This document shows positions 1 through 64,000 of a DNA stretch of 64,000 nucleotides, piece after piece. Origin of the DNA: Frigoriglobus tundricola (GTDB taxonomy: Bacteria > Planctomycetota > Planctomycetia > Gemmatales > Gemmataceae); assembly GCF_013128195.2 (NCBI RefSeq), contig NZ_CP053452.2, forward strand, positions 8,432,001-8,496,000, in the 5' to 3' direction. A program made the position numbers and the translations under genes. Below the pieces are notes generated by a model. That model was not told where the DNA came from, did no database searches, and saw only the letters and a program-made list of their open reading frames with translations. How positions within the stretch are numbered: the first letter of the stretch is position 1; each line of letters begins with the position of its first letter.

Positions 1-440
1 GCCAGGAAGTGGGCACACCTGTTCCTTGCAGGCCGTGCAGCGGAAACGTCCCTGACGAAACCGGCGGTGCGGGGCCACTGTACTGACTGTTCGACGGCGC
101 CCAACGCGGGGAACTATCGGTCCCTGTGAAGAGTGGCACTGCCACTTCGCCGACTGTGTACTTCACCGTGCCCGTAGCGCGCTCATGTCCGGCGCAGGCC
201 GCCACGGCAGCCGCGCACAACTCATTAAAGCGGCAGCGAGTCGTCGGGCACGAACCTGTTACCGGAAAGCGTGGCAAGGGAAGGTTCGCAGCGAGCCGTC
301 ATCGATTTCCTGTTGGGGGGGAGTGATGAAAAATCGGATGCGGTGAGTGGGAATTCTCATTTATTTTCTCACAGCGCGGCGGTTTTCATCAGAGGTCGTT
401 ACTGAAGCGGAGGAGAGTTGCCTCAAGCCGAGGGCACAGC
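1..440. other. Left-edge stretch without a supported gene
   Basis: No reading frame here has convincing composition or a ribosome binding site. On the minus strand the first 90 bases translate in one frame to a short arginine-rich segment containing a CxxC pair and a later Cys, which could be the N-terminal zinc ribbon of a gene running off the left edge, possibly a transposase. This is too short to call. Confidence 0.3.
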
Positions 441-701
441 ATGAATTTCCGCGCGACCTGTTGGCACTGTCAAACCGGTTTTCCGTTCGATCTGGAACAG
501 ACACCCGTCCAGCGAGGACCGGCGAAGCGCCCTCATCTGGGGAAGATCATCGCCTTCTACCCGACCTGTCCCCGGTGCCAGGCGACAGTCGAAGTGACTC
601 AGGCCGTTCTGACTGTCCGCATGCTGACTCTCGAGACGTCGGACGGTCTTGATGCGACACCCAGTAAGTCGAACCTGGCGCGCGCGGAACGAACGACGTG
701 A
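441..701 (+). CDS. Small zinc-ribbon-like hypothetical protein (86 aa)
   Basis: The predicted protein carries a CWHC pair near residue 7 and a CPRC pair near residue 44. This two-knuckle spacing suggests a treble-clef or zinc-ribbon metal site. No family is recognised. A GAGGG stretch lies 6 nt before the ATG and could be the ribosome binding site. There is no neighbour close enough to suggest an operon. Short length and lack of context leave the call uncertain; the paired cysteine knuckles are the main argument that it is real rather than a chance frame. Confidence 0.4.
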   Translation: MNFRATCWHCQTGFPFDLEQTPVQRGPAKRPHLGKIIAFYPTCPRCQATVEVTQAVLTVRMLTLETSDGLDATPSKSNLARAERTT

Positions 702-802
702 CTCCAGCGAGGTCGGCACTCCGACATCGCTCGCGTAGGGTGTCAGACTTTTGGGGTCCGTGGGGGCGATCGCGACTGTGAATGGGAACGGAGCCGTGCG
801 CA

Positions 803-1333
803 TTAATTGGCGCCGAACCGGGTTCGCGTCCGAAACGCCTGAGCGGGTGCGGGGGTCGCGGCCCGGCTCTCGAGTTCGACCCGGCGAGCGGATAGCGCGG
901 TCGCTCGGGACGTGTCCCCGCGCTCCCGCGCTGCGTCCGCCAGTTGGTCGATCTTTTGGAGGAGGTAGACGGCGATCACCTCACGATCGGTCGCCGTCGG
1001 GGAGACCAGTGCGAAGCTCTGATAAGAGCGTCGGACCGAGAGGAACCATTCGGGTGCGGCCCGAGCGAGGGGTTCGATGGCACCGATCGCCTCATACAGG
1101 GTGAGACGACCCTCGCCCAAGCGGGCCGCAACGTCCTCGGTCACTGCGGCGCGCAGCCGGCTCGATTCACCCTGCTCCTCGAGGTCGAGCCGCCGGTCGT
1201 TCGAGTCCCGAAGCGCTGCTTCGCCCGTCCGATTCCGACTATCGATCGCGAACCACCTCGCAGGCCGTTGAACGACCCCCGTGAATACTAGCGCTGTGGT
1301 GATGAGGACGATCGAGACGATCGTGAAACGCAT
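803..1333 (-). CDS. Hypothetical membrane-anchored protein (176 aa)
   Basis: Function unknown. Residues 4-20 form a hydrophobic segment (IVSIVLITTALVFTGVV) that would be a single membrane anchor or uncleaved signal. The rest is charged and probably helical, rich in Arg, Ala and Glu, with a possible coiled-coil stretch near the C-terminus. The ATG is preceded by GGAG at a sensible distance, which supports the start. The gene stands alone between two poorly coding regions. Composition matches a GC-rich coding sequence, so it is likely a real, lineage-specific protein. Confidence 0.6.
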   Translation of the reverse strand: MRFTIVSIVLITTALVFTGVVQRPARWFAIDSRNRTGEAALRDSNDRRLDLEEQGESSRLRAAVTEDVAARLGEGRLTLYEAIGAIEPLARAAPEWFLSVRRSYQSFALVSPTATDREVIAVYLLQKIDQLADAARERGDTSRATALSARRVELESRAATPAPAQAFRTRTRFGAN

Positions 1334-2421
1334 CGTTCGTTCTCCGTCGGTCGTGACCGGGCGTTGTGGCCGGGCGAGCGTACTGTAAGGTAACGCTCCG
1401 ACGCGACAAACCGACGTGAGAACGCGATGGGTGCGCGGTCGCGACCGGTGCCGATTCTCATGAATCGACGCCGCTTTCTGTTGCCCGCTGCCCGATCGTT
1501 ATGAATCAACTCGTTTGAACTGATCCGCCGCCGCGGCACGTATGCCGGTGAAATCACTGTGGTTCGCCGTTCGGGACGCCTCCGGCGTGAGGGTTGCGGC
1601 ACTCGACCGGAGCCGGATCGCTGGGAACGGGATGGTAACTGCCGACCAGTTGGCACTACGTGCTCCGGATATCACCCGCGGGGAAAAGAGGGTCGGGACG
1701 GGGTGCTCAACGAGATCCGCGGGCTTTCATTATTTGGGCACGGGCGGGAAATGAAGTATCCTCTCGGCCCGCTCGTTGGGGCAAATGCCAAGAAGTTCGA
1801 AATTAGCATGTCTGAACTGTGGAGCGCTGGCAGGCTACTGTCAGAATGATCATACCTCGAATCCAGCAGGATGCATCGAACGATGCTCTGCGCCATGGGT
1901 TCGAGCACGACCTACCGTTTGCATTCCTGATAACCAAGAGGAACGGGTGCGGGTGCTTGACCCGTGCGGTGGCCAACGGTCGCCGCCGTCAGCTCCGATG
2001 TTGCTATATGGGAGGGAAGAAGGCCCATCCGGTTCGAACGGTGGGGACGTTCCCGCCCACGCGGGCGGCGGGTTCACCATCCGCGGGGCAACCACAATTC
2101 AAGCATAGAGAAGCCAAAACGGGGAGATCGGAAATTGCGCGTTCTGTTGCTTCATCTTTCACTGTGGATGGAAGGCTGGGTAGATGCCCGGCGCGAATAA
2201 TTCGAGGCGAGGCCCGAGCTTGTGGCCCTCCGTTCCACCTCGGCGCGACCTTTCGCGCATCGTATCGCCACATGCCTCCTTCCGTGATTAAATCCCGGAA
2301 TTGTCCCCCCACACGACCCACTTTACCGCTCCAGAAGAACTAGGCTCCATCATCCCCTCGGGGGTGTCACTGTCGCCGATCGATTCACTCGCCGGCCGCA
2401 AGAAATCTCTCCGGAGCCACT
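1334..2421. other. Long intergenic stretch, nothing supported
   Basis: About 1.1 kb with lower GC than its surroundings. Several open frames exist on both strands (for example 1819-2343 on the plus strand), but their translations are Arg/Pro/Ser-rich without recognisable motifs, and none has a good ribosome binding site. No tRNA, repeat array or strong terminator was seen. It probably holds the promoter of the DUF1559 gene at its right end. Confidence 0.5.
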
Positions 2422-3264
2422 ATGCCCACCGCCATGCAATCCGCTATCCCTGCGCGCCGCGCCTTCACCCTCGTTGAACTGCTGATCGTCATCGCCATCA
2501 TTGCCATCCTGATCGGCTTGCTGCTGCCCGGCGTTCAGCGGGTCCGCGAGGCGGCCGCCCGGATCCAGTGCGCGAACCACCTGAAGCAGATCGGCCTCGC
2601 GGCGCACGTGTACCACGACCAGTACGACCGGTTCCCGACGGGGGGCACACTCTGGAGCGACCCACCGACCTATGTGGCCGGGGTCCCGGCCGCTCCCCCG
2701 GTGCAAAATGCCGGCTGGGCGTTCCAGTTGCTGCCGTTCATTGAGCAGGAAAATCTGCAACGGGACGCGGCGCTGGTTGTGCCGACGCCCGTGCCCATGT
2801 ACTTCTGCCCCGCCCGCCGCGCGCCCCTGGCGATTCAGGGCCGCGGGCTGATCGACTATGCGTCGGCCACGGGTACGGGCGGCAGCGCGACCGGGTCCGG
2901 TCCCTATTACGGGGTCATCGCCCGCAACCCGAACCGCGTCGCGATTAACGACGTGACGGACGGGCTGTCCAACACGCTGGTCATCGGTGAGAAGCGCCTG
3001 AACCCCGCACAGTACCTCATCGGGTGCTGGTACGACGACACGGGGGCCATGGCCGGTTGGGACAACGACATCGTCTGCATCACGACGCTCGGCCTGGCCC
3101 GCGACGGCGGAAGTACGGCGTACCAGTTCGGGTCCGCACACCCGACGGGTATGAACGCGGTGTTCGGTGACGGGTCCGTGCGGCTCGTGAGTTACGACAT
3201 CACCCCGATCACCCTGAACGCACTCGGTGACCGCCGCGACGGCGCGGTGGTGGCGCTCCCCTGA
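2422..3264 (+). CDS. DUF1559 pseudopilin-like protein (type IV pilin N-terminal domain)
   Basis: The N-terminus has a prepilin-type cleavage and methylation site: a short basic leader ending in Ala-Phe-Thr-Leu-Val-Glu, followed by a hydrophobic helix ([19 protein letters not shown], residues 21-39). The motif ending [12 protein letters not shown] and the [11 protein letters not shown] segment near the C-terminus are typical of DUF1559 proteins (H-X9-DG tail), a family greatly expanded in planctomycetes. Such proteins are probably processed by a prepilin peptidase and exposed at the cell surface; their role is unknown. The ATG follows GGAG by 5 nt. Length (280 aa) is normal for the smaller members of the family. 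Confidence 0.9.
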
Positions 3265-3434
3265 TCCGTTTCCCGGTGGCCGGCCCCAGTGTGCGAACCC
3301 GGCTGACCGAAGGACCCCTTCGGGAGTGGCGCGAGTCGCCCGCGCATGCCACCGAAGGTGTCAATGACGTAGCGAGAAATGCATAGCGTGCGATTGCCAT
3401 AAATTATTCAATGGCAATCGCTTGACAAAAACGT

Positions 3435-4148
3435 CTACTGCGGCAGTTCCTTGATGTAGAGGTTCTTGAACCACAACGGGTCGTTGTGGAACTGGAGCTC
3501 GATGGGGCCTTTTTCCGGAAGCGGCTTGCCCGGCTCCCAGTAGTTCTGGAGTTTCGCCTCATCGACGACCAGCTCGCCGTTGAGCTTCACGGTGACCTTC
3601 TCCCCGACCATCGTGATGTGGAACGTGTTCCACTCGCCCACCGGCTTGTCCGCCTTCTTGAGCGGCTTCTGCCCCTTCGATCCGGCGGGCTGGTTATTCC
3701 ACAGCCCGCCCGAGCCGGTTCCCTTGTCCTTGGGATTGCCGCCGAAGCTGACGTCCGAGTCCCAGATCTGGACCTGGGGCTGGCCGCGCAGATAGAGGCC
3801 GCTGTCGCCCCCCTTCTCGATCTTCCAGTCCACGAAGAGCTCGAAGTTGCCGTAGTCCTTATTGGTCACCAGGCTCACGCCCCCCTTGCCGTCGCAGTGG
3901 ATCACGCCGTCTACCACTTTCCAGTGCTCGTAGGCCGTTTTCGTCCGCTCGGTCTGGAGCTTCGAAAGCTGTTCGGGCGTCTTTTTGGCGCGTTCGGTCA
4001 TCGTGGTGTGGCCCTTCCAGCCGTTCAGCGTCTTGCCGTCGAAGAGGGCGGTGAAGCCCGCCGGCGGCTTGCCGTCTTCGGTCCGGGCGGTGGGGGCGGC
4101 GAGTGCGATCGCGAGTACGATCGCGCCGAGGGATGCGGGGCGTGACAT
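3435..4148 (-). CDS. DUF1080 / 3-keto-disaccharide hydrolase domain secreted protein
   Basis: A signal peptide (residues 1-23, cleavage near ART/ED) precedes a single DUF1080 domain. Diagnostic pieces are GFTALFDGKTLNGWKG near residue 31, the DGKGGVSLVT region, GDSGLYLRGQPQVQIWD in the middle, GEWNTFHITM, and the closing PIELQFHNDPLWFKNLYIKEL. The fold is a concanavalin-like beta sandwich. Family members bind or cleave sugars, and some have 3-keto-disaccharide hydrolase activity; planctomycetes have many copies. The product is probably periplasmic or secreted. The gene is alone on the minus strand, convergent with the DUF1559 gene. Substrate cannot be told from sequence. Confidence 0.9.
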   Translation of the reverse strand: MSRPASLGAIVLAIALAAPTARTEDGKPPAGFTALFDGKTLNGWKGHTTMTERAKKTPEQLSKLQTERTKTAYEHWKVVDGVIHCDGKGGVSLVTNKDYGNFELFVDWKIEKGGDSGLYLRGQPQVQIWDSDVSFGGNPKDKGTGSGGLWNNQPAGSKGQKPLKKADKPVGEWNTFHITMVGEKVTVKLNGELVVDEAKLQNYWEPGKPLPEKGPIELQFHNDPLWFKNLYIKELPQ

Positions 4149-4287
4149 CGGGTTACGTCTCCGGCCGGGAGGGACTTGGGGTGGGCAGGCGGCATCAAGC
4201 TATTCCCGATGCGGCGCCGGTGCAAGGGGATAAACGCCGAAGGCGGCCGGGACGTCCCGGCCGCCTTCGCAGGTTCGTGCGGTACGC

Positions 4288-5049
4288 TCAACCGTGGACA
4301 TCGGCAACAGCGAGGTACAACCGGGCGAGGGCGTACCAGCCGCTCGCTTCGGGAATCGATTCGGTCGCTTTCTGGAAGGCCGAGCGGGCCCCGGAAAGCT
4401 GACCCAGGAAGAGCCGCGCCATGCCGCGGTTGAACAGAACCGCGGGCGTTTCGGTCATCGCGTCCCAGGCGGCCAGCGCCTCGGTACACTGACCCATCTG
4501 CCAGAGTAAAGCGGCCCGATCGTTATCGGCTCCGCTCACGCCAGAGAGAAGTGTGTCAGCCGTCTGAAAATCGCCCAGGGTCCGGGCGATTCCGCTCGCG
4601 ACCAGCGGGTTCGAGGTGCCGTTTTTGGCGACCCAGCCGCGGAGGCCGGCGAAGCCGGGAACGGACGCTTGAGTGCCGGTCGGGCGGAGTTCGGCCGGGT
4701 CGAACTTTGCGAGCAGCGGTTGCAGGTCCTTGACCCGCTGCGGGAAGTGGCCCGCGGCCATCGGAACGGCGAACGCGGCGGCCGGTTGGGCGACCAGAGC
4801 GGCCCAGTCGGGCGGCAGTTGGACTGCGGGCGGAGGGGCGTTCCCCCCCGTGACGATTGAAGCGGTGGCGTCGAGCCAGGCCGCCCGCGGGTCCACCCGG
4901 AACCCGGCAGCAACTTCGTGCGGCTCGACCTCGCTCTCGCCGGTCTCGACTGCCGCCGGAGCGGCGTCTGAGCGGGACGCGAGAAAGCGAACCATCAGGG
5001 CTTCGATGGTCGGTTGAGCGGACGCGTTGATAGCGGTCGGCCGGGTCAT
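4288..5049 (-). CDS. Hypothetical protein with TPR-like C-terminus (253 aa)
   Basis: The C-terminal half (about residues 155-253) looks like degenerate tetratricopeptide repeats: Ala-rich helix pairs such as ALLWQMGQCTEALAAWDAM, AVLFNRGMARLFLGQLSGA and SGWYALARLYLAV. The N-terminal half is low-complexity Ala/Pro-rich without a recognised domain, and no signal peptide is seen. The start at 5049 is chosen over an in-frame ATG 15 nt upstream because GAGGAG lies 8 nt before it. It follows the HEAT-repeat gene on the same strand but is separated by a strong terminator hairpin, so it is probably transcribed separately. Function unknown. Confidence 0.7.
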   Translation of the reverse strand: MTRPTAINASAQPTIEALMVRFLASRSDAAPAAVETGESEVEPHEVAAGFRVDPRAAWLDATASIVTGGNAPPPAVQLPPDWAALVAQPAAAFAVPMAAGHFPQRVKDLQPLLAKFDPAELRPTGTQASVPGFAGLRGWVAKNGTSNPLVASGIARTLGDFQTADTLLSGVSGADNDRAALLWQMGQCTEALAAWDAMTETPAVLFNRGMARLFLGQLSGARSAFQKATESIPEASGWYALARLYLAVADVHG

Positions 5050-5154
5050 GATTGCGCTCCTCATACTCCCGGTCAGGTCCGGCCGGGTTCACCGCACGAA
5101 CGTCGGTTTCGGTCCGGCTTGCGCCAAAAGCCGTCATCCACACCCAGTTTAGCA

Positions 5155-5188
5155 GAAAAGCCGCGATCCTAAAGGATCGCGGCTTTTC
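5155..5188 (-). terminator. Rho-independent terminator after the HEAT-repeat gene
   Basis: A perfect 16-bp inverted repeat (GAAAAGCCGCGATCCT and its complement) separated by two A residues lies 10 nt past the stop of the upstream gene. The stem ends in AAAA/TTTT tracts on both sides, so it could work in either direction. For the minus strand it separates the 966-aa HEAT gene from the TPR-like gene. Confidence 0.8.
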
Positions 5189-5198
5189 GGTACGGGCC

Positions 5199-8099
5199 TT
5201 ATGGGTTGGGGTCGGGCTCTTTTTTGGGCTCGGCTCCCTTTTTGGGCTCGGCTTCTTTCTTCGGCCCCGGTGGCAAGATGGGGGGAGAATACCCCTTTAA
5301 CGCGTCCACAAACTCGCCCGGTTTCACACCGACCATGCCCTTGATGGTCAGGAACTTGCCTCGCAGTTCGGCGTTCGGCTCGTTAGCGGCTTGCTCCCGG
5401 AGCGGGTCGATGAGCGTCGCGGGCAGAGCGCTCCCGTTTGCCCGTATGTGCCGGATCACCGCGTCGGCCGCTTTGACCCGAAGCGCCAGGGGCCTGCCCT
5501 CTCCGCCCAGTGCCACGTTCAGAAGCGCCAGTTGGGCGTCGCCCGACTTGTACCGCTCGACGGCATCGACGGCCGCGGGGGCCAGCTCGGGAACCGTCAG
5601 TGCGGCACGGAGTTCGGGCTCAGCGGAGCGGATGTCGTAACCGGGCAGGTCGCCGATCGCCATCAGCCGCAGGAACTCGATCGCCGCCCGCGCGTCGGCC
5701 TTTTTCACTGCCGGGTCACGCGGGAGCATCATCGGGTCGGCGAACAGCACTCTGAACTCGGTCTCCAGGGCGAGCCGGGTGTACGGTTCCGGGATGATTC
5801 TCACCGATGGGTAGCCCGAGAGCGTGCGGGCGAGCTTGCCCTCCAGCGCCGGATCGCGGAACGTCTCCACCTTCAGTCCCAGATCGGTCGTATCGACGCG
5901 CGCGCGGAGGAAGTCGTACTTGTCCTGCGCACTCTTGACCCTGGCCACATCGATTTCCAGCCGCTCAATCAGTTTCATGAGTTCGGTCGAGGGAATTCCG
6001 ATCCCGTAAGCCGGAGAGGGCGGTTGCCGATCGAGCTGTTTGCGAATGCGTTCCACGTCCAGCACCGTTTCCGGGGCGGAGTCGGGCGTGAGGGGGAATT
6101 CGGTCGCGAGGATCGCGTAAACGATCAGTTGAACGCGGAGATCCAGCAGCCGCCGTTGCGTCTCGCTCAGCGTCATCGGGAGCGTGTCGATCACCCGCTG
6201 GATGCGGACCGTGCGGGCGGCGGCGGCGCTGCGGAACACGTTGTCCCGGCGCTTCACGAGGGCGGTGCGCACGGCCAGTTGCTCGTCCGGTGGGGCGCGC
6301 GGATCGACAACATATGGTGCGGGCATCGCGACCGCGTCGTTTTCGGTGGCGGCGATGAGCGCGGCCGTTCGCAACAGCAGTTGATCGAAGGTCGGTACGC
6401 GCGGCCGGTCGGAAGAGGCGATCACGAAGACCGGACGCGCTGCGGCCTTCACGTCCGCGCGGAGCTGGCCGATGAAATCGATCAGCTCGGGCGGCGCGGC
6501 GTGGTGATCGATGAAGATGACGTCGAAATCCGATGCGCGGCCGATCCGGCGCAGCAACTCGCGGCCGGAGGTGAACTGTTCCACGTTGAAGCCGAAACTC
6601 CGCAGCAGGAGGGCGTTGGCGTCGGAACGAAACTTGGCCGGGTCCGCGAGCAGGACGGTCCCCTTCGACTCGCCCGGCACCCCGGGATCGTTCGCGGCGG
6701 CGCGCCGCAGGATGTCAACGATGAGGGGGCGGGCCGTGGGCGGAACGGGCACGGGCGAGCGGAGCAGGGCGGAAGCCGCAGCAAACTGCACCGCCGGGTC
6801 GGGGTACGAGAGCGCCCGCACGAGGAGCGATGGTTTAACTTCGGCACCGGCGGGCGGGGTCGCGGCGGCGCGGTCGGCGCGGTCGCCGAGCACCTGCGCC
6901 ATCGCCAGCACGAGCGTCGTGCGCTTCTCAACCAGCCCGCGGTTAAGCAGGTCGCCGAGAACGGCCGAGGGTGCGTCGGACAACAGCCGGTAAACGGCGG
7001 GCTCGGCGGTGGCGAGGGCGCCGAACTTGGCCCGCTCGACCGCCCGCTCGGCGGCCAGGGCCAGAATGACGCCCTGAGCCGGACCGTAATCGGGACGCGA
7101 TTCCAGTGCCCAGCGCGCGTACCGGAGACCGTAGAACTCTTCGGCTTGACCGATCGGCACTTCCGGGAGCCGCTCGATCTTCATCAGTTTGGCGTCCCAC
7201 ACCCAGACGGGCACCACGCTCGGGCTCCCGTCCGGGTTGGTCTTCGCACCGATGTAGCGGGCCTTGTGGTCGTAGAACTTGCGGGCGATCTCTGTCAGTT
7301 CGACCTCGGGGCGTTTGGTGTCCGCCTTGGTGCCCGGGTACAGTCGGTTGAGCAGGGCGAGGGCCTGGCGGCGCAGGTTCTCGGGCACGTCCTTCGGGTC
7401 ACGCGACAGGACGCGCCAGAGGTACGGCGTGAAATCCGTTTGGGCCTCGGTGGTGAGGCTCAGGACGTCGCGCCGCGATGACAGGGCGGTCAGCACCCCG
7501 TACTGGCGGTCCGGGCCGAAGCCGTCGAGGGCGGCGACCCAGCCCGCCATCGTCGGGGCTTCGAGGACCGGAATCGTTTCGAGGATGCCGGAGTACACGT
7601 CCCGGTCCGGGTTGGTCCGGATCGCGTCGATCAGGAACGGGACGGCGAACTCGCCCGTCCGCTTCAGCTCCTGCTGTGCAAAAATCTTCTCCTCGTAGGT
7701 CGCGCCGAGGTTGCGGATGTACTTCTGGACGCGGTCCGGCTGGTACAGCACCTTGGTCGCGGCGTCCCGGCCGCGCTTGATCAGCTCCTCGATGTTCTCG
7801 CGGATCTTCTTTTCGCTCGCCGGATCATCGGAGTACTTCGGGATCGTTCGCAACTGCTGGAACACGGTGGTCCCGTACTTGCTCTCGATTTCCAGTAGCT
7901 CGGCCTCGGAGGGGCCGCTCTTGAGGAACTCGTCGAGGAAGATGCCGGCGACGTCGAACTTGCCCTCGCCCATCGTGGCCCGGAACTGGGCGTAGATTTG
8001 CAGCGGTTTCGGCGGCGGACCTTTCGGCTGTGCCTCTGTGCGGCCCGCGCCGGCGAGCGCGAGGGCGATCGCAAGGGCGAGGAACGAAGCGGTTCTCAC
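5199..8099 (-). CDS. Large secreted HEAT-repeat-like protein with receiver-like segment (966 aa)
   Basis: The GTG at 8099 is preferred to an in-frame GTG at 8168, since GAGGAG precedes it by 7 nt and the protein then begins with a clean signal peptide (MRTASFLALAIALALAGAG). Much of the chain is alternating Ala/Leu-rich helices resembling HEAT repeats, for example around FAVPFLIDAIRTNPDRDVY and ALSYPDPAVQFAAASALLR. Around residues 480-570 a stretch looks like a degenerate response-regulator receiver domain, with FDVIFIDHH placing Asp531 at the phospho-acceptor position. The C-terminus is Lys/Glu/Pro-rich. Probably periplasmic or envelope-associated; no known family is recognised. A strong terminator follows. 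Confidence 0.75.
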   Translation of the reverse strand: MRTASFLALAIALALAGAGRTEAQPKGPPPKPLQIYAQFRATMGEGKFDVAGIFLDEFLKSGPSEAELLEIESKYGTTVFQQLRTIPKYSDDPASEKKIRENIEELIKRGRDAATKVLYQPDRVQKYIRNLGATYEEKIFAQQELKRTGEFAVPFLIDAIRTNPDRDVYSGILETIPVLEAPTMAGWVAALDGFGPDRQYGVLTALSSRRDVLSLTTEAQTDFTPYLWRVLSRDPKDVPENLRRQALALLNRLYPGTKADTKRPEVELTEIARKFYDHKARYIGAKTNPDGSPSVVPVWVWDAKLMKIERLPEVPIGQAEEFYGLRYARWALESRPDYGPAQGVILALAAERAVERAKFGALATAEPAVYRLLSDAPSAVLGDLLNRGLVEKRTTLVLAMAQVLGDRADRAAATPPAGAEVKPSLLVRALSYPDPAVQFAAASALLRSPVPVPPTARPLIVDILRRAAANDPGVPGESKGTVLLADPAKFRSDANALLLRSFGFNVEQFTSGRELLRRIGRASDFDVIFIDHHAAPPELIDFIGQLRADVKAAARPVFVIASSDRPRVPTFDQLLLRTAALIAATENDAVAMPAPYVVDPRAPPDEQLAVRTALVKRRDNVFRSAAAARTVRIQRVIDTLPMTLSETQRRLLDLRVQLIVYAILATEFPLTPDSAPETVLDVERIRKQLDRQPPSPAYGIGIPSTELMKLIERLEIDVARVKSAQDKYDFLRARVDTTDLGLKVETFRDPALEGKLARTLSGYPSVRIIPEPYTRLALETEFRVLFADPMMLPRDPAVKKADARAAIEFLRLMAIGDLPGYDIRSAEPELRAALTVPELAPAAVDAVERYKSGDAQLALLNVALGGEGRPLALRVKAADAVIRHIRANGSALPATLIDPLREQAANEPNAELRGKFLTIKGMVGVKPGEFVDALKGYSPPILPPGPKKEAEPKKGAEPKKEPDPNP

Positions 8100-8282
8100 C
8101 GGGTGTCTCCTCAAGTGGGCCAGGCGCGAGCACGAGTTGGATGTCAGCGCAACAACCTCACCTTTCACCCGAATGGGGCCGGAAGGTGAGGTCGGGCAGA
8201 CCGGCCCGGTCGAGCCGTCACAGAACGCGGGTGCGCCGGAGCGGCCCGCCGGGCTGAACTCGCTTCATTCTGAAGGCGCGGA

Positions 8283-9596
8283 TCAGGTTAAGCAATCCTC
8301 TTCGCACGCGACGAGGTCGGCGAACGTCTCGCGACGGCGGATCAGTCGATGTGTGCGGCCTGTAACGAGGACCTCCGCCGCCCGGACCCGCGAATTGTAG
8401 TTCGAGGCCATCGTCATGCCGTACGCGCCGGCGGAGAACACCGCGAGCAGATCGCCGCGGGTCAGGGCCGGCAGGGGCCGGTCCTTGGCGAGGTAATCGC
8501 CGCTCTCGCACACCGGGCCGACCACGTCCTGATTGAAACAGTTCGGCATGGCGCGGAACGGGTTCGGGTCGTCCGGGTCGCCGTTCACGTCCGGCCGTAC
8601 GGGCACACCGGCCGCGGGGTGAACCGGCCAGATCCGGTGCAGCGAGCCGTACAGCGTCGGCCGGATGAGGTCGTTCATCGCGGCGTCCTGGATGACGTAG
8701 TGCTTGCCGCCGGTGGACTTGGTGAACACGACGCGACTCAGCAGGATCGCGGCGTTACCGACGATGAACCGGCCCGGCTCCAGGATGAGCTGGCAGCCCG
8801 TTTCGCGCACGGCCGGCAGGATCACCTCGGCGAAGGCGCTGGCGGGCTTCGCTTCGTCCTTGCGGTAGTTGATGCCGAACCCGCCGCCCATATTGAGGTA
8901 CTGGATGTTGTGGCCCTGGGCGCGGAACGCCCGAATGAGTGCCACGCCCTTCTCGCACCCCTGGCGGTACGGTTCGGCCTTCAGGATCGGCGAGCCGAGG
9001 TGCATGTGCAGGCCCACGACCGCGAGCCCGGGGTGCCCGACCACGCTCTTCGCGACGTCGATAATCGTCTCGATATCGAGGCCGAACTTGACGCCTTTCA
9101 CGGACGTGTCGGTTTTGACGTGCGTCTTGGGCGGCAGGTCCGGGTTCACCCGCAGTGCCACGTTCGCTTTCACCCCGAGTTTCTGCGCGACCGCACCGAT
9201 GGCGAGCAGCTCCTGCTCGCTCTCGACGTCGAACAGGAACACGCCGTTCTTGAGCGCGAACTCGATCTCCGCGTCGGTCTTGCCCACGCCCGCGAACACG
9301 ATCTTCGCGCCGGCCGGACCGGCTTTGAGCGCGCGCTGGAACTCGCCCTGTGAGGTCACGTCGAACCCGGAGCCGTGCTGGCCCATGAGCCGGCACAGGC
9401 TGAGGTTGCCGTTGGCCTTCACGCTGTAGCAGATAACGGGTTTGGCTTCCGCGAATGCTGTCTGCACCTCTTTCAAGTGGTGCAGAAGCGTGGCCTGCGA
9501 GTAGACGTACAGTGGCGTGCCGTACTTCTCGGCGAGTTCGGGAACGGGCACGTCTTCGCAGAACAGCGTGCGGTCGCGGTATTCGAAGTGATCCAT
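8283..9596 (-). CDS. lysA: Diaminopimelate decarboxylase
   Basis: Catalyses the last step of lysine synthesis, decarboxylating meso-diaminopimelate with pyridoxal phosphate. The fold-III PLP enzyme signatures are all present: VICYSVKANGNLSLC with the PLP lysine, the HMHLGSP segment, MGGGFGI phosphate-binding glycines, EPGRFIVGNA, and VCESGDYLAKDR with the catalytic cysteine. Length 437 aa is normal. The start at 9596 (MDHFEYRDRTL) is chosen because an upstream in-frame start would add a 25-residue extension with no counterpart in the family. A DUF3817-type gene ends 34 nt upstream on the same strand. A mutated copy of the first 22 codons lies at 10848-10915. Confidence 0.96.
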   Translation of the reverse strand: MDHFEYRDRTLFCEDVPVPELAEKYGTPLYVYSQATLLHHLKEVQTAFAEAKPVICYSVKANGNLSLCRLMGQHGSGFDVTSQGEFQRALKAGPAGAKIVFAGVGKTDAEIEFALKNGVFLFDVESEQELLAIGAVAQKLGVKANVALRVNPDLPPKTHVKTDTSVKGVKFGLDIETIIDVAKSVVGHPGLAVVGLHMHLGSPILKAEPYRQGCEKGVALIRAFRAQGHNIQYLNMGGGFGINYRKDEAKPASAFAEVILPAVRETGCQLILEPGRFIVGNAAILLSRVVFTKSTGGKHYVIQDAAMNDLIRPTLYGSLHRIWPVHPAAGVPVRPDVNGDPDDPNPFRAMPNCFNQDVVGPVCESGDYLAKDRPLPALTRGDLLAVFSAGAYGMTMASNYNSRVRAAEVLVTGRTHRLIRRRETFADLVACEEDCLT

Positions 9597-9630
9597 TTGG
9601 GGCTCTGGGGTGAATCGGTTTGTGAAGATT

Positions 9631-9978
9631 CTACCCGCGAACCTCGGCGGTGTCCGGTTGCTGGGTCTCAACGGCCTTCAACCGCCGGTCGATGACGAAC
9701 GGCCCGAACGGCACGATCGATGCGACCGCGGCCATCGCGACGTGCTTGAATCGCAGCGCGCCTTGGCCCCACACGAGAAACGTGATGAGTGCGTAGGTGA
9801 TGAACAGCCCGCCGTGCACTGCGCCAACGTAGAACACGAACTCTTTGCCAAGCAGTGCCGTCTCCGAGCCTGCAGGCGGGGCGTACTTCAGTGGCATCGC
9901 GACGAAGAAAAGAACGAGCGCCGAGATCCCCTCAACGAAGCCCGCGGCACGCACGCGGCCGACCGGTGATTCGAGCAC
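9631..9978 (-). CDS. DUF3817-type integral membrane protein, copy 1 (115 aa)
   Basis: A small membrane protein with about three helices: AAGFVEGISALVLFFVAMPL, VGAVHGGLFITYALITFLVW and MAAVASIVPFGPFVIDRRL. This layout, with EG near the start and VHG in the second helix, fits the DUF3817 family, whose function is unknown. The start is GTG, with AGAGG about 7 nt before it. It lies directly upstream of lysA on the same strand and may be cotranscribed. A second copy at 10951-11298 differs at only 8 of 115 residues. The duplicated segment continues past its 3' end into lysA. Confidence 0.8.
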   Translation of the reverse strand: MLESPVGRVRAAGFVEGISALVLFFVAMPLKYAPPAGSETALLGKEFVFYVGAVHGGLFITYALITFLVWGQGALRFKHVAMAAVASIVPFGPFVIDRRLKAVETQQPDTAEVRG

Positions 9979-10002
9979 GAGTTACCTCTGTCGGATGGAG
10001 AA

Positions 10003-10437
10003 TTAACTGCTCTGGATGGTGTAGCGGTGCGGAGGGTGGATGAGACACACCGTGTCGCCGGGACGGTCCACAATCAGCGCGAACAGGTGAAGTACGTCGT
10101 AACCTAATACCGACATCTCAAGCGCGTCTTCAACCTGGAATGCGGAATACGCGCCTTTGATGTCTGCGGGGGTGCCGTCGGTTCGTTCGAAACGCAAGGT
10201 CGTGTGGACCTCACACGTCTCGACCCCGCCCCCGATGCCGCCGAGTTGGACCGGCGCCAGTGCGAACGGGCGACCGAGTTGGTACAACACCTTCGCGGAG
10301 AGTACCGTCGTATCCGCACCGGTGTCGATCAGGAACGGGCATTCGATCCACGAACCGTCGGCCGCTTCGAGCCTCCCGATGACGACCGCGCGGGGCAACT
10401 GTCGCTCGGGTTCATACCACCCGCCGTTGATGCGCAT
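10003..10437 (-). CDS. Retropepsin-like aspartic protease domain protein (144 aa)
   Basis: The core motif FLIDTGADTTVLS is that of retropepsin-like aspartyl proteases: the DTGA active-site loop followed by a hydrophobic-hydrophobic-Ser/Thr turn. A later LGYDVLHLFALIVD stretch matches the usual hydrophobic-Gly strand near the C-terminus. One such domain makes half an active site, so the enzyme would have to dimerise. No signal peptide is seen, so it is probably cytoplasmic. The start at 10437 (MRINGGWYEPERQ) is chosen because upstream codons belong to the overlapping DUF5678-like gene. The 26-nt overlap with that gene suggests translational coupling. Substrate unknown. Confidence 0.75.
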   Translation of the reverse strand: MRINGGWYEPERQLPRAVVIGRLEAADGSWIECPFLIDTGADTTVLSAKVLYQLGRPFALAPVQLGGIGGGVETCEVHTTLRFERTDGTPADIKGAYSAFQVEDALEMSVLGYDVLHLFALIVDRPGDTVCLIHPPHRYTIQSS

Positions 10438-10735
10438 GGATCTTCGGACCTCGGTGCGGTGACAGAAACAGGCTGAAGAACCCGTAACCCGGATTCGGGT
10501 GCGCGGCCTTCGCCCGTGCAATGACCTCAATGGGATCATCGCCAGCGAACAATTCCTGCCCGGCTACGCACACGAACTTTCCGGTGTACGCAGCGCGAAT
10601 TTCCTCGACGTGCGTGTTCCACCACATGAGGTTCAGTTGAAACTGTTCGCCCGCAGAGACATTCGCAATGCGCTCCTCGGCGGAGACCTCTGGCGTGTCG
10701 ATCATCAACGGTGCGTTCTTGAGTGCGCGAATCAT
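10412..10735 (-). CDS. DUF5678-like hypothetical protein (107 aa)
   Basis: The central stretch, YTGKFVCVAGQELFAGDDP followed by IEVIARAKAAHP, resembles the DUF5678 pattern, in which a Tyr-x-Gly-Lys-hydrophobic strand is followed by a helix. Such short proteins are often encoded beside retropepsin-like genes, as here: its 3' end overlaps the protease gene by 26 nt. The start is placed at the ATG at 10735, since codons further upstream run into duplicated argH and lysA debris. The last 20 residues are basic and differ from the rest. Role unknown; antitoxin-like or protease-partner roles are only guesses. Confidence 0.6.
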   Translation of the reverse strand: MIRALKNAPLMIDTPEVSAEERIANVSAGEQFQLNLMWWNTHVEEIRAAYTGKFVCVAGQELFAGDDPIEVIARAKAAHPNPGYGFFSLFLSPHRGPKIHAHQRRVV

Positions 10736-10763
10736 CGTTTCACCCCAGGTATGGCGATCGCTC

Positions 10764-10850
10764 TCATGATAACCGCCCCTTACACTCCCGCAACTGCCGC
10801 TCGACTTTGGTCCGGGCGGTCGGGCCGTAGCTCTTGAACGCGTCGATTCG
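10764..10850 (-). pseudogene. Remnant of an argH 3' end
   Basis: Read on the minus strand, about 28 codons give IDAFKSYGPTARTKVERQL and a basic tail before a TGA. This lines up with the intact argH C-terminus ([19 protein letters not shown] and its tail), including a stop at nearly the same place. No 5' part of argH is present. The fragment abuts the lysA remnant at 10848. It is clearly more diverged from argH than the neighbouring duplicated DUF3817 and lysA pieces are from their partners. Confidence 0.75.
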
Positions 10851-10915
10851 GCGAGTTCGGGAACGGGCACGTCTTCGCAGAACAGCGTGCGGTCGCGGTA
10901 TTCGAAGTGATCCGT
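10848..10915 (-). pseudogene. Remnant of a lysA 5' end, start codon lost
   Basis: This stretch is nearly identical to 9529-9596, the first 22 codons of lysA, and still encodes DHFEYRDRTLFCEDVPVPEL. The initiator ATG has become ACG, and the sequence breaks off where the argH remnant begins. The similarity continues upstream through the spacer and the second DUF3817 gene to about 11300. It is therefore one end of a duplicated segment, not an independent gene. Confidence 0.85.
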
Positions 10916-10950
10916 GTGGGGCTCCGGGGTGGAATCGGTTTGTGAAGATT

Positions 10951-11298
10951 CTACCCGTGAACCTCCGCCGTGTCCGGTTGTTGCCTCTCCACGGCCTTCA
11001 ACCGCCGGTCGATGACGAACGGCCCGAACGGCACAATCGACGCGACCGCGGCCATCGCGACGTGCGGGAACCGCAGCGCGCCTTGCCCCCATGCGAGAAA
11101 GGTGACGAGCGCGTACGCGATGAACAGCGCGCCGTGCACTGCGCCAACGTAGAACACGACCTCTTTGCCAAGCAGTGCCGTCTCCGAGCCTGCCGGCGGG
11201 GCGTACTTCAGTGGCATCGCGACGAAGAAAAGAACGAGCGCCGAGATCCCCTCAACAAAGCCCGCGGCACGCACGCGGCCGACCGGTGATTCAAGCAC
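10951..11298 (-). CDS. DUF3817-type integral membrane protein, copy 2 (115 aa)
   Basis: Near-duplicate of the protein at 9631-9978 (107 of 115 residues the same), with the same three hydrophobic helices. The GTG at 11298 is chosen as start because it aligns with copy 1 and has AGGAG 6 nt before it; an in-frame GTG at 11313 would overlap the stop of the upstream gene as GTGA. The substitutions are mostly conservative (Val/Ile, Gly/Ala), which suggests that the copy is still functional. Downstream of it is only the dead lysA fragment, so this copy is no longer coupled to a working lysA. Confidence 0.75.
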   Translation of the reverse strand: MLESPVGRVRAAGFVEGISALVLFFVAMPLKYAPPAGSETALLGKEVVFYVGAVHGALFIAYALVTFLAWGQGALRFPHVAMAAVASIVPFGPFVIDRRLKAVERQQPDTAEVHG

Positions 11299-11309
11299 GA
11301 ATGCACTCC

Positions 11310-11660
11310 TCACTTCTTCCAGGGTTTGGCCACTGTCACCTGTTGCTCAGGTTCGGCCGTTGCGGTGTGCAGCGCCCGACGGCGTTCTTCCCGCCAGGCG
11401 CTCCATTCGGTTCGGAGGACGCCAGTCGCCAAGCACCAGCCGGTGGCCACAAGAACGAATATGAACCAGGCACCGTAGAACACGATCGCCGGCCCGGCCG
11501 GGTCGATGAAGTAGGCATTGAACCCGCAGACGGCTGCCCCGAGTGGTAGGGTGATCCAGTACCACTTTCTCGCGCGCCGCCAGACCGGAGTACGCGGGGG
11601 AACCGCCGCCAGCACCGACGGCGGGAGGAAACACGCAAGCATCGCTATTGCGAACCACAT
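11310..11660 (-). CDS. Small membrane protein (116 aa), unknown
   Basis: Three likely membrane helices: MWFAIAMLACFLPPSVLA at the start, WYWITLPLGAAVCGFNAYFI in the middle, and VFYGAWFIFVLVATGWCLA after it. A charged tail contains WSAWREERRRAL. The ATG at 11660 lies 14 nt after the argH stop on the same strand, so it is probably in an operon with argH and the following DUF3817 gene. The longer open frame upstream of this ATG is only the antisense-frame shadow of argH. No family recognised. Confidence 0.65.
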   Translation of the reverse strand: MWFAIAMLACFLPPSVLAAVPPRTPVWRRARKWYWITLPLGAAVCGFNAYFIDPAGPAIVFYGAWFIFVLVATGWCLATGVLRTEWSAWREERRRALHTATAEPEQQVTVAKPWKK

Positions 11661-11674
11661 CGGGCACCCGCAGA

Positions 11675-13054
11675 TCACATCCCCAGGCGCGCTTTCCAGC
11701 CCGCCAATTGTTTCTCCACTTCCGTTCGCGCAGTCGAACCGTAGCTCGTGAACGCATCGATCGCGTTCGACACGCCGAGTGACGCCTTCACCTCGGCGCC
11801 GTGGCCGGGAGCCGTTGCGTCGAACTGCGCGTCGGGGAGGTCCGCGAGCCGGCACTTTCGCTGTTCGCACTCCCGGACGAGGTTGCCGACGGCCTCGTGG
11901 GCCGAGCGCATCGGTACGCCGCGAGCGATCAGGGCTTCCATGAGCGTGGTGGCGTCGAGGAAACCGGCGTCCAGCCGAGAGGCGATCACCTCGCGGCGGA
12001 GCTTGGTCTGCTGCACGAGCGGGGCGGCGACCGCGAGGCAACCGGCCACCGTGTCAAAGGCGTCGAAGATCGCGGTCTTGTCTTCCTGAAGGTCGCGGTT
12101 GTACGCGAGCGGCAATCCCTTCACGAGCACGAAAAGCTGTTGCAGCGCGCCGATCACGCGCCCGGACTTGCCCCGCGTGAGTTCCAACACGTCGGGGTTC
12201 TTCTTGTGCGGCATGATGCTCGACCCGGTGCAAAACGCATCCGGTAGGTCGAGGAAATTGAACTCGGTTGTGCTCCAGATCACCCACTCCTCGGCCCATC
12301 CGCTCAGGTGCGTGGCGACGAGCGAGAGGACGAACACGAATTCCAGCGCGAAGTCGCGGTCGCTGGACACGTCGAGACTGTTGCGGGCCACCGATTCGAA
12401 GCCGAGCTTGGCCCGAACGGAGTCGCGGTCGATCGGCAGCGACGTGCCCGCCAGGGCCGCGGCGCCGAGCGGGAGGACGTTGACGCGCGTGCGGCAGTCG
12501 GCCAGCCGCTCGCGGTCGCGCTGGAACTTTTCGACGTAAGCGAGGAAGTAGTGCGAAGCCAGAACCGGTTGCGCGCGCTGCAAGTGCGTGTAGCCGGGGA
12601 TGATGACGCCCCACTCGCGCTCGGCAGAGTGAACGAACGCCCGTTGCAACTCGGTGAGGAGTCCGTCCAACTCGTCGATGGCGTCGCGGGTCCAGAGCTT
12701 CAGATCCGTCACCACCTGATCGTTCCGGCTGCGCGCGGTGTGCAGCTTCCGGCCGGTGTCGCCGAGTTTCGCGATCAGCGCCCGCTCGATGTGCGTGTGG
12801 ATGTCTTCGAGCGAGACGGAAAACTCCATCTTACCCGCATCGATTTGTGCGCCGATCTCGTCCAGAGCGGAAACGATCTGATCCGCTTCGGCCGGGGTAA
12901 GGAGCCCGACTTCGGCCAGCATCCGGGCGTGCGCCTGGCTACCGATGATGTCGTGCCGGTACAACCGGCGGTCGAAACTGATCGACTCGGTGAACTGCTC
13001 CACGCGCGAATCCGTCCCGCCCGAGAACCGCCCGCCCCACGTCTTCTGGCTCAT
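11675..13054 (-). CDS. argH: Argininosuccinate lyase
   Basis: Splits argininosuccinate into arginine and fumarate, the last step of arginine synthesis. The fumarase/aspartase-superfamily signature [12 protein letters not shown] with the catalytic serine loop is intact, as are the N-terminal [10 protein letters not shown], the EDIHTHIE and TARSRNDQV substrate-binding motifs, and [11 protein letters not shown] with the catalytic His. Length 459 aa is standard for the family. The gene lies apart from argB-argD-argF (21999-25205). A diverged 28-codon remnant of an argH 3' end lies at 10764-10850. Confidence 0.97.
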
Positions 13055-13220
13055 GTCCGACCTTAATAAGCGCGCCGGTGTGCGGGCCGCAATTCAACGT
13101 GCGCTGCCGCCCGCGTCCGGAGCGTTGACGGGAATCGTTTTAGGATTTTCTCGCCGCTCTGACACATTCGCCCCGGCCGCGAGGTACAACACACGGCAGG
13201 CGTCCCTAACGGAGAATTCC

Positions 13221-14849
13221 ATGCGATTTCGATGGTTGGCCGCGGTCGCACTTTCGTTCCTGGCGACCGGTATCGCGCACGCGCAACCGAACGCGACCGG
13301 CCCCGCGGTCGAGGTGCGGGTCCGCTCGGTGAACGATCTTGTGGACAAGTTCGGGTACGTCGCGGGTCTGGCCGGCAAGGAAGACGTGGTCGCGCAGGTG
13401 CGCGAAATGATCAAGCAACTGACCGCCGACGGGAAGGGCATTGAGGGCATCGACCCCAAGAAGCCGACGGGCGCCTACGCGACGCTCACCAAGGACATCG
13501 AGGCGACGCCGTTCGTGATCCTGGTCCCGATCGCCGACGAGGAGCAGTTCCTCAAGGCGCTCAAAACGCGGCTCGACGTGACGCCGGAGAAGGCCGACGA
13601 CGGCACGCTCAAGGTCGCGGTGCCGTTCATCAACGCCCTCCACCTGCGGTTCACGAACGGCTACCTCTACGTGTCCCAAAAGGTCGAAGGGCTCGACGCG
13701 AAAGCGCTCATCACCCCGAAGGCGTTCTTCGCCAAGGACGACGGCGCGGTCGCGTCGGTCGTCGTCCACGTCGACCGCGTCCCGGACGACCTGAAGACCC
13801 TTTTCCTGGGGCAGTTCGAACTGAGTGTCAACGAGGAGCGGAAGAAGAGCCAGAGCAAACAAAACGCCATCGAAAAGAAATCGGCAAATCTCGTGGTGGA
13901 CGCCGGCATCGGTGCGGTGAAAGGGCTTATCGAAGACGGTCAGGAACTGAGTGTCAAGGTGTTCGCCGATCCCAAGTCCGACGAACTGTCCGCCGAGGTG
14001 ACGCTCACCGCGAAGTCCGGCACCGCCACGGCGAAGAACATTACGGCGCTCGGGCGCAAGACGAGCCTACCGGCCGGCATCGTCGGGGCGGGGGCGGCTT
14101 CCGTTGCCCGCGGCAACGTGAGCGTGGCCGTCACGGACGGCATGAAGAAGGATTACGCGGACCTGATCGATCTGATGCTCGCCGAGGCCCTGAAGAACCC
14201 GCCCGGGGGGCAGGAGGAACTCGCGAAGCAGTTGGTGGGCGCGATCGGTCCGACGCTCAAGTCGGGCGAACTGGACGCGTCGTCGGCGTTCATCGGTCCG
14301 GACGCCAAAGGCCAGTATCAGGTGATCGCGGCGTTCGCCGTGAAAGAGGGGAAGGGCATCGAGAAGCTGCTGAAGGACGTGGTGAAACAGTTCGGTCCCA
14401 TGATCGAGCAGGCCGGTACGGTCAAGTTCGACGTGGAAACGGTTGGCAACTTTTCTCTCCACAGCTTCGAGTTGCAGAACGTCGATGACAAGCTCGACAA
14501 GGTGTTTGGTACCAAGACCATCTGGCTCGCGATCTCGGACACCTGCATCGCGTTCAGCGTCGAGCCGGACGGGGCGACGATCCGCAAGGGGCTGAAGGCG
14601 AAGGCCGTGCCGGTGCCGGTAGTGTCGGGCGACCTCGCCGTCGCAAAATTCCTCCCGCTCGTGCGCCCCGACCTGAAGCCCGACGAACTCAAGGCGCTGA
14701 TCAAGGACGCCTTCGGTGACAGCCCGCCGGGCGGCAAGGACACCGTGAAGTTCAGTCTCGAGGGGGGCAAGCAGTTGAGCGTGAAGTTCGTGGTGAAAGG
14801 CAAGGCGATTAAAATGGGCGCCGGGCTGGATCTGCTGAAGGGGAAGTGA
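13221..14849 (+). CDS. Secreted hypothetical protein (542 aa), planctomycete type
   Basis: The start at 13221 is fixed by GGAG about 8 nt upstream and by the signal peptide that follows (MRFRWLAAVALSFLATGIAHA, cleaved before QPN). The mature chain is soluble, rich in Lys, Val and Asp, and has repeated blocks of the type VFADPKSDELSAEVTLTAK and KLPL/GKAV strands separated by helices. There are no transmembrane segments after the signal. No domain is recognised, though similar long secreted proteins of unknown function are common in planctomycete genomes. It is divergent from argH and convergent with the oxidoreductase. Confidence 0.75.
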   Translation: MRFRWLAAVALSFLATGIAHAQPNATGPAVEVRVRSVNDLVDKFGYVAGLAGKEDVVAQVREMIKQLTADGKGIEGIDPKKPTGAYATLTKDIEATPFVILVPIADEEQFLKALKTRLDVTPEKADDGTLKVAVPFINALHLRFTNGYLYVSQKVEGLDAKALITPKAFFAKDDGAVASVVVHVDRVPDDLKTLFLGQFELSVNEERKKSQSKQNAIEKKSANLVVDAGIGAVKGLIEDGQELSVKVFADPKSDELSAEVTLTAKSGTATAKNITALGRKTSLPAGIVGAGAASVARGNVSVAVTDGMKKDYADLIDLMLAEALKNPPGGQEELAKQLVGAIGPTLKSGELDASSAFIGPDAKGQYQVIAAFAVKEGKGIEKLLKDVVKQFGPMIEQAGTVKFDVETVGNFSLHSFELQNVDDKLDKVFGTKTIWLAISDTCIAFSVEPDGATIRKGLKAKAVPVPVVSGDLAVAKFLPLVRPDLKPDELKALIKDAFGDSPPGGKDTVKFSLEGGKQLSVKFVVKGKAIKMGAGLDLLKGK

Positions 14850-14912
14850 CGGTTCGGCTTCACAATTCGAGCGCGTGAGTGACGAGCGTTTGCCGTCCCT
14901 CACGCGGCCTCG

Positions 14913-15815
14913 TTACACCCTGATCGACTCCACGGTCCCGTGGTTCGCTCCGCTCTTGTTGGCCGCTTCGATGAACGCGATGATTTCGATTGTTTCCGCG
15001 ATGTCCAGCGGCGGTTTGCCGGTCTTGAACAGCTCCACAACTTTCTTGAGGAGTTCGCGGTAGATCAGTTTCGTATCCACCGCAACGGCCTTCACTCCCT
15101 TTTCTGCGAAGCTGGTGAACCCGTAACCGCTCGACGGCTTGCGCGTGCCCCGCACGCTCGCCACGCGGCCGTCGGCCCAGACGCCGGTCGCCACGTCCAC
15201 GTCCTTCTCGACGGTGCAGGTGACGCGCTTGCAGCCCGGACCCATGAGTGTGTAAAGGATCTCGACGGCGTGGATGCCGTAATGGAACAGTCCGCCGTTG
15301 CGCTCCGGGACCGGTGACAGCGCCGCCGGACCGTACGCCACACACCCGGCGATCGCGCCGTGCTTTGCGTCCGCAACGTACTCCGCCACATCTGGCGCGT
15401 AACGGAGCGACGACGACGAGAACACCGCCACCTTCTTCTTGGCGGCCAGAGCGGCGATCTTCTTCGCGTCCTCAAGGGAGCACGCAAAGGGCTTGTCGAT
15501 GAAGCACGGGATGCCGGCTTCGAGGAACGGCCTGGCGCGCTCGTAGTGGACCGTACCGTCTACGGCCTCGATCAGCACCCCGTCCACTTTGCCGATCATG
15601 TCCGCGGGCTTGTCCACCAGCGGCACGCCGCACTTCGTCATCTGCTCGGTGTAGCCCTTCACGCGCTCGGGCGAGAGCTTCGATTCGCCCGGACAACCGA
15701 TGACGACCTTCGCGCCTTCGACGAACTGGTCTTTGTCGTCACCGATGTGGTTCAGACGGCGGGTGAACTCGACACAGTGCGACGTGTCGAAGTCGAGAAT
15801 GCCGAGCTTGATCAT
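14913..15815 (-). CDS. Gfo/Idh/MocA family oxidoreductase
   Basis: A predicted NAD(P)-dependent sugar-type dehydrogenase. The N-terminal Rossmann half begins MIKLGILDFDTSHC, and the nucleotide-binding half contains VIGCPGES. The family's EAGIPCFIDKPFACSL segment carries the conserved Lys of the DKP/EKP motif. A C-terminal beta-sheet domain follows with NGGLFHYGIHAVEIL, where the His matches the usual catalytic position. The glycine loop is atypical: LDFDTSH replaces the common GxGxxG, a variant seen in some planctomycete members. The ATG at 15815 is 7 nt past the permease stop, so it is probably the third gene of that operon. Substrate unknown. Confidence 0.85.
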   Translation of the reverse strand: MIKLGILDFDTSHCVEFTRRLNHIGDDKDQFVEGAKVVIGCPGESKLSPERVKGYTEQMTKCGVPLVDKPADMIGKVDGVLIEAVDGTVHYERARPFLEAGIPCFIDKPFACSLEDAKKIAALAAKKKVAVFSSSSLRYAPDVAEYVADAKHGAIAGCVAYGPAALSPVPERNGGLFHYGIHAVEILYTLMGPGCKRVTCTVEKDVDVATGVWADGRVASVRGTRKPSSGYGFTSFAEKGVKAVAVDTKLIYRELLKKVVELFKTGKPPLDIAETIEIIAFIEAANKSGANHGTVESIRV

Positions 15816-15822
15816 GGGAGAG

Positions 15823-18800
15823 TTACTCGCGGCGAAGGGCGGGAATAACGGGAACCCGGAGGATACCCGCTGTTGCGGCGGACGCCACAACGAACCCGAC
15901 CACTAGCACCAAACCGAGCATCCCCGCGAGCCGGACCCAGGGCACCGCGGCCCCGCTCGCGACGTGAGGTGCCACCGACGCCAGCGCCGCCACGACCCCG
16001 CTCCCGATCCCGATCACAAGCAACAACGCGTTCTCCACGATGACGAGGAACTGAAGGGCCGCCGTTCGGTAGCCCAGGGCGCGGAGCAGCGCGAGTTCGC
16101 CCGTTCGCTCCCACACGCCGCGGAGGATCACCACCGCGAGCCCGAGCACGCCGAGGAGGAGGCCGAACCCGCCGAGCACCTGGAACGTGGACAGGTACGC
16201 GCCGATGATCGCCTGGAACGATGCGACGCGGTCGCGCGTGGGCGTGGCCGTGAGCCCGTTGGCGCGGAACCCGACTTCGAGTGCTCGCGCGACCGCCGGC
16301 TCCTGGCCGGGGGCCGTGCGGACAAGGAACACGCGGTAGCCGCTCTGCTTCGGGAACACCCGACTGAACTCCTCGTCGCTCGCGATCAGCTCACTTTGAA
16401 ACGGGCTGTCGACGAGCGTGCCGACGATGCGGAACGTGACGTCCCGGCCGTCGTCGCCGGGCATCGTGTACTCGTCGCCCACGGCTTTTTTGAGCATCCA
16501 CTGCGCGGTGTTCTGCTCGCAGAACACCGGGACCGGCCCGGTCTTGTCGGGGTTCTCGAGCAGGCGCCACGGGTTCGCCTTCTCCTCCTCGGTCTTCGCC
16601 AGCGTTTCGTAGAACTTGAACCGCTTTTCGCCCGCGGTGAGCGATTGAGGAACGCCCAACACGCGCGGGCGCGCGGCCCGGAAGAGGTTCATACAACTCG
16701 CATCATCGCCGCCACGAAGGCGGAGCGGGAAGACCTCCTCCAGTCCCGAATCGAGTTCGGCTTTCACCGCGCGATACGCGGGGGTGTCCGGCGGCGCGTC
16801 GGGGTCGGCGTCCTTGGGCGCGTAAGCCCGCTTCAACTGGTGCTCCAGGTCCGCGCGGCCCGGTCCGGAACCGAAGGTCTGAAAGACGGGAACATCGGTT
16901 TCCGCAATCAGGTTGAACCCGCCGCTCCCGCCGGTCCTCTCCAGGAACTCCTTGTCGGGCTGGCGGCGGAAGCTCTCTACCGCAACCAGCAGGAACGCCG
17001 CGGCGGCCAGAAGCGCTGCGGTGAGTAAGCTGCGGGTCGGGTTGCGGGCCGCGTTTCGCGCGCCGAGTTGGGCGAGAGCGGGGGTTCCGCGCCCGTTCAC
17101 GGTGGCGTGCCGGGTGCGCAGCATCCAGACCCGAGTGACAGCGAGCGCCGCAGTGAGGAGCAGCCCGCCGCCGCCGAAAAACGTCATCGCCTGGAAGTCC
17201 GGGTTGTCCACGGCGCCGCCGGCCGCGACACAGCCGATTCCGAGTACGAGCGACACGAGCGCGAGTCCCTTCGTCAATCGGGCCGGCGATCCGATCGCGT
17301 CGGGCGCGACCGTCGTTTCGCCACGCAGGAGTGCGGGAGGGGCGACCCTCACGAGGCCCCGCACGCTCCACCACAGGGCCACGAGCGCCATCGCCACCGT
17401 GGACACGAACCCGAGTCCGAAACTCAGTGACGTGGCGTGCGGCTTGAGGTAGGTGCGGACCTCCGAATCGGGCCACAGGTCGAGGAGCACCGTCAGCAGC
17501 AGCCGGTTGTAAGCAACCGCCGCGACGAGGCCGAGCGCCGCGCCCACCGCGGCCACGATCTGGCCCTCGGTGAGGAGCAACCGCCGGACTTGTCTCACGG
17601 CAAAACCGGTAGCTAGAAGGAGACCGATTTCCTTCGCGCGTCGGTCCAGCGACAGGCGAAACAGCAACCCGACGAGCATGAGCGCCGCCGCGATCAGGAA
17701 ACAACTGAACCCGAGAAACAGCATTCCGAAGTCGTTTCCGCCTTTGCTCGCGGTGAGCAGGCGCTCGCGGATCGGGTCGAACACCAGCCCCGCGGCCTTC
17801 GGATCGAGGTGCTTCAGGAGTGCCGCGTGGAGGTGGTCGTCGAGCTGTTCCAGCGTCTCGCCGGGCGCGGGCGCGACGCGGACCGACGTGTCCGACCCGT
17901 ACCGACTGCCGAACAGCTTTCGGGCCGTAGGGAGGTTGACGTAGGCCATCGGAACGGCCTTGTTCTCGCTGAAGAACTTCCCGCGCGGGTGCGGAACGGG
18001 TTTCTCAGGCACGCGCTTGCGAATCTTCTCCTTCGGTAGCACCGGCGGACGGTCCCAGTTGTAGAGATCGGCCTTTTCGTCGGTTACGCCGCGGATCTCG
18101 GGCGTGAGGTCCTTGTCCCGCGCCGCCCCGGTTAGCGGGATGTAACCGCGGAGGGCGAGGTCCGCTTCCTTCAACCGCCCCTCACCCTCTACTTCCGGGT
18201 CGAAGTAGGTGACACGGAGCTGGGAGCCGGCGCTCAGCCCTTTGAGTTCCGAACCGGGCCAGTCGAGCAGTACGACCTCGCCGTCACCGAGCGCCGTCAC
18301 GTCCTTCGGCAGGAACGGCCCGAGCGGCACTTCCGCGACCACGTTCAACCCGGCGACGATCGGGTACGGGATCTCCTTTCCGCCAAACGAGAGCGTGTCG
18401 GCGACGTACACCACGGTCGGTTCCGCGCGCCGGTCCAGGTCCTTCGCGGCGGCCGAAATCGCGGCCGAAACGGCCGGCGGGAGGATGAGTTCGGTCGATT
18501 CCACACTGAGATAGCCGCCCCGGCCGAGTCGGCGGTCGATCTCGCGGAACTTCAGGCCGTAGTCCTCTGCCGTCAAGCGCGTGCGGAGCGCCGGGTTCAG
18601 GTCTTCGGCCGGAGCGCCGCGGGCGAGAAGGACAGTTGCGGTCGGCGTGTTGTCGCCGGTCAGCATCCGGGCGAGCGCCCGGAGCGGGACGAACACGTTC
18701 AGCGGCGCGCTCGGGTTCGGGGTCAGATTGAAGTCGTTCTCGGCCGCGTCAGCGGGCAGCACGGCGGCGACCGTGAACGCTTCAGTTGCGGTCGTGTCGT

Positions 18801-19308
18801 CGGTGGTTCGCTTCGCGAGCGACGACGACCGCGGCAGGTCCGAAAAGCGCTCGACCCCGAGCCGCACCGTGTCGCCGGCCTTCGCGCCGAGCTTGTCCGC
18901 GACCCGGGACGAAAGCACGATTTGCCGCGTCGTCCCGCTCCACTCCACGGTCGAGTCGGTGCCGGGTTTGAACCGGTCATCGACGCCGAGAACGGTGACG
19001 TGGCCGAGGGCCGGCGCGGTCGCGTCGCGGCCCGCCTGCACGGAGCCCGCTAGCAGCAGCACCGGGGCGACGGAACCGGGCAGGCCGTCCGCGACCCCCG
19101 CGCGCACCGGGCGCGGGAAGAACGCGACCGCGTCGATGCCACCCAATTGCCGTTCGACGCGTGCGCGCAAGCTCCCGCGCAGCGAATCGCCGACCAGCAG
19201 GGCGCCGGTTAACACCGCCGAGCCAACGGCCACGCCCAGCAGAACTGCGAAGTTGCCCCGCGCGTGGTACGCGAGATTGCGGAGAACGAACTGGCGTGGG
19301 GTCAGCAT
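15823..19308 (-). CDS. FtsX-like ABC transporter permease, two-domain (1161 aa)
   Basis: A long permease with an N-terminal membrane helix (FAVLLGVAVGSAVLTGALLVGDSLRG region), a big extracytoplasmic domain, a first FtsX/MacB-type membrane block near residues 525-700, a second extracytoplasmic domain, and a final FtsX block near residues 1035-1150 (VLGGFGLLLGVLGLAVVILR, then NALLLVIGIGSGVVAAL). The EIGLLLATGF and ELALLRALGY motifs are the usual cytoplasmic coupling loops. Double-FtsX permeases of this size move lipoproteins, lipids or peptides across or out of the membrane with a LolD-like ATPase, which is encoded 19 nt upstream here. The cargo cannot be inferred. Confidence 0.9.
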   Translation of the reverse strand: MLTPRQFVLRNLAYHARGNFAVLLGVAVGSAVLTGALLVGDSLRGSLRARVERQLGGIDAVAFFPRPVRAGVADGLPGSVAPVLLLAGSVQAGRDATAPALGHVTVLGVDDRFKPGTDSTVEWSGTTRQIVLSSRVADKLGAKAGDTVRLGVERFSDLPRSSSLAKRTTDDTTATEAFTVAAVLPADAAENDFNLTPNPSAPLNVFVPLRALARMLTGDNTPTATVLLARGAPAEDLNPALRTRLTAEDYGLKFREIDRRLGRGGYLSVESTELILPPAVSAAISAAAKDLDRRAEPTVVYVADTLSFGGKEIPYPIVAGLNVVAEVPLGPFLPKDVTALGDGEVVLLDWPGSELKGLSAGSQLRVTYFDPEVEGEGRLKEADLALRGYIPLTGAARDKDLTPEIRGVTDEKADLYNWDRPPVLPKEKIRKRVPEKPVPHPRGKFFSENKAVPMAYVNLPTARKLFGSRYGSDTSVRVAPAPGETLEQLDDHLHAALLKHLDPKAAGLVFDPIRERLLTASKGGNDFGMLFLGFSCFLIAAALMLVGLLFRLSLDRRAKEIGLLLATGFAVRQVRRLLLTEGQIVAAVGAALGLVAAVAYNRLLLTVLLDLWPDSEVRTYLKPHATSLSFGLGFVSTVAMALVALWWSVRGLVRVAPPALLRGETTVAPDAIGSPARLTKGLALVSLVLGIGCVAAGGAVDNPDFQAMTFFGGGGLLLTAALAVTRVWMLRTRHATVNGRGTPALAQLGARNAARNPTRSLLTAALLAAAAFLLVAVESFRRQPDKEFLERTGGSGGFNLIAETDVPVFQTFGSGPGRADLEHQLKRAYAPKDADPDAPPDTPAYRAVKAELDSGLEEVFPLRLRGGDDASCMNLFRAARPRVLGVPQSLTAGEKRFKFYETLAKTEEEKANPWRLLENPDKTGPVPVFCEQNTAQWMLKKAVGDEYTMPGDDGRDVTFRIVGTLVDSPFQSELIASDEEFSRVFPKQSGYRVFLVRTAPGQEPAVARALEVGFRANGLTATPTRDRVASFQAIIGAYLSTFQVLGGFGLLLGVLGLAVVILRGVWERTGELALLRALGYRTAALQFLVIVENALLLVIGIGSGVVAALASVAPHVASGAAVPWVRLAGMLGLVLVVGFVVASAATAGILRVPVIPALRRE

Positions 19309-19327
19309 GGATCACGACGCGTGAGTA

Positions 19328-20002
19328 TCAGGCGGGTTGAAGGGTCCCGTCGTTCATTTCGAGCCGCCGCGGGAACAGGTTCGCGAGGTCGGCGCTGTGG
19401 GTCACCACGACTAGCACGTTCCGTTCCTGCTGGTGCAGTTGCAGCAGGAGTTCGCCGACGGACCGGGCGTTGGTGCGGTCGAGGTTGCCCGTCGGCTCGT
19501 CGGCGAGAAGAAGCGCGGGCTTCAGGACGAGCGCGCGGGCCACGGCGACCCGTTGCCGCTCGCCCCCGGAGAGCTCGGCCGGGCGGTGGTCGAGGCGCCC
19601 GCCGAGCCCGACGCGGTCGAGCAACTGGCGGGCGTAGGCTTCCGTCTCGGCGGGCCGCGTCGTTCTGTTCACGAGCGTGGGAACCAGAACGTTTTCCAGT
19701 ACCGAACACTGCGGGAGCAGGTGGTGGTCCTGGAACACGAACCCGATGCGGGAGTTGCGGAACGCCGCGAGTGCCGGTTCCGGCAGTGCGAACGGGTCCG
19801 TGCCGTCGAGGGTGACGGCCCCGCCGGTGGGCCGGTCGAGCGTGCCGAGGACGTGCAGGAGGGTGCTCTTCCCGGACCCGGACGGCCCCATCACGGCGAG
19901 CGCCTCGCCCGGAGCGAGCGTGAGACTCGCCCCGCGCAGCACGGACAGTGTGCCGCCGCGGGTGGGGTACTCTTTCGACACGTTTTCGACGACGAGTGAC
20001 AT
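19328..20002 (-). CDS. LolD/MacB-type ABC transporter ATP-binding protein
   Basis: All nucleotide-binding motifs are present: Walker A GPSGSGKSTLL, the Q-loop FVFQDHHLLP, the signature LSGGERQRVAVARAL, Walker B ALLLADEPTGNLD and the switch His in VVVTHS. Length (224 aa) and the LADEPTGNLD form of Walker B are typical of LolD, FtsE and MacB-type subunits. It is the first gene of an operon with the double-FtsX permease. Energises movement of an unknown substrate through that permease at the inner membrane. LolD proper would need lolC/E-type partners, so the symbol is withheld. Confidence 0.93.
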   Translation of the reverse strand: MSLVVENVSKEYPTRGGTLSVLRGASLTLAPGEALAVMGPSGSGKSTLLHVLGTLDRPTGGAVTLDGTDPFALPEPALAAFRNSRIGFVFQDHHLLPQCSVLENVLVPTLVNRTTRPAETEAYARQLLDRVGLGGRLDHRPAELSGGERQRVAVARALVLKPALLLADEPTGNLDRTNARSVGELLLQLHQQERNVLVVVTHSADLANLFPRRLEMNDGTLQPA

Positions 20003-20113
20003 CGCGTTGTCGGTCCATCAGGAGGTGGTGCGCGTCGGGCTGCGGGGCGTTTGTACTCCGCGCGGGCGGAACGGCGGGCCGTGCCGGTGTCGGTCCGGCT
20101 TCTGTCCGTCACC

Positions 20114-20182
20114 TGTAGCGGGCCTCTGTGAGGCCGGCATTCCGGGCGGCGTGTCGCCCCGGCCTCACAGAGGCCCGCTACA
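20114..20182. repeat. Perfect 24-bp inverted repeat (REP-like hairpin)
   Basis: Arms at 20114-20137 and 20159-20182 are exact reverse complements, with a 21-nt loop. The arms start TGTAGCGGGCCTC and are GC-rich. It lies between ispH and the ABC operon, both on the minus strand, so it could end ispH transcription, although no T-run follows. The self-contained palindrome looks like a dispersed repeat unit; whether it recurs cannot be seen from this window. Confidence 0.65.
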
Positions 20183-20206
20183 GAAAGCCCTCAACACGAT
20201 TCGGTA

Positions 20207-21142
20207 TCACGCGTTCGTAAGGACCCGCAGTTCACGGGGCAACGGGAAGTTCACGTCCTCCTCGCGCACCGTGCGCGTTTCGACCGACGCGCCGAACTTG
20301 CGTTTCAAGTAGTCGATGCAGTCCTGCACGTGTTCCTCCGGCGCGCTGGCGCCGGCGGTGACCAGAACCGTGTCGTCCGCCCGGAACCACTCGTCCCGTA
20401 GCTCGGACACGCGATCGATGAGGTGCGCGGGCGTCCCCGTGGTGCGGGCGAGTTCGGCCAGCCGCTGGCTGTTCGAGCTGTTCTGGCTGCCGAGGACGAG
20501 GACCACGTCCGCTTCGGTCACGAGCTTCTTCACCGCGTCCTGGCGGTTCTGGGTCGCGTAGCAGATGTCGTCCTTGTTCGGCCCCACCACCTGGGGGTAC
20601 TTCTGCTTGAGCGCCTCGATCACGGCCCTCGCCTCGTCCACGCTCAGCGTCGTCTGGGTGAGGAACGCGAGTTTGGTGTCGGCCGGGAGGGTGAGCGCCG
20701 CGACGTCGGCCGCGTCCTCGACGAGGACCATGTTCGCGGGGGCTTCGCCCATCGTGCCGATCACCTCGTCGTGCCCCTCGTGGCCGATCAGCACGATGGT
20801 GTAGCCCTCGCGGGCGAACTTGATCGCTTCCTTGTGCACCTTCGTGACCAGTGGGCAGGTCGCGTCGATGGCGCGGAGGTTCCGCTCCTCGGAGTGCTTG
20901 CGGATGACCGGCGAGACGCCGTGGGCGCTGTAGAGGACCGTGCCGCCGGTGGGCACCTCGGCGATGTCGTCCACGAACACCACGCCGAGCTTCTGAAACT
21001 TCTCGACGATGGGCCGGTTGTGAACGATCTCGTGGTAGACGTACAGCGGGCTGCCGAACAGCCGCAGCGCCGTCTCCAGCGCGTCGATCGCCATGTTCAC
21101 GCCGGCGCAAAAGCCCCGCGGGTTCGCGAGAATGATGTTCAT
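20207..21142 (-). CDS. ispH: 4-hydroxy-3-methylbut-2-enyl diphosphate reductase
   Basis: Last enzyme of the MEP isoprenoid pathway, an iron-sulfur reductase making IPP and DMAPP. Three cluster cysteines are visible: GFCAGV (Cys12), IDATCPLVTKVH and DDICYATQNRQ. The substrate-binding pieces YSAHGVSP, GHEGHDEVIGT, FLTQTTLS, GSQNSSNSQRL and TAGASAPE are also intact. Length 311 aa is standard. The start at 21142 gives the family's usual MNIILANPRGFC N-terminus; upstream codons are a GC-rich leader. The gene is monocistronic, with hairpins on both sides. Confidence 0.97.
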   Translation of the reverse strand: MNIILANPRGFCAGVNMAIDALETALRLFGSPLYVYHEIVHNRPIVEKFQKLGVVFVDDIAEVPTGGTVLYSAHGVSPVIRKHSEERNLRAIDATCPLVTKVHKEAIKFAREGYTIVLIGHEGHDEVIGTMGEAPANMVLVEDAADVAALTLPADTKLAFLTQTTLSVDEARAVIEALKQKYPQVVGPNKDDICYATQNRQDAVKKLVTEADVVLVLGSQNSSNSQRLAELARTTGTPAHLIDRVSELRDEWFRADDTVLVTAGASAPEEHVQDCIDYLKRKFGASVETRTVREEDVNFPLPRELRVLTNA

Positions 21143-21210
21143 GCGGTGCCTCCTGTCCGGGTATGGTACGCCCCCGGTGCCCGACGTGCCAACCGGAGAT
21201 GAACGCGCCC

Positions 21211-21282
21211 CCCAGCCCCCTCCCAGAAGGAAGGGGGCTGGGCTTCGTCCCACAAACGCCGAACGCCACCCGTTTGGGTGGC
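21211..21282 (-). terminator. Two hairpins between the cysteine-rich gene and ispH
   Basis: A stem of 11 bp (CCCAGCCCCCT, 21211-21221, with 21232-21242) and a second of 7 bp with a GTTT loop (GCCACCC, 21265-21282) lie between two minus-strand genes. Neither is followed by a convincing T-run. They probably end transcription of the small secreted protein gene, or act as ispH leader structure. Confidence 0.4.
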
Positions 21283-21310
21283 GCCGCGTGGGGACGGTGA
21301 CCGGCGAGCC

Positions 21311-21655
21311 TTACTTCTTGATCTCGACCTTGGGGTCTTCGATCGTCAGCTTCTTGTCCTTCTCGACGACCTTGCCGGTGACGGTCGCGTCCACGTCGGC
21401 CGTGCAGCACTTGCCGTGGTACGACTCTTTGGCGCCCTTGTCTTTCAGGTAGTACTTCACTTCCTTACCGTCCTTTTTGACGAGCAGGGCGTGGCCGCAC
21501 TTGTCGGTCTCGCTCAGGGCGCACTTGGTGCAGGTGAGCTTGCCTTCGAGCTTCTTGGTCTCGTCCTTCTTGTCTTCGGCGCGGACGCTCGTGGCGGTTC
21601 CGGCGATGGTGATTGCGGCGAAGCCGAGCGCGAGCGCGAGTGCGATCCGCAGCAT
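21311..21655 (-). CDS. Small secreted cysteine-rich protein (DUF6370-like, 114 aa)
   Basis: A signal peptide (residues 1-26, cleavage after VRA) is followed by a Lys-rich mature protein with five cysteines: LTCTKCALSETDKCGH and later YHGKCCTAD. The pattern could bind a metal or form disulfides in the periplasm. It resembles small planctomycete proteins annotated as DUF6370, but this assignment is from memory. The second half (ADVDATVTGKVVEKDKKLTIED) looks like an OB-type beta strand set. The gene is monocistronic, with hairpins after it. Confidence 0.75.
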   Translation of the reverse strand: MLRIALALALGFAAITIAGTATSVRAEDKKDETKKLEGKLTCTKCALSETDKCGHALLVKKDGKEVKYYLKDKGAKESYHGKCCTADVDATVTGKVVEKDKKLTIEDPKVEIKK

Positions 21656-21866
21656 GAGAGGAACCCTTTAAATAGTTTACTCCGATGAGTTACGGCACCC
21701 GAAGTGGGCGCAGTAACCCCCCGGACGCAGACAATATACCTATCGGTTCTGGCCGGTGCAAGAACCGATCAGATTCCCGTGCCGCACCGACACGAAGCGG
21801 AAACTCGGCGCAGCCGTTGACGCTCCCCCCGCGTCGCCATACGATGGATTTTTCGTCTCTCGACGC

Positions 21867-21963
21867 GAAGTCTCAAGTCCGAAGGTCGAATGCCATGAAG
21901 CCCCGGACCGGAACGGTCTGGGTTTTCGACTTTAAGACGTGCGACTTTTGGCCTTGAGACTTC
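21867..21963. repeat. Imperfect inverted repeat upstream of argB
   Basis: GAAGTCTCAAG at 21867-21877 is exactly complementary to 21953-21963, with further partial pairing inward (AAGGTCGAA against TTCGACTTT). The sequence style (runs of GTC/AAG) resembles the 28-bp inverted repeat between argD and argF. It ends 35 nt before the argB ATG, so as RNA it could fold in the argB leader. Confidence 0.45.
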
Positions 21964-21998
21964 ATCAGCCACTGCTCGAATATGGTGGGCCGTCCCGG

Positions 21999-22886
21999 AT
22001 GGCCGAACCTGACATTCCCGCCGCCGCCTTTGCCGCCGCCGTCGATCGGCTCTGCGCGCACCGCGCCCGCACCGTCGTGGTAAAGCTCGGCGGCAGCGCA
22101 ATGGAAGACCCCGCGGCCACCGACGCCTGCCTGCGCTCCGTCGCCACGCTGAACCGGCTCGGCGTGCCGGTCGTTCTGGTCCACGGGGGCGGCAAGCCGA
22201 TCGACCGCGCGATGGCCGAAGCCGGCCTCACCCCCAAAAAGGTTGCTGGCCGCCGCTACACCGACGACGCGACCCTCGCGATCGTGGTGCGCGTGCTGAA
22301 GGATCAGATAAACGCGGGACTCGTCTCGAAACTTCGGAACCTGGGGGCGAACGCCTTTTCGGCGAGTGCGGCGCTCGGCGGTGAGCGCCTGTCCCTTCCC
22401 GGCGCGGACGGTCAACCGATCGATTTGGGACGCGTGGGGAAGGTGACGCGGGTCGATCGCGACCTGCTTCGCGCCACCTTGGGAGAGGGCACCGCCCCCC
22501 GCGCGGAAGGTACTCCGCTCGCGGTCATCCCCTCCATCGCGCGCGACGAACACAACGGCTGGCTCAACGTCAACGCCGACACCGCGGCCTCGGCCGTCGC
22601 CGGCGCTCTCAGCGCCGACAAAGCCATCTTCCTCACCGATACCCCGGGCGTCTTGCGCGACCGGGCGAACCCGAAGTCGCTGTTCCCGAAACTCACCGAG
22701 GCCGAGTGCCGCGAGTTGATTGCGTCCGGCGTGATCGACGGGGGCATGGTGCCGAAGGTGGAAGCGTGCTTCGAGGCGCTTGAAGCGGGAGCAAAAGCGG
22801 CCCTCATTCTGGACGGCCGCGTCCCGTACTCCCTGCTGGACGTGTTCCTTCACGACACTTTCACCGGCACCGTCATTACGCGGTGA
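21999..22886 (+). CDS. argB: Acetylglutamate kinase
   Basis: Phosphorylates N-acetylglutamate in arginine synthesis. The amino-acid kinase fold shows VVKLGGSAMED, VLVHGGGKPID, the arginine-pathway motif GRRYTDDATL, the NVNADTAASAVAGAL segment and FLTDTPGVLRD near the C-terminus. Length 295 aa is normal. The start MAEPDIPAA at 21999 is chosen; upstream codons overlap an inverted repeat. It is followed by argD and argF on the same strand, forming an argBDF cluster with spacers of 68 and 130 nt. Confidence 0.96.
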   Translation: MAEPDIPAAAFAAAVDRLCAHRARTVVVKLGGSAMEDPAATDACLRSVATLNRLGVPVVLVHGGGKPIDRAMAEAGLTPKKVAGRRYTDDATLAIVVRVLKDQINAGLVSKLRNLGANAFSASAALGGERLSLPGADGQPIDLGRVGKVTRVDRDLLRATLGEGTAPRAEGTPLAVIPSIARDEHNGWLNVNADTAASAVAGALSADKAIFLTDTPGVLRDRANPKSLFPKLTEAECRELIASGVIDGGMVPKVEACFEALEAGAKAALILDGRVPYSLLDVFLHDTFTGTVITR

Positions 22887-22954
22887 ACCTCCACCCGCCG
22901 ACAGCCGTCCCGATTCGAGTCCCCACAACCCCATTACCCCGAAGTTTTCCGAAG

Positions 22955-24163
22955 ATGGCCACAACCGAACTGCTTTCCAGCGAGCAGATCATCTCCCTGG
23001 CGAAGAAGCACCTGATCGGGAACTACACCCGGTACCCGGTGTGTCTCGTGCGGGGGAGCAACTCGTGGGTGTGGGACGCCGAGGGGAACCGGTACCTGGA
23101 CCTCTTCCCCGGCTGGGGCTGCGGGCTACTCGGCCACTGCCCGCCGCGCGTGGTCCAGGCGGTCCAGGAGCAGGTGGCCGCGCTGATCCACGTGCCGAAC
23201 ACGTGGTACACCGAGCCGCAGGCGCTGCTCGCGCAAGCGATCGGCGAGCGCACGGACTTCGGCGGCATGTCGTTCTTCTGCAACAGCGGGACCGAGGCGA
23301 ACGAGGCCGCGATCAAACTCGCCCGGCTCAACGGCAGGCCCAAGGGCAAGTACAAGATCATCACCCTCACCGGCAGCTTCCACGGCCGCACCTACGGCGC
23401 GCTCACCGCGACCGCCCAGCCGAAGTACCACGCCGGCGTCGAACCGATGCTCCCCGGGTTCAACTACGCCGCGTTCGGCGACCTCGACGGCATCGCCAAA
23501 GCGATCGACGGCGAGACCTGCGCGATCATGTTCGAGCCGATCCAGGGCGAGGGCGGCGTCAACGTCCCGCCGGCCGGGTTCGTGGAGGGCGTCCGCGCGT
23601 TGTGCGACCAACACGGCCTGCTGATGATCCTCGACGAGGTGCAAACCGGCATGGGGCGCACGGGGAAGTGGTTCGCGCACCAGCACTGGAACGTGAAGCC
23701 GGACATCGTGACCCTGGCCAAAGCGCTCGCGGGCGGCGTCGCGATGGGCGGAATGGTGGCGAAGCCCGAAGTGGCCGACAAGCTGAAGCCGGGCACCCAC
23801 GCGGCCACCTTCGGCGGCAACCCGCTCGCCGCTCGCGCCGCGCTCGCGACCATCGAGACGATCGAGCAAGAGGGCCTGCTCGACCGCGCCATTCAGATCG
23901 GTGAACGGTTCCGGACGCGCTTCCTGGAACTCAAGGAGAAGTGCCCGCTCGTCACCGACGTCCGCGCCAAGGGCGCGATGATCGGGGTCGAGCTGAACAT
24001 CGAGGGCGCGGCCGTGGTGCAGGGCTGTCTCGAAAAGGGGCTTCTCGTCAACTGCACGCACCAGACGGTCCTCCGCCTGCTCCCGGCGCTCACCCTCTCC
24101 GACGAGCAGCTCGAAGACGGCTGCGACATCATCGCGGACGTCCTGCTCGGCCTCCGTCCGTAG
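22955..24163 (+). CDS. argD: Acetylornithine aminotransferase
   Basis: PLP-dependent class-III aminotransferase converting N-acetylglutamate semialdehyde to N-acetylornithine. Motifs seen: FFCNSGTEANEAAIKLAR, GSFHGRTYGAL, FEPIQGEGGV, LMILDEVQTGMGRTGK, and TLAKALAGG with the PLP lysine at about residue 256. The LPALTLSDEQLE end is typical of ArgD. Length 402 aa is normal. The ATG at 22955 (MATTELLSSEQI) is chosen over an upstream in-frame start at the end of argB. Part of argBDF. Confidence 0.95.
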   Translation: MATTELLSSEQIISLAKKHLIGNYTRYPVCLVRGSNSWVWDAEGNRYLDLFPGWGCGLLGHCPPRVVQAVQEQVAALIHVPNTWYTEPQALLAQAIGERTDFGGMSFFCNSGTEANEAAIKLARLNGRPKGKYKIITLTGSFHGRTYGALTATAQPKYHAGVEPMLPGFNYAAFGDLDGIAKAIDGETCAIMFEPIQGEGGVNVPPAGFVEGVRALCDQHGLLMILDEVQTGMGRTGKWFAHQHWNVKPDIVTLAKALAGGVAMGGMVAKPEVADKLKPGTHAATFGGNPLAARAALATIETIEQEGLLDRAIQIGERFRTRFLELKEKCPLVTDVRAKGAMIGVELNIEGAAVVQGCLEKGLLVNCTHQTVLRLLPALTLSDEQLEDGCDIIADVLLGLRP

Positions 24164-24168
24164 TCGTC

Positions 24169-24254
24169 AAGTCGTCGGGTCGGAAGTCGGGCCGTCGAAG
24201 ACCGAGCAAGGAGTTTGCTGCTCTTAGACGGTCCGACTTCCGACCCGACGACTT
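24169..24254. repeat. 28-bp inverted repeat between argD and argF
   Basis: Arms at 24169-24196 and 24227-24254 match at 27 of 28 positions as reverse complements, leaving a 30-nt loop. The arms contain AAGTCGTCGGGTCGGAAGTC. The hairpin would form in the argD-argF intercistronic RNA and could partly terminate or stabilise the transcript. Its style resembles the element before argB. Confidence 0.7.
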
Positions 24255-24293
24255 TGGGCCGCACGCCGACCTTACGACCTTCGACTCGAAAAC

Positions 24294-25205
24294 ATGAAGC
24301 ACTTCCTGAACCTCAGCGACCTTTCGGCCGCCGACCTCGACCACCTGCTCACGGAAGCGGCACGGCTGAAGGACGCACAGGCCCGACGCATCCCGGCCCA
24401 CAGCCTGAACGGCCGCGTGGTGGGGCTGGTGTTCGAGAAGCCGTCGCTCCGCACGCGGGTGAGTTTCGAGAGCGGCGTGGCGCAGCTCGGCGGGACGAGC
24501 CTGTACCTGCCCGGCAACGAGGTCGGGCTGGGCTGGCGCGAGACCCTAGCCGACTTCGCCCGCACCATCAGCCACTACATCGACGCGCTCGTCCTACGGG
24601 TGTACCAGCACGCCACGCTCGAAGGGCTGGCCGCGCACGCCACCATCCCGATCATCAACGGCCTTTCGGACTGGTCGCACCCCTGCCAGGGGTTGGCCGA
24701 CCTGCTCACCGTTCGCGAGCTGTTCGGGTCGGAGCGGGGCCGCACGGTCGCGTTCGTGGGCGACGGGAACAACGTTTCGCGGTCGCTGGCGGTGGGGTGC
24801 GGCAAGCTCGGGGCGAAGTTCGTTCTCGCCTGCCCGGTGGGGTACGGCTTCGACGAAAAGTTCCTGACCCAGTACCGTTCGAAGGTATCGCCGGACGTGC
24901 CGCAGGAGCTGAACGATCCGGTCGCGGCCGTGCGCGGCGCGGACGTGATCTACACCGACGTGTGGACGAGCATGGGCCAGGAGGCGGAACGCGAGGAGCG
25001 CCTGCGCCGCTTCGCGTCGTTCCAGGTGAACGCGCAGCTCCTGGCGGCGGCCCCGGCACACTGCAAGGTGCTGCACTGCCTCCCGGCGCACCGCGGCGAG
25101 GAGATCACCGACGACGTGATGGACGGGCCGGCGTGCGCGGCGTTCCAGCAGGCCGGCAACCGCCTGCACACCCAGAAGGCCGTACTGGAGTGGCTCTTGA
25201 AGTAG
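24294..25205 (+). CDS. argF: Ornithine carbamoyltransferase
   Basis: Makes citrulline from ornithine and carbamoyl phosphate. The carbamoyl-phosphate site reads FEKPSLRTRVSFE (SLRTR where many enzymes have STRTR), followed by SDWSHPCQGLADLLT, the DGNNVSRSL ornithine-side motif, YTDVWTSMGQE and HCLPAHRGEEI with the catalytic Cys. Length 303 aa is normal. Last gene of the argBDF cluster. The GxxExxY-bearing repeat element begins 12 nt after its stop. Confidence 0.96.
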   Translation: MKHFLNLSDLSAADLDHLLTEAARLKDAQARRIPAHSLNGRVVGLVFEKPSLRTRVSFESGVAQLGGTSLYLPGNEVGLGWRETLADFARTISHYIDALVLRVYQHATLEGLAAHATIPIINGLSDWSHPCQGLADLLTVRELFGSERGRTVAFVGDGNNVSRSLAVGCGKLGAKFVLACPVGYGFDEKFLTQYRSKVSPDVPQELNDPVAAVRGADVIYTDVWTSMGQEAEREERLRRFASFQVNAQLLAAAPAHCKVLHCLPAHRGEEITDDVMDGPACAAFQQAGNRLHTQKAVLEWLLK

Positions 25206-25216
25206 AATAAGTCATC

Positions 25217-25760
25217 TCACCACCAAGACACAAAGCTCGCACAAAGGGCCACAAAGTTGAAAACCAGAGGATGAGTCGTGATGTCGTGCGGGCCTGCGTA
25301 TACCGAAGACGCCAAGGGCGCGGCAGATGATTTGTCCCGGAAGATAATCGGTGCGGCAATCGAGGTTCACCGATATCTCGGCCCGGGACTTTTGGAGAAC
25401 GCCTACGAGGAGTGCTTGTGCCGCGAACTGACCGTGCGCGGCATTCCGTTCCAAAGACAATTTCCTGTGAAAATCGAGTACAAGGGCATCACAGTCGGAG
25501 CCGCATTCCGCATCGACCTGTTGGTCAACGATCTTGTCATCATTGAGTTGAAGTCAGTCGAGAAGTTGGAGCCAATTCACGATGCTCAATTGCTCACTTA
25601 CCTGCGTTTGTACAAGAGGTGGCTGGGCCTTCTGATTAATTTCAACGTTCCGGTTCTCAAGGACGGTGTTCAGCGCCGGGTATTGGGCTGAACTGTTCTG
25701 CTCTTTCTTTCTCTTGTTCTCTTTGTGGCCCTTTGTGTGATCTTTGTGTCTTTGTGGTGA
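25217..25760. mobile_element. GxxExxY-carrying element bounded by 40-bp inverted repeats
   Basis: Left arm 25217-25256 and right arm 25721-25760 are reverse complements at 37 of 40 positions; each is built from repeated ACAAAG/CTTTGT blocks around a GGCC core. The GxxExxY gene lies neatly inside. A related 141-bp element with matching arms but no gene is at 37935-38075. The arrangement suggests a cargo-bearing and an empty form of a non-autonomous dispersed element. No target duplication or transposase was found, so mobility is inference. Confidence 0.7.
25281..25691 (+). CDS. GxxExxY family protein (PD-(D/E)XK nuclease-like)
   Basis: The name-giving motif is seen as GPGLLENAYEECL (residues 35-47), preceded by ADDLSRKIIGAAIEVHR. 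Further on are FRIDLLVNDLVIIELKSVE, with Asp and ExK residues at the PD-(D/E)XK nuclease positions, and HDAQLLTYLRLYKRWLGLLINF. Length 136 aa is normal. Function is not established; family members are often found as lone genes between short dispersed repeats, as here. GAGG lies just before tandem GTG/ATG starts; the ATG is used. AT content is higher than in the arg genes, which supports a separate origin. Confidence 0.9.
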   Translation: MSCGPAYTEDAKGAADDLSRKIIGAAIEVHRYLGPGLLENAYEECLCRELTVRGIPFQRQFPVKIEYKGITVGAAFRIDLLVNDLVIIELKSVEKLEPIHDAQLLTYLRLYKRWLGLLINFNVPVLKDGVQRRVLG

Positions 25761-25793
25761 AATGCTTTCCCTTCTTCGTGGCGAAATGCCTCC

Positions 25794-26528
25794 ATGCCCC
25801 GACCCAACGACCGCTCCCCGTCGGCCCTGCGCGAACTCGGCTTCACCCGCGGCTTCACCCGCCCCGCGCCGGGGTCGGTGCTGGTGAAGATGGGCCGCAC
25901 CACCGTGCTGTGTACCTGCTGCGTCGAGCCGAAGGTGCCCGACTTCCTGGTCGGGAAGGGGAAGGGGTGGCTCACCGCCGAGTACGGGATGCTCCCCGGG
26001 TCCACGAACACCCGCAAGCCGCGCGACAAGGCCGGCAAGGTGGACGGCCGGAGCGTCGAGATCCAGCGCCTCATCGGCCGCAGCCTGCGGGCCGTTGTGA
26101 ACCTCGACAAGCTGGGCGAACGCACCCTCTGGATCGATTGCGACGTTCTCGAAGCCGATGGCGGCACCCGCACCGCGAGTATCACCGGCGCGTTCGTCGC
26201 GGCCGTGGACGCCGTGAACTCGATCAAGCACCTGCTCACGGTTCCGGTGCCGGAGGTGCTGACGGACAGCGTCGCGGCGGTGAGCGTCGGGGTGGTGGGC
26301 GGCGAGGAGCGGCTCGACCTCGAATACGTCGAGGACCGCGACGCGGACGTGGACCTGAACCTCGTCATGACCGGTAGCGGAAAAATCATCGAAGTGCAGG
26401 GCAGCGGCGAAGAAGCCACGTTCTCGCGCAAGCAACTCGACGCACTGATCGATCTGGGCGAAGCCGGCATTCGCGCCATCACCGCCGCGCAGAAAGCCGT
26501 GCTCGGCGGGGCGTGGCCGTTCGCCTAA
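25794..26528 (+). CDS. rph: Ribonuclease PH
   Basis: Phosphorolytic 3'-5' exoribonuclease trimming tRNA 3' ends. The family core is clear: GFTRGFTRPAPGSVLVKMG at the N-terminus, AEYGMLPGSTNTRKPRD, GRSVEIQRLIGRSLRAVV, LWIDCDVLEADGGTRTASI, and DLNLVMTGSGKIIEVQGSGEEATF. Length 244 aa is normal. The ATG at 25794 lies 33 nt after the right arm of the GxxExxY element, so its promoter may be inside or just after that repeat. The 3' end overlaps the convergent minus-strand gene by 4 nt. Confidence 0.96.
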   Translation: MPRPNDRSPSALRELGFTRGFTRPAPGSVLVKMGRTTVLCTCCVEPKVPDFLVGKGKGWLTAEYGMLPGSTNTRKPRDKAGKVDGRSVEIQRLIGRSLRAVVNLDKLGERTLWIDCDVLEADGGTRTASITGAFVAAVDAVNSIKHLLTVPVPEVLTDSVAAVSVGVVGGEERLDLEYVEDRDADVDLNLVMTGSGKIIEVQGSGEEATFSRKQLDALIDLGEAGIRAITAAQKAVLGGAWPFA

Positions 26529-27322
26529 CGGTCCACGAGGTACATCAGCTTTCCGTCGACCACGACCGCATATTCCGGCTCGTCCATCTCGGCTGCGGGC
26601 ATGAGCCGAACGGCGCGCACGTCGTGAAGGCGCTTGATTCCGTCGTGGAACGCGGGCAACGTCAGGTCGGGGCTGTTGAGACAAACCGCGTGGAACAGTT
26701 CGGAGAGCGGGCACGTGCCGGTCGCACCAGATGTACCCCGCCGGTCGAGATACTCCAGCGCGTCGATCGCCCACGGTACGACCCGTGCCACGGGCTCAGT
26801 GACCGCCGAACCGGTCGTCTCGGCGCGGCGGAGGGCCGCTTCGCACCGCTTGGCGAGGTCGTCGAGCCGGGTCAGCATTGCGGTCGCCCGCGCCTCGAAG
26901 GCCGCGGAGAGCGCCGCGAGTTCCGCCTTCGTGTCCGCGAGGAACGCCGGCACGCCGGCGCGGGTCGCGTTCAACACGTCCTTGAGTTCGCGCAGGATGG
27001 ACCGCGTGGAATCGTGTTCGGTCACGAACAGGACCGCCCGCGGCGTCGCCCGCACCCACTCGGTAACCAGTTTCCCTTTCGTTTCAGTGCGCGCGGTTTC
27101 CAGCAGGCCGTCACGAACGGCTTGAAGGGCGGCTTCGGCCGCGAGACCGGCCCGCGCGGCAAACAGACCGGGGAGCTTGCCCGCGCGGAACAGGCGGTGC
27201 TCGCCGGGAACCGCGATCGCGGCCTTCAGCGCGTCGAGAAGAAGCTCGATGCGCCTCGGATCAGGCAACGAGACGAAGCCGGCCCTGGTGTGCGTATCGG
27301 AGTGTGGCAGCGGGGCATCCAT
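26525..27322 (-). CDS. Hypothetical protein (265 aa)
   Basis: No family recognised. The chain is Ala/Leu/Arg-rich and mostly helical, with a long coiled-coil-like stretch in the middle (FLADTKAELAALSAAFEARA and on through LDDLAKRCEAALRRAE) and a C-terminal part (DGIKRLHDVRAVRLMPAAEM, EYAVVVDGKLMYLVDR) that resembles a small winged-helix wing. It could therefore be a regulator, but this is a guess. The ATG at 27322 is used; the longer frame upstream only mirrors trpS. It is divergent from trpS, with about 108 nt between starts. Confidence 0.65.
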   Translation of the reverse strand: MDAPLPHSDTHTRAGFVSLPDPRRIELLLDALKAAIAVPGEHRLFRAGKLPGLFAARAGLAAEAALQAVRDGLLETARTETKGKLVTEWVRATPRAVLFVTEHDSTRSILRELKDVLNATRAGVPAFLADTKAELAALSAAFEARATAMLTRLDDLAKRCEAALRRAETTGSAVTEPVARVVPWAIDALEYLDRRGTSGATGTCPLSELFHAVCLNSPDLTLPAFHDGIKRLHDVRAVRLMPAAEMDEPEYAVVVDGKLMYLVDR

Positions 27323-27430
27323 ACCGGTACCGTGGTTCCGGGACTGAACCGGGAGTAATGTAACCGTGTCCGTACCGAGAAGAAAAGCCCAGGGCGAACC
27401 CGGCCGCGCCGGGTTCTGGAGTTTTCGGCG

Positions 27431-28528
27431 ATGTCCACGACCGTCCCACGCGAGTCCCTCAGCGCCCCCCGTATTCTGAGCGGCGTGCAGCCGTCCGGTA
27501 AGTTGCACCTCGGCAACTACTTCGGCGCCATCAAACAGCACATCGAACGGCAAGCTTCCGGCGAGTGCTTCTACTTCATCGCCGACTACCACTCGCTCAC
27601 AACGCTGAAAGAAGCCGAGGACAAGGAAGCGGGGCTCGCCGCCAAGAACAAAGCGATCACCCCCAGGCCGGCGCGGCAGATCCTTGCGGACAACGTCCGC
27701 GACGTGGCCCTCGACTACCTCGCACTCGGTCTCGACCCCGCCAAAGCGACCTTCTTCCGCCAGTCCGATGTGCCCGAAGTCTGCGAACTCGCGTGGTTCC
27801 TCTCCACCGTCATCGGCATCGCCCATCTCGAACGGGCGCACTCGTACAAGGATAAGGTGGCCCGCGGCCTCACGCCCAACGTCGGGCTCCTCACCTATCC
27901 CGTCCTCATGGCCGCGGACATCCTGATCTACCGCTCACACCTGGTTCCGGTCGGTAAGGATCAGGAGCAGCACCTCGAGATGACGCGCGACATCGCGGGC
28001 TCGTTCAACCACGCCTTCGGTGAAGTGTTCCCGTTGCCGGACGCAGTGTTCAACGAGGCCGCCGTCGTGCCCGGCACCGACGGGCAGAAGATGAGCAAGA
28101 GCTACGGCAACACCATCGAAATCTTCGCGGAGGGCAAAGCGCTCAAGAACGCCGTCATGGGTATCGTCACCGATTCGACGCCGGTCGAGGAGCCGAAGAA
28201 CCCCGAAACGTGCAACGCGTTCGCGCTGTACAAGCTCTTCGCAACGCCGGCGGAACTGGCGGAGATGACGGAGTTCTACCGGAACCCCATGAGGGGCGCG
28301 GAGATCCGCGGCGGGCGGCCGTTCGGATACGGCGACGCGAAGACGCTCCTCCTGGCGAAGATCGACGCGTATTTCGCGGAAGCTCGCGACCGTCGGAAGC
28401 AACTCGTACGCGATCCCGGTTTCGTCGAAGAGGTGCTGGCGACCGGCGCGAAGCGCGCGCGGGCGGTGGCCCAGGTGACGCTCCAACTCGTCCGCCGGGC
28501 CGTCGGCATCCACGCCCGGCCGGTGTGA
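27431..28528 (+). CDS. trpS: Tryptophan--tRNA ligase
   Basis: Class I aminoacyl-tRNA synthetase charging tRNA-Trp. The HIGH-type motif is GKLHLGNYFG and the KMSKS loop is intact in TDGQKMSKSYGNT; RILSGVQPSG opens the fold. The region MAADILIYRSHLVPVGKDQEQHLEMTRD is the conserved tryptophan-binding and dimer segment. Length 365 aa is slightly longer than the usual 330-340. A 10-bp hairpin lies 64 nt after the stop. Confidence 0.97.
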   Translation: MSTTVPRESLSAPRILSGVQPSGKLHLGNYFGAIKQHIERQASGECFYFIADYHSLTTLKEAEDKEAGLAAKNKAITPRPARQILADNVRDVALDYLALGLDPAKATFFRQSDVPEVCELAWFLSTVIGIAHLERAHSYKDKVARGLTPNVGLLTYPVLMAADILIYRSHLVPVGKDQEQHLEMTRDIAGSFNHAFGEVFPLPDAVFNEAAVVPGTDGQKMSKSYGNTIEIFAEGKALKNAVMGIVTDSTPVEEPKNPETCNAFALYKLFATPAELAEMTEFYRNPMRGAEIRGGRPFGYGDAKTLLLAKIDAYFAEARDRRKQLVRDPGFVEEVLATGAKRARAVAQVTLQLVRRAVGIHARPV

Positions 28529-28591
28529 CCGATCCGTTTCGCGCCGACCTGAATTTCTCGACCATTTTTGGCGACACGGTGCGGAGTTTTC

Positions 28592-28615
28592 CGCCCGGCG
28601 CAAATGCGCCGGGCG
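28592..28615 (+). terminator. GC-rich hairpin after trpS
   Basis: Ten-base-pair stem (CGCCCGGCGC with its complement) closed by an AAAT loop, 64 nt past the trpS stop and before the kinase gene. The downstream T-run is missing, but a TTTT run precedes the stem. Likely a transcription end or pause signal. Confidence 0.5.
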
Positions 28616-28742
28616 ACCTCACATCACACACCGAATCGACACGTCGTGTTTTCTGTTCGTGACCTACCTTTTGGTGTGGTCTGGGGCGGCTCGCGGCCCC
28701 GGCCGTTGCACGCCGCTGGACTCGATGTGAGGGGTGCCCTCA

Positions 28743-31460
28743 GTGGCAATCGCCTGCCCGTATTGTTCGCACCGCATCAACCTGAAGGCCACCAAGCCGG
28801 GCCGCTACCGACCCAAGTGCCCGAACTGCGCACAGCCGTTCCTCCTGTGGGTGTCGGACACGGCCGGCGCTGCGCCGCGGGTTCAGGTGCTTCCGAACGA
28901 CACTCGGGTCGCCGGCCCGCGCGCCGCGGGGGAGCCTTCTTCGACCTCGTTTACTGTGGCCGAAGGTTCGGGCAATTCGGCACAAGGCGTGGCCACCGCC
29001 GGACCCAGCGATGCCGCGAACTCGTCGCACGTCTTCGGCTTCGCGCACACCAACCCGGACCAGGACCCATCGAACGGGTCCCACCGCTCACCCGGCCCGG
29101 AGTTCCAGTCGGGCGAGGACGACGGGCGGGTCACCCTCGGCCCGCGCATGGACGTGCGCGGGTACGCCATCGAACACGAACTCGGTCGCGGCGGCATGGG
29201 GACGGTGTACCTCGCCCGGCAGCTCTCGCTCGACCGGCCGGTGGCGCTCAAGGTGATGAGCAAGCGGTGGGCGAGCGACCCGGTGTTCGTCGCCCGCTTC
29301 ACCCGCGAGGCGTTCGCCGCGGCGCAACTGTCGCACCCGAACATCGTGCAGATTCACGACATCGGCGAGGCCGACGGGGCGCGCTTCTTCAGCATGGAAT
29401 ACGTGCGCGGCAAATCGCTCGCGGACCTCGTGCGCGTGGAGGGCAAGCTCGACCCCGAGACGGCCGTCGGGTACGTGCTCCAGGCCGCCCGCGGCTTGAA
29501 GCACGCCCACGACCGCGGCATGATCCACCGCGACGTGAAGCCCGACAACCTCTTGCTCGACGACCAGGGGCTCGTGAAGGTCGCCGACCTCGGGCTCGTG
29601 AAGACGCCGACCGTCACGCGCCAGGACGACCAGTTGACGCAGGCCAGTTCGCGGAGCGGACTGTTCTCGCTGCCGCCGGAGATGACCGGCGCGCGGATCG
29701 CGCTGGGCACGCCCGCGTACATGTCCCCCGAACAGTGCCGCGACGCCGCGACCGTGGACCACCGCGCGGACGTGTACTCGCTCGGGTGCACGCTCTACGT
29801 CCTGGTGACCGGGCGCCCGCCGTTTGAGGGCACCACGGCCGTCGAACTGATGAGCAAGCACGCGTACGAGCCGATCGTCCCGCCGGAGCAACTCGTCAGC
29901 CGGGTGCCCAAGGAAGTGTCGGCCGTCATTCAGCGGATGATGGAGAAGGACCCGGCCGATCGCTTCCAGGACATGGCCGAAGTGGTCCGGACGCTGGAAG
30001 CGTGGCTCGGCGTCCACCACACCGGCACGTTCTCGCCGCAGGAGGCCCAGATCGCCAAGCTCGAAGGGTACGTGTTCCAGTTCAACACGGCCGCCTCCGC
30101 CGTCCTTCGCGGCCGGCTCGTCTCGGGGTTCTTCGGGGCCGTTGCACTGGTGGCGGTGCTGCTCGCGTTCTTCGGCAAGCTCGGCTGGGCCTTCGGCGTG
30201 TTCGGGCTCGCGGCCGAGGCCACGCTCGCGTACTTCGTGCTCGACGGCGTGACCCGGAGGGGCCACCTGTTCGGCTGCGCCCGCCGGTTCGTCGGCGGGA
30301 TGGGGCTGAGCGACCTCGCGGTCGGGGTCTCCGGGTTCGCGATGTTTTGCATCCTGCTCGCACTGTTGAAAGTGTTCTGGGTGTGGGTTGGGTTCGGAGT
30401 TGTGGGGCTCGGGCTGGCGGTTGCGCTTCGGTACGCCCTGGATCGCGCGGTACAGGAAGAGCGGCGCGGGCCCATCGAGGGGTGCGAGCGGCAGCTGCGG
30501 CGGATGCGGGTCCAGGGGCTGGACGAGGAGGCGCTGCGACAGTTCGTAGCGAAGTTCGCCGGCCGGCAGTGGGAGGAGTTCTTCGAGGCGCTGTTCGGGT
30601 TCGAGGCGAAACTGGCCGCGCGGGCGCTGCTGCTCCGCGGCGGCGCGGCCGGCGTGCGGGACAAGCACGCGGCCTGGCGCGAGCCGCTGGTCGCGTGGAT
30701 GGAGCGCGTCGAAAAAGCGCGCACGGAGGCCCGGCAGCGGAAGCTGTTGCAAGCGGTGGAGCGGGCGAACCTGCTCGCGGCCGGGGCGACCGTTCAGGCC
30801 GCCGAGGACCAGGCGAGCGCCGCTGCTGAAGCGATGGTTCGTGCGGCCGCGACGATCCGCCAGTCCGAGCAAACGGCCCGGGCGCGACCGGGCCAGACCA
30901 CCGTCGCGGCGCCCGCGAACGTGCGGACCCTGGTTCGGGCCGCGGAGCAACCGGACGAGTTCGCGTTCGTCCCCACGAGGAAGGACGACACGTTCGGGCT
31001 CTTCATCTCCCTGTTCGTGGGCCCGCACGTCCGCGCCGTGGCGGCGGCGCTGCTCCTCGCCAGTTGCGCACTGTGGGCGCACCAGAACGCCCTCGTGTCC
31101 GGCGCCGAGATCCAGGCACAGGCCGCGAAAGCCATCGAAAACAGTGAACTCCCAGCGGTCCCGGGTCCGGCTGCTCTCGAGCACGCACATTCGCCCCGGC
31201 CGCTCGTCGTGGGCGGCGTGCCGGCCGCACTGACGGCGTGGGTGGACAGCTTCAACGTGGGGCTGGCCGGGCTGATGCTGCTCGGTTCGCTCTGCTTCCG
31301 CGGCAACCTGATGGGCGTGTTCGTCCTCATCGGCGCGGCGGTCGCGGTCGTGGGGCACCAACTCGGGATCCGCAACGTCGAGCCGTTCCGCGATTACCAC
31401 GTCTCGCTCATGCTCGGCGCGCTGCTCGCGCTCGTCGGCTGTCGCCTCGGAACGCGGTGA
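28743..31460 (+). CDS. Zinc-ribbon Ser/Thr protein kinase with C-terminal membrane segments (905 aa)
   Basis: Domains in order: an N-terminal zinc ribbon (Cys5, Cys8, Cys26, Cys29), a Pro/Ser-rich linker, a Hanks-type kinase domain from about residue 140 to 420 (GRGGMGTVYLAR glycine loop, Lys170, HRDVKPDN with Asp264, and DLG at 282-284 in place of DFG), two paired hydrophobic blocks near residues 455-505 and 525-560, a coiled-coil stretch, and further membrane helices at the C-terminus. This architecture is typical of planctomycete membrane kinases. The GTG at 28743 is preferred because AGGGG lies 8 nt before it. The retron genes follow 189 nt later; a shared role is not shown. Confidence 0.9.
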   Translation: MAIACPYCSHRINLKATKPGRYRPKCPNCAQPFLLWVSDTAGAAPRVQVLPNDTRVAGPRAAGEPSSTSFTVAEGSGNSAQGVATAGPSDAANSSHVFGFAHTNPDQDPSNGSHRSPGPEFQSGEDDGRVTLGPRMDVRGYAIEHELGRGGMGTVYLARQLSLDRPVALKVMSKRWASDPVFVARFTREAFAAAQLSHPNIVQIHDIGEADGARFFSMEYVRGKSLADLVRVEGKLDPETAVGYVLQAARGLKHAHDRGMIHRDVKPDNLLLDDQGLVKVADLGLVKTPTVTRQDDQLTQASSRSGLFSLPPEMTGARIALGTPAYMSPEQCRDAATVDHRADVYSLGCTLYVLVTGRPPFEGTTAVELMSKHAYEPIVPPEQLVSRVPKEVSAVIQRMMEKDPADRFQDMAEVVRTLEAWLGVHHTGTFSPQEAQIAKLEGYVFQFNTAASAVLRGRLVSGFFGAVALVAVLLAFFGKLGWAFGVFGLAAEATLAYFVLDGVTRRGHLFGCARRFVGGMGLSDLAVGVSGFAMFCILLALLKVFWVWVGFGVVGLGLAVALRYALDRAVQEERRGPIEGCERQLRRMRVQGLDEEALRQFVAKFAGRQWEEFFEALFGFEAKLAARALLLRGGAAGVRDKHAAWREPLVAWMERVEKARTEARQRKLLQAVERANLLAAGATVQAAEDQASAAAEAMVRAAATIRQSEQTARARPGQTTVAAPANVRTLVRAAEQPDEFAFVPTRKDDTFGLFISLFVGPHVRAVAAALLLASCALWAHQNALVSGAEIQAQAAKAIENSELPAVPGPAALEHAHSPRPLVVGGVPAALTAWVDSFNVGLAGLMLLGSLCFRGNLMGVFVLIGAAVAVVGHQLGIRNVEPFRDYHVSLMLGALLALVGCRLGTR

Positions 31461-31649
31461 TCCGGTAGACCGTCAAGCCCCGCTGACAGGGCCGGGGAGG
31501 GAGCCGAGGGGCGTGGGTCTTCTCCGCTGGCACCGCGCGACCGGTGGCACGCACTTCCCAGCGCCCGTTTTCCTTTTCGTCACCTCAACGGTCCTTGCAC
31601 ACGCATCGCGCGTCGCATACCATCCAACTCCACCCACCGGGACGAGTCG

Positions 31650-33416
31650 ATGGCGCGCGATCGTAAGCCCCCACCATCCAACAGCGACCCCAACTGGGAC
31701 CGCACCGTGCGGATGTTTCAGGCCGGCGCGCCCGAGTTCGTGGACGCCGTCCGCCTGCGGGTGAACGGCGCCGTGCTCGCGCCGTTCGCGGAGACGTGGT
31801 ACACCGATCCCCGCGTCGAGGCCAAGCGGTTACTGTTCGCGTACCTCGAACGCCCCTTCAACTCGCCGCGGCACGAGCCGCTCGTCAAACGCATCTTCAA
31901 GTTCGCGGAAGCCGCCGGCGACGACGCGGTGATGGCCCGGTTCCTCGTCGGTTTCGACCGCACCATCCGCCGCCACCGCGTCACGAAGCAGAAGTACAAC
32001 TCCCGGCGCCGGCAGTACGAACAGTACGAAACCGTTGCGACCCGGACCGATACCACGCTTTCGCGGGAGGACCGGGCCTACACCGGCCCTTGGTTCGCGC
32101 AGAACCGCGAACAGTTCGTCGCCGGGAAGTTCCTGTTTTCGGTCGCGACACGCAACTACCTCCGGCGCCGCGCGTGGCGGTACTTCCGCAGGCTCGGGCG
32201 CGCGGCCCCCGACCGGTACGTCCCCGCGGTCTGCACCGCGCTCAAGCTGTACACCGATGCTGATGTACCAGACGGCGTGGCGCTCCTCGACAACTGGGGC
32301 CTGGTTCACGTTCTCTTCCACCACTCGCCCACCCTTGAGGCGAGGGCGAGTGGGTGGCGGGTGGCGACCGGGGGATCGCTCTCGCGGTTGCAGCCGGACC
32401 CGATGTTCCGCAAGCTGTGGCTGCGGGGCGCGGAGCCGATCTTCGACCTGCTGGTGAACGCGCGGTGTGCGACCGTGGCGCGGTGGGCGATGATGATGCT
32501 CCGCCGGAACTTCCCGGACCGGCTCGCCCGAGTCGAACTTTCGGAGCTCCTCATGTGGATCGGCTCGCCGAATCCGGTTCTTAACGAACTCGCGCTCGAC
32601 CTGCTCGAAACGCGCGGCGGCTTGGAATCGATGAGCATTGAGGACTGGCTGACGGTCGCCGAGTCGGCCCGACCAGAGCTGCTCGACCGGATATGTGTCG
32701 TGGTGGCACGGGTCGTGAAGCCGGAAGCCGTGAATTTCGCCAACGCGGTGCGGCTCGCGATGCAGCGCCCGGTGCCGCTCGCGCGGCTCGGCTTCCTGTT
32801 CCTCCAGGGAAAGAAGCCCGTAACGCACCCGGAGCGGGTTGCGGTGTTCGGGCTCCGCAACGCCGCGGCCGACCCGGTGCGCGTCGATCTCGTGAAATGG
32901 GCCTGCGGCGTGCTGAGCGAGCAACCGGATTTCGACCCGCTCTGGGTGCTGGAGTTCCTGGACAGCCGCTTCAACGACGTGCGCGAGGTCGGGTGGGAGT
33001 GGCTCCAATCGGACGCGCGGGCGCGCGATTCGGTCCTCGTTTGGCAGCGCCTGTTGGAGTCGCCGTATGACGACATCCGGTTGCGACTCGTGGGGATGCT
33101 CGAAGACCGAGCCAAGGAACCCGCGGGGCTGTCGAAATACTCGCCGGAAAGTGTGCGGCTGCTCTGGGCATCGGTTCTCCTCAACGTGCATCGCGGCAGC
33201 CGGGCGAAGCCGTTCGTGGTGCGGCAGATCATCGACCGGTTGAGCGCGCACCCGGACGAGGCCGGTGAGCTGCTCCCGATGGTCGCGGTCGCGCTGCGGT
33301 CGGTGCGCGGGCCGGAGTTCCGCGCCGGGCTGGCCGGCATCACGAATTACGTCACGAAGTACCCCACGCGGAAGCCGCTGGTGGAAGCGGTCTTCCCGGA
33401 GCTGAAGTGGGAGTGA
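31650..33416 (+). CDS. ARM/HEAT-repeat-like protein of the retron locus (588 aa)
   Basis: A soluble, largely helical protein with no signal peptide. From about residue 260 on it has HEAT/ARM-like helix pairs, for example WIGSPNPVLNELALDLLETR, RFNDVREVGWEWLQSD and SPYDDIRLRLVGMLEDR. The N-terminal 200 residues hold an Arg/Tyr-rich helical segment (RRHRVTKQKYNSRRRQYEQY). Its place upstream of a winged-helix/SWIM gene and a retron reverse transcriptase matches, from memory, the ARM partner of type XIII retrons. By analogy it would be the effector or an effector scaffold in phage defence; nothing in the sequence gives a catalytic activity. A large inverted repeat and RNA element 1 follow the stop. 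Confidence 0.8.
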   Translation: MARDRKPPPSNSDPNWDRTVRMFQAGAPEFVDAVRLRVNGAVLAPFAETWYTDPRVEAKRLLFAYLERPFNSPRHEPLVKRIFKFAEAAGDDAVMARFLVGFDRTIRRHRVTKQKYNSRRRQYEQYETVATRTDTTLSREDRAYTGPWFAQNREQFVAGKFLFSVATRNYLRRRAWRYFRRLGRAAPDRYVPAVCTALKLYTDADVPDGVALLDNWGLVHVLFHHSPTLEARASGWRVATGGSLSRLQPDPMFRKLWLRGAEPIFDLLVNARCATVARWAMMMLRRNFPDRLARVELSELLMWIGSPNPVLNELALDLLETRGGLESMSIEDWLTVAESARPELLDRICVVVARVVKPEAVNFANAVRLAMQRPVPLARLGFLFLQGKKPVTHPERVAVFGLRNAAADPVRVDLVKWACGVLSEQPDFDPLWVLEFLDSRFNDVREVGWEWLQSDARARDSVLVWQRLLESPYDDIRLRLVGMLEDRAKEPAGLSKYSPESVRLLWASVLLNVHRGSRAKPFVVRQIIDRLSAHPDEAGELLPMVAVALRSVRGPEFRAGLAGITNYVTKYPTRKPLVEAVFPELKWE

Positions 33417-33419
33417 ACC

Positions 33420-33529
33420 GAGGCAGCGAGCGGCGCGGCGCGAGCCCGCCGGTGCGGTACAACCCCATTCACCGATGCGGATTTTCTGTTAGCGGCACCG
33501 GCGGGCTCGCGCGCGCCGCTCGCTACCTC
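33420..33529. repeat. Long imperfect inverted repeat (35-36 bp arms) after the ARM gene
   Basis: Arms at 33420-33455 and 33495-33529 are reverse complements with one mismatch and one extra G in the left arm, separated by a 39-nt AT-richer loop. The arms include AGCGAGCGGCGCG and GAGCCCGCCGGTG. It starts 3 nt after the ARM stop codon and ends 11 nt before the a1 arm of RNA element 1. It may terminate the ARM transcript, or may be a dispersed palindrome that landed here. Confidence 0.75.
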
Positions 33530-33540
33530 GCTGGAGAACA

Positions 33541-33749
33541 CGGTGTCCGTCGCGATCCGAGACCTTCTCTGCGGCGTTCCGCCGCGGGTGAGTTTGCTTG
33601 CGATTGCGTCCCCAGGTGCGTTGTTCTTTTCGCCCGACCGGGACCGGTCGGACGCGGCTGGATCAACCTGCGTTCCTCGTCCGACCGGTCCCGGTCGGGC
33701 GTCGTGAACGCTCCTGGTCCCGGGTTGAAGTCGGGCGCGGCGGACACCG
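33541..33749 (+). ncRNA. Retron msr-msd-like RNA, element 1 (upstream of the SWIM gene)
   Basis: Layout matches a retron template RNA. The a1 arm CGGTGTCCGTCGCG (33541-33554) pairs with the a2 arm CGCGGCGGACACCG (33736-33749) with one G-U pair. Next comes a small hairpin at 33569-33587 (CTGCGGCG, TTC loop, CGCCGCGG), then a 20-nt unpaired motif GCTTGCGATTGCGTCCCCAG, then a long msd-type hairpin whose stem of 24 perfect base pairs is 33631-33654 with 33678-33701. A basal helix (33612-33622 with 33707-33717) has one T-T mismatch. The element ends 50 nt before the SWIM gene ATG. Element 2 at 36081-36290 keeps the unpaired motifs but has different stems. Exact ends and the branching G (perhaps in CCGAGAC after a1) are inference. 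Confidence 0.85.
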
Positions 33750-33799
33750 GATACACGGGCGACCTGTCCCTTGCGGGCGGGGGTCGTCGAGAGGACGTT

Positions 33800-35494
33800 A
33801 TGCAAGTCGCGTTCGCGTACCGCGGTCGGAGTGGCGTCGCCCAGACGAACGCCGGGCTGGCGGTCGCGCTCGCGCCCAACGTGCGCCGGGACCGCGTCAG
33901 CTTCGTAGGCACACTGAAGCAACCGCTCCGGTTCCGCGAAGCGATGAGCGCCCTTCACGACGTCGTGATTTCGGACCTCCGGTTCAAACCGAAAGACAAA
34001 ACCGGTTACGAGGAGTGGAAGAAGCAGGAAGCGGCCCGCGAGGCGGCGGTCCGCTCCGAGGCCGTGAAACTGAAGCGGTCGGAACTGGAGAAGGAGAAGA
34101 ACCGGCCGATGCCGCCGGGGCTGGAGCGGAGGTACCAGAAGTGCCGGCAGCGGTACTGGGACGCGCGCACGAAGTACGGCAACATGCTGTACCGGGAAGA
34201 CCCGGACCTCTGGCGCCTGCTCATGCCGTGCGACCCGGTCATCACCGTCAGCCCGGACGTCCTGTTCTTCGAGTGCTTCAGTGCAGACGAGAGCAGTTAC
34301 GGCTGCCTGAACGTCGAGCGCGAGGCGTTCGAAGCCGAAACCGATGTGGCACTCGGCACCACGAACGTCGATTACTCGTGGCGGCTCTACGAACACTTCC
34401 AGACCATCCGGAGCTACCGCGAAACGCGGTTCGCCATCGACCCGACCGGCTTCGAGGTGCAGACGACCGCTACCGAAGCCGGCTACCGTGAGGAGAAAAT
34501 CGAGCTGCCCCAGAGCTGGCTCCGCGGCTTCTCGGCGCTCCAGTCCGCGATGAGCCTGCCCATGCGGCGCGTCCCGGTCAGTCGCGAGGGGGTGTACGCG
34601 CTCGTCGCGTTCCTGAAGCGCCACCGGGCCAAAACGTCCCCGCGGGCCGTGCGCTTCGAGCTGACGCCCGGTCGGCCGGTGAAAATCGTTCTGGAACCGT
34701 GGAACAAGGAGATCGTCCTCTACGACACGCCGTACCCCGGCCCGCGTGCGGAAATCATTCGCACCTGGGGCCGGGACCGGCTCCGCGTGCTGGGCCGATT
34801 GCTCCCGCTACTCGACGGGTGCGATGTGTACCTGCTCGGGACGGGGCTCCCGGCCTTTTGGGTGGCCAGCATGGGCGAGATGAAGCTCACGCTGGGGCTC
34901 TCGGGCTGGACCGCCAATGACTGGACGAGTGGCGGGAGTGCCATCGATCAACTCGCCCCGCCGGTGGCTCCCTCGAACGAGGTGATGAGGGCTCTGGCTG
35001 ACGCGTTCAAGCTGACGCCGACGTGGACCCTCGGCGCGCTCGTGTCGACGACACGCAGCCCCGCGCCAGTGATTTCGGCGGGGTTGAACAAGCTCGCGCT
35101 CCTGGGGCAGGTGATTCACGACCTGCCGCACGGCGTGTACCGGTGGCGGCAGGTGATGCCCGTCACGCTCTCGGTGGAGGTGATCGGACCGGACAACGAG
35201 GAGACGGTGGCGGCCCGCGAATTGGTGGGTTGGAAGTGCCGCATCACTGCCGACGCGACCGACGAGAAGGGGCGGCGGAAACTCGTCGGGAACGTGGAGG
35301 GGCGGTCGAGTGCGGAGGTCACGCTCGACCCCGACGACCGGATCGTGGCGGGGAAGTGCTCGTGTTCGTACTTCTACACCGGCGGCCTGCGGAAGGGGCC
35401 GTGCCGGCACCTGCAAGCGGTCCGCAACAAGGCGCTCGGCTTCGGTGACCAGGGCGGCACACTCGAGAACTGGTTCAAGCGGTTCACGAATTGA
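33800..35494 (+). CDS. Winged-helix plus SWIM zinc-finger protein of the retron locus (564 aa)
   Basis: A SWIM zinc finger is plain near the C-terminus: Cys520-x-Cys522, then Cys535-x-His537 (KCSCSYFYTGGLRKGPCRHL). Before it, around residues 400-455, a winged-helix-like segment reads LNKLALLGQVIHDLPHGVYRWR. The N-terminal 350 residues have no recognised domain but contain a charged helix (residues 70-120). SWIM fingers bind DNA or proteins, so it may recognise the msDNA or the target. From memory, this winged-helix-SWIM protein paired with an ARM protein defines type XIII retrons. The ATG at 33800 has AGAGGA 5 nt before it; the protein is encoded directly after RNA element 1. Confidence 0.88.
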   Translation: MQVAFAYRGRSGVAQTNAGLAVALAPNVRRDRVSFVGTLKQPLRFREAMSALHDVVISDLRFKPKDKTGYEEWKKQEAAREAAVRSEAVKLKRSELEKEKNRPMPPGLERRYQKCRQRYWDARTKYGNMLYREDPDLWRLLMPCDPVITVSPDVLFFECFSADESSYGCLNVEREAFEAETDVALGTTNVDYSWRLYEHFQTIRSYRETRFAIDPTGFEVQTTATEAGYREEKIELPQSWLRGFSALQSAMSLPMRRVPVSREGVYALVAFLKRHRAKTSPRAVRFELTPGRPVKIVLEPWNKEIVLYDTPYPGPRAEIIRTWGRDRLRVLGRLLPLLDGCDVYLLGTGLPAFWVASMGEMKLTLGLSGWTANDWTSGGSAIDQLAPPVAPSNEVMRALADAFKLTPTWTLGALVSTTRSPAPVISAGLNKLALLGQVIHDLPHGVYRWRQVMPVTLSVEVIGPDNEETVAARELVGWKCRITADATDEKGRRKLVGNVEGRSSAEVTLDPDDRIVAGKCSCSYFYTGGLRKGPCRHLQAVRNKALGFGDQGGTLENWFKRFTN

Positions 35495-35532
35495 AGGTAC
35501 GGCACGCCCGGACGGGTGCGCCAGGAGGACGC

Positions 35533-36030
35533 GTGACCAGATCGGTGCTGTTCGCGGGGCTGCTCGGTGGGGTACTCGGGGCCGTGATCGCGTTCGGGCT
35601 GACACGAACGTTTCCGTTTCCGGTTCCGCCGCCGCCGGTCCCAGCGCCGCGGCCGAGTGATGCGCGGCCGAGTGCTGCACGACAGTACACCGACGACCTG
35701 ATCGCGCTGCTCAGGGCCGGTAACAACGAGGCGTTCCTCAAAGGGGTCCGGCAAGCGTTCCCCGTGCCCGATGAGCGGTTCGATGTGGAGGTCCGTGTGC
35801 CGCTCTTGAAGCAGCGCCAGCTCTGGGAACAGGAGTACGGTAAGGGTTCGGATTTCGAGTTCATCCGCGAAACGGCCCTCGGCCCGAACCTCGTGCGCTG
35901 CGCGTATTTGGAGAAGTTCCCGCGCGGGTGCGTGGTATGGTACATCGTGGTCTACAACGGCCCCACCGGGTGGCAGGTGCTGGCGTTCAACCAACTGTCG
36001 CTCGAAGCGGCGTTCCACTTGTTGAACTGA
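35533..36030 (+). CDS. Small membrane-anchored protein between SWIM and RT genes (165 aa)
   Basis: The GTG at 35533 is chosen because AGGAGG lies 4 nt before it; a TTG at 35491 overlapping the SWIM stop is the alternative. The protein has one N-terminal hydrophobic helix (SVLFAGLLGGVLGAVIAFGL), a Pro-rich linker, and a soluble domain with YTDDLIALLRAGNNEAFLKG and CVVWYIVVYNGPTGWQVLAF. The soluble part would face the periplasm if the helix is a signal anchor. No family recognised. Its location inside the retron locus, 39 nt after the SWIM gene, makes it a candidate extra component, but it may be a passenger. Confidence 0.75.
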   Translation: MTRSVLFAGLLGGVLGAVIAFGLTRTFPFPVPPPPVPAPRPSDARPSAARQYTDDLIALLRAGNNEAFLKGVRQAFPVPDERFDVEVRVPLLKQRQLWEQEYGKGSDFEFIRETALGPNLVRCAYLEKFPRGCVVWYIVVYNGPTGWQVLAFNQLSLEAAFHLLN

Positions 36031-36080
36031 CGGAGAGCGGGCGCGGCGGATGCGGCCCCGTTCCCAACAAATACTTGAGC

Positions 36081-36290
36081 CAAGCGGCCGGCTCCGAGAC
36101 TGAAACCTCCTGCGGCGTTCCGCCGCGGGTGCGGTCGCTTGCGATTGCGTCCCCAGGCGCGTTGGTCTTTTCGCCGGTGCCGGGTACCCCGGGCACAACG
36201 GAACCGACCTGCGTCTTGTGCCCGGGGTACCCGGCACCGGCGTTCGTGAACGCCCCTGGTCCCCGGGTGAAGTCGGAGCCGGCCGTCTTG
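36081..36290 (+). ncRNA. Retron msr-msd-like RNA, element 2 (upstream of the RT gene)
   Basis: The a1 arm CAAGCGGCCGGCTCCGA (36081-36097) pairs with the a2 arm TCGGAGCCGGCCGTCTTG (36273-36290) with one bulged base. A small hairpin identical to that of element 1 follows at 36110-36128, then the shared motif GCTTGCGATTGCGTCCCCAG, then an msd-type hairpin of 27 perfect base pairs (36172-36198 with 36216-36242) closed by a 17-nt loop that shares ACCTGCGT with element 1. The basal helix (36153-36163 with 36249-36259) carries one C-C mismatch at the place where element 1 has T-T. It ends 45 nt before the RT start, the usual position for a retron template RNA. This strongly suggests that it is copied into msDNA. 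Confidence 0.9.
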
Positions 36291-36335
36291 TTTACTTCAC
36301 CGGCCACACGGTCGGGGGACCAGCGGGCCGCTGCC

Positions 36336-37922
36336 ATGAGCCTGTTCGACTGGATGTTCCGCCGCCGGCGCACGTCGGAACCGGAACCGGTACAGCCTCC
36401 GGTGCCAGTCGAGCCCCCCGTGCCGGCTGTACCGCCAGTGACCGCCGCTCCCGAGACGACGAAGACCGAACCCGCGGGCGACCCCTACGCGTCGGCGGAG
36501 TTCCTGCCCGTATCGCGTCAAGAGATCGTGGACGCCGCACGGGGCGGCAACTTGCTGTCCACAGCCTTCCAGTTCGGGCGCTCAAGCACCATTCCACCAG
36601 CGAGTGACCCGCGCACGCAACTCATCGACCGCGCGATGGTCACTCACGGGCTGCTGTCGCCCGAAGAGCTGAACGAGATTCACCGCGTCGGTGACGAGTA
36701 CGACACGGTCAAGCCGACCGATCAGAGCATGGCCGCCGCGGCCGGGCTGGCGGGCGCCGCCGCGGTCCGGGCGTTCCGGGAGGCGAAGGAACGCGAGAAG
36801 GCACGCAAGAAAGCCGAATCGGCCGCGCGTCAGAAGGCCCGCGCCGAGGCCGTGAAGCGCCGGCGGGCGACGGAAATCATTTTCCTCGGCCGCGGCGTCT
36901 CCGGCCGGCTGCACCTGAAATTGAGCGACGAACTGCGGCTCGTCGCGAACGGTCTGCCGGTGCTGCACTCTCCGACCGACGTCGCGCACGCCCTCGGCCT
37001 CACGATCAAGCAACTGCGCTGGCTCGCGTTCCACACGGAAGTCGCGACGAAAACCCATTACGTCACGTTTCAAGTGCCCAAGAAGTCCGGCGGAATGCGC
37101 ACGCTCGCCGCGCCCCACAAAGCCCTCAAGGCCGCTCAGCACCGGCTACTGGAGACTGTGGTCGCCCGGTTGCCCGTTACGGAGGCCGCGCACGGGTTCG
37201 TGGCCGGTCGGGGGATCGTGACCAACGCCGGCCCGCACGTCGGGAAGGAGGTCGTCGTGAACCTCGACCTCTCCGATTTCTTCCCCTCGATCACGTTCCC
37301 GCGCGTCCGGGCGGTCTTCGAGCGCTACGGGTACTCCGGCAGCGTGGCGACCGTTCTCGCGCTGTTGTGTACCGAGTGCCCGCGCCAGGCGGTCACGTAT
37401 GCCGGAACGAAGTACGAGTCCGCCACCGGTCCGCGGGGACTGCCGCAAGGCGCCCCGACCAGTCCCGGCCTCTCGAACCAGGTGGCACGAAAGCTCGACA
37501 AGCGGCTCCTGGGCGTCGCCGCCAAGCTCGGCCTCACGTACACGCGCTACGCGGACGACCTCACGTTCTCCGGCGGCCCGGAACTGGCGAGCAAAATCGG
37601 TTGGCTGCTCGCCAAGGTCCGGCATGTAGCGCAGGAGGAGGGCTTCGCCGTCAACGAGAAGAAGACCCGCGTGATGCGCCGAAGTATGGCGCAAACCGTG
37701 ACCGGCGTGGTCGTGAACGACAAGCCGTCGATCGACCGCGACGAACTCCGGCGGCTCCGCGCGATCCTCCATCGGGCGAAGACCGAGGGGCTGGACGCCC
37801 AGAACCACGAGGGGCGCCCGAACTTCCGGGCCTGGCTCGCGGGTAAGATCGCGTTCGTACACATGGTCCGCCCGGATGCCGGCGCGAAGCTGAAAGCGGC
37901 CCTCGACGCTCTCGACTCATAA
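36336..37922 (+). CDS. Retron reverse transcriptase (528 aa)
   Basis: Residues 225-525 form a reverse transcriptase with the features of retron enzymes: NAxxH as NAGPH (297-301), NLDLSDFFPSIT with a catalytic Asp, RGLPQGAPTSPGLSN, the YADD active site (405-408) in YTRYADDLTFSG, and the VTG thumb motif (455-457). The N-terminal 200 residues are an extension: a Pro-rich linker, then an Ala/Lys/Arg-rich coiled-coil-like stretch (residues 140-180) and a small domain (ALGLTIKQLRWLAFHTEV) typical of retron RTs. It should copy the msd part of the RNA just upstream into msDNA. The ATG at 36336 is used; codons upstream in frame overlap the RNA element. A repeat element follows 12 nt after the stop. 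Confidence 0.95.
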   Translation: MSLFDWMFRRRRTSEPEPVQPPVPVEPPVPAVPPVTAAPETTKTEPAGDPYASAEFLPVSRQEIVDAARGGNLLSTAFQFGRSSTIPPASDPRTQLIDRAMVTHGLLSPEELNEIHRVGDEYDTVKPTDQSMAAAAGLAGAAAVRAFREAKEREKARKKAESAARQKARAEAVKRRRATEIIFLGRGVSGRLHLKLSDELRLVANGLPVLHSPTDVAHALGLTIKQLRWLAFHTEVATKTHYVTFQVPKKSGGMRTLAAPHKALKAAQHRLLETVVARLPVTEAAHGFVAGRGIVTNAGPHVGKEVVVNLDLSDFFPSITFPRVRAVFERYGYSGSVATVLALLCTECPRQAVTYAGTKYESATGPRGLPQGAPTSPGLSNQVARKLDKRLLGVAAKLGLTYTRYADDLTFSGGPELASKIGWLLAKVRHVAQEEGFAVNEKKTRVMRRSMAQTVTGVVVNDKPSIDRDELRRLRAILHRAKTEGLDAQNHEGRPNFRAWLAGKIAFVHMVRPDAGAKLKAALDALDS

Positions 37923-37934
37923 GACAAAGACATC

Positions 37935-38075
37935 TCACCACAACGGCACCAAGCTCGCACAGAGGGCCACAAAGAAGGCATTTCAACTCAAAAGATGAGA
38001 GGAAGTGCTGGCTTTTGGGCTCTGTCCGCCGTTTTCGTTGTGGCCCTTTGTGCGAGCTTGGTGACTTTGTGGTGA
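37935..38075. repeat. Empty copy of the 40-bp inverted-repeat element (MITE-like)
   Basis: Arms 37935-37974 and 38036-38075 are reverse complements at 36 of 40 positions, with 61 nt between. They closely match the arms of the GxxExxY element at 25217-25760, including CAAGCTCGCAC and GGGCCACAAAG. There is no gene inside. It lies between the RT stop and the secreted propeller gene, whose ATG is 21 nt to the right, so it probably carries or displaces that gene's promoter. Confidence 0.75.
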
Positions 38076-38095
38076 ACTCTTCTCTTGGAGCAACC

Positions 38096-39043
38096 ATGCG
38101 ATCGCTTCTCTCCCTCGCTTGTCTCTCCCTCGCGCTCCCCGTGCTGGCGGCCGATCCGCCGAAGCACCCCGGCTACCGGGTGCTCGCCCAGGACAGGGGT
38201 AAGGTGGCGATCATCGGGACCGACGGCAAAATCGAGTGGGAGGTCGCGTGCGGTCACAACTCCCACGACATCGCTCTGCTCCCGAACGGCAACCTGCTGC
38301 TCCACACCGGCGGCACGACCGTGACCGAGATGACGCCAAAGAAAGAGGTCGTGTGGAAATACGAGGCCAAGCCGAAAGAAGGCTACAAGGGCCGCGTCGA
38401 GGTTCACGCGTTCCAGCGCCTCGCCGACGGGAACACGCTGGTCGCGGAGAGCGGCAACCGGCGGATCGTGGAAGTGGACAAGGACGGGAAGATCGTGAAG
38501 GAGATCACCCTTCAGGTGAACAAGCCGGACCCACACCGCGACACCCGCATGGTCCGGAAGCTCGATAGCGGCAACTATCTCGTTTGCCAGGAGGGCGACG
38601 GGTGTGTACGCGAATACGACTCGACAGGGAAGGTGGTCTGGGAGTACAAACTCGACCTCGGCGGCCGGCCCGCGTCGGACGGGCACGGCCCCGAGGGGCA
38701 CGGGACGTCGGTCTACGGCGCGATCCGGCTGGCCAACGGAAACACAGTGATCGCGGGCGGGAACAACAACCGCGTGCTGGAAGTGGCCAAGGACGGCAAG
38801 GTGGTGTGGTCGATCGACCAGAAGGAACTGGACGGGGTCACGCTGGCCTGGGTGACCACGCTGCACGCCCTCCCGAACGGCAACCTGATCGTCGGCAACT
38901 GCCACGCCGGCCCGGACAACCCGCAACTTTTCGAGGTGACGCGGGACAAGAAGGTCGTGTGGCAGTTCCGGGATTTCAAGACCTTTGGGAACTCGTTGGC
39001 GGCGGCCCAAGTCCTCGACATCAAGGACGTGCGTCGGAAATAA
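38096..39043 (+). CDS. Secreted PQQ/NHL-type beta-propeller protein (315 aa)
   Basis: A signal peptide (MRSLLSLACLSLALPVLAA) precedes a chain of beta-propeller blades with the repeating pattern of a hydrophobic strand, DGK and W-E/S: TDGKIEWEVACG, KKEVVWKYEAK, DGKIVKEITL, STGKVVWEYKLD, DGKVVWSIDQ and KKVVWQFRDF. NGNLLLHTGG, DGNTLVAESGNRRI and NGNTVIAGGNNNRV are the connecting strands. This fits periplasmic PQQ-like or NHL-like propellers. It is probably a binding scaffold; no catalytic residues are evident. GGAG lies 6 nt before the ATG. The P-loop gene follows 37 nt later. Confidence 0.85.
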   Translation: MRSLLSLACLSLALPVLAADPPKHPGYRVLAQDRGKVAIIGTDGKIEWEVACGHNSHDIALLPNGNLLLHTGGTTVTEMTPKKEVVWKYEAKPKEGYKGRVEVHAFQRLADGNTLVAESGNRRIVEVDKDGKIVKEITLQVNKPDPHRDTRMVRKLDSGNYLVCQEGDGCVREYDSTGKVVWEYKLDLGGRPASDGHGPEGHGTSVYGAIRLANGNTVIAGGNNNRVLEVAKDGKVVWSIDQKELDGVTLAWVTTLHALPNGNLIVGNCHAGPDNPQLFEVTRDKKVVWQFRDFKTFGNSLAAAQVLDIKDVRRK

Positions 39044-39080
39044 AATCAAAATTCCATCAAGAAAACCTGGAGAGGAAACC

Positions 39081-39629
39081 GTGAGTACGGCCCCCGTCCA
39101 CAAGGCCATCATTCTTCGCGGCCCCCCTGGCGTCGGGAAGAGCGCTGTTCGTGATCTGCTCCGCAGGCACCTCGGGCAAACGGCACGGGCCATCAACCTC
39201 GACGCGTTCTGGGGCAAGGACGAGTGGAGGTACGCGCAGCCGGACTTTCGGTACGCGGACCTCCAGCTCGCGCCGGAACCGGTGCTGCTCGTGGAACTCG
39301 CTTGGGGCGAACCGCCGGGGCTCTCGTTTCCGGGTGCGACCCGAGGGGCGAAGGAGTGGGTGGAGATACTCCAGAAGGCCAACCGTAAGATCTTCCCGTT
39401 TCTGCTCGTAGCGGATTGGTACGACATCCTTAAACGACTAACGGACCGGCACGGCCCGCATGCGCATCAAAATGTACTTGACCAATTAGGTCGAGTGAGT
39501 TTTTACGAACACAAGCACTATCTTTTCACCTATCCGACCATTCCGGGATTCACGGAACAGACAATCGACACGACGGGGCGATCCGAGGAGTCCGTTGCTA
39601 ATGAGATTAAGAAGGTGGCCGGCCTGTAA
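39081..39629 (+). CDS. P-loop NTPase/kinase-like protein (182 aa)
   Basis: Walker A is clear at the N-terminus (LRGPPGVGKSAVRDLL). The rest resembles small AAA-type or zeta-toxin/chloramphenicol-phosphotransferase-like kinases: INLDAFWGKDEWRYA would supply an acidic catalytic residue, PVLLVELAWGEPPG a Walker B-like strand, and FYEHKHYLFTYPTIPGF a lid region. Substrate unknown. The start is GTG at 39081, preceded by AGAGGA. It follows the propeller gene on the same strand. The last third is noticeably lower in GC. Confidence 0.7.
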   Translation: MSTAPVHKAIILRGPPGVGKSAVRDLLRRHLGQTARAINLDAFWGKDEWRYAQPDFRYADLQLAPEPVLLVELAWGEPPGLSFPGATRGAKEWVEILQKANRKIFPFLLVADWYDILKRLTDRHGPHAHQNVLDQLGRVSFYEHKHYLFTYPTIPGFTEQTIDTTGRSEESVANEIKKVAGL

Positions 39630-40492
39630 ATGATGCGCGGGTCGAACGGCGGGTCATGGCCCGGAGCGCGGGCCGCGTCCTGATGCCGAGAACCTGCAAG
39701 CCGACGCCGGCGCGGCAGATGATACCCCCGCCCCCCTGAATCCGGTTCCCTGTTGCCGCGTAAGCGAGGAACCCGCTGGCCCGTGCCGGCGTGACGTCTT
39801 GGGTGATGAACCACAGCGGGCACCACGGCCGACCTCGCACGAGTAGCGCGTGCTCTCTCATCTGTAGAAACACCTCCGGCGGTTCGCCCGGAGGACAGAT
39901 GACGGGCGAACGCGAGCGAAGACAATTCGCCCGTTACGATCGGCTATCGGGAAATGGGTAAATCCATCAGGACCGAGTAGCCGGCAGGCCCGTTCACCCC
40001 ACCTGTTCACATACCCCGCGCTTCGGCCCGTTCCATTCTGCCCGGACGGGAACAGCACCTCTCGCGCGTGTGCGCCGGCGTGCGCGGCACCGCGACAAGA
40101 AATGATGCTTGTCCGATATTCACCGATTGCTACTGATCTGGTGTTTGCCAAATTTGAACTCTCACCGACGGATCTGTCGGGACGAGACCGGACACGACAC
40201 ATTGTTCGATGCGGGTCGGCCTCGAAGTCGCTCATTTCGTCACCTTTGGTCTACGAAGTGCTACGAACCTCCCGACTGAACTCACCAACTCCTCCCGCCT
40301 CGACAGCCCGAAACCTGCAGAGCCACTGACGAGTGCATTCGGTACCACCCGCGGGTTCAAGCGCCGCGGCTCCCGTGCCGGAACCGTTGGCCCGACCGGT
40401 TTCGCTCCACAAAACCCGGCTCGTGCCGGTTACCAGTTGCCGGCGCCAAGTGTGGCGCTCGGCCCGCTCCGTTACGCTCCTCAGGAGATGGA
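39630..40492. other. Intergenic stretch, no supported gene
   Basis: About 860 nt. A minus-strand frame at 39607-39873 has a somewhat protein-like translation (WFITQDVTPARASGFLAYAA) but no ribosome binding site or family, and may be decayed coding DNA. Other frames are low quality. No RNA gene or repeat was recognised. The right end should contain the promoter of the PEP-CTERM gene. Confidence 0.45.
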
Positions 40493-41155
40493 ATGAAGAC
40501 CTTTCGTGGGTTCGCAATCTGCGCAAAAGCGCTCGTCGCTGCCGCCGCCATCGGCCTCAATGGGTCGCCGGCGCGAGCAGACCTGGAGATCAGCCTCAAT
40601 CAGACGGCGTCGAACACCGCCCAAGGCGTGTTCGTGTACGACGTGAGCTTCAACAACTCGCTCGACAACGGCACGCCCGCTGAGCGGCTGCAATCGGGCA
40701 ACAGTCCGACCAACTTCACCACCCTGTACGACATCGCCGGCTTCAAATCCGCTACCCTGAACAGCAAGTTCGACGCCATTTTCAGCCTGACGACCCCGTT
40801 GACCGGGCAGACCCCGGCCGGCGTGACCCCGGTCGACTCCCCGTTGCTGACGAACGTTTCGCTGACCTACATCGACGGGGGCACGACCACGGCCCAGACC
40901 TACTCGCAGGCGTTCACGGTCTACTCCTTCGATACGGGCGTGAGTACGGACGGCCAGTACACCAGCCAGGTCACCAAAAACATCGGCGGCGACGGCGGAA
41001 CGGCCGTCGGCTCGATCGGCTCGGTCTCCGTCCCCGTCATCGGCGTCCCCGAGCCGTCGGGCGTCGTCGCGGCGCTGGCCGGGTTGCCCTGTATGGGTCT
41101 CGTTGTCGGATTCGCACGCCGGCGCCGCGGCGCGAATGCGCCGTCGGCCCCATAA
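40493..41155 (+). CDS. PEP-CTERM sorting-domain protein (220 aa)
   Basis: A signal peptide (residues 1-29, ending ARA) is followed by a beta-rich domain with many Thr, Ser and Asn residues. The C-terminus has the sorting signal: VPEPSG, then a hydrophobic helix (VVAALAGLPCMGLVVGFA), then Arg-Arg-Arg-Arg. Such proteins are cut by exosortase and placed on or outside the cell surface. GGAG lies 6 nt before the ATG. The gene is monocistronic, with a terminator-like hairpin about 60 nt downstream. The role of the mature domain is unknown. Confidence 0.85.
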   Translation: MKTFRGFAICAKALVAAAAIGLNGSPARADLEISLNQTASNTAQGVFVYDVSFNNSLDNGTPAERLQSGNSPTNFTTLYDIAGFKSATLNSKFDAIFSLTTPLTGQTPAGVTPVDSPLLTNVSLTYIDGGTTTAQTYSQAFTVYSFDTGVSTDGQYTSQVTKNIGGDGGTAVGSIGSVSVPVIGVPEPSGVVAALAGLPCMGLVVGFARRRRGANAPSAP

Positions 41156-41217
41156 GGGGCGGCCGCCGTTTGAGTTGTGAGTTGACGGGTATGGTCTCGC
41201 GTAGACGAACGCGCAAC

Positions 41218-41241
41218 GGGCCGGGGAACACTCCCCGACCC
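41218..41241 (+). terminator. Probable terminator of the PEP-CTERM gene
   Basis: A 10-bp stem with one mismatch (GGGCCGGGGA with TCCCCGACCC) and a 4-nt loop, followed by CCTTTT about 6 nt later, 62 nt after the stop codon. Confidence 0.5.
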
Positions 41242-41709
41242 GTACTCCTTTTACGCTCAGCGCGATCCGCTCATTGTTCCGTCTGGTGAGTGCGGTGTCG
41301 GCGGACTCGTCACCCCGCTGCCGGATTGAGATCACCTTCTTGTGCTCTACGGCCTACAGTACCGCCAGGAACTTCTTCGGAAGGTTGCATTGGCCATCGA
41401 CGGGCACAACGACTCGCGCGTGCCGAACTCGATGAAGTCGGGGCTCACGTCTCCGAACGCCGCCTGCGGCCTCGTGTTGCCAGGAAGCCTCTACCGACCC
41501 GCGCGATGGGCGCGGGCGGCCGGCCGCCTGGGATGTGGGAGTGATCAGCTGACTGTCGAACCGGTCTTTTGGCCTTGCCAGACCAGGAGAAACGAGCAAC
41601 TACACCCTGGCATTTCGGATTTCCCTTCATACTATCTCTTAATCAAACGGGATTGCCCGTCCTTAACTCGCAGGCTCCTACCTCCAGTTACACTCCCCCC
41701 ACGGATCTT
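41242..41709. other. Intergenic stretch before the ArsR gene
   Basis: About 470 nt without a convincing gene. Open frames on both strands have atypical composition. No repeat or RNA gene was recognised. The right end, just before the ArsR ATG, is AT-richer and probably holds its promoter. Confidence 0.4.
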
Positions 41710-42012
41710 ATGCCCGCCAAAGAATTTACAGCACGTGCCGAGTGGTTGGCCGCGATCGGCGAACCGACCCGTCTCGCCATCATCCAGACGCTGGTGACCG
41801 AAGCCAAGACCGTGACGCAAATTGCGGCGGCGCTTCAGACCGAAATGGTCAACGTGTCGCATCACCTCAAGTTGATGAGGGATGCGGGGCTCGTCGAGAA
41901 CGAGAAGGACGGCCGGTTCGTGATCTACCGCTTGTTGGGCGCGAAGGTCAGCGGTCACATCCTCGAGTTGAGTCACGAGTCCGGGGTCAAGGTTACGCTC
42001 CCGCTCAGCTGA
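41710..42012 (+). CDS. ArsR-family transcriptional regulator (100 aa)
   Basis: A single winged helix-turn-helix of the ArsR type: WLAAIGEPTRLAIIQTLV is helix 1-2, VTQIAAAL and VNVSHHLKLMRDAGLVENE form the recognition helix, and KDGRFVIYRL the wing. No cysteine metal site (such as CVC) is visible, so it may not sense metal. It probably represses its own or nearby genes as a dimer. The ATG at 41710 gives the family's usual length. A 50-bp perfect palindrome begins 14 nt after the stop. The efflux locus is 3 kb away, so control of it is only possible. Confidence 0.88.
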   Translation: MPAKEFTARAEWLAAIGEPTRLAIIQTLVTEAKTVTQIAAALQTEMVNVSHHLKLMRDAGLVENEKDGRFVIYRLLGAKVSGHILELSHESGVKVTLPLS

Positions 42013-42025
42013 CGAATTGTGTCGT

Positions 42026-42075
42026 GCCCGTCGAGTTGGAAACGGTAGATATCTACCGTTTCCAACTCGACGGGC
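42026..42075. terminator. 50-bp perfect palindrome after the ArsR gene
   Basis: Every base from 42026 to 42050 pairs with 42051 to 42075 with no spacer (centre GATATC; arms include CGAGTTGGAAACGGTAGAT). As RNA it would form a 23-bp stem with a tiny loop, strong enough to end ArsR transcription, though no T-run follows. As DNA it could extrude a cruciform or mark the end of a lost insertion. Confidence 0.7.
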
Positions 42076-42260
42076 CGGACCGTGTCGGCACGGAGTTCGC
42101 CTCCCAACTACTGCTTCGGAACGGGCACGGTACGAGTTTACCGCGCGCGGCGTATCCGGATTTTTCGCGACGCGCAGCGCGACCGTGTTTGATGTTCGAT
42201 TTGATCGGGCGTCTAAAAACTGGTCCCGTTGAGAGTGGTGTGGGGTTACGTGTGTCGGGA

Positions 42261-42545
42261 ATGACACACAGGGCATATCCGAGGGATCTGACCGACGCCA
42301 AGTGGGAGTGCCTGGGTTATAGGTGCCCAAGTCCAAATCGGGATCCACTTAAAGGCCGACGCGAGAACTTCAGCGGGGCACGTTCGGGAGGAAAAAGGGC
42401 CCGGGGCGGGGCGGTCGAGCGCGCGTTGGGGTGGCGGGTTCTGTACCGGCGATCGGGCAAGGGCTCTGAGCGATACGCCGAGCCCAGCGAATCCAGGCTC
42501 CGGGTTACCGTGATCCATCTCGTGCTCCGACGAATGCACCGCTCG
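42261..42545 (+). pseudogene. Internally deleted IS5-like transposase remnant
   Basis: The first codons read MTHRAYPRDLTDAKWECL, which matches the N-terminus of IS5-type (DUF4096) transposases. About 100 nt later in the same frame comes WRVLYRRSGKGSERYAEP followed by RVTVIHLVLRRMHR, which matches their C-terminal end. The whole DDE catalytic middle is missing and the joint is scrambled. It lies between the palindrome and the response regulator gene. Not functional. Confidence 0.7.
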
Positions 42546-42565
42546 GCTCGTTTTCAGCGGCCCTG

Positions 42566-43219
42566 TCAGTCCCAGATCATCCCGATCTCGTTCACGAACC
42601 GAACGAAATCCGCGGTCGCCTTGAGCCCGAGCTTCTCGGCCAAACGGGCGCGATACGTCGCGACGGTTTTGGGGCTGATGTCGAGCTTGTCCGCGATCGC
42701 CTGATTGGTGTGCCCCTGTCCCAGAAGGCGCAACACTTCTGTTTCGCGCTCGCTCAACCTGCTCGCACCCGTAGGGTCTTTCTTACCCGTCGCGGACGGG
42801 CGCAAGACGGCGGCGGTCTTGGCCTCGTTATCGAGGTCGACGAACACCTGGCCCCGGTACACGGCCCGCACGGCGGCTAACAGGTCCTGCTCGCGGATCG
42901 TTTTGACGATGTAACCGGTCGCCCCGGACGCGAGCGCGGACCGAGCGTACGCCGGCTCGTCGTGCATAGTGAGGACCAACACCCGCGGCGGGTTGGGCTG
43001 GCCCTGGAGCTTGCCGATCAGCTCCAGGGTCCCCCCCCCGGGAAGAGACAAATCGAGGACCACTACGTCGGGGCCTGCCGCGCGGGCCGCGCTCAGGGCG
43101 TCCGGGCTGTTGTCCGCTTGGGCGACGACTTTCATGTCCGTTTGCTGATCCATTAGCGCCCGGAGGCCCGCGCGCACGACGGTGTGGTCGTCCACCAACA
43201 TGATCCCGATCGGTGTCAC
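42566..43219 (-). CDS. NarL/FixJ-family response regulator (217 aa)
   Basis: An N-terminal receiver domain (IGIMLVDDHTVVRAGL with the acidic pair, VVVLDLSLPGGG with the phospho-Asp, VLVLTMHDE, and the conserved Lys in GYIVKTI) is joined to a LuxR-type helix-turn-helix (LSERETEVLRLLGQGHTNQ, ISPKTVATYRARLAEKLG). It acts as the partner of the histidine kinase, whose stop overlaps its GTG start as GTGA, implying translational coupling. Its targets may include the efflux genes upstream and divergent; this is inference from position. Confidence 0.93.
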   Translation of the reverse strand: MTPIGIMLVDDHTVVRAGLRALMDQQTDMKVVAQADNSPDALSAARAAGPDVVVLDLSLPGGGTLELIGKLQGQPNPPRVLVLTMHDEPAYARSALASGATGYIVKTIREQDLLAAVRAVYRGQVFVDLDNEAKTAAVLRPSATGKKDPTGASRLSERETEVLRLLGQGHTNQAIADKLDISPKTVATYRARLAEKLGLKATADFVRFVNEIGMIWD

Positions 43220-44103
43220 CGCCGCCCTCCTGTCGGGACCGATATGGTGATGCGCGTGCCCTTTCCCGGTTCGGAGCGGATGTCGATGTGCCCGCCGAGT
43301 AGCGCGGTCCGCTCGTACAATCCCAGCAGGCCGAGGCGCCCGAGGGCCCGGGCCCGGTGTTCGGCCACGTTGAACCCCCGCCCGTCGTCCGCGATCTCGA
43401 CGAGCAGTTCGCCCGCGCACATGTGAAGGGCCACCGAGGCGGACCGGGCGTGCGCGTGCGCCACCACGTTCGCGAGCGATTCCTGGACGATGCGGAACAC
43501 GGGCGTTTCAACGGCCTCGGGGAGCCGCACGTGGGCGATCTCGGACACCTCGAGGGTCAGGTCCAGGGGGTGGTGCTCGCGCACGTCCTCGGCGAGCCGC
43601 TCCAGCGCCACGGCCAGACCCAGATCGTCCAACAAACCGGGCCGCAACCCGACCGCCAGCCGCTTGACGTCCTGAAGGGCCGTCTGCGCCAGCTGGACCA
43701 GCGCCTCATACCGTTTCCGCGCCGCCGGGTCGGTGAGCGTCGCGTGCGCGGAGCGCAGGCCCGAAACGAGCAGCGACAGCGTTTGACCGATGCCGTCGTG
43801 TAGCTCGTGGGCGACCTGCTTCTTGTTAGACTCGACGTGTTCGAACAGATTGGTCAAAAACCTGTTTCTAATCATAATAATCGTTTGAAGTGGCCGAACG
43901 ACGCTCACCCACATGATCGGGGCGAGCACCAGCGTCAGCGTCACCGAATCGACCGCCGCCTCCAGGAACAGGGGGTGCCCGCGCGGCATGAGCCTCGGGA
44001 GGGCGAGCATGACCGTGTATTCGGTCACAAAAATGCTCGCGAGAACGATGGCCCACGCCGCACTCGGATAGCGCCACGAGCGCGGGGGGCTCTGGTCGGG
44101 CAT
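43216..44103 (-). CDS. NarX/DesK-type sensor histidine kinase (295 aa)
   Basis: Two N-terminal membrane helices (AWAIVLASIFVTEYTVMLAL and SVTLTLVLAPIMWVSVV) with only a short loop between them are followed by a HisKA_3 domain with the phospho-His in AHELHDGIGQTLS. The ATPase domain has FRIVQESLANVVAHAHA (N box), IADDGRGF (G1) and GLLGLYERTALLGG. The lack of a large sensor domain suggests that it senses in the membrane. Forms an operon with the response regulator. The start is ATG at 44103. It is divergent from the efflux locus across a 632-nt gap. Confidence 0.92.
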   Translation of the reverse strand: MPDQSPPRSWRYPSAAWAIVLASIFVTEYTVMLALPRLMPRGHPLFLEAAVDSVTLTLVLAPIMWVSVVRPLQTIIMIRNRFLTNLFEHVESNKKQVAHELHDGIGQTLSLLVSGLRSAHATLTDPAARKRYEALVQLAQTALQDVKRLAVGLRPGLLDDLGLAVALERLAEDVREHHPLDLTLEVSEIAHVRLPEAVETPVFRIVQESLANVVAHAHARSASVALHMCAGELLVEIADDGRGFNVAEHRARALGRLGLLGLYERTALLGGHIDIRSEPGKGTRITISVPTGGRR

Positions 44104-44735
44104 TTCTCCTCCGAGCGTATCGGGCGGCCGAGTGTCTGGCGGGCAGGCGACTTAGCGCATTAAATTCGGCACGTAATTGATGTCGTTATGTCTATATAAT
44201 TTGATCCTAGGTACAAAGGCCCCGGGCCGTTCTTTTTGCATCGCCCGTTCGCCATCCGGCCGCGGGTTGTCTGGTGTCACCAGGAGCGGCACTTCAGGTA
44301 CCGTTCCGCACTGAGTGGGAGTGCGTTCTGTACGCAGCCCGATGTTGCCCCCGGCCCCCAAGTCTTTCCGAAATAATAGGTTACCGCTCGTTGTGGGACG
44401 ATACTGCCGTCCCTGACGCAGTACGGAGTCGATCTGTGCGTGGGCTGGAGTGCGGAATTTCAACACTCCTGATCGCGTTTCCAATCCTGATACTTGTCGA
44501 GACCTCCCCTTTCGGACCGTGACACCGGAGCAAGAAAGGTGTTGCGCTCGGGCTCGCCCGAGCACGGTGGTCGCCGAACGGTCATCTTAGGGGCCGCCGA
44601 GGCAACTTGTTGGTTGTCCCTCAAGCAGTTCTTCGCAAAACTTGAGTCTTTTTTCCGCGATTGCTAAATTCGGCGACTCGACTGTGACGATGATGGCGGT
44701 TGTACGGAGCCACAGAACCCACCTAGGAGCGCGGT
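44104..44735. other. Divergent promoter region between kinase and efflux locus
   Basis: About 630 nt with an unusually AT-rich patch near 44160-44215 just upstream of the histidine kinase, consistent with a promoter. No gene is supported. No clean -35/-10 pair with correct spacing could be assigned on either strand. It should also contain the start of the efflux transcript on the right. Confidence 0.45.
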
Positions 44736-46766
44736 ATGCCCGAGCATCCCCTTCGAGCCCGGCTCGGGATGAGGTGCCGCACAGGCTCCCAGCGTTGGTT
44801 CTTTGTGCTGTTGTGCCTCACCCTCGCGACCGGCTGCACCTATCGCGGCCGAGAGGCCACCGACGATACCGTTCGTGGGCTAGCCGGCCGCCCCTATGAC
44901 CAGTTGCCCGACCAACTTCGGGACAAAACGGGGAGCGGCGCGGGGGTCAGCAAGACGGCCGAAGTGGCCAGTTCGCGGAAGGCGGAGAACGCACCGGCCG
45001 CCGTGACGCCGGGCGTGCCGACAGATGTCCATACCACCGCGCTCATGGAAGCCGCGCAAGACGGCAAACAGCCGCCCGGCTACCAGCTCAGGGTACCCGA
45101 TGCGATTCCCGGTTCCGAAGCCCCGCTGGTGAACGTGCCGGTCAACAATCCCGTCGCTATGCGAGAGGCCCTCCGCAAGTTGTACGTTCCGCTGCCGCCG
45201 CTGCCCGAGGAGGTCAAGCCCCTCCCCGGCCCAAACGGGAGGCCGTACACGCTGTCGGACCTCCAGCGGATCGCGGCCGAGAACAGCCCGATACTCCGCC
45301 AGGCCGCGTCGGACGTTCAGGCCGCACGGGGCAACATGATCCAGGCCGCCACGTACCCGAACCCCAACGTGACGATCGCGGAACAGCCGTCGAACAACAA
45401 CGCCACCGGCGGTGCGTTCGGTGCGGCCGTCGATCAGGTGGTGGTCACGGGCGGCAAGATCCGGCTCGCGACCGCCGCGGCCAAAAAGGCACTGGAGAAC
45501 GCCGAGCTGGCCCTCAAACGGGCCAGGAGCGATTTGGCCACCTCCGTGCGCAGCAACTATTACGCCCTGCTCGTGTCTCAAGAGACGATGCGGGTGACCC
45601 GGTCCCTTTCGGTCCTCACCGACGAGGTCTACCGGGTGCAACTGACGCTCGCCGAAAAGGGCGGGCTCGCCGCGGCGTACGAACCGGCCGCCCTCCGTGC
45701 GCAAGCGTATTCGGCCCGTCTCGCGTACCTCCAGGCGACCGCGACCTACGTGTACAACTGGAAGCAACTGGTCGCGGCCGTCGGTGTGCGCCAGCTGCCG
45801 CTCTCCGAGGTCGCCGGGCGCATCGACGCCGCCGTCCCTTACTACGAGTACGATCGGGTTCTCGCTCAGGTGCTTCAGGCACACACGGACGTGCTGACCG
45901 CCCGCAACGGCATCCACCAGAACCGGTACGTCCTGAAGACGAACCAGATCGCTCCACTGATGCCCAACCTCGACGTCCAGGTCGGGATGTATAAGGACCG
46001 CGTTCTGAACCCGCTCGGCACCTATCACACGTTCGCGGTCAGCATGCCGCTCCCGATCTGGGACCAGAACCGGGGTAACATCCTCGCGGCGGAAGCGGCG
46101 CTCGCCCGCGCCATGGAAGAACCGCACCGGGTCGAGATGGCCCTGACCAACACCCTGGCGAACAACTTCACGAACTACAAAACCAACCTGGACGCGGTGG
46201 AGTACTACCGCCGGTACATTCTGCCCGACCAGGTGCGGGCGTACCGCGGGGTGCTGCAACGGCGCCAGATCGATCAGGGCGCCCAGTTCGGCGACCTGGT
46301 CCAGGCCCAGCAGACGCTGGCAACGAGCGTCACCACGTACCTGGGCCTGCTCGGGACCCTCTGGTCGAGCGTCGTCTCGGTCGCCGACCTGCTCCAGACC
46401 GACGACCTGTTCCAAGCCGCGACTCCGATGCCCCTGCCCACGCTGCCCGACCTGGATAGCCTCGTGCCCCTACCGTGTTGCCACCCGTTCGGTGAGACCG
46501 GCGCGGCGAAGCCGGCCCCGTCCCCCGCGCCGCGGATGCCGGTTCCGGCCCCGACCGGCCGGGCGCTCCCCCCGCCCTACGCCGGACCGGTGACGATGAC
46601 CGTTCCGCCCGGCCCGGGCGGACCCGCACCGGGTCCGTCGGCGACGGGGGGCGTTCCGTCGGCGTTCTCCCCGTTCTCTGCCCGCGCGGCCGCTCAACCG
46701 GCGAGCGCGCCGGCGGTCGCGCCGATCGTCCAGCCCGCTGTGCGGACGGAGACCCTCCCGCCGTAA
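44736..46766 (+). CDS. TolC-like outer-membrane efflux lipoprotein (676 aa)
   Basis: The N-terminal signal ends in a lipobox-like LATGC, so it is probably lipid-anchored. The core (about residues 165-560) is an outer-membrane efflux protein with two helical repeats: LSDLQRIAAENSPILRQAASD and ATAAAKKALENAELALKRARS in the first, and a matching set around RVLAQVLQAHTDVLTARNGI. It is unusual in having a long Pro/Ala-rich tail of about 90 residues. AGGAG lies 7 nt before the ATG. It would form the outer channel for the adaptor and RND pump downstream. Confidence 0.92.
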   Translation: MPEHPLRARLGMRCRTGSQRWFFVLLCLTLATGCTYRGREATDDTVRGLAGRPYDQLPDQLRDKTGSGAGVSKTAEVASSRKAENAPAAVTPGVPTDVHTTALMEAAQDGKQPPGYQLRVPDAIPGSEAPLVNVPVNNPVAMREALRKLYVPLPPLPEEVKPLPGPNGRPYTLSDLQRIAAENSPILRQAASDVQAARGNMIQAATYPNPNVTIAEQPSNNNATGGAFGAAVDQVVVTGGKIRLATAAAKKALENAELALKRARSDLATSVRSNYYALLVSQETMRVTRSLSVLTDEVYRVQLTLAEKGGLAAAYEPAALRAQAYSARLAYLQATATYVYNWKQLVAAVGVRQLPLSEVAGRIDAAVPYYEYDRVLAQVLQAHTDVLTARNGIHQNRYVLKTNQIAPLMPNLDVQVGMYKDRVLNPLGTYHTFAVSMPLPIWDQNRGNILAAEAALARAMEEPHRVEMALTNTLANNFTNYKTNLDAVEYYRRYILPDQVRAYRGVLQRRQIDQGAQFGDLVQAQQTLATSVTTYLGLLGTLWSSVVSVADLLQTDDLFQAATPMPLPTLPDLDSLVPLPCCHPFGETGAAKPAPSPAPRMPVPAPTGRALPPPYAGPVTMTVPPGPGGPAPGPSATGGVPSAFSPFSARAAAQPASAPAVAPIVQPAVRTETLPP

Positions 46767-46841
46767 ACGGGAGCGAGTCGATTCACTCCCCTCAACCGCC
46801 CGCACACGCGCCGCCGAAGACACGGATCAGGAGCCCCGCAC

Positions 46842-48011
46842 ATGAACCGTTCGGTCCACAAACTGGTGTTGATGGCGGCCGTTGTGGCAGCGGGTTCGGC
46901 GACGCACGGGTCAGCCCAACAGGCGGCGGCTCCGCCAATGCCGACGATGTTGCCCCCGATCCCGGGGGCAGCGGATCCGACCCCCACGACGCCGACACCG
47001 GCGCTGGGGTCACCGAACCCGGTTCCCGACTTCCAGACCAGTTGGCCCCGCCCGCCCCTGGAGCCGCCGTCGCTCTTCCGCCAGGCCCCCGTGCCGACCG
47101 CGTACGGGTGCGATCCGCTGCCGGGGCGGTATTTCGAGCGTGACCCGCTGCTCGACCCGCCGTCGTTCCCCCAGCCGGGGTTCGTGGCGAGCGCAGAGGT
47201 TCAGGCGCTCGTGCCCCACATCTACCACGACGTGGTGAACCTGGCGCCGGTCGGCTCCAGCGCCAGCGGTACGATTGCGGTCCCGGTTTCGGGGTACAGT
47301 TGGGCGGTCGCGCCCCGGGTCGAACTCGGCTACCAGCTGGGGTCCGGGTTCGGGGAGTTCGTGGTGAACTACCAGTTCCTCGAAACGCACGGATCGCGTT
47401 CGACGCCGTTCGGCCCCGACGGCCCGGCGGGCGTGGGGAGCAAGTTGCAGTTCAATCTGGCCGACTTCGATTACGTGAGCCGGCAGTTCACGCCCTGGGA
47501 GCGGTGGGGGCTGAAGTGGCGGATCGGGTTCCGGACGCTCCAAATGTTCTACAACACCACGCTCACTCAGCCGTTCGATGTCGCGTCCGCGGGTAGCGGC
47601 GTCTTCCAGCAACAAGGGTACAACGCCTACCACGGGTACGGCGGCCACGTCGGGGCGGAAGTGGACCGCGACTTGGGGCGCCTCGTGCCGGGGCTCAGCT
47701 TCGTTGGCAAACTCGACGTCGGGAGTACGGCCGGCTTCATCAAACAAACCGTCACCCAGACCATGGTGGACGGAACGTTCTCGAGCGGCGCCTATCGATG
47801 GGACCAGGCGGTCCCGAGTATATACACGCACCTGGGGCTGAATTACCACGTGCCCGGCTCCCGGCTGGACCTTTATCTCGGCGGGACCGGCGCGTACTTC
47901 TGGCAAGTGGGCAAAAACAACAACGTGGCGCTGACCGCGGTCGGCAAGGGAACGGCCGCCGGGGACTTGTCGCTTCTGGGCGCGACCTTCCGCCTAACCT
48001 GGAACTACTGA
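46842..48011 (+). CDS. Outer-membrane beta-barrel-like protein (389 aa)
   Basis: A signal peptide (cleavage near GSA/QQ), a Pro-rich stretch of about 70 residues, then a chain of amphipathic strands ending in an aromatic residue (FRLTWNY), as in outer-membrane barrels. Strand-like segments include VAPRVELGYQLGSGFGEFVV, WRIGFRTLQMFYN and LDLYLGGTGAYFWQ. It resembles planctomycete barrel proteins of the BBP7 kind, but this is a weak match. It is encoded between the TolC-like and adaptor genes, so it may belong to the efflux system as a porin-like part. Confidence 0.7.
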   Translation: MNRSVHKLVLMAAVVAAGSATHGSAQQAAAPPMPTMLPPIPGAADPTPTTPTPALGSPNPVPDFQTSWPRPPLEPPSLFRQAPVPTAYGCDPLPGRYFERDPLLDPPSFPQPGFVASAEVQALVPHIYHDVVNLAPVGSSASGTIAVPVSGYSWAVAPRVELGYQLGSGFGEFVVNYQFLETHGSRSTPFGPDGPAGVGSKLQFNLADFDYVSRQFTPWERWGLKWRIGFRTLQMFYNTTLTQPFDVASAGSGVFQQQGYNAYHGYGGHVGAEVDRDLGRLVPGLSFVGKLDVGSTAGFIKQTVTQTMVDGTFSSGAYRWDQAVPSIYTHLGLNYHVPGSRLDLYLGGTGAYFWQVGKNNNVALTAVGKGTAAGDLSLLGATFRLTWNY

Positions 48012-48518
48012 GCGGGCGTACAGAATCGACATTGATCGGGGGAAGTGAACGGTGGGCGGTGGCATCCGTGACGAGTTCGAAACGGGTCATTTTTTCGTAA
48101 ATGGACTCGGAGTGCTCGCTGATCGGTCCGTGTTCACACCAACGATCGCCCGGCGACCATGTGGCGGAACGGCGAGCAGGAGACCCTATCCTCCATTTTC
48201 ACTCGCTTTCGGGATGAGACGCGAATCAGTAAAATTGTTCATGTGTGGGCTCCCGTGCCGAACCGCTCGGCGACGAGCGTTTCCGATCGTAAGCTTGAGT
48301 TCATGCCAGAGATGGAAATTTCGGTCTCGCCTTGGCACTAAAAGTGCTTATAAGCAATTTGTAGCCAACAAATGTTTATGTGGGCGTACCAGTCCTTTCG
48401 GTGGACTCGCTGCTGCGCTACGCAATTAACGGATGTTTGTGGGTGGCTTTCATAGACGGATCATCATTGAATCGACCCGCCCGGACCCTTGCGCCGCGAC
48501 CGAGGAGCGACCCGCACG
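48012..48518. other. Intergenic stretch between barrel and adaptor genes
   Basis: About 500 nt of lower GC. No gene is supported. A small AT-rich palindromic patch near 48350-48380 (GCTTATAAGC and ATTTGT/ACAAAT pairing) could be promoter or operator sequence for the adaptor gene. This gap suggests that adaptor and pump have their own promoter. Confidence 0.4.
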
Positions 48519-50375
48519 ATGGCAACCGCGACACCCAATCCGACCGAGACCGCAACGAACGTCTCCGTCGTTTCCCCTTCGGTTTCGACGACGGAAGTGA
48601 AGATCCTTCCCCCGACCGGTTCGCCCACGACGACCGGAGTTCATGAACCTCTGGCAGGGCACGGAGTGTCTGGGGGGGGCCTTTCGGAACCGCCCGGATC
48701 GAGGAAGGAGACGCTCAAAACGGTTGCAATCTTGTTCGTCGCAATGGCAGTTCTGGGTGTCGTGTTCGCCGTTTCGCTCGGGTGGGAACTTCCCGGGCTG
48801 ACGCACGAGAAGGGGCAAACGACGAAGGCTCCGGACACCGCGCCGCTCAAAGTTGAACTGGTGAAGGACGAGAAACAACCGTCGGGCTACGTCCCGAACA
48901 CCCTTGCCATTCCGCCGGCAGTTCAGGAGAGCCTCGGCATCCTTCGCAAGGGACGGGTCGAAGGGGTCGCCGTTGTCACCCTGCCGCTGACGAACCAGAC
49001 GATTGAGTTCCCCGGCTCGACGGCGGTGAACCCCGCCAAAATTGCCCGGATCAAGGTCCGGTTCCCGACGAACGGGTCCGAAGTGACCTCGATCGGCAAA
49101 ACGGTGGAATCGTTCCCGCCGACCGTCGAGCGCGAGCTCCGTACCGGTGATACCGTGAAGGCCGGACAGGTTCTGGCCGATTTCTACAGTGTGGACGTCG
49201 GGTCGAAAAAGAACGACCTGATCGACGCCGTCTACCAACTCAAACTGGACCAGGAGATCTACGACCGGGCAGTCGCGTCCGGCGGGGCCGTGCCCGAAGT
49301 GTTCGTCAAGAACGCTTACCGGGCCGTCGTCGGCGACCTGAACGCGATCGACCGCGCGGTGAAGACGCTGCAAACCTGGAACGTGCCCCAAGAGGACATC
49401 GACGCCGTGCGCAAGGAGGCCGAGGAGATCAGCAAGCAGCTCATCGCGAAACCCGGCACCCGGCCCACGATCGACCCCGAAAAGGAGAAGCAGTGGGGGA
49501 AGGTGTCGCTCCGCTCGCCCATTAGTGGGGTGATCCTCGAGCGGAACATCACCGCTAACGAGATCGTCATCGATAACACGGTCAACATCTTCCAGATCGC
49601 CAACGTCGACGACCTCCTCGTGATCGTCAACGTGCCCGAGGATTACCTCCCGCGGCTGCGGGACCTCCAGAAGAGGGGGCTGCTGAACTGGACGATTCAG
49701 ACCGCCGGGGCGCCGATAAAGTTCAAGGTCACGCCGGCAACGCTGGACGGGTTGCGCGACGCGGGCGCCCCCCCGGCCGTCGTGGAGAAGCTCCAGGGAC
49801 TGACGAACCGTGAGCTCGCCACCCGGTCGCTGCTCGAAGACGAAATCGGCACGGTGCTCACGAAAGACGAGCGGGAGCACTGGCAGAAGAAGCTGGCCGA
49901 GGCTTCGAAGGTCGGGCTGGTCGGCCCGGTGAACGAGATCGGCTACCTGATCGACCCGAACACCCACACGGCCATTCTCAAGGGGCCCATCAAGAACGAG
50001 AACCGGGCGCTGCGGGCCGGGCAGGGCGTCATTGCGACAATCGACCTGCCGCGGGAAGAGAACGTGGTCGAGGTGCCGATGGCCGCGATCGCCGACGACG
50101 GGCGCCAAACAGTGGTCTTCGTTCAACCGGACCCTGCCAAGCCGCACTACACGATGCAGCGGGTGAAGGTCACGCACCGGTTCGACAAAATTGCATACGT
50201 CAGCAGCGTTCTCACGGACGCCGACATCGCTCTCGGCCTCTCGCAGGTTAAGGACGGTCTCCTCCCGTTCTCCCCTCTCAAGGAAGGGGACCGGGTGCTG
50301 ACGACCGGAATTCTGGATCTGAAAAAGGAACTCGACGACCGCCAGTCCGCACTCGCTGACTCGAAGAAGCCGTGA
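48519..50375 (+). CDS. RND efflux periplasmic adaptor (HlyD/CusB-like, 618 aa)
   Basis: A disordered Thr/Ser-rich N-terminus (about 65 residues) precedes one membrane helix (LFVAMAVLGVVFAVSLGW). The periplasmic part has the barrel-sandwich and hairpin layout of membrane-fusion proteins: RTGDTVKAGQVLADFYSVDV, a long helical hairpin, then SLRSPISGVILERNITANEIV, the beta-barrel (IANVDDLLVIVNVPEDYLPRL) and a C-terminal region. A low-similarity insertion (LDGLRDAGAPPAVVEKLQGL and on) sits between the barrel parts, making it longer than the usual 400-500 aa. The ATG at 48519 is preceded by GAGGAG. Its partner pump follows. Confidence 0.9.
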   Translation: MATATPNPTETATNVSVVSPSVSTTEVKILPPTGSPTTTGVHEPLAGHGVSGGGLSEPPGSRKETLKTVAILFVAMAVLGVVFAVSLGWELPGLTHEKGQTTKAPDTAPLKVELVKDEKQPSGYVPNTLAIPPAVQESLGILRKGRVEGVAVVTLPLTNQTIEFPGSTAVNPAKIARIKVRFPTNGSEVTSIGKTVESFPPTVERELRTGDTVKAGQVLADFYSVDVGSKKNDLIDAVYQLKLDQEIYDRAVASGGAVPEVFVKNAYRAVVGDLNAIDRAVKTLQTWNVPQEDIDAVRKEAEEISKQLIAKPGTRPTIDPEKEKQWGKVSLRSPISGVILERNITANEIVIDNTVNIFQIANVDDLLVIVNVPEDYLPRLRDLQKRGLLNWTIQTAGAPIKFKVTPATLDGLRDAGAPPAVVEKLQGLTNRELATRSLLEDEIGTVLTKDEREHWQKKLAEASKVGLVGPVNEIGYLIDPNTHTAILKGPIKNENRALRAGQGVIATIDLPREENVVEVPMAAIADDGRQTVVFVQPDPAKPHYTMQRVKVTHRFDKIAYVSSVLTDADIALGLSQVKDGLLPFSPLKEGDRVLTTGILDLKKELDDRQSALADSKKP

Positions 50376-50413
50376 CCGCCGAGCCGCGGCGCCCGCGGAA
50401 GGCCGATCGGTTG

Positions 50414-50473
50414 ACGGGCCGTTTTGAGGGCCTCGTCAGGGCCCTGGCCTGACGAACCCGCGGAACGGCCCGT
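50414..50473 (+). other. Nested hairpin between adaptor and pump genes
   Basis: An outer 10-bp stem (ACGGGCCGTT, 50414-50423, with 50464-50473) encloses an inner 8-bp stem (TCGTCAGG with CCTGACGA, 50433-50455). In the transcript it would sit between adaptor stop and pump start and could tune their ratio by pausing, termination or protection from decay. Confidence 0.5.
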
Positions 50474-50573
50474 GGCGCGTGTTCCGCCCCACGGTGGCGG
50501 GACCGGCGCACCGAACGCGCCGTCCCGCCCCTTTGCTGACCCGATACCGTACCCCGATACCGCGCCAAATTAT

Positions 50574-53500
50574 ATGGTCCACAAGCTGATCGCCTGGGCG
50601 CTCGACAATCCGCTGATCGTAATCGGTCTGACTCTGGTACTCATCGTCGTCGGAACCTATTCGTACATCCACATCAACGTGGAGGCGTACCCGGACCCCT
50701 CGCCGCCGATCATCGAAATCGTCGCCCAGTACCCCGGCGCGTCCGCGGAGGAGGTGGAACGGCAGGTGACCATCCCGCTCGAGATCACGCTGGCGGGCAT
50801 GCCGAACCAGAAGGTGCTCCGCAGCAAGTCCCTGTTCGGACTGTCGCACCTGCGGACGCAGTTCGAGTACAGCCAGGATTACGATAAAGCCAAGCAGGAC
50901 GTGATCAACCGGCTCCAGTTCACCCAGCCGCTGCCCCCGGGCGTCACCCCGCAACTGTCGCCGCAGTCCCCGACGGGGGAGATCTTCCGGTACACCCTGC
51001 GGAGCGCCCGGGACCCGTCGGGGCGCGACTACTATAACTTGAACGACCTGAAAAGCATCCAGGACTGGACGCTCGAGCGCGAGTTCCGGCGGGTCCCTCG
51101 GATCATCGACGTGACCAGCCGGGGCGGGTCCGTCAAACGGTACGAGATCCAGCTCGACTACGACCGGATGCGCCAAAAGGGGATCACCCTCTCGCAGGTC
51201 CAGACCGCCCTGAGTAGCGCCAACGCGAACGCCGGCGGCGACTACGTCCGCCAGGGGCCGGTCGCGATGAACGCCCGGAGCGTCGGCCTCATCGGGGGCG
51301 GCCAGGACCCGCTCACCCTCGTGCTGGGGCTGGCCGACCCGGCGGAAGCGGTCCGCCTCCTCCGCGCCGAGGAGGGGCGGCGGCTGCGCGAGGTCCGCCA
51401 GATCGTCCTCACGTCCAACAACAACGTCCCGATCCTGCTCGAGGACGTCGTCGAGGGCGGCCGGCTCCTCCCGGGTCAGGACCCGACCCGCGCACCGGGG
51501 GTGGTGGTCGGGCACCAGACCCGGCTCGGCCGGTCCTGTCTCACGGTCCCCGGCGGAGCGCCGGACGGGCGCCGCACCCTCGCCCGCGACGAGGACGACA
51601 AGGTCGAGTGCGTCGTCCTGATGCGCCGAAACGAGGCCACCCTCCCGGCCCTCAAGGACGTGCGGGAGCGGGTGAAGGAGCTGAACGACCCGGCCACAGG
51701 CCGGCTCCCGCCGGGGGTGGAGATCGAAACGTATTACGACCGCTCCGAACTGATCGGGGTCACGACCGAGACGGTGCAGGAGAACCTGATCCTGGGGATG
51801 GCGCTGGTCGCGATCATCCTCCTCATGTTCCTGAGCAACGTCAAAAGCGCGGTGATCGTGGCGATCAACATCCCGCTCGCGCTGCTCTTCGCGTTCTCCG
51901 TGCTGTACATGCGGGGGAAGTCGGCGAACCTGCTCTCGATCGGCGCGGTGGATTTCGGCATCATCGTCGATTCGTCGGTCATCATGGTGGAGAACATCTA
52001 CCGCCGCCTGAGTACCGGGACCGACGCCCACCTCCCCGTCAACGAGCGGATCCTGCGGGCCTGTATCGAGGTGGAGAAGGCCCTCTTCTTCTCCACCACG
52101 ATCATCGTCGTGGCGTTCGTCCCGCTGTTCACCATGCAGGGGGCCGAGGGGCAGATCTTCGGCCCGATGGCCGACACCTACGCGTTCGCCCTGGGCGGCG
52201 CACTGCTCCTGGCGCTCACGGTGTCCCCGGTTCTGTGCTTCCTGTTCCTGAAGCACCTCAAGCCGGTCCCGGACAACTTCCTCGTCAAATACCTGCGGGA
52301 CGGGTATCTGAGGAACCTGCGCGTGTGCCTCCGGAACCGCTGGATCACCGTCGCCCTGTTCTTCGGGGCGATGGCTTTCACCTACATCCACGCCGTGCCC
52401 CAGTTGGGCCGCGAGTTCATGCCCGAACTAGAAGAGGGGAACCTGTGGATCCGGTCGGTGTTCCCGCTCAACGCCGCGCTCGAGACGGTCACCGAGGACT
52501 GCCGTAAGTCGCGGTCGATCATCGCCCGCTACCCCGAGGTCGCGACGGTCGTGACCGAGATCGGCCGGCCGGACGACGGGACCGACCCGAGCGGCTTCTA
52601 CAACGCCGAGTTCTTCGTGCCGCTCCGGGCGCACCGCGAGTGGCCGAAGGTGATGGAGGACACGAGCTGGCGGCGGTGGGTGAACATCGACAAGAGCTTG
52701 CGGGTGGACGAGGTGCGGCTGATCGGCACGCCGGCCGACGGCGCGCGGGTGCCGGCCGATCACAAGAACCTGCTGGTCGTGGCCAACGAGAACGACAAGC
52801 TCCAGTTCCGCCAGTTCGACGACGAGGGCAAGCTGGTCGTGGACACGGGGGAAAAGTGGCTCCCGAACCGGGCCGGGCTGATCGCGGACGTGCGCAAGCA
52901 GCTCCAGGGCCTGCGGCCCCCGCACGAGTTGACCGCCGCTGAAAAGGACCGGGTCGTCGCGGCCGTTCTGCCCGTCGTTCGCCACCTGCGGCCCCGGACC
53001 AAGCCCGAGATCGTGAAACAACTGAACGAAGAACTGGAAAGTCGGCTCCCGGGGGCCGACTGGAACTTCTCCCAGAACATCCGCGACAACGTGATGGAAG
53101 CGATGTCCGGGGTCAAGGGGAACAACTCGATCAAGATCTTCGGCCCCGACATCCAAAAACTGGAGGACCTGGCGGTTCAGGTCCGCGACCGGCTGCGGTC
53201 GGTCCCGGGCATCGCCGAAGTCGGGGTGTTCAACATCAAGGGGCAGACCAACCTCGAGTTCCGGATCGATCTGGAGAAGTGTAAGAAGTGGGGCGTGTCC
53301 GCCGCGGACGTGAACAACGTCATCACCTCGGCCCTGGGCGGTCAGGCGTTCTCCGCGATGATCGAGGGGGAGCGGAAGTTCGACATTTCCACCCGGCTGC
53401 CGCCGTGGCGGCGCGGGAGCGAGTCCTCGATCCTGGACATCCCCATCGACGTCACCAACAACCAGGTGATCCAGGGGACCGGACCGGGACCGAGCCCGTC

Positions 53501-54350
53501 CCCCACCGGGAGCGGCGTGGCCAGCCCGTCCCGGACCGGAACCCTGGTCGCGACCGAGAACACGAACACCGCGTCCCGCATCCGGCTCCGGGACGTGGTC
53601 AGTCCGGTCGGCCCCACCGGCGCGCCCGATCCCAACGGGTCGTTCGAGCGGGCCGGGGCCAGCACCATCTACCGCGAGCAGGGCCAGCGCATGATCGCGA
53701 TCAAGTTCAGCGTGCGGGACCGCGACCTGGCCGGCGCGGTGGACGAGGCGAAGGACAAGACCAGGGACCTGGTCGTCTCACCGTACCGGGCCGTCTGGAG
53801 CGGCGAGTTCGAGCAGATGCAGGAAGCGGAGGCCCGGCTGATCATCATCATCCCGGCCTCGCTCGTGCTGATTTTCCTGCTCCTGTATTTCGCCTTCCGG
53901 TCGGTCCTGGACGCGTGTCTGGTACTGGTGAACGTCCTCGCCCTCTCGCTGGGCGGGATCTGGGCGCTGCTCCTGACCGAGACGAATTTCAGCGTCTCGG
54001 CGGCGGTCGGGTTCGTGTCGATCTTCGGTGTCGCGATCATGGATGGATTGCTATTGGTGTCGTACTTTAATCAGAATCGTGCCCACGGGATGCCGGTCTG
54101 GGAGGCGATCCTCGACGGCGCGGCGGTGCGCGTCCGGCCCGTCATGATGACCGGTCTCACGGCGATTCTCGGGTTGCTCCCGGCGGCCCTGGCGACCCGG
54201 ATCGGCTCCGAAACGCAGAAGCCGCTCGCCATCGTGGTGATCGGGGGCATGGTGACGACGCTGTTTCTGACCCGATACCTTATGCCGGTCCTCTACAGCT
54301 TCTACGGCCACCGCGAACCGCCGGCCGGGGCCAGCAGCATGGCGCACTAA
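50574..54350 (+). CDS. CusA/CzcA-family heavy-metal-type RND pump (1258 aa)
   Basis: Inner-membrane proton-driven exporter. The N-terminal helix (LIAWALDNPLIVIGLTLVLI), the NVEAYPDPSPP and PGASAEEVERQVTIPLE motifs, the DFGIIVDSSVIMVENIYRR segment and the repeated second half (ASLVLIFLLLYFAFRS, VAIMDGLLLVSYF) are typical of the CzcA/CusA group. It is about 200 residues longer than usual, mainly through an insertion in the second periplasmic half (around KVMEDTSWRRW to ELESRLPGADW) and a Pro/Ser/Thr-rich stretch. The ATG at 50574 gives the standard start. Substrate could be a metal cation or an organic compound; motif reading alone does not settle it. Confidence 0.92.
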   Translation: MVHKLIAWALDNPLIVIGLTLVLIVVGTYSYIHINVEAYPDPSPPIIEIVAQYPGASAEEVERQVTIPLEITLAGMPNQKVLRSKSLFGLSHLRTQFEYSQDYDKAKQDVINRLQFTQPLPPGVTPQLSPQSPTGEIFRYTLRSARDPSGRDYYNLNDLKSIQDWTLEREFRRVPRIIDVTSRGGSVKRYEIQLDYDRMRQKGITLSQVQTALSSANANAGGDYVRQGPVAMNARSVGLIGGGQDPLTLVLGLADPAEAVRLLRAEEGRRLREVRQIVLTSNNNVPILLEDVVEGGRLLPGQDPTRAPGVVVGHQTRLGRSCLTVPGGAPDGRRTLARDEDDKVECVVLMRRNEATLPALKDVRERVKELNDPATGRLPPGVEIETYYDRSELIGVTTETVQENLILGMALVAIILLMFLSNVKSAVIVAINIPLALLFAFSVLYMRGKSANLLSIGAVDFGIIVDSSVIMVENIYRRLSTGTDAHLPVNERILRACIEVEKALFFSTTIIVVAFVPLFTMQGAEGQIFGPMADTYAFALGGALLLALTVSPVLCFLFLKHLKPVPDNFLVKYLRDGYLRNLRVCLRNRWITVALFFGAMAFTYIHAVPQLGREFMPELEEGNLWIRSVFPLNAALETVTEDCRKSRSIIARYPEVATVVTEIGRPDDGTDPSGFYNAEFFVPLRAHREWPKVMEDTSWRRWVNIDKSLRVDEVRLIGTPADGARVPADHKNLLVVANENDKLQFRQFDDEGKLVVDTGEKWLPNRAGLIADVRKQLQGLRPPHELTAAEKDRVVAAVLPVVRHLRPRTKPEIVKQLNEELESRLPGADWNFSQNIRDNVMEAMSGVKGNNSIKIFGPDIQKLEDLAVQVRDRLRSVPGIAEVGVFNIKGQTNLEFRIDLEKCKKWGVSAADVNNVITSALGGQAFSAMIEGERKFDISTRLPPWRRGSESSILDIPIDVTNNQVIQGTGPGPSPSPTGSGVASPSRTGTLVATENTNTASRIRLRDVVSPVGPTGAPDPNGSFERAGASTIYREQGQRMIAIKFSVRDRDLAGAVDEAKDKTRDLVVSPYRAVWSGEFEQMQEAEARLIIIIPASLVLIFLLLYFAFRSVLDACLVLVNVLALSLGGIWALLLTETNFSVSAAVGFVSIFGVAIMDGLLLVSYFNQNRAHGMPVWEAILDGAAVRVRPVMMTGLTAILGLLPAALATRIGSETQKPLAIVVIGGMVTTLFLTRYLMPVLYSFYGHREPPAGASSMAH

Positions 54351-54616
54351 CACCCGGTACGCCGTTGAAGGTGGTAGCAATTTCAAGCTAATGTGTGCGG
54401 CGATGTGGGCTTGTGTTACCGGAGGTGGCTCGGCGCGTACCGGTTTGAGATGCGCGTTGGACCTCCCCAGCGGCACTTTCTGAGTTACGAGTCGTTTCCC
54501 CGCTGCGACTGTGGCATCTCCGGTGACGCCGGGACATTTGGAACGCCCGCGCCTTCGGGACTGAATCTAAGGAGCTTCTCGCCTCTGCGAATGAGCGCCG
54601 GGTCGGAAGAATCGGG

Positions 54617-55141
54617 TCAGTCGAACAGTGGGGGTAACAGGGCCTTACCGATTTCGCGGAGCAGGTTCGTCGTTCGGGTCGTCGCCGAAAGCGGCCCGAA
54701 CGCGAACAGTCCTCGTGAATACGCGTTCTGCCCCATCGTGGCCGCGACGGCTCGGGCGGTCCGAACGTCCTTACACCGGTAGACGAGTACGGCAGCTGTC
54801 GTGTCGTCCGTATCAGACCCCGAGCGGAAAATGACCGCTTGCCGGTCGGGCTGGTTGAACGACTCCCCGCTCCTCACTTCGACCTTCACCCCCTTCAGTT
54901 CCAGGTACCCCGCGAGATCAATGTGCATCCAGTTGCTCGGTGGGAAGTATGCCCCCGGCATGATCAGGACCGGCCGGACGAGGATCGGATCGGCATCGGA
55001 ACCGGCGAGCGTGGGTGCGACCAAGTGGGGCGGATCGGGCACAGTCGCGCGGCCGTTCGCCTCGTCGGTCACGGCTCGCGGTTGCGAGCAGGCCGGAAGG
55101 AGTACAGCCAGCGAAAGAACGGCGAGCGACAGGCGAGGCAT
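54617..55141 (-). CDS. Lipoprotein, DUF-unknown (174 aa), paralogue of the next gene
   Basis: A lipoprotein signal with lipobox LLPAC at residues 14-18, then a Pro-rich linker and a globular domain of about 100 residues. That domain (FPPSNWMHIDLAGYLELKG, VLVYRCKDVRTARAVAATMG, YSRGLFAFG) matches block by block the lipoprotein at 55290-55763, so the two are paralogues in tandem. The product would sit on the periplasmic face of a membrane. Function unknown. Confidence 0.75.
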   Translation of the reverse strand: MPRLSLAVLSLAVLLPACSQPRAVTDEANGRATVPDPPHLVAPTLAGSDADPILVRPVLIMPGAYFPPSNWMHIDLAGYLELKGVKVEVRSGESFNQPDRQAVIFRSGSDTDDTTAAVLVYRCKDVRTARAVAATMGQNAYSRGLFAFGPLSATTRTTNLLREIGKALLPPLFD

Positions 55142-55289
55142 GGGCGTCCCTCCTGGTCATGAGAGGTCCGCCCACAATACCCGCATGGATCACGTCTCGC
55201 AAGATCTTAGTTTTATCGCAGTAACGTGTAACGTGGCGTGCCGGTTGTGAGGGGGCCACGCGAGGAAAGCAACCGGGTCGAACGGCCGG

Positions 55290-55763
55290 TTACCGGATCC
55301 CGTCCTTCACCTTCGCCAGGAGTTGCTTGCTGCCCGCGGACTGGAACCCGGGGAGGTAGCCGAGCGCGAACCGGCCGGTCGCGAACGCGTCCGCACCCAG
55401 CGCCGCGGCCGTGTCCTTGGCGAGAGCGGCGTCGCGGCAGTGGTAGACGAGAACGCACGGCTCGGTTTCCGTTCCCGTGTAGAGGTTGAAGGCCGTTCGG
55501 TCGGCCAGGTTGTTCTGCGGGTTCGGCCGGACGTTCACCGGTATACCTTTCTGGCTCAGGTACTTGGCCAGATCGTCAACCGACCAGTCTGCCGGTGGGA
55601 ACGCGACCGAGGCGGTTTTGGATTTGCCGTCACCTTTGCCTTCCGACCGATCATGGGAACCGTTCGCGGACTTCGTTTCGGGCGCCGGGGCGGCCGGGTC
55701 CGCCTGTTTTTGGCACCCGAGAGCGAACATTAACAGGCAGGCGGCGAGCGGTCTGTGGTTCAT
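55290..55763 (-). CDS. Lipoprotein (157 aa), paralogue of the previous gene
   Basis: Lipobox LGC at residues 15-17 (LLMFALGCQK), a charged Ser/Lys/Gly linker, then the shared domain: FPPADWSVDDLAKYLSQKG, VLVYHCRDAALAKDTAAALG, FATGRFALG. The start at 55763 is taken because codons upstream in frame have no signal. Order and strand match its paralogue, so they probably arose by tandem duplication. Function unknown. Confidence 0.75.
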   Translation of the reverse strand: MNHRPLAACLLMFALGCQKQADPAAPAPETKSANGSHDRSEGKGDGKSKTASVAFPPADWSVDDLAKYLSQKGIPVNVRPNPQNNLADRTAFNLYTGTETEPCVLVYHCRDAALAKDTAAALGADAFATGRFALGYLPGFQSAGSKQLLAKVKDGIR

Positions 55764-56049
55764 ATTGTACCTCGCAGAAAGATCGAGCAATCTTACTCCA
55801 CGCCCGGCGGGGCGGCGCGCGGATCCCGGAACTCGGACCACCGGGTTTTGATGGGGACCGCCCTGAACGGATCGCACGGGGACCCGCGGCGAGGCGGGAG
55901 TTCCGCCCGGCACGGATCGAACCGTTGCCTCCGGGGCGCATGAAAACTGGGCATTTTTCGCGGAATTTGGAGTTCGTGCTCGGTTCGGCGGGTCGATTCC
56001 GTACTCTAACCGATTGCCGCTGTACGGGATCACACTGGGGAAAGAGCAC

Positions 56050-57723
56050 ATGCTGGAGACGGTGCCGGTCATCGAGTCGGGGTTCACGAAACTGGGTCTG
56101 GACGATCGAATCGTCGAAGCGCTGACCGGATTGGGGTACACGGAGCCGACGCCCATCCAGCGCGAGGCCGTGCCGCCGCTCCTGGCGGGACGCGACCTCA
56201 TCGGCCGGGCCGAAACCGGCACCGGCAAGACCGCGGCGTTCACCCTGCCGCTCCTGCACCGTCTCGCGGCGACCGTGACGCGCACGCGCCCCGCCGCCCT
56301 GATCCTGGTTCCCACGCGGGAACTCGCCATGCAGGTCGCGGGCTCGGTCGAGCGGTACGGCCGGCTCCTCGGCCTCCGCGTGCTGCCGATCTACGGCGGG
56401 CAGCCGATGGAGCCGCAGTTCCGCGCCCTCGATCGCGGGGTCGATGTGATCGTCGCGACGCCCGGTCGGGCGCTCGACCACTTGCGCCGCGGGAGCCTGA
56501 AGCTGGACGGGATCTCGGTCGTCGTACTGGACGAGGCCGACGAGATGCTCGACATGGGGTTCGCAGAGGACCTCGACACCCTTCTCGCCGCGACCCCGTC
56601 CGAACGTCAAACCATGCTGTTCTCGGCCACGATGGCGCCCCGGATCCGGGCGGTCGCGGGCCGGCACCTGAAGAACCCGGTCGAGGTGGTACTCACGCGG
56701 GCGCCGGTCCCGGCCGGTGCGGCGCCGCGCGTGCGCCAGACGGCCTACCTGGTTCCCCGCGCACACAAGTTGGCCGCTCTCGGCCGCGTCCTCGATGCCG
56801 AGGCGCCGACGGCGGCGCTGATCTTCTGCCAGACGCGCTCGGAGGTCGACGAGCTGACCGAAGCACTGGCCGCGCGCGGCTACCGACCCGAGGCGCTGCA
56901 CGGCGGCATGGCGCAAGACCAGCGCGACCGTGTGATGCGGATGTTCCGCTCGGGTAAGGCCGACCTGCTCGTCGCGACCGACGTGGCCGCCCGCGGGTTG
57001 GACGTCGAACACCTGACGCACGTCGTCAACTACCGGCTGCCGCTGGGCATTGAGGCGTACGTCCACCGCATCGGCCGCGTGGGTCGGGCCGGGCGCGAGG
57101 GCGTTGCGATCACGGTCGCCGAGCCCCGCGAGCAGGGGGCGCTGCGGTCGATCGAGCGCGTCACCGGCCAGCGGATCGAGCTGGCCCGGGTCCCGACGGC
57201 CGCCGACCTCCGGGCGCGCCGGCTGGAGCGGACCGAGGCGACGATCCGCACAACCATAGCCGAAGGTGGTCTGGACGCGTTCAAAGCGATGCTGGCGACG
57301 CTGAGTGGCGAGTTCGACCCGGCCGTGGTCGCGCTCGCCGCCTTGAAGATCGCGCACCGCGAGCAGGGGGACGAGTCCGAGGACGGCCCCGACATCCCGG
57401 CCACAGTGCCCGAGCCGGCCCGGCCCGCACTTCGGCCGCGCAACAACAACAACAACAACAACTCCGTCCGCAGCCCCGGTCCGGGACTGGCCCGGATCTT
57501 CATCAGTGCGGGGCGCGAGGCGGGCATCAGTCCGCGGGACCTGGTCGGGGCGATCGCGAACGAGGCCGGACTCCCCGGGCGCGACATCAAAGGGATCGAA
57601 ATCACGGAGCGGTTCTCGATCGTTGAGGTGCCCGAAGACGCGGCCGAACACGTGATCGAATCGATGAACGGGGTTCGGCTCCGCGGGCGGCGGGTTAACG
57701 CCCGTCGCGACCGGCAGAACTGA
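56050..57723 (+). CDS. DEAD-box RNA helicase (CsdA/DbpA-like, 557 aa)
   Basis: ATP-dependent RNA unwinding in ribosome assembly or mRNA decay. Motifs run in order: the Q motif (GYTEPTPIQREAV), AETGTGKT (Walker A), PTRELAMQ, ATPGR, DEAD in VLDEADEMLD, SAT, ATDVAARGLD, and HRIGRVGRAGREG. A poly-Asn run of seven codons links the core to a C-terminal DbpA-type RNA-binding domain (IFISAGREAGISPRDLVGAI, FSIVEVPEDAAEHVIE). The ATG at 56050 is chosen over a TTG at 56014. Two palindromes follow the stop and may end transcription. Confidence 0.95.
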   Translation: MLETVPVIESGFTKLGLDDRIVEALTGLGYTEPTPIQREAVPPLLAGRDLIGRAETGTGKTAAFTLPLLHRLAATVTRTRPAALILVPTRELAMQVAGSVERYGRLLGLRVLPIYGGQPMEPQFRALDRGVDVIVATPGRALDHLRRGSLKLDGISVVVLDEADEMLDMGFAEDLDTLLAATPSERQTMLFSATMAPRIRAVAGRHLKNPVEVVLTRAPVPAGAAPRVRQTAYLVPRAHKLAALGRVLDAEAPTAALIFCQTRSEVDELTEALAARGYRPEALHGGMAQDQRDRVMRMFRSGKADLLVATDVAARGLDVEHLTHVVNYRLPLGIEAYVHRIGRVGRAGREGVAITVAEPREQGALRSIERVTGQRIELARVPTAADLRARRLERTEATIRTTIAEGGLDAFKAMLATLSGEFDPAVVALAALKIAHREQGDESEDGPDIPATVPEPARPALRPRNNNNNNNSVRSPGPGLARIFISAGREAGISPRDLVGAIANEAGLPGRDIKGIEITERFSIVEVPEDAAEHVIESMNGVRLRGRRVNARRDRQN

Positions 57724-57765
57724 GGCCGAACGAGTTTACCGTGGAGCGGTGTTCTTGTCGGGTGG

Positions 57766-57864
57766 CCGACTGTCTCCGACAGTCGGGGCCGCACCAATGA
57801 AAGTGGTTTGCCGTTCTCAAATTCCTCCCGGCGCTTCCGAGCCGTCACTGTCGGAGACAGTGAC
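57766..57864. repeat. Pair of mirrored 21-bp palindromes after the helicase gene
   Basis: CCGACTGTCTCCGACAGTCGG (57766-57786, written here as a 9-bp stem with TCC loop) and a second 9-bp stem with GGA loop at 57844-57864. Their cores (ACTGTCTCCGACAGT and ACTGTCGGAGACAGT) are reverse complements of each other, so the whole region can also fold as one large hairpin. It lies between convergent genes and may be a bidirectional terminator or a dispersed repeat pair. Confidence 0.6.
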
Positions 57865-57890
57865 TCACCCGAAATATTTACTGCCAGTCT

Positions 57891-58964
57891 TCAGCCCTCA
57901 GATTGCGGTGCCAGCTCCTGCACACCGTACTTCTTTGCGAACGGCGCCAGCGCCTCCAGAATCCCCGGATACAGATCCACACCCACAGCCAGTGCGCGCC
58001 GCTTGTTCGCAAGCCCGCGCTCGCCCGGTAAGCGGACGGCATCCACACCCGGAACCGGCGGCGTAGCGCGGCAGGTCGCCGCGAGCCAGCCCGTCTCGCG
58101 CCGGAACGCATCGGCCCCGCCGAACACTGCCGGGTCGATCACTTGGACGAACACCGATGCACCCCATCGGCGCGGTGCCTCGGCCCGGCCGAACCCGGTC
58201 AGCCCTTGAGTCAGGGCTTCGACCATCAGCGCCAGCCCGTAACCCTTGTGGCCGTGGTCCGCGCCGCCGGTCGGGAGCAGAGTGCCGGGCGGATCGGCGA
58301 ACAGTTCGGTCGGATCGTCGGTCGGTTGCCCCGTCGCATCGAGCGCCCAAGGGCCGGGGAACCGTTTGCCCTCACGCCGCAACCGACCGGCCATCCCGTT
58401 CGTAGTGATCGACGCGCTGATGTCGATCAGGATGGGGTCACCGTCCGTCGGAATCCCGACGGCGAACGGGTTCGGTGTGAACACGGCCTTCCGTCCACCG
58501 AACGGAGCAACACTCGCGACCGCGGGGTCGGAACTCGCGATGGTGATCATTAAGCCACGGTCGGTGGCCCGCTGGAGAAACGCGGCGAGGCAGCCAATGT
58601 GGTGGCTCTGCCGGATGACGACCGTCACTACGCCGTAAGTTGCGGCCCGATCCACGGCGAGATCGACCGCCCGAGCCGTCAACCAGACGCCGGGGAGGCG
58701 CCGGCCGTCCCAGGTCACTGCCGCGCCGCGGTCGGCCACTACGTCCGGTTCGCCGTGCGGGGTCATTCCGCCGGATTCCAACTCGCCGAGGTAGGTGGGA
58801 GCGAGTTGCAACCCGTGGGTGGTGTGACCGAGCAGGTCGGCTTCGACCAGTGCGGCAGCGATGGTATTGGGCTTGTCGCCGTCGCACCCCGCTGCGGCAA
58901 ACAGTTGGGCCGCATAGCGGCTCAGATCGGCGGCCGGGTATCGAACGGAATGACCGGTAGCCAT
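57891..58964 (-). CDS. Ldh family oxidoreductase (malate/L-lactate dehydrogenase type, 357 aa)
   Basis: NAD(P)-dependent dehydrogenase of the type that includes MdH, YbiC, AllD and sulfolactate dehydrogenases, not the classical Rossmann LDHs. Seen are AAALVEADLLGHTTHGLQLAP near the N-terminus, TVVIRQSHHIGCLAAF with the catalytic His, FTPNPFAVGIPTDGDPILIDIS, and HGHKGYGLALMVEAL. Substrate cannot be told. The ATG at 58964 gives the family's N-terminus; an in-frame start at 59054 would add 30 residues. An IS66-like element is inserted at 59081, so the gene has probably lost its original upstream region. Confidence 0.88.
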   Translation of the reverse strand: MATGHSVRYPAADLSRYAAQLFAAAGCDGDKPNTIAAALVEADLLGHTTHGLQLAPTYLGELESGGMTPHGEPDVVADRGAAVTWDGRRLPGVWLTARAVDLAVDRAATYGVVTVVIRQSHHIGCLAAFLQRATDRGLMITIASSDPAVASVAPFGGRKAVFTPNPFAVGIPTDGDPILIDISASITTNGMAGRLRREGKRFPGPWALDATGQPTDDPTELFADPPGTLLPTGGADHGHKGYGLALMVEALTQGLTGFGRAEAPRRWGASVFVQVIDPAVFGGADAFRRETGWLAATCRATPPVPGVDAVRLPGERGLANKRRALAVGVDLYPGILEALAPFAKKYGVQELAPQSEG

Positions 58965-59072
58965 GAGAATTGTGTCTCTGATCGCCTGTCCGGTAGCGAA
59001 TTCACAATCGGCGGCCGGGTCGAAGACGGTCCGGGTCGGCGCCAGGGATTTCAAGCGCTCGCCGACGGGTAA

Positions 59073-59080
59073 TTCTCACC
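59073..59080. repeat. Left 8-bp target-site duplication of the IS66-like element
   Basis: TTCTCACC, repeated exactly at 61731-61738 beyond the right end. Eight base pairs is the normal IS66 duplication length. Confidence 0.85.
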
Positions 59081-59100
59081 GTAGCCGTTCACAGGTGAGA

Positions 59101-60191
59101 CGTCGGCATATCAGCGAATTGATAGGCTCATGAGGCCGTCGGGGTGGAACTGGTCTTTTCCCATTCCCCGGTCGAGCGTTAGAGTACGCCGGTGTTCGGT
59201 AGCCGTGGTTTTGGAGGCCGGGAGATGGACTTCCCGATCGTGGACCTGATGGACCCAGGCGCGTGCTACCGGTATCTGGTCGATTTGCTGCACCCCGACG
59301 GTCTGTCGTGCCCGCGGTGCCACCGGTCCGATGGGATGGGGGTTCAGGCCCGGCATCGGGCACCGGTCCTGGACTACCGATGCACCCATTGCGGTCGGGT
59401 GTTCAATGCGTACACCGGAACCCCGCTCCACGGCACCCGTCGGCCCCCGGCCCAGTGGGTTCTGATCTTCCGCGGGTTCGCGCAAGGAACCCCGACCGCT
59501 CAACTGGCGCGAGAACTGGGGTGCGATCGGATGCACCTGCTGGATCTGCGGCACCGGTTCCAGGAACGCGCCGCGGGAGCCGCCACGCAGGTCGGCGCGA
59601 TCCCCGGCTCGGAGACCGAAGCGGACGAGATGTTCCAGAATGCGGGGGAAAAAAGGGGTCCGGCACCCGAACCCGGACGACCCGCCCCGACGCCGGGCCA
59701 ACAAGCGGCGCGGGCACGGGAACTTCGCCAACGACCGCCCGCCGGTGGTCGGGGTGGTGAGCCGGGACACCGGGGCCATCGTCCTGGAGGTCGTCGAACG
59801 AACGGACCAGGAGACCCTGATCGCGTTCGTGACCGAACATACCGATGATGGCGCGACCGTATACACGGATGAGTGGTCGGGGTACGCGCGGCTGTCCGCG
59901 GAGGGCCGCGGGCATGCCACGGTGAACCACACCCCGGGCCAACGGGAGTGGGCTCGGGATGACGACGGGGACGGGATCCGCGAGGTCCACGATAACACGC
60001 TCGAGGGCCTGTGGGCGGCCCTCCGCACGTTCCTGCGACCGTTCCGCGGGATCAGCAAGCACTACCTCCACCAGTACGTTGCCGTCTTCCAATGGGCATA
60101 CAACAAGGTCGGCGTTGCGGGCATGGTCCGCACACTACTGGGCCTGCCCCTGTCCACCCCGACGGCCTCATGAGCCATTGATATGCCGACG
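59101..60191 (+). mobile_element. IS1595-like insertion sequence
   Basis: Ends share CGTCGGCATATCA (59101-59113, complement at 60179-60191) and, further in, GGCTCATGAGGCCGTCGGGG; the left end has about 9 extra bases between the two blocks. The element carries one transposase frame, broken by a frameshift. A clean target duplication is not seen; GTGAG occurs on both sides but with different neighbours. Confidence 0.75.
59225..60173 (+). pseudogene. IS1595-family transposase, frameshifted
   Basis: The first part (59225-59654) has the N-terminal zinc ribbon (CPRCHRSDG, then YRCTHCGRVFN with GTPLHGTR) and the helix-turn-helix (GTPTAQLARELGCDRMHLLDL). The second part, in another frame to 60173, has the ISXO2-like catalytic domain: VVGVVSRDTGAIVLEVV, VYTDEWSGYARL, VNHTPGQREW and DNTLEGLWAALRTFLRPFRG. 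The break is at a run of six A followed by GGGG (59649-59658); removal of one A would restore EADEMFQNAGEKGVRHP. This is either an inactivating mutation or a slippage site. GGAGG lies 7 nt before the ATG at 59225. Confidence 0.85.
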
Positions 60192-60208
60192 CCGTGAGGG
60201 AATTCGGA

Positions 60209-61627
60209 TTAGGCCGGGAGCAGTGTCGGTGCCGGCTCGCCATTGCGGTGTGCGCGGATGGCGTCGGTGAGGAATGCCAATACGTTGCGGTTCTGCCGGC
60301 GGCACGAGGCGAGGACCGTCAAGATGCGTTCCACGAATCGGCTCCCGCGTTCGCTGTCGGTCCCGAAGCTGGTTTTGCGCCAGCACACCGCGTGGCGCAC
60401 CTCGCGCTCGGCCGCGTTGTTGGTCGGTTCCACACCGACGACCCGCGCGAACGTCCACAACGACGCCTCGACGGCCAACAGGTCGCCGCAGGTGGCGGCG
60501 GTCTTGGCGCAGCCGCACGCAGCCCCGGTCCGCAGGTGCTCGCCGATCTGGTGACGCAATTCGGGGACGTAGTTCGATCGGAATGTGGACCGCGCGAGGG
60601 TTCCGTCCCGGACCCGATACCAATGCTCGAACAAGGCGTCCGAACTCGCCAACAGAGCCGCACCGATCGCCGTCCCGGAACCGCCGCGGTCGATCATCGC
60701 CTGGAAATCGCGACGCAGGTGCGCCCAGCACAGCTGGCGCGTGTGCTTGGAAAGGTGCGTGTACACCGGATACCGGTCGGTCGTGTGGACGGCCGTCGAG
60801 CCCGCTCGCAGATCATCGAAGGCGCTTCGGCCCCGGGTCTTTCGGATCAGGAAGGCCACCACGAACGTGGTCACGGCCACCCACAACCAGGCCCGCTTGC
60901 GGCCTTGGGTCCAGCCGGTCTCGTCCACGTTGGCCGGTTGTCCGCGGGTGTAGATCAGGGCGTCCTCGGCCACCGGCTTCAACGCCTCCGCGGTTCGGTG
61001 CTGGAGCTTGCACACCATCGCCGGGCTCAGGGGCAGGCCGAACAGGTCGGCGAACAATTGGCTCGTGCCGCGCTTGCCCAGGCGGCACGAGCCGGTGAGC
61101 ACCGCGGCCACCGCCTGAGCCCGGGGTCCGTATCCGGTCGCCGCCTCGGCCGGCACCGTCGCCGCGGTCGTCGTGCCGCAGTGCGGGCACCGGAGCCGGT
61201 GGCACCGATACTCGGTGACGTGAGGCGTGATGACGGGGATCTCGTGGACCTGATGAACGGCCGGTTGTGGGTCGTCCCCGGTCAACGGGTGCGCACAGTC
61301 CCGGCACGTGGACGGCTTAAGTGCCCGGATCTCATCGGGCGGCAGCAGGGTGCGTTCGGCTTTGGGGTGCCCCGGTTGCCCGCCTCGTCTCTTGCCCGAG
61401 GGCGGCTTGGGCGGGGCCGGTTTCACGTGCGGGGCGTCGGACGAAGGGGGCTTGGACGAGTTGGTGGAGTTCTGGTTGAGACGGGCCTCGAGTTCCGCGA
61501 CGCGGGTGGTGAGCCCGGTGACCTGGGCGGTGAGTTCGGCAATCGTGGCCTCAAGAATGCGGATATACGCCACGACCTGTGGGGGCAGGTCGCTCGGGAG
61601 TTCCGGCGGTTGAGGGACAGGCGTCAT
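60209..61627 (-). CDS. IS66-family transposase (472 aa)
   Basis: Begins with the coiled-coil leucine-zipper region (YIRILEATIAELTAQVTGL, VAELEARLNQNSTNSSKPPS) and its Pro-rich linker. Next come a zinc ribbon (STCRDCAHPL, LRCPHCGTTT) and the DDE catalytic domain with VDETGW, HTTDRYPVYTHL, CWAHLRRDFQ and the C-terminal EPTNNAAEREVRHAVCWRK. Length is normal and the frame is intact, so it may be active. IS66 accessory genes tnpA and tnpB are absent, so this is a tnpC-only form. It fills most of the element 59081-61730. Confidence 0.94.
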   Translation of the reverse strand: MTPVPQPPELPSDLPPQVVAYIRILEATIAELTAQVTGLTTRVAELEARLNQNSTNSSKPPSSDAPHVKPAPPKPPSGKRRGGQPGHPKAERTLLPPDEIRALKPSTCRDCAHPLTGDDPQPAVHQVHEIPVITPHVTEYRCHRLRCPHCGTTTAATVPAEAATGYGPRAQAVAAVLTGSCRLGKRGTSQLFADLFGLPLSPAMVCKLQHRTAEALKPVAEDALIYTRGQPANVDETGWTQGRKRAWLWVAVTTFVVAFLIRKTRGRSAFDDLRAGSTAVHTTDRYPVYTHLSKHTRQLCWAHLRRDFQAMIDRGGSGTAIGAALLASSDALFEHWYRVRDGTLARSTFRSNYVPELRHQIGEHLRTGAACGCAKTAATCGDLLAVEASLWTFARVVGVEPTNNAAEREVRHAVCWRKTSFGTDSERGSRFVERILTVLASCRRQNRNVLAFLTDAIRAHRNGEPAPTLLPA

Positions 61628-61752
61628 CGCGTCCGTTCAATTACGGAAGACGGGTATGTGAGGCAACCACTCACGGACCTCATGCAAAAAGCCCTGAAAA
61701 ACGCAGGGCCAGTCTCCTGTGAACGGTTACTTCTCACCTATCTCCGTTTTTC

Positions 61753-62963
61753 GGTGGTGGGCTACCTGCATTGCACCGCTGGCAGGGTCAACCATTCGGA
61801 TAGCGCCCACACCCGATCGGTCAGTCCCGCGGCCATTGCCGGTGTTCTCTGGTGCCAGCGCCCGTCGGCACCCTTGTGGCGGAGCGTGCGGACCGGCCAG
61901 CAGAAGTTGTAGCTGAAGTAGCTGAAGGCGGTGGCCGCACGGTGCGTGTCCCAGTCCTTCGAGAACCCATAGCTCTTGCGCACCTTGCGGCTGCACCGAT
62001 TCCGGTCCGTCCCGTTGTGTCGCTCCACGAAGCACGTGTTGACCGCCGTGCTCACCGCCGAGGCGAGTAGCGCGGCCGTGACCGCCACCACCGCCCCGAA
62101 CACCACCCGCGTGCTCACCGCCACCACCCGGTTGTTCTCCCGCTCCTTGTGGACGGTCGCATAGGTGACCTCGGGCGGGATGACCCGGTGGGCCTTGCGC
62201 GGCCGACCGGGTCGCCCGGTTCGCGGCGGGGTCACCAAGTGCCCGTAGGTGTCCCGGATCGCCGAGGCGTACACCGGGTACTCGTCGGACGTCATGAGCC
62301 GCATCACTCGGCCCCCGGTGCGCCGGTGGAAGTCACGGACCAGGGCGTGGGTCGCGTCCTCGGTCCGCTTACCGACCAACAGGCTCACGACCAATCGGCT
62401 CTCGGGATCGAGGGCCACGTGGTCCCAGCAGTCCCCGCGCCGGGTCTCGTCGGGGCCGCAGTTCTTCTCCTTACGGCCCACGAAATCCCACTTCTCATCG
62501 AACTGCACTTCGCGGGTCGTCGGGGGAAAAAGCCACGAGCTCGTCGTGCAACGCGCGGGCATGTTGGCCGGCCCGTCGGATGTACCGGGTCACCGTATTG
62601 GTATGAACCCCGGTGAGCCGTGCGGTCTTGCGGGTCCCGATCCCTTCGGCCACGTGAGCCAGAACCGCGGTCACCCGCGCGGCCGGCAGTCGGGCGTCGA
62701 ACAGTGGGGTGCCCTTGCGCTCGGAGAACCGGGCCTTGCAGGTCCGGCACCGGAGCACCCGCGTCTTGTTCGGCCCATAACGGGCCGGCACGGTCAGGTT
62801 CCCGTGGTTCCGTTTCCCATGGTCGGGACAATGGGCATTGAGGCAACAGAAGCGGCTCAGGTCGTCCATGACGGATCTCAATCCGTGGGAGCAAATGCCA
62901 ACCGAGAAGCGGAATCCCTTACCATACCTCCGGTAACTCGTGCAAGGCTAAGAAGACACCACC
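61753..62963 (-). mobile_element. IS1-like insertion sequence with 8-bp target duplication
   Basis: Both ends begin GGTGGTG and have TTGCAC at the same spacing 11 nt further in (61753-61776 and the complement of 62940-62963), comparable to IS1 ends that start GGTGATG. CGTTTTTC occurs exactly on both sides (61745-61752 and 62964-62971), an 8-bp duplication, or 9 if the adjacent C is counted. It inserted in the last codons of the WD40 gene. Confidence 0.8.
61762..62869 (-). pseudogene. IS1-like transposase in two frames
   Basis: The first frame (62869 down to about 62520) has the InsA-like zinc ribbon and helix-turn-helix: FCCLNAHCPDHGKRNHG, VLRCRTCKARFSERKGTP, KTARLTGVHTNTVTRYIR. The second frame (to 61762) has the InsB-like catalytic part: VQFDEKWDFVGRKEKNC, DHVALDPESRLVVSLLVG, MTSDEYPVYASAI and FVERHNGTDRNRC. 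The frames join at TTTTTCCCCC (62528-62537); dropping one base there would fuse them. IS1 itself uses a -1 shift at an A-run, whereas this offset is +1, so decay and slippage are both possible. Confidence 0.8.
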
Positions 62964-63928
62964 CGTTTTTCGGCCACGCGATAAACCTCGACTGTGCCGT
63001 CCGATAAGCCGCGGGCCATGTAGCGCCCGTCCAATGTGACAGCGACACTGGAAACGGAACCCGTGGGCAGTTCCCACTTCAAGCGCGGCCGACTGCCTCG
63101 TAAGTCCCAGTTCAGCACCTCGTTCCCGCCGCCGATGCTGACAAGCGTTGTGGCGTCCGGGGTGACGAGGACGAGGCGGGTGCCGCCGGGGTGCCCGGCG
63201 AGTTCGGTCCGGACCGACGGACTGATGGCGGTCAGATCCCAGATCCGGATCGGGCCGTCGCGGCCCGCCGTCGCCAGCGATTTGCCGTCCGGGAAATACG
63301 CCACGGTGTTCACCTCGCTCGCGTGCGCGAGGGACGCCCGTTGACTGGACCGGATGCGGCTGAGGGCCCAGGTGCGAACGGTCGCGTCATGTGCTGCCGT
63401 GGCGATGCCCTGACCGTCCGGTGCGAAGGCGAGTGACCGGACCGGACGGGAGTGCCCCGAGAGCAGAGTTCGGGCTTCGCCCCCGGTGCTGCCGCCCGGT
63501 TCCCATACTCGGAGGGTTTGGTCTTCGCCCGCGCCGGCCACCAGCTTGCCATCTGGGGAGTATGCGACCGCGTACATCGGTCCCCGACCGCCACGCAGGA
63601 GACGGATCTCCTGGACCGTTTTATCAACCACCTCCAGGAGCGTGATTGTCCCGGTTGAGGAGCCCGCCGCCAGGAACCGACTGTTCGGTGCGAAGGCCAG
63701 TGCGGCGAACCCGTCGGCCGGAGCGCGGAACGTCGCGCGCTGGCACGGTTTGCTCGTGGCCACGTCCCAGATCCGCCCGGTGCCGTCGCGGCCCGCGGAG
63801 GCGAGAAGGCACCGGTCGGGGGAAAACGCGAGCGCGACGATGCCGTCTGTGTGCCCCTTCAGGTTCGCGAGCGCTTTGGCCGGACTCGCGGGCTCTGCCG
63901 ATTGGGGGAGGTGGGTCCGCACTTCCAT
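62948..63928 (-). CDS. WD40-repeat beta-propeller protein (326 aa), 3' end altered by IS insertion
   Basis: Six to seven WD40 blades are visible, for example GHTDGIVALAFSPDRCLLASAGRDGTGRIWD (given here as a description of blade 1: GH, SPD and IWD marks), then AFAPNSRFLAAGSS, YSPDGKLVAGAGEDQTLRVW, FAPDGQGIATAAHDATVRTW and FPDGKSLATAGRDGPIRIWD. The last codons, Val-Val-Ser-Ser-stop, come from the end of the IS1-like element; without it the frame would read Ala-Glu-Lys-Arg-Arg-stop. Probably a cytoplasmic scaffold. The start is ATG at 63928; no signal peptide is seen. Function likely preserved since only the tail changed. Confidence 0.9.
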   Translation of the reverse strand: MEVRTHLPQSAEPASPAKALANLKGHTDGIVALAFSPDRCLLASAGRDGTGRIWDVATSKPCQRATFRAPADGFAALAFAPNSRFLAAGSSTGTITLLEVVDKTVQEIRLLRGGRGPMYAVAYSPDGKLVAGAGEDQTLRVWEPGGSTGGEARTLLSGHSRPVRSLAFAPDGQGIATAAHDATVRTWALSRIRSSQRASLAHASEVNTVAYFPDGKSLATAGRDGPIRIWDLTAISPSVRTELAGHPGGTRLVLVTPDATTLVSIGGGNEVLNWDLRGSRPRLKWELPTGSVSSVAVTLDGRYMARGLSDGTVEVYRVAEKRVVSS

Positions 63929-64000
63929 CGGGGTTGCCTCTCGGACAGCGATGCGCCAGAAATTATAGCGAAGTGGAGAACGTCCGCGAGCGGCGCATCT

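Follow-up and report, generated by a model that had tools for sequence, protein, structure and literature searches.

Background

Retrons are usually described as carrying one RNA per reverse transcriptase (RT). The scheme of retron types that includes type XIII reportedly stems from Mestre et al. 2020, and for Nannocystis exedens the titles of Lampson and Rice 1997 and Lampson et al. 2002 announce msDNA-like repeats, a partial msDNA copy, and a possible retrotransposition. In the available part of PMC6868368, each cassette of the myxobacterial retrons Mxa1 (Mx162) and Mxa2 (Mx65) has one msr-msd, whose a1/a2 arms are accompanied by a branch G (in GAGC in Mxa2), and their RTs have an N-terminal extension; according to the same part, the branch G of retrons usually stands in AGC, with a CAGA variant known from Eco2, and priming takes place at this G, with copying from the base before a2. 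PADLOC places type XIII retrons among known and candidate defence systems, and it has RNA models of its own for msr-msd (PMC9252829, available part), while 'retron type XIII' is named among the PADLOC finds of a Variovorax (PMC11953036, available part). The available parts of PMC8867640, PMC12548924, PMC9252829, PMC13405049, PMC6868368, and PMC11953036 held no description of a planctomycete or type XIII template or of a multi-template retron, and no mechanism for type XIII was found in a literature search of limited coverage.

Here, we analyzed a window of 64,000 nucleotides (the whole stretch of DNA under study, from contig NZ_CP053452.2 of Frigoriglobus tundricola; positions count from its first letter unless a locus is named). 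Its operon encodes the same three protein families as the type XIII retrons of PADLOC, but it has two templates, and its relatives hold up to three per operon together with copies elsewhere, or templates before the SWIM gene only. The two templates also set it apart from the single msr-msd of Mxa1 and Mxa2, with which it shares an N-terminal extension of the RT, of about 200 residues here, in front of the part that matches other retron RTs. The templates of the window read AGAC at the branch, and 22 of the 103 templates aligned here read AGCC, which resembles the GAGC described for Mxa2. The multi-template and trans-template arrangement and the predicted clamp fold of one protein are the parts that appear as new when set against a literature of limited coverage.

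Methods

The first template alignment was made with MAFFT from 16 templates, i.e., the two of the window and fourteen from six close relatives (L045-L050; loci carry L numbers and genomes G numbers). Covariance model R1 was built from these 16 templates and given all 40 loci L045-L084, while model R2 was built from 103 templates and run on 19 of the loci L045-L084 besides the named SWIM loci. The latter were obtained from a genome scan with a SWIM alignment, in which 418 of 433 pattern matches were relatives; the 80 best of these were kept, which cover the closest members of the family instead of sampling it at random and include near-duplicates (Polyangium). The 103-template alignment was fitted to the model; besides named loci it contained the window and 10 of the loci L045-L084, and two cut loci (L136, L137) and two near-copies of L150 (L153, L160) were left out. 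The presence of the HEAT, SWIM, and RT genes on the pieces was called by tblastn with the window's proteins, and that of templates by R2. The RT tree was computed with a quick method from 59 rows, i.e., 58 of the 60 loci complete for the three genes (L153 and L160 left out) and the window.

Results and discussion

A type XIII operon

The best PADLOC matches across the three large genes were HEAT-ARM_XIII, SWIM_XIII, and RT_XIII, all with E-values of 3e-156 or better (Table 1), and with HEAT-ARM_XIII and SWIM_XIII as neighbours of RT_XIII the operon is, by these matches, a type XIII retron, an already known kind that is presumed to be an anti-phage element. The RT, in which an earlier note on this DNA had recognized the retron marks NAxxH, YADD, and VTG, carries them as NAGPH, YADD, and VTG at residues 297, 405, and 455, which places it in the retron class, and its nearest solved chain is the retron RT Ec86 (E 1.5e-39). 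An msr-msd is encoded together with the RT and its ends pair as a1 and a2. The small ORF at 35533-36030 had no Pfam or PADLOC match, its tblastn matches were confined to close relatives (L045, L048, L049, L086-L090, and L094), and an N-terminal membrane segment, judged by eye, is possible. No sigma-70-type promoters were found within 31400-38300.

Around the operon, a serine/threonine kinase gene upstream of the HEAT gene (28734-31460) matches the PD-T4-6 models of PADLOC, which may mean nothing since such kinases are common in planctomycetes. Right behind the RT gene lies an imperfect inverted repeat with 42-nt arms (37935-38075), perhaps a terminator or a repeat element. Elsewhere, the host genome has two further RT_XIII-like RTs (L073, 7737536-7740783, and L074, 8787572-8788627), one of them with a SWIM gene.

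Table 1. Genes and template RNA elements of the operon, in window positions
Feature	Position	Strand	Remarks
HEAT/ARM-repeat protein, 588 aa	31650-33416	+	PADLOC HEAT-ARM_XIII, E 3e-178
Template RNA A (msr-msd), between HEAT and SWIM genes	33541-33749	+	
Template A, arm a1	33541-33560	+	pairs with 33731-33749
Template A, predicted branch (priming) G	33561	+	in CGAGAC; A and G invariant in 103/103 templates
Template A, msr GC hairpin	33569-33587	+	
Template A, basal helix, 5' side	33612-33622	+	3' side 33707-33717
Template A, long msd stem, 24 bp perfect, tip loop between arms	33631-33701	+	arms 33631-33654 and 33678-33701; inverted-repeat scan
Template A, arm a2	33731-33749	+	
SWIM zinc-finger protein, 564 aa	33800-35494	+	PADLOC SWIM_XIII, E 8e-176, scanned from 33836
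Small accessory ORF	35533-36030	+	likely GTG start at 35533 (from sequence)
Template RNA B (msr-msd), before RT gene	36081-36290	+	
Template B, arm a1, 17 nt	36081-36097	+	
Template B, predicted branch (priming) G	36098	+	in CGAGAC; invariant in 103/103 templates
Template B, msr hairpin 1 (GC)	36109-36129	+	RNAfold, covariation
Template B, msr hairpin 2, G-U rich, pairing weakly conserved	36131-36148	+	
Template B, basal helix, 5' side	36153-36163	+	3' side 36249-36259
Template B, long msd stem, 27 bp perfect	36172-36242	+	arms 36172-36198 and 36216-36242
Template B, predicted first cDNA template base, G just before a2	36272	+	G in 103/103 templates; start inferred from retron rule
Template B, arm a2, 18 nt	36273-36290	+	
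Retron reverse transcriptase type XIII, 528 aa	36336-37922	+	PADLOC RT_XIII, E 3e-156; Pfam RVT_1

Two template RNAs with a covarying structure

The earlier note had listed a1/a2 arms, a GC hairpin, a basal helix, and a 27-bp perfect stem for template B, and all of these were recovered at the same positions: a1 pairs fully with a2, with one a2 base bulged, the basal helix has one mismatch in 11, and a2 does end 45 nt before the ATG of the RT gene at 36336. Msr hairpin 2 is an additional element. RNAfold gave -148.8 kcal/mol for 36075-36295 vs. -100.6 ± 5.0 for 200 shuffles (z -9.6), none of which was as good. The proposal that these helices together make up a retron msr-msd is supported by the RT class, the gene neighbours, the arms, the invariant branch G, and the covarying stems. 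The template had further been placed directly upstream of the RT, which holds for template B; however, it is one of two, and the templates of relatives do not always adjoin the RT.

A blastn search of the window with template B revealed a copy at 33559-33741 (78% identical over 189 nt), template A, which folds with a z of -8.0 (RNAfold) and scores 191.7 bits with R2, a model whose training set included it. The hairpin, basal helix, and tip loop of the two are of the same kind and their long-stem arms are 0.44-0.48 identical; judged by this sequence comparison, template A is a paralogue of template B. No dispersed copies beyond A and B were found in the host genome, where the third-best model match had an E-value of 0.0036. 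Directly before template A lies an inverted repeat (33438-33512) with 18-nt perfect arms, or a longer imperfect one by eye, and in L045 and L049 an inverted repeat also lies between the two pre-SWIM templates. A stem-only R1 match on the minus strand of the window (20113-20183, 25 bits, E 2.5e-4) was absent with R2 and is therefore probably an ordinary hairpin.

Over the 16 templates, 95.4% of the 911 cells of 57 pairs were paired, vs. 75.1% in shuffled alignments and 34-45% with slid partners; both sides had changed in 30 of the 57 pairs (22.9 in shuffles) and in 174 cells (48.3 in shuffles), and among the 27 long-stem pairs this applied to 25. In the alignment of 103 templates fitted to the model, 92.6% of the pair cells were paired vs. 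65.1% in shuffles, with 49 of the 57 pairs (vs. 41.6) and 1551 cells (vs. 482) changed on both sides. The structure of the templates is not due to chance. The number of further pair types among the 103 templates did not exceed that of shuffles (498 of 500 were as high), which is expected if only Watson-Crick pairs are allowed and lends no support by itself, and hairpin 2 was poorly kept, with 68% of its cells paired. The branch site reads A-G-[A 80, C 22, T 1]-C, where the A, G, and C are present in all 103 templates, such that each has the branch G at the end of a1 that is expected of a retron, and the base before a2 is G in all 103.

Model R1 found 32 templates of at least 103 bits on the coding strand in 42 sources, 25 of them along the full model and 7 starting at its position 19, while the remaining 30 of the 62 matches were far weaker and many of them are the same stems on the opposite strand. 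A homology-free inverted-repeat scan of 41 pieces located a stem with 19-27-nt arms at each of these 32 templates. The template had no Rfam match at the gathering threshold, and a permissive Rfam search of 33400-36400 returned 10 sub-threshold matches, which apart from two were microRNA-type hairpins at the stems; few retron RNAs are covered by Rfam.

Predicted structures of the SWIM and HEAT proteins

The SWIM protein was modelled from 36 sequences with middling confidence (pLDDT 77.8). The 50 matches listed by Foldseek were all PCNA-type clamps or complexes holding one (best E 5e-10), and residues 34-372 aligned with PCNA with a Z of 19.0 and an rmsd of 3.0 over 233 residues (VIA-align), from which a PCNA-like sliding-clamp fold is predicted for this part. 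The likeness to PCNA is one of predicted fold: identity in the structural alignments is 7-13%, so that no sequence kinship is shown, and unlike PCNA the SWIM protein has an extra helical insert and a SWIM zinc finger, with the CxCx(n)CxH motif at residues 520-537. Four arginines (R46, R242, R327, and R333) are present in 36 of 36 sequences and lie in three of the four helices that we take, by the structure of PCNA, for channel helices; the fourth has no conserved basic residue. A predicted clamp fold alone shows neither DNA binding nor a ring, and a sliding-clamp-like partner gives a concrete hypothesis for type XIII retrons. The HEAT protein was modelled as a mostly helical solenoid (pLDDT 90), and its Foldseek matches were weak, the top ones being solenoid proteins.

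Proposed mechanism

Our main reading, to which we assign a probability of roughly 0.85, is that the operon is a type XIII retron in which two template RNAs, A and B, share one RT, with the SWIM protein as the likeliest partner of the duplex. It draws on the gene make-up, the template structure and its covariation, the conservation across several phyla, and the extra templates of the relatives, all of which the sequences show. The RNA would fold such that pairing of a1 with a2 places the branch G (33561 or 36098) next to the template base that precedes a2, whereupon the RT would prime on the 2'-OH of this G and copy back through the basal helix and the long stem; on template B, cDNA synthesis would begin at 36272 and proceed through the basal helix as far as about 36140-36153. 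The expected products would be two branched msDNAs of differing sequence, each with roughly 120 nt of DNA and a 24-27-bp duplex. The earlier note had anticipated a DNA part of about 36172-36242, which has to be revised, as the retron priming rule (PMC6868368, available part) predicts the longer product of roughly 120 nt.

In this mechanism, the stem sequence would be nearly free but would have to pair as Watson-Crick DNA, and since the sequence is free and the duplex is not, the partner probably reads the shape of the duplex rather than its sequence. The likeliest partner would be the SWIM protein, the predicted PCNA-like clamp of which could grip bare duplex, and HEAT and SWIM may be the sensor and effector held by the RT-msDNA, by analogy with other retron defence systems.

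Templates in related operons

Of 148 genomes taken from the class, 48 had a SWIM_XIII match of any subtype. The six close relatives (L045-L050) have the same gene order as the window, with two templates in four of them and three in the other two. Among the 80 nearest SWIM loci, 60 held HEAT, SWIM, and RT genes and a template was present in 60 of 60. The placement differed among these complete loci: one template before the RT (36 loci), two before the RT (2), one before SWIM only (12), two before SWIM only (2), one at each site (6), or two before SWIM and one before the RT (2). A single template was thus found in 48 and two or three in 12, while 14 had templates before SWIM only and none beside the RT, and 38 had a copy before the RT and none before SWIM. 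On the RT tree, two changes were needed for a template before SWIM, five for one before the RT, and eight for more than one template, i.e., the position shifts rarely and the copy number more often.

Among the 20 incomplete loci, 12 had a template, a tally that includes four pieces cut by contig ends (L136, L137, L098, and L093) and a weak, truncated match (L097, 21.6 bits) that appeared with R1 only, none of them among the 60. The eight loci without a template also lacked an inverted repeat above 15 pairs; SWIM is the sole member of the trio in four of them (L130, L154, L157, and L163), L105 ends with SWIM, L106 has HEAT and SWIM without an RT match, and for L100 and L124, where SWIM and RT are present, the piece lacks the HEAT side.

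Going by record titles, the template-bearing hosts belong to Planctomycetota, Verrucomicrobiota, and Myxococcota, with one Acidobacteriota and one Riflebacteria bin, and the covariance model offers a means to find such RNAs across the first three phyla. Nine more distant loci (L058, L061, L062, L068, L070, L073, L074, L077, and L081), among them the second SWIM-RT system of the host genome (L073, at 7.74 Mb), had no R2 match, and any R1 matches in L070-L084 stayed at or below 14 bits; the model is limited to a single branch of type XIII. In viral contigs, the RT query had one relative among nine pattern matches and the SWIM query one partial relative among 56, while five plasmid records matched, one of them along the greater part of the SWIM protein.

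Templates away from the operon

Under stricter filters, 52 of 297 genomes of the class had a model match with an E-value of 1e-6 or better. At least nine genomes (G014, G022, G034, G038, G062, G089, G187, G220, and G223) carry orphan templates, i.e., templates around which tblastn with the proteins of the window found neither HEAT nor SWIM nor RT within about 5 kb to each side, a lower bound since the surroundings were examined for part of the matches in the 52 genomes; two further candidates lie on short contigs (G019 and G050). G022 has five orphans, three of them in a row. In seven of the nine genomes, the orphans are full-length against the model, with both arms and long-stem folds. Copies away from the retron in the chromosome liken these genomes to Nannocystis exedens, as far as its titles tell, but in contrast to the partial copy there, the seven genomes have full-length, two-armed templates and two sets of orphans are syntenic: one after a WD40/cytochrome gene (G014, G034, G062, G223, and G050) and one between the NfeD and FloA genes (G089, G187, G220, and G038). 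The NfeD-FloA site held no template in six genomes, that of the host included, and when filled and empty sites were compared, the empty ones were too diverged to reveal insertion ends. A trans template, if real, would be of practical interest for retron-based DNA production.

At some loci, a template and an RT occur without a SWIM match (L170, L184, L185, and L190-L193), in two cases together with HEAT (L188 and L189), and out of 10 genes near templates in SWIM-less loci, eight had no PADLOC match and two matched HEAT-ARM_XIII (L188 and L173). Three full templates stand in tandem in L167 (6186-6892), with no retron genes nearby and a TatD-like gene close. L173 (G164) has two weaker template matches (6842-7363) near a gene of another HEAT-ARM_XIII subtype, which by sequence are perhaps a bridge to more distant type XIII templates.

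These copies allow a wider reading that we hold as possible but tentative, namely a multi-template network, in which one RT copies several msr-msd RNAs, those in the operon and, in relatives, trans copies between housekeeping genes, and the SWIM clamp grips mostly 23-27-bp duplexes by shape. The msDNAs would share a core and differ in a fast-changing duplex, whose turnover would perhaps escape phage proteins that attack or methylate one msDNA, and loss or change of the duplex would release the HEAT/SWIM effector.

Conversely, template B could be the only active one, with template A and the tandem and orphan copies as decaying duplicates without a role. The orphan of G014 without its 3' half, that of G034 split into two pieces more than 1 kb apart, and the single template of 48 of the 60 complete operons would fit such decay, which we nevertheless judge unlikely: template A, whose arms average 92-96% identity, occurs in the window and in all six close relatives, its stem stays at 24-27 bp with at most one mismatch though its sequence is largely replaced, and most genomes with firm orphans have them at full length. 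Moreover, the 12 operons with one template and the two with two that are placed before SWIM only imply that the pre-SWIM position must be able to serve alone.

Turnover of the long stem

Between orthologous templates, the identity is 0.92-0.96 in the a1/a2 arms, 0.85-0.93 in the msr, and 0.38-0.51 in the stem arms; the long stem is the fastest-changing part of the template, and its pairing is kept. In the 103 templates, G-U pairs made up 22 of 2744 cells (0.8%) in the long stem, 13 of 1030 in the basal helix, and 9 of 407 in the inner a1/a2 arms, compared with 212 of 925 in the msr hairpin and 145 of 701 in hairpin 2 (21-23%). Mismatched cells numbered 132 of 2744 (4.8%) in the long stem, 58 of 1030 in the basal helix, 6 of 407 in the inner arms, 9 of 925 in the msr hairpin, and 224 of 701 in hairpin 2, and among the modelled stem pairs, 25 of the 103 templates had none that was not Watson-Crick, 32 had one, and 46 had two or more. 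Under selection at the RNA level, a helix should evolve by way of G-U pairs, so their near-absence in the part that a retron RT would copy suggests that selection acts on the DNA form of the long stem, i.e., on a DNA hairpin. The four inner a1/a2 pairs stay RNA and yet are poor in G-U; low G-U is accordingly support and no proof of DNA. Stems that keep their pairing while losing their sequence represent a natural experiment on what retron partners recognize in msDNA, and a hairpin that changes fast yet stays well paired makes the mode of working of type XIII testable.

Two further ideas on the long stem were not upheld. An all-or-none swap of whole stem cassettes does not agree with the 37 pairs of core identity of at least 0.95, which are spread over the full range of stem identity (mean 0.66 vs. 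0.44 for shuffled arms), although a few pairs do look cassette-swapped, e.g., the pre-RT stems of L045 and L048, which are the same where compared. For the msd stem as captured phage sequence, the best phage match had an E-value of 0.06 over 22 nt (template B only).

The joint changes of the arms and the near-absence of G-U would also arise from hairpin-templated correction, i.e., the pairing could be kept by the mutation process (template switching at palindromes) and not by selection on msDNA, in which case it would say little on function. We consider this quite improbable, as conservation extends to the msr hairpin, basal helix, and branch site, which lie outside the palindrome, the stem arms measure 15-27 nt in 116 of 118 templates (mostly 23-27), and the element accompanies the RT_XIII operon in all 60 complete loci. 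That the structure acts in cis on the SWIM and RT genes, as an attenuator or terminator and not as an RT template, is very improbable: each operon copy does sit just before a gene and contains a terminator-like match (36146-36161 and 33605-33620; nine in the region vs. 4.6 by chance), but the orphans adjoin NfeD/FloA or WD40-cytochrome genes, 38 of the 60 complete loci have a copy before the RT and none before SWIM, and the order a1, branch G, msr, msd, a2 is the anatomy of a retron template.

Within the operons of L045 and L049, the basal helix and the 5' linker are identical between templates A1 and B and differ between the two genomes, a sequence pattern that hints at gene conversion between the copies or at matching to their own RT.
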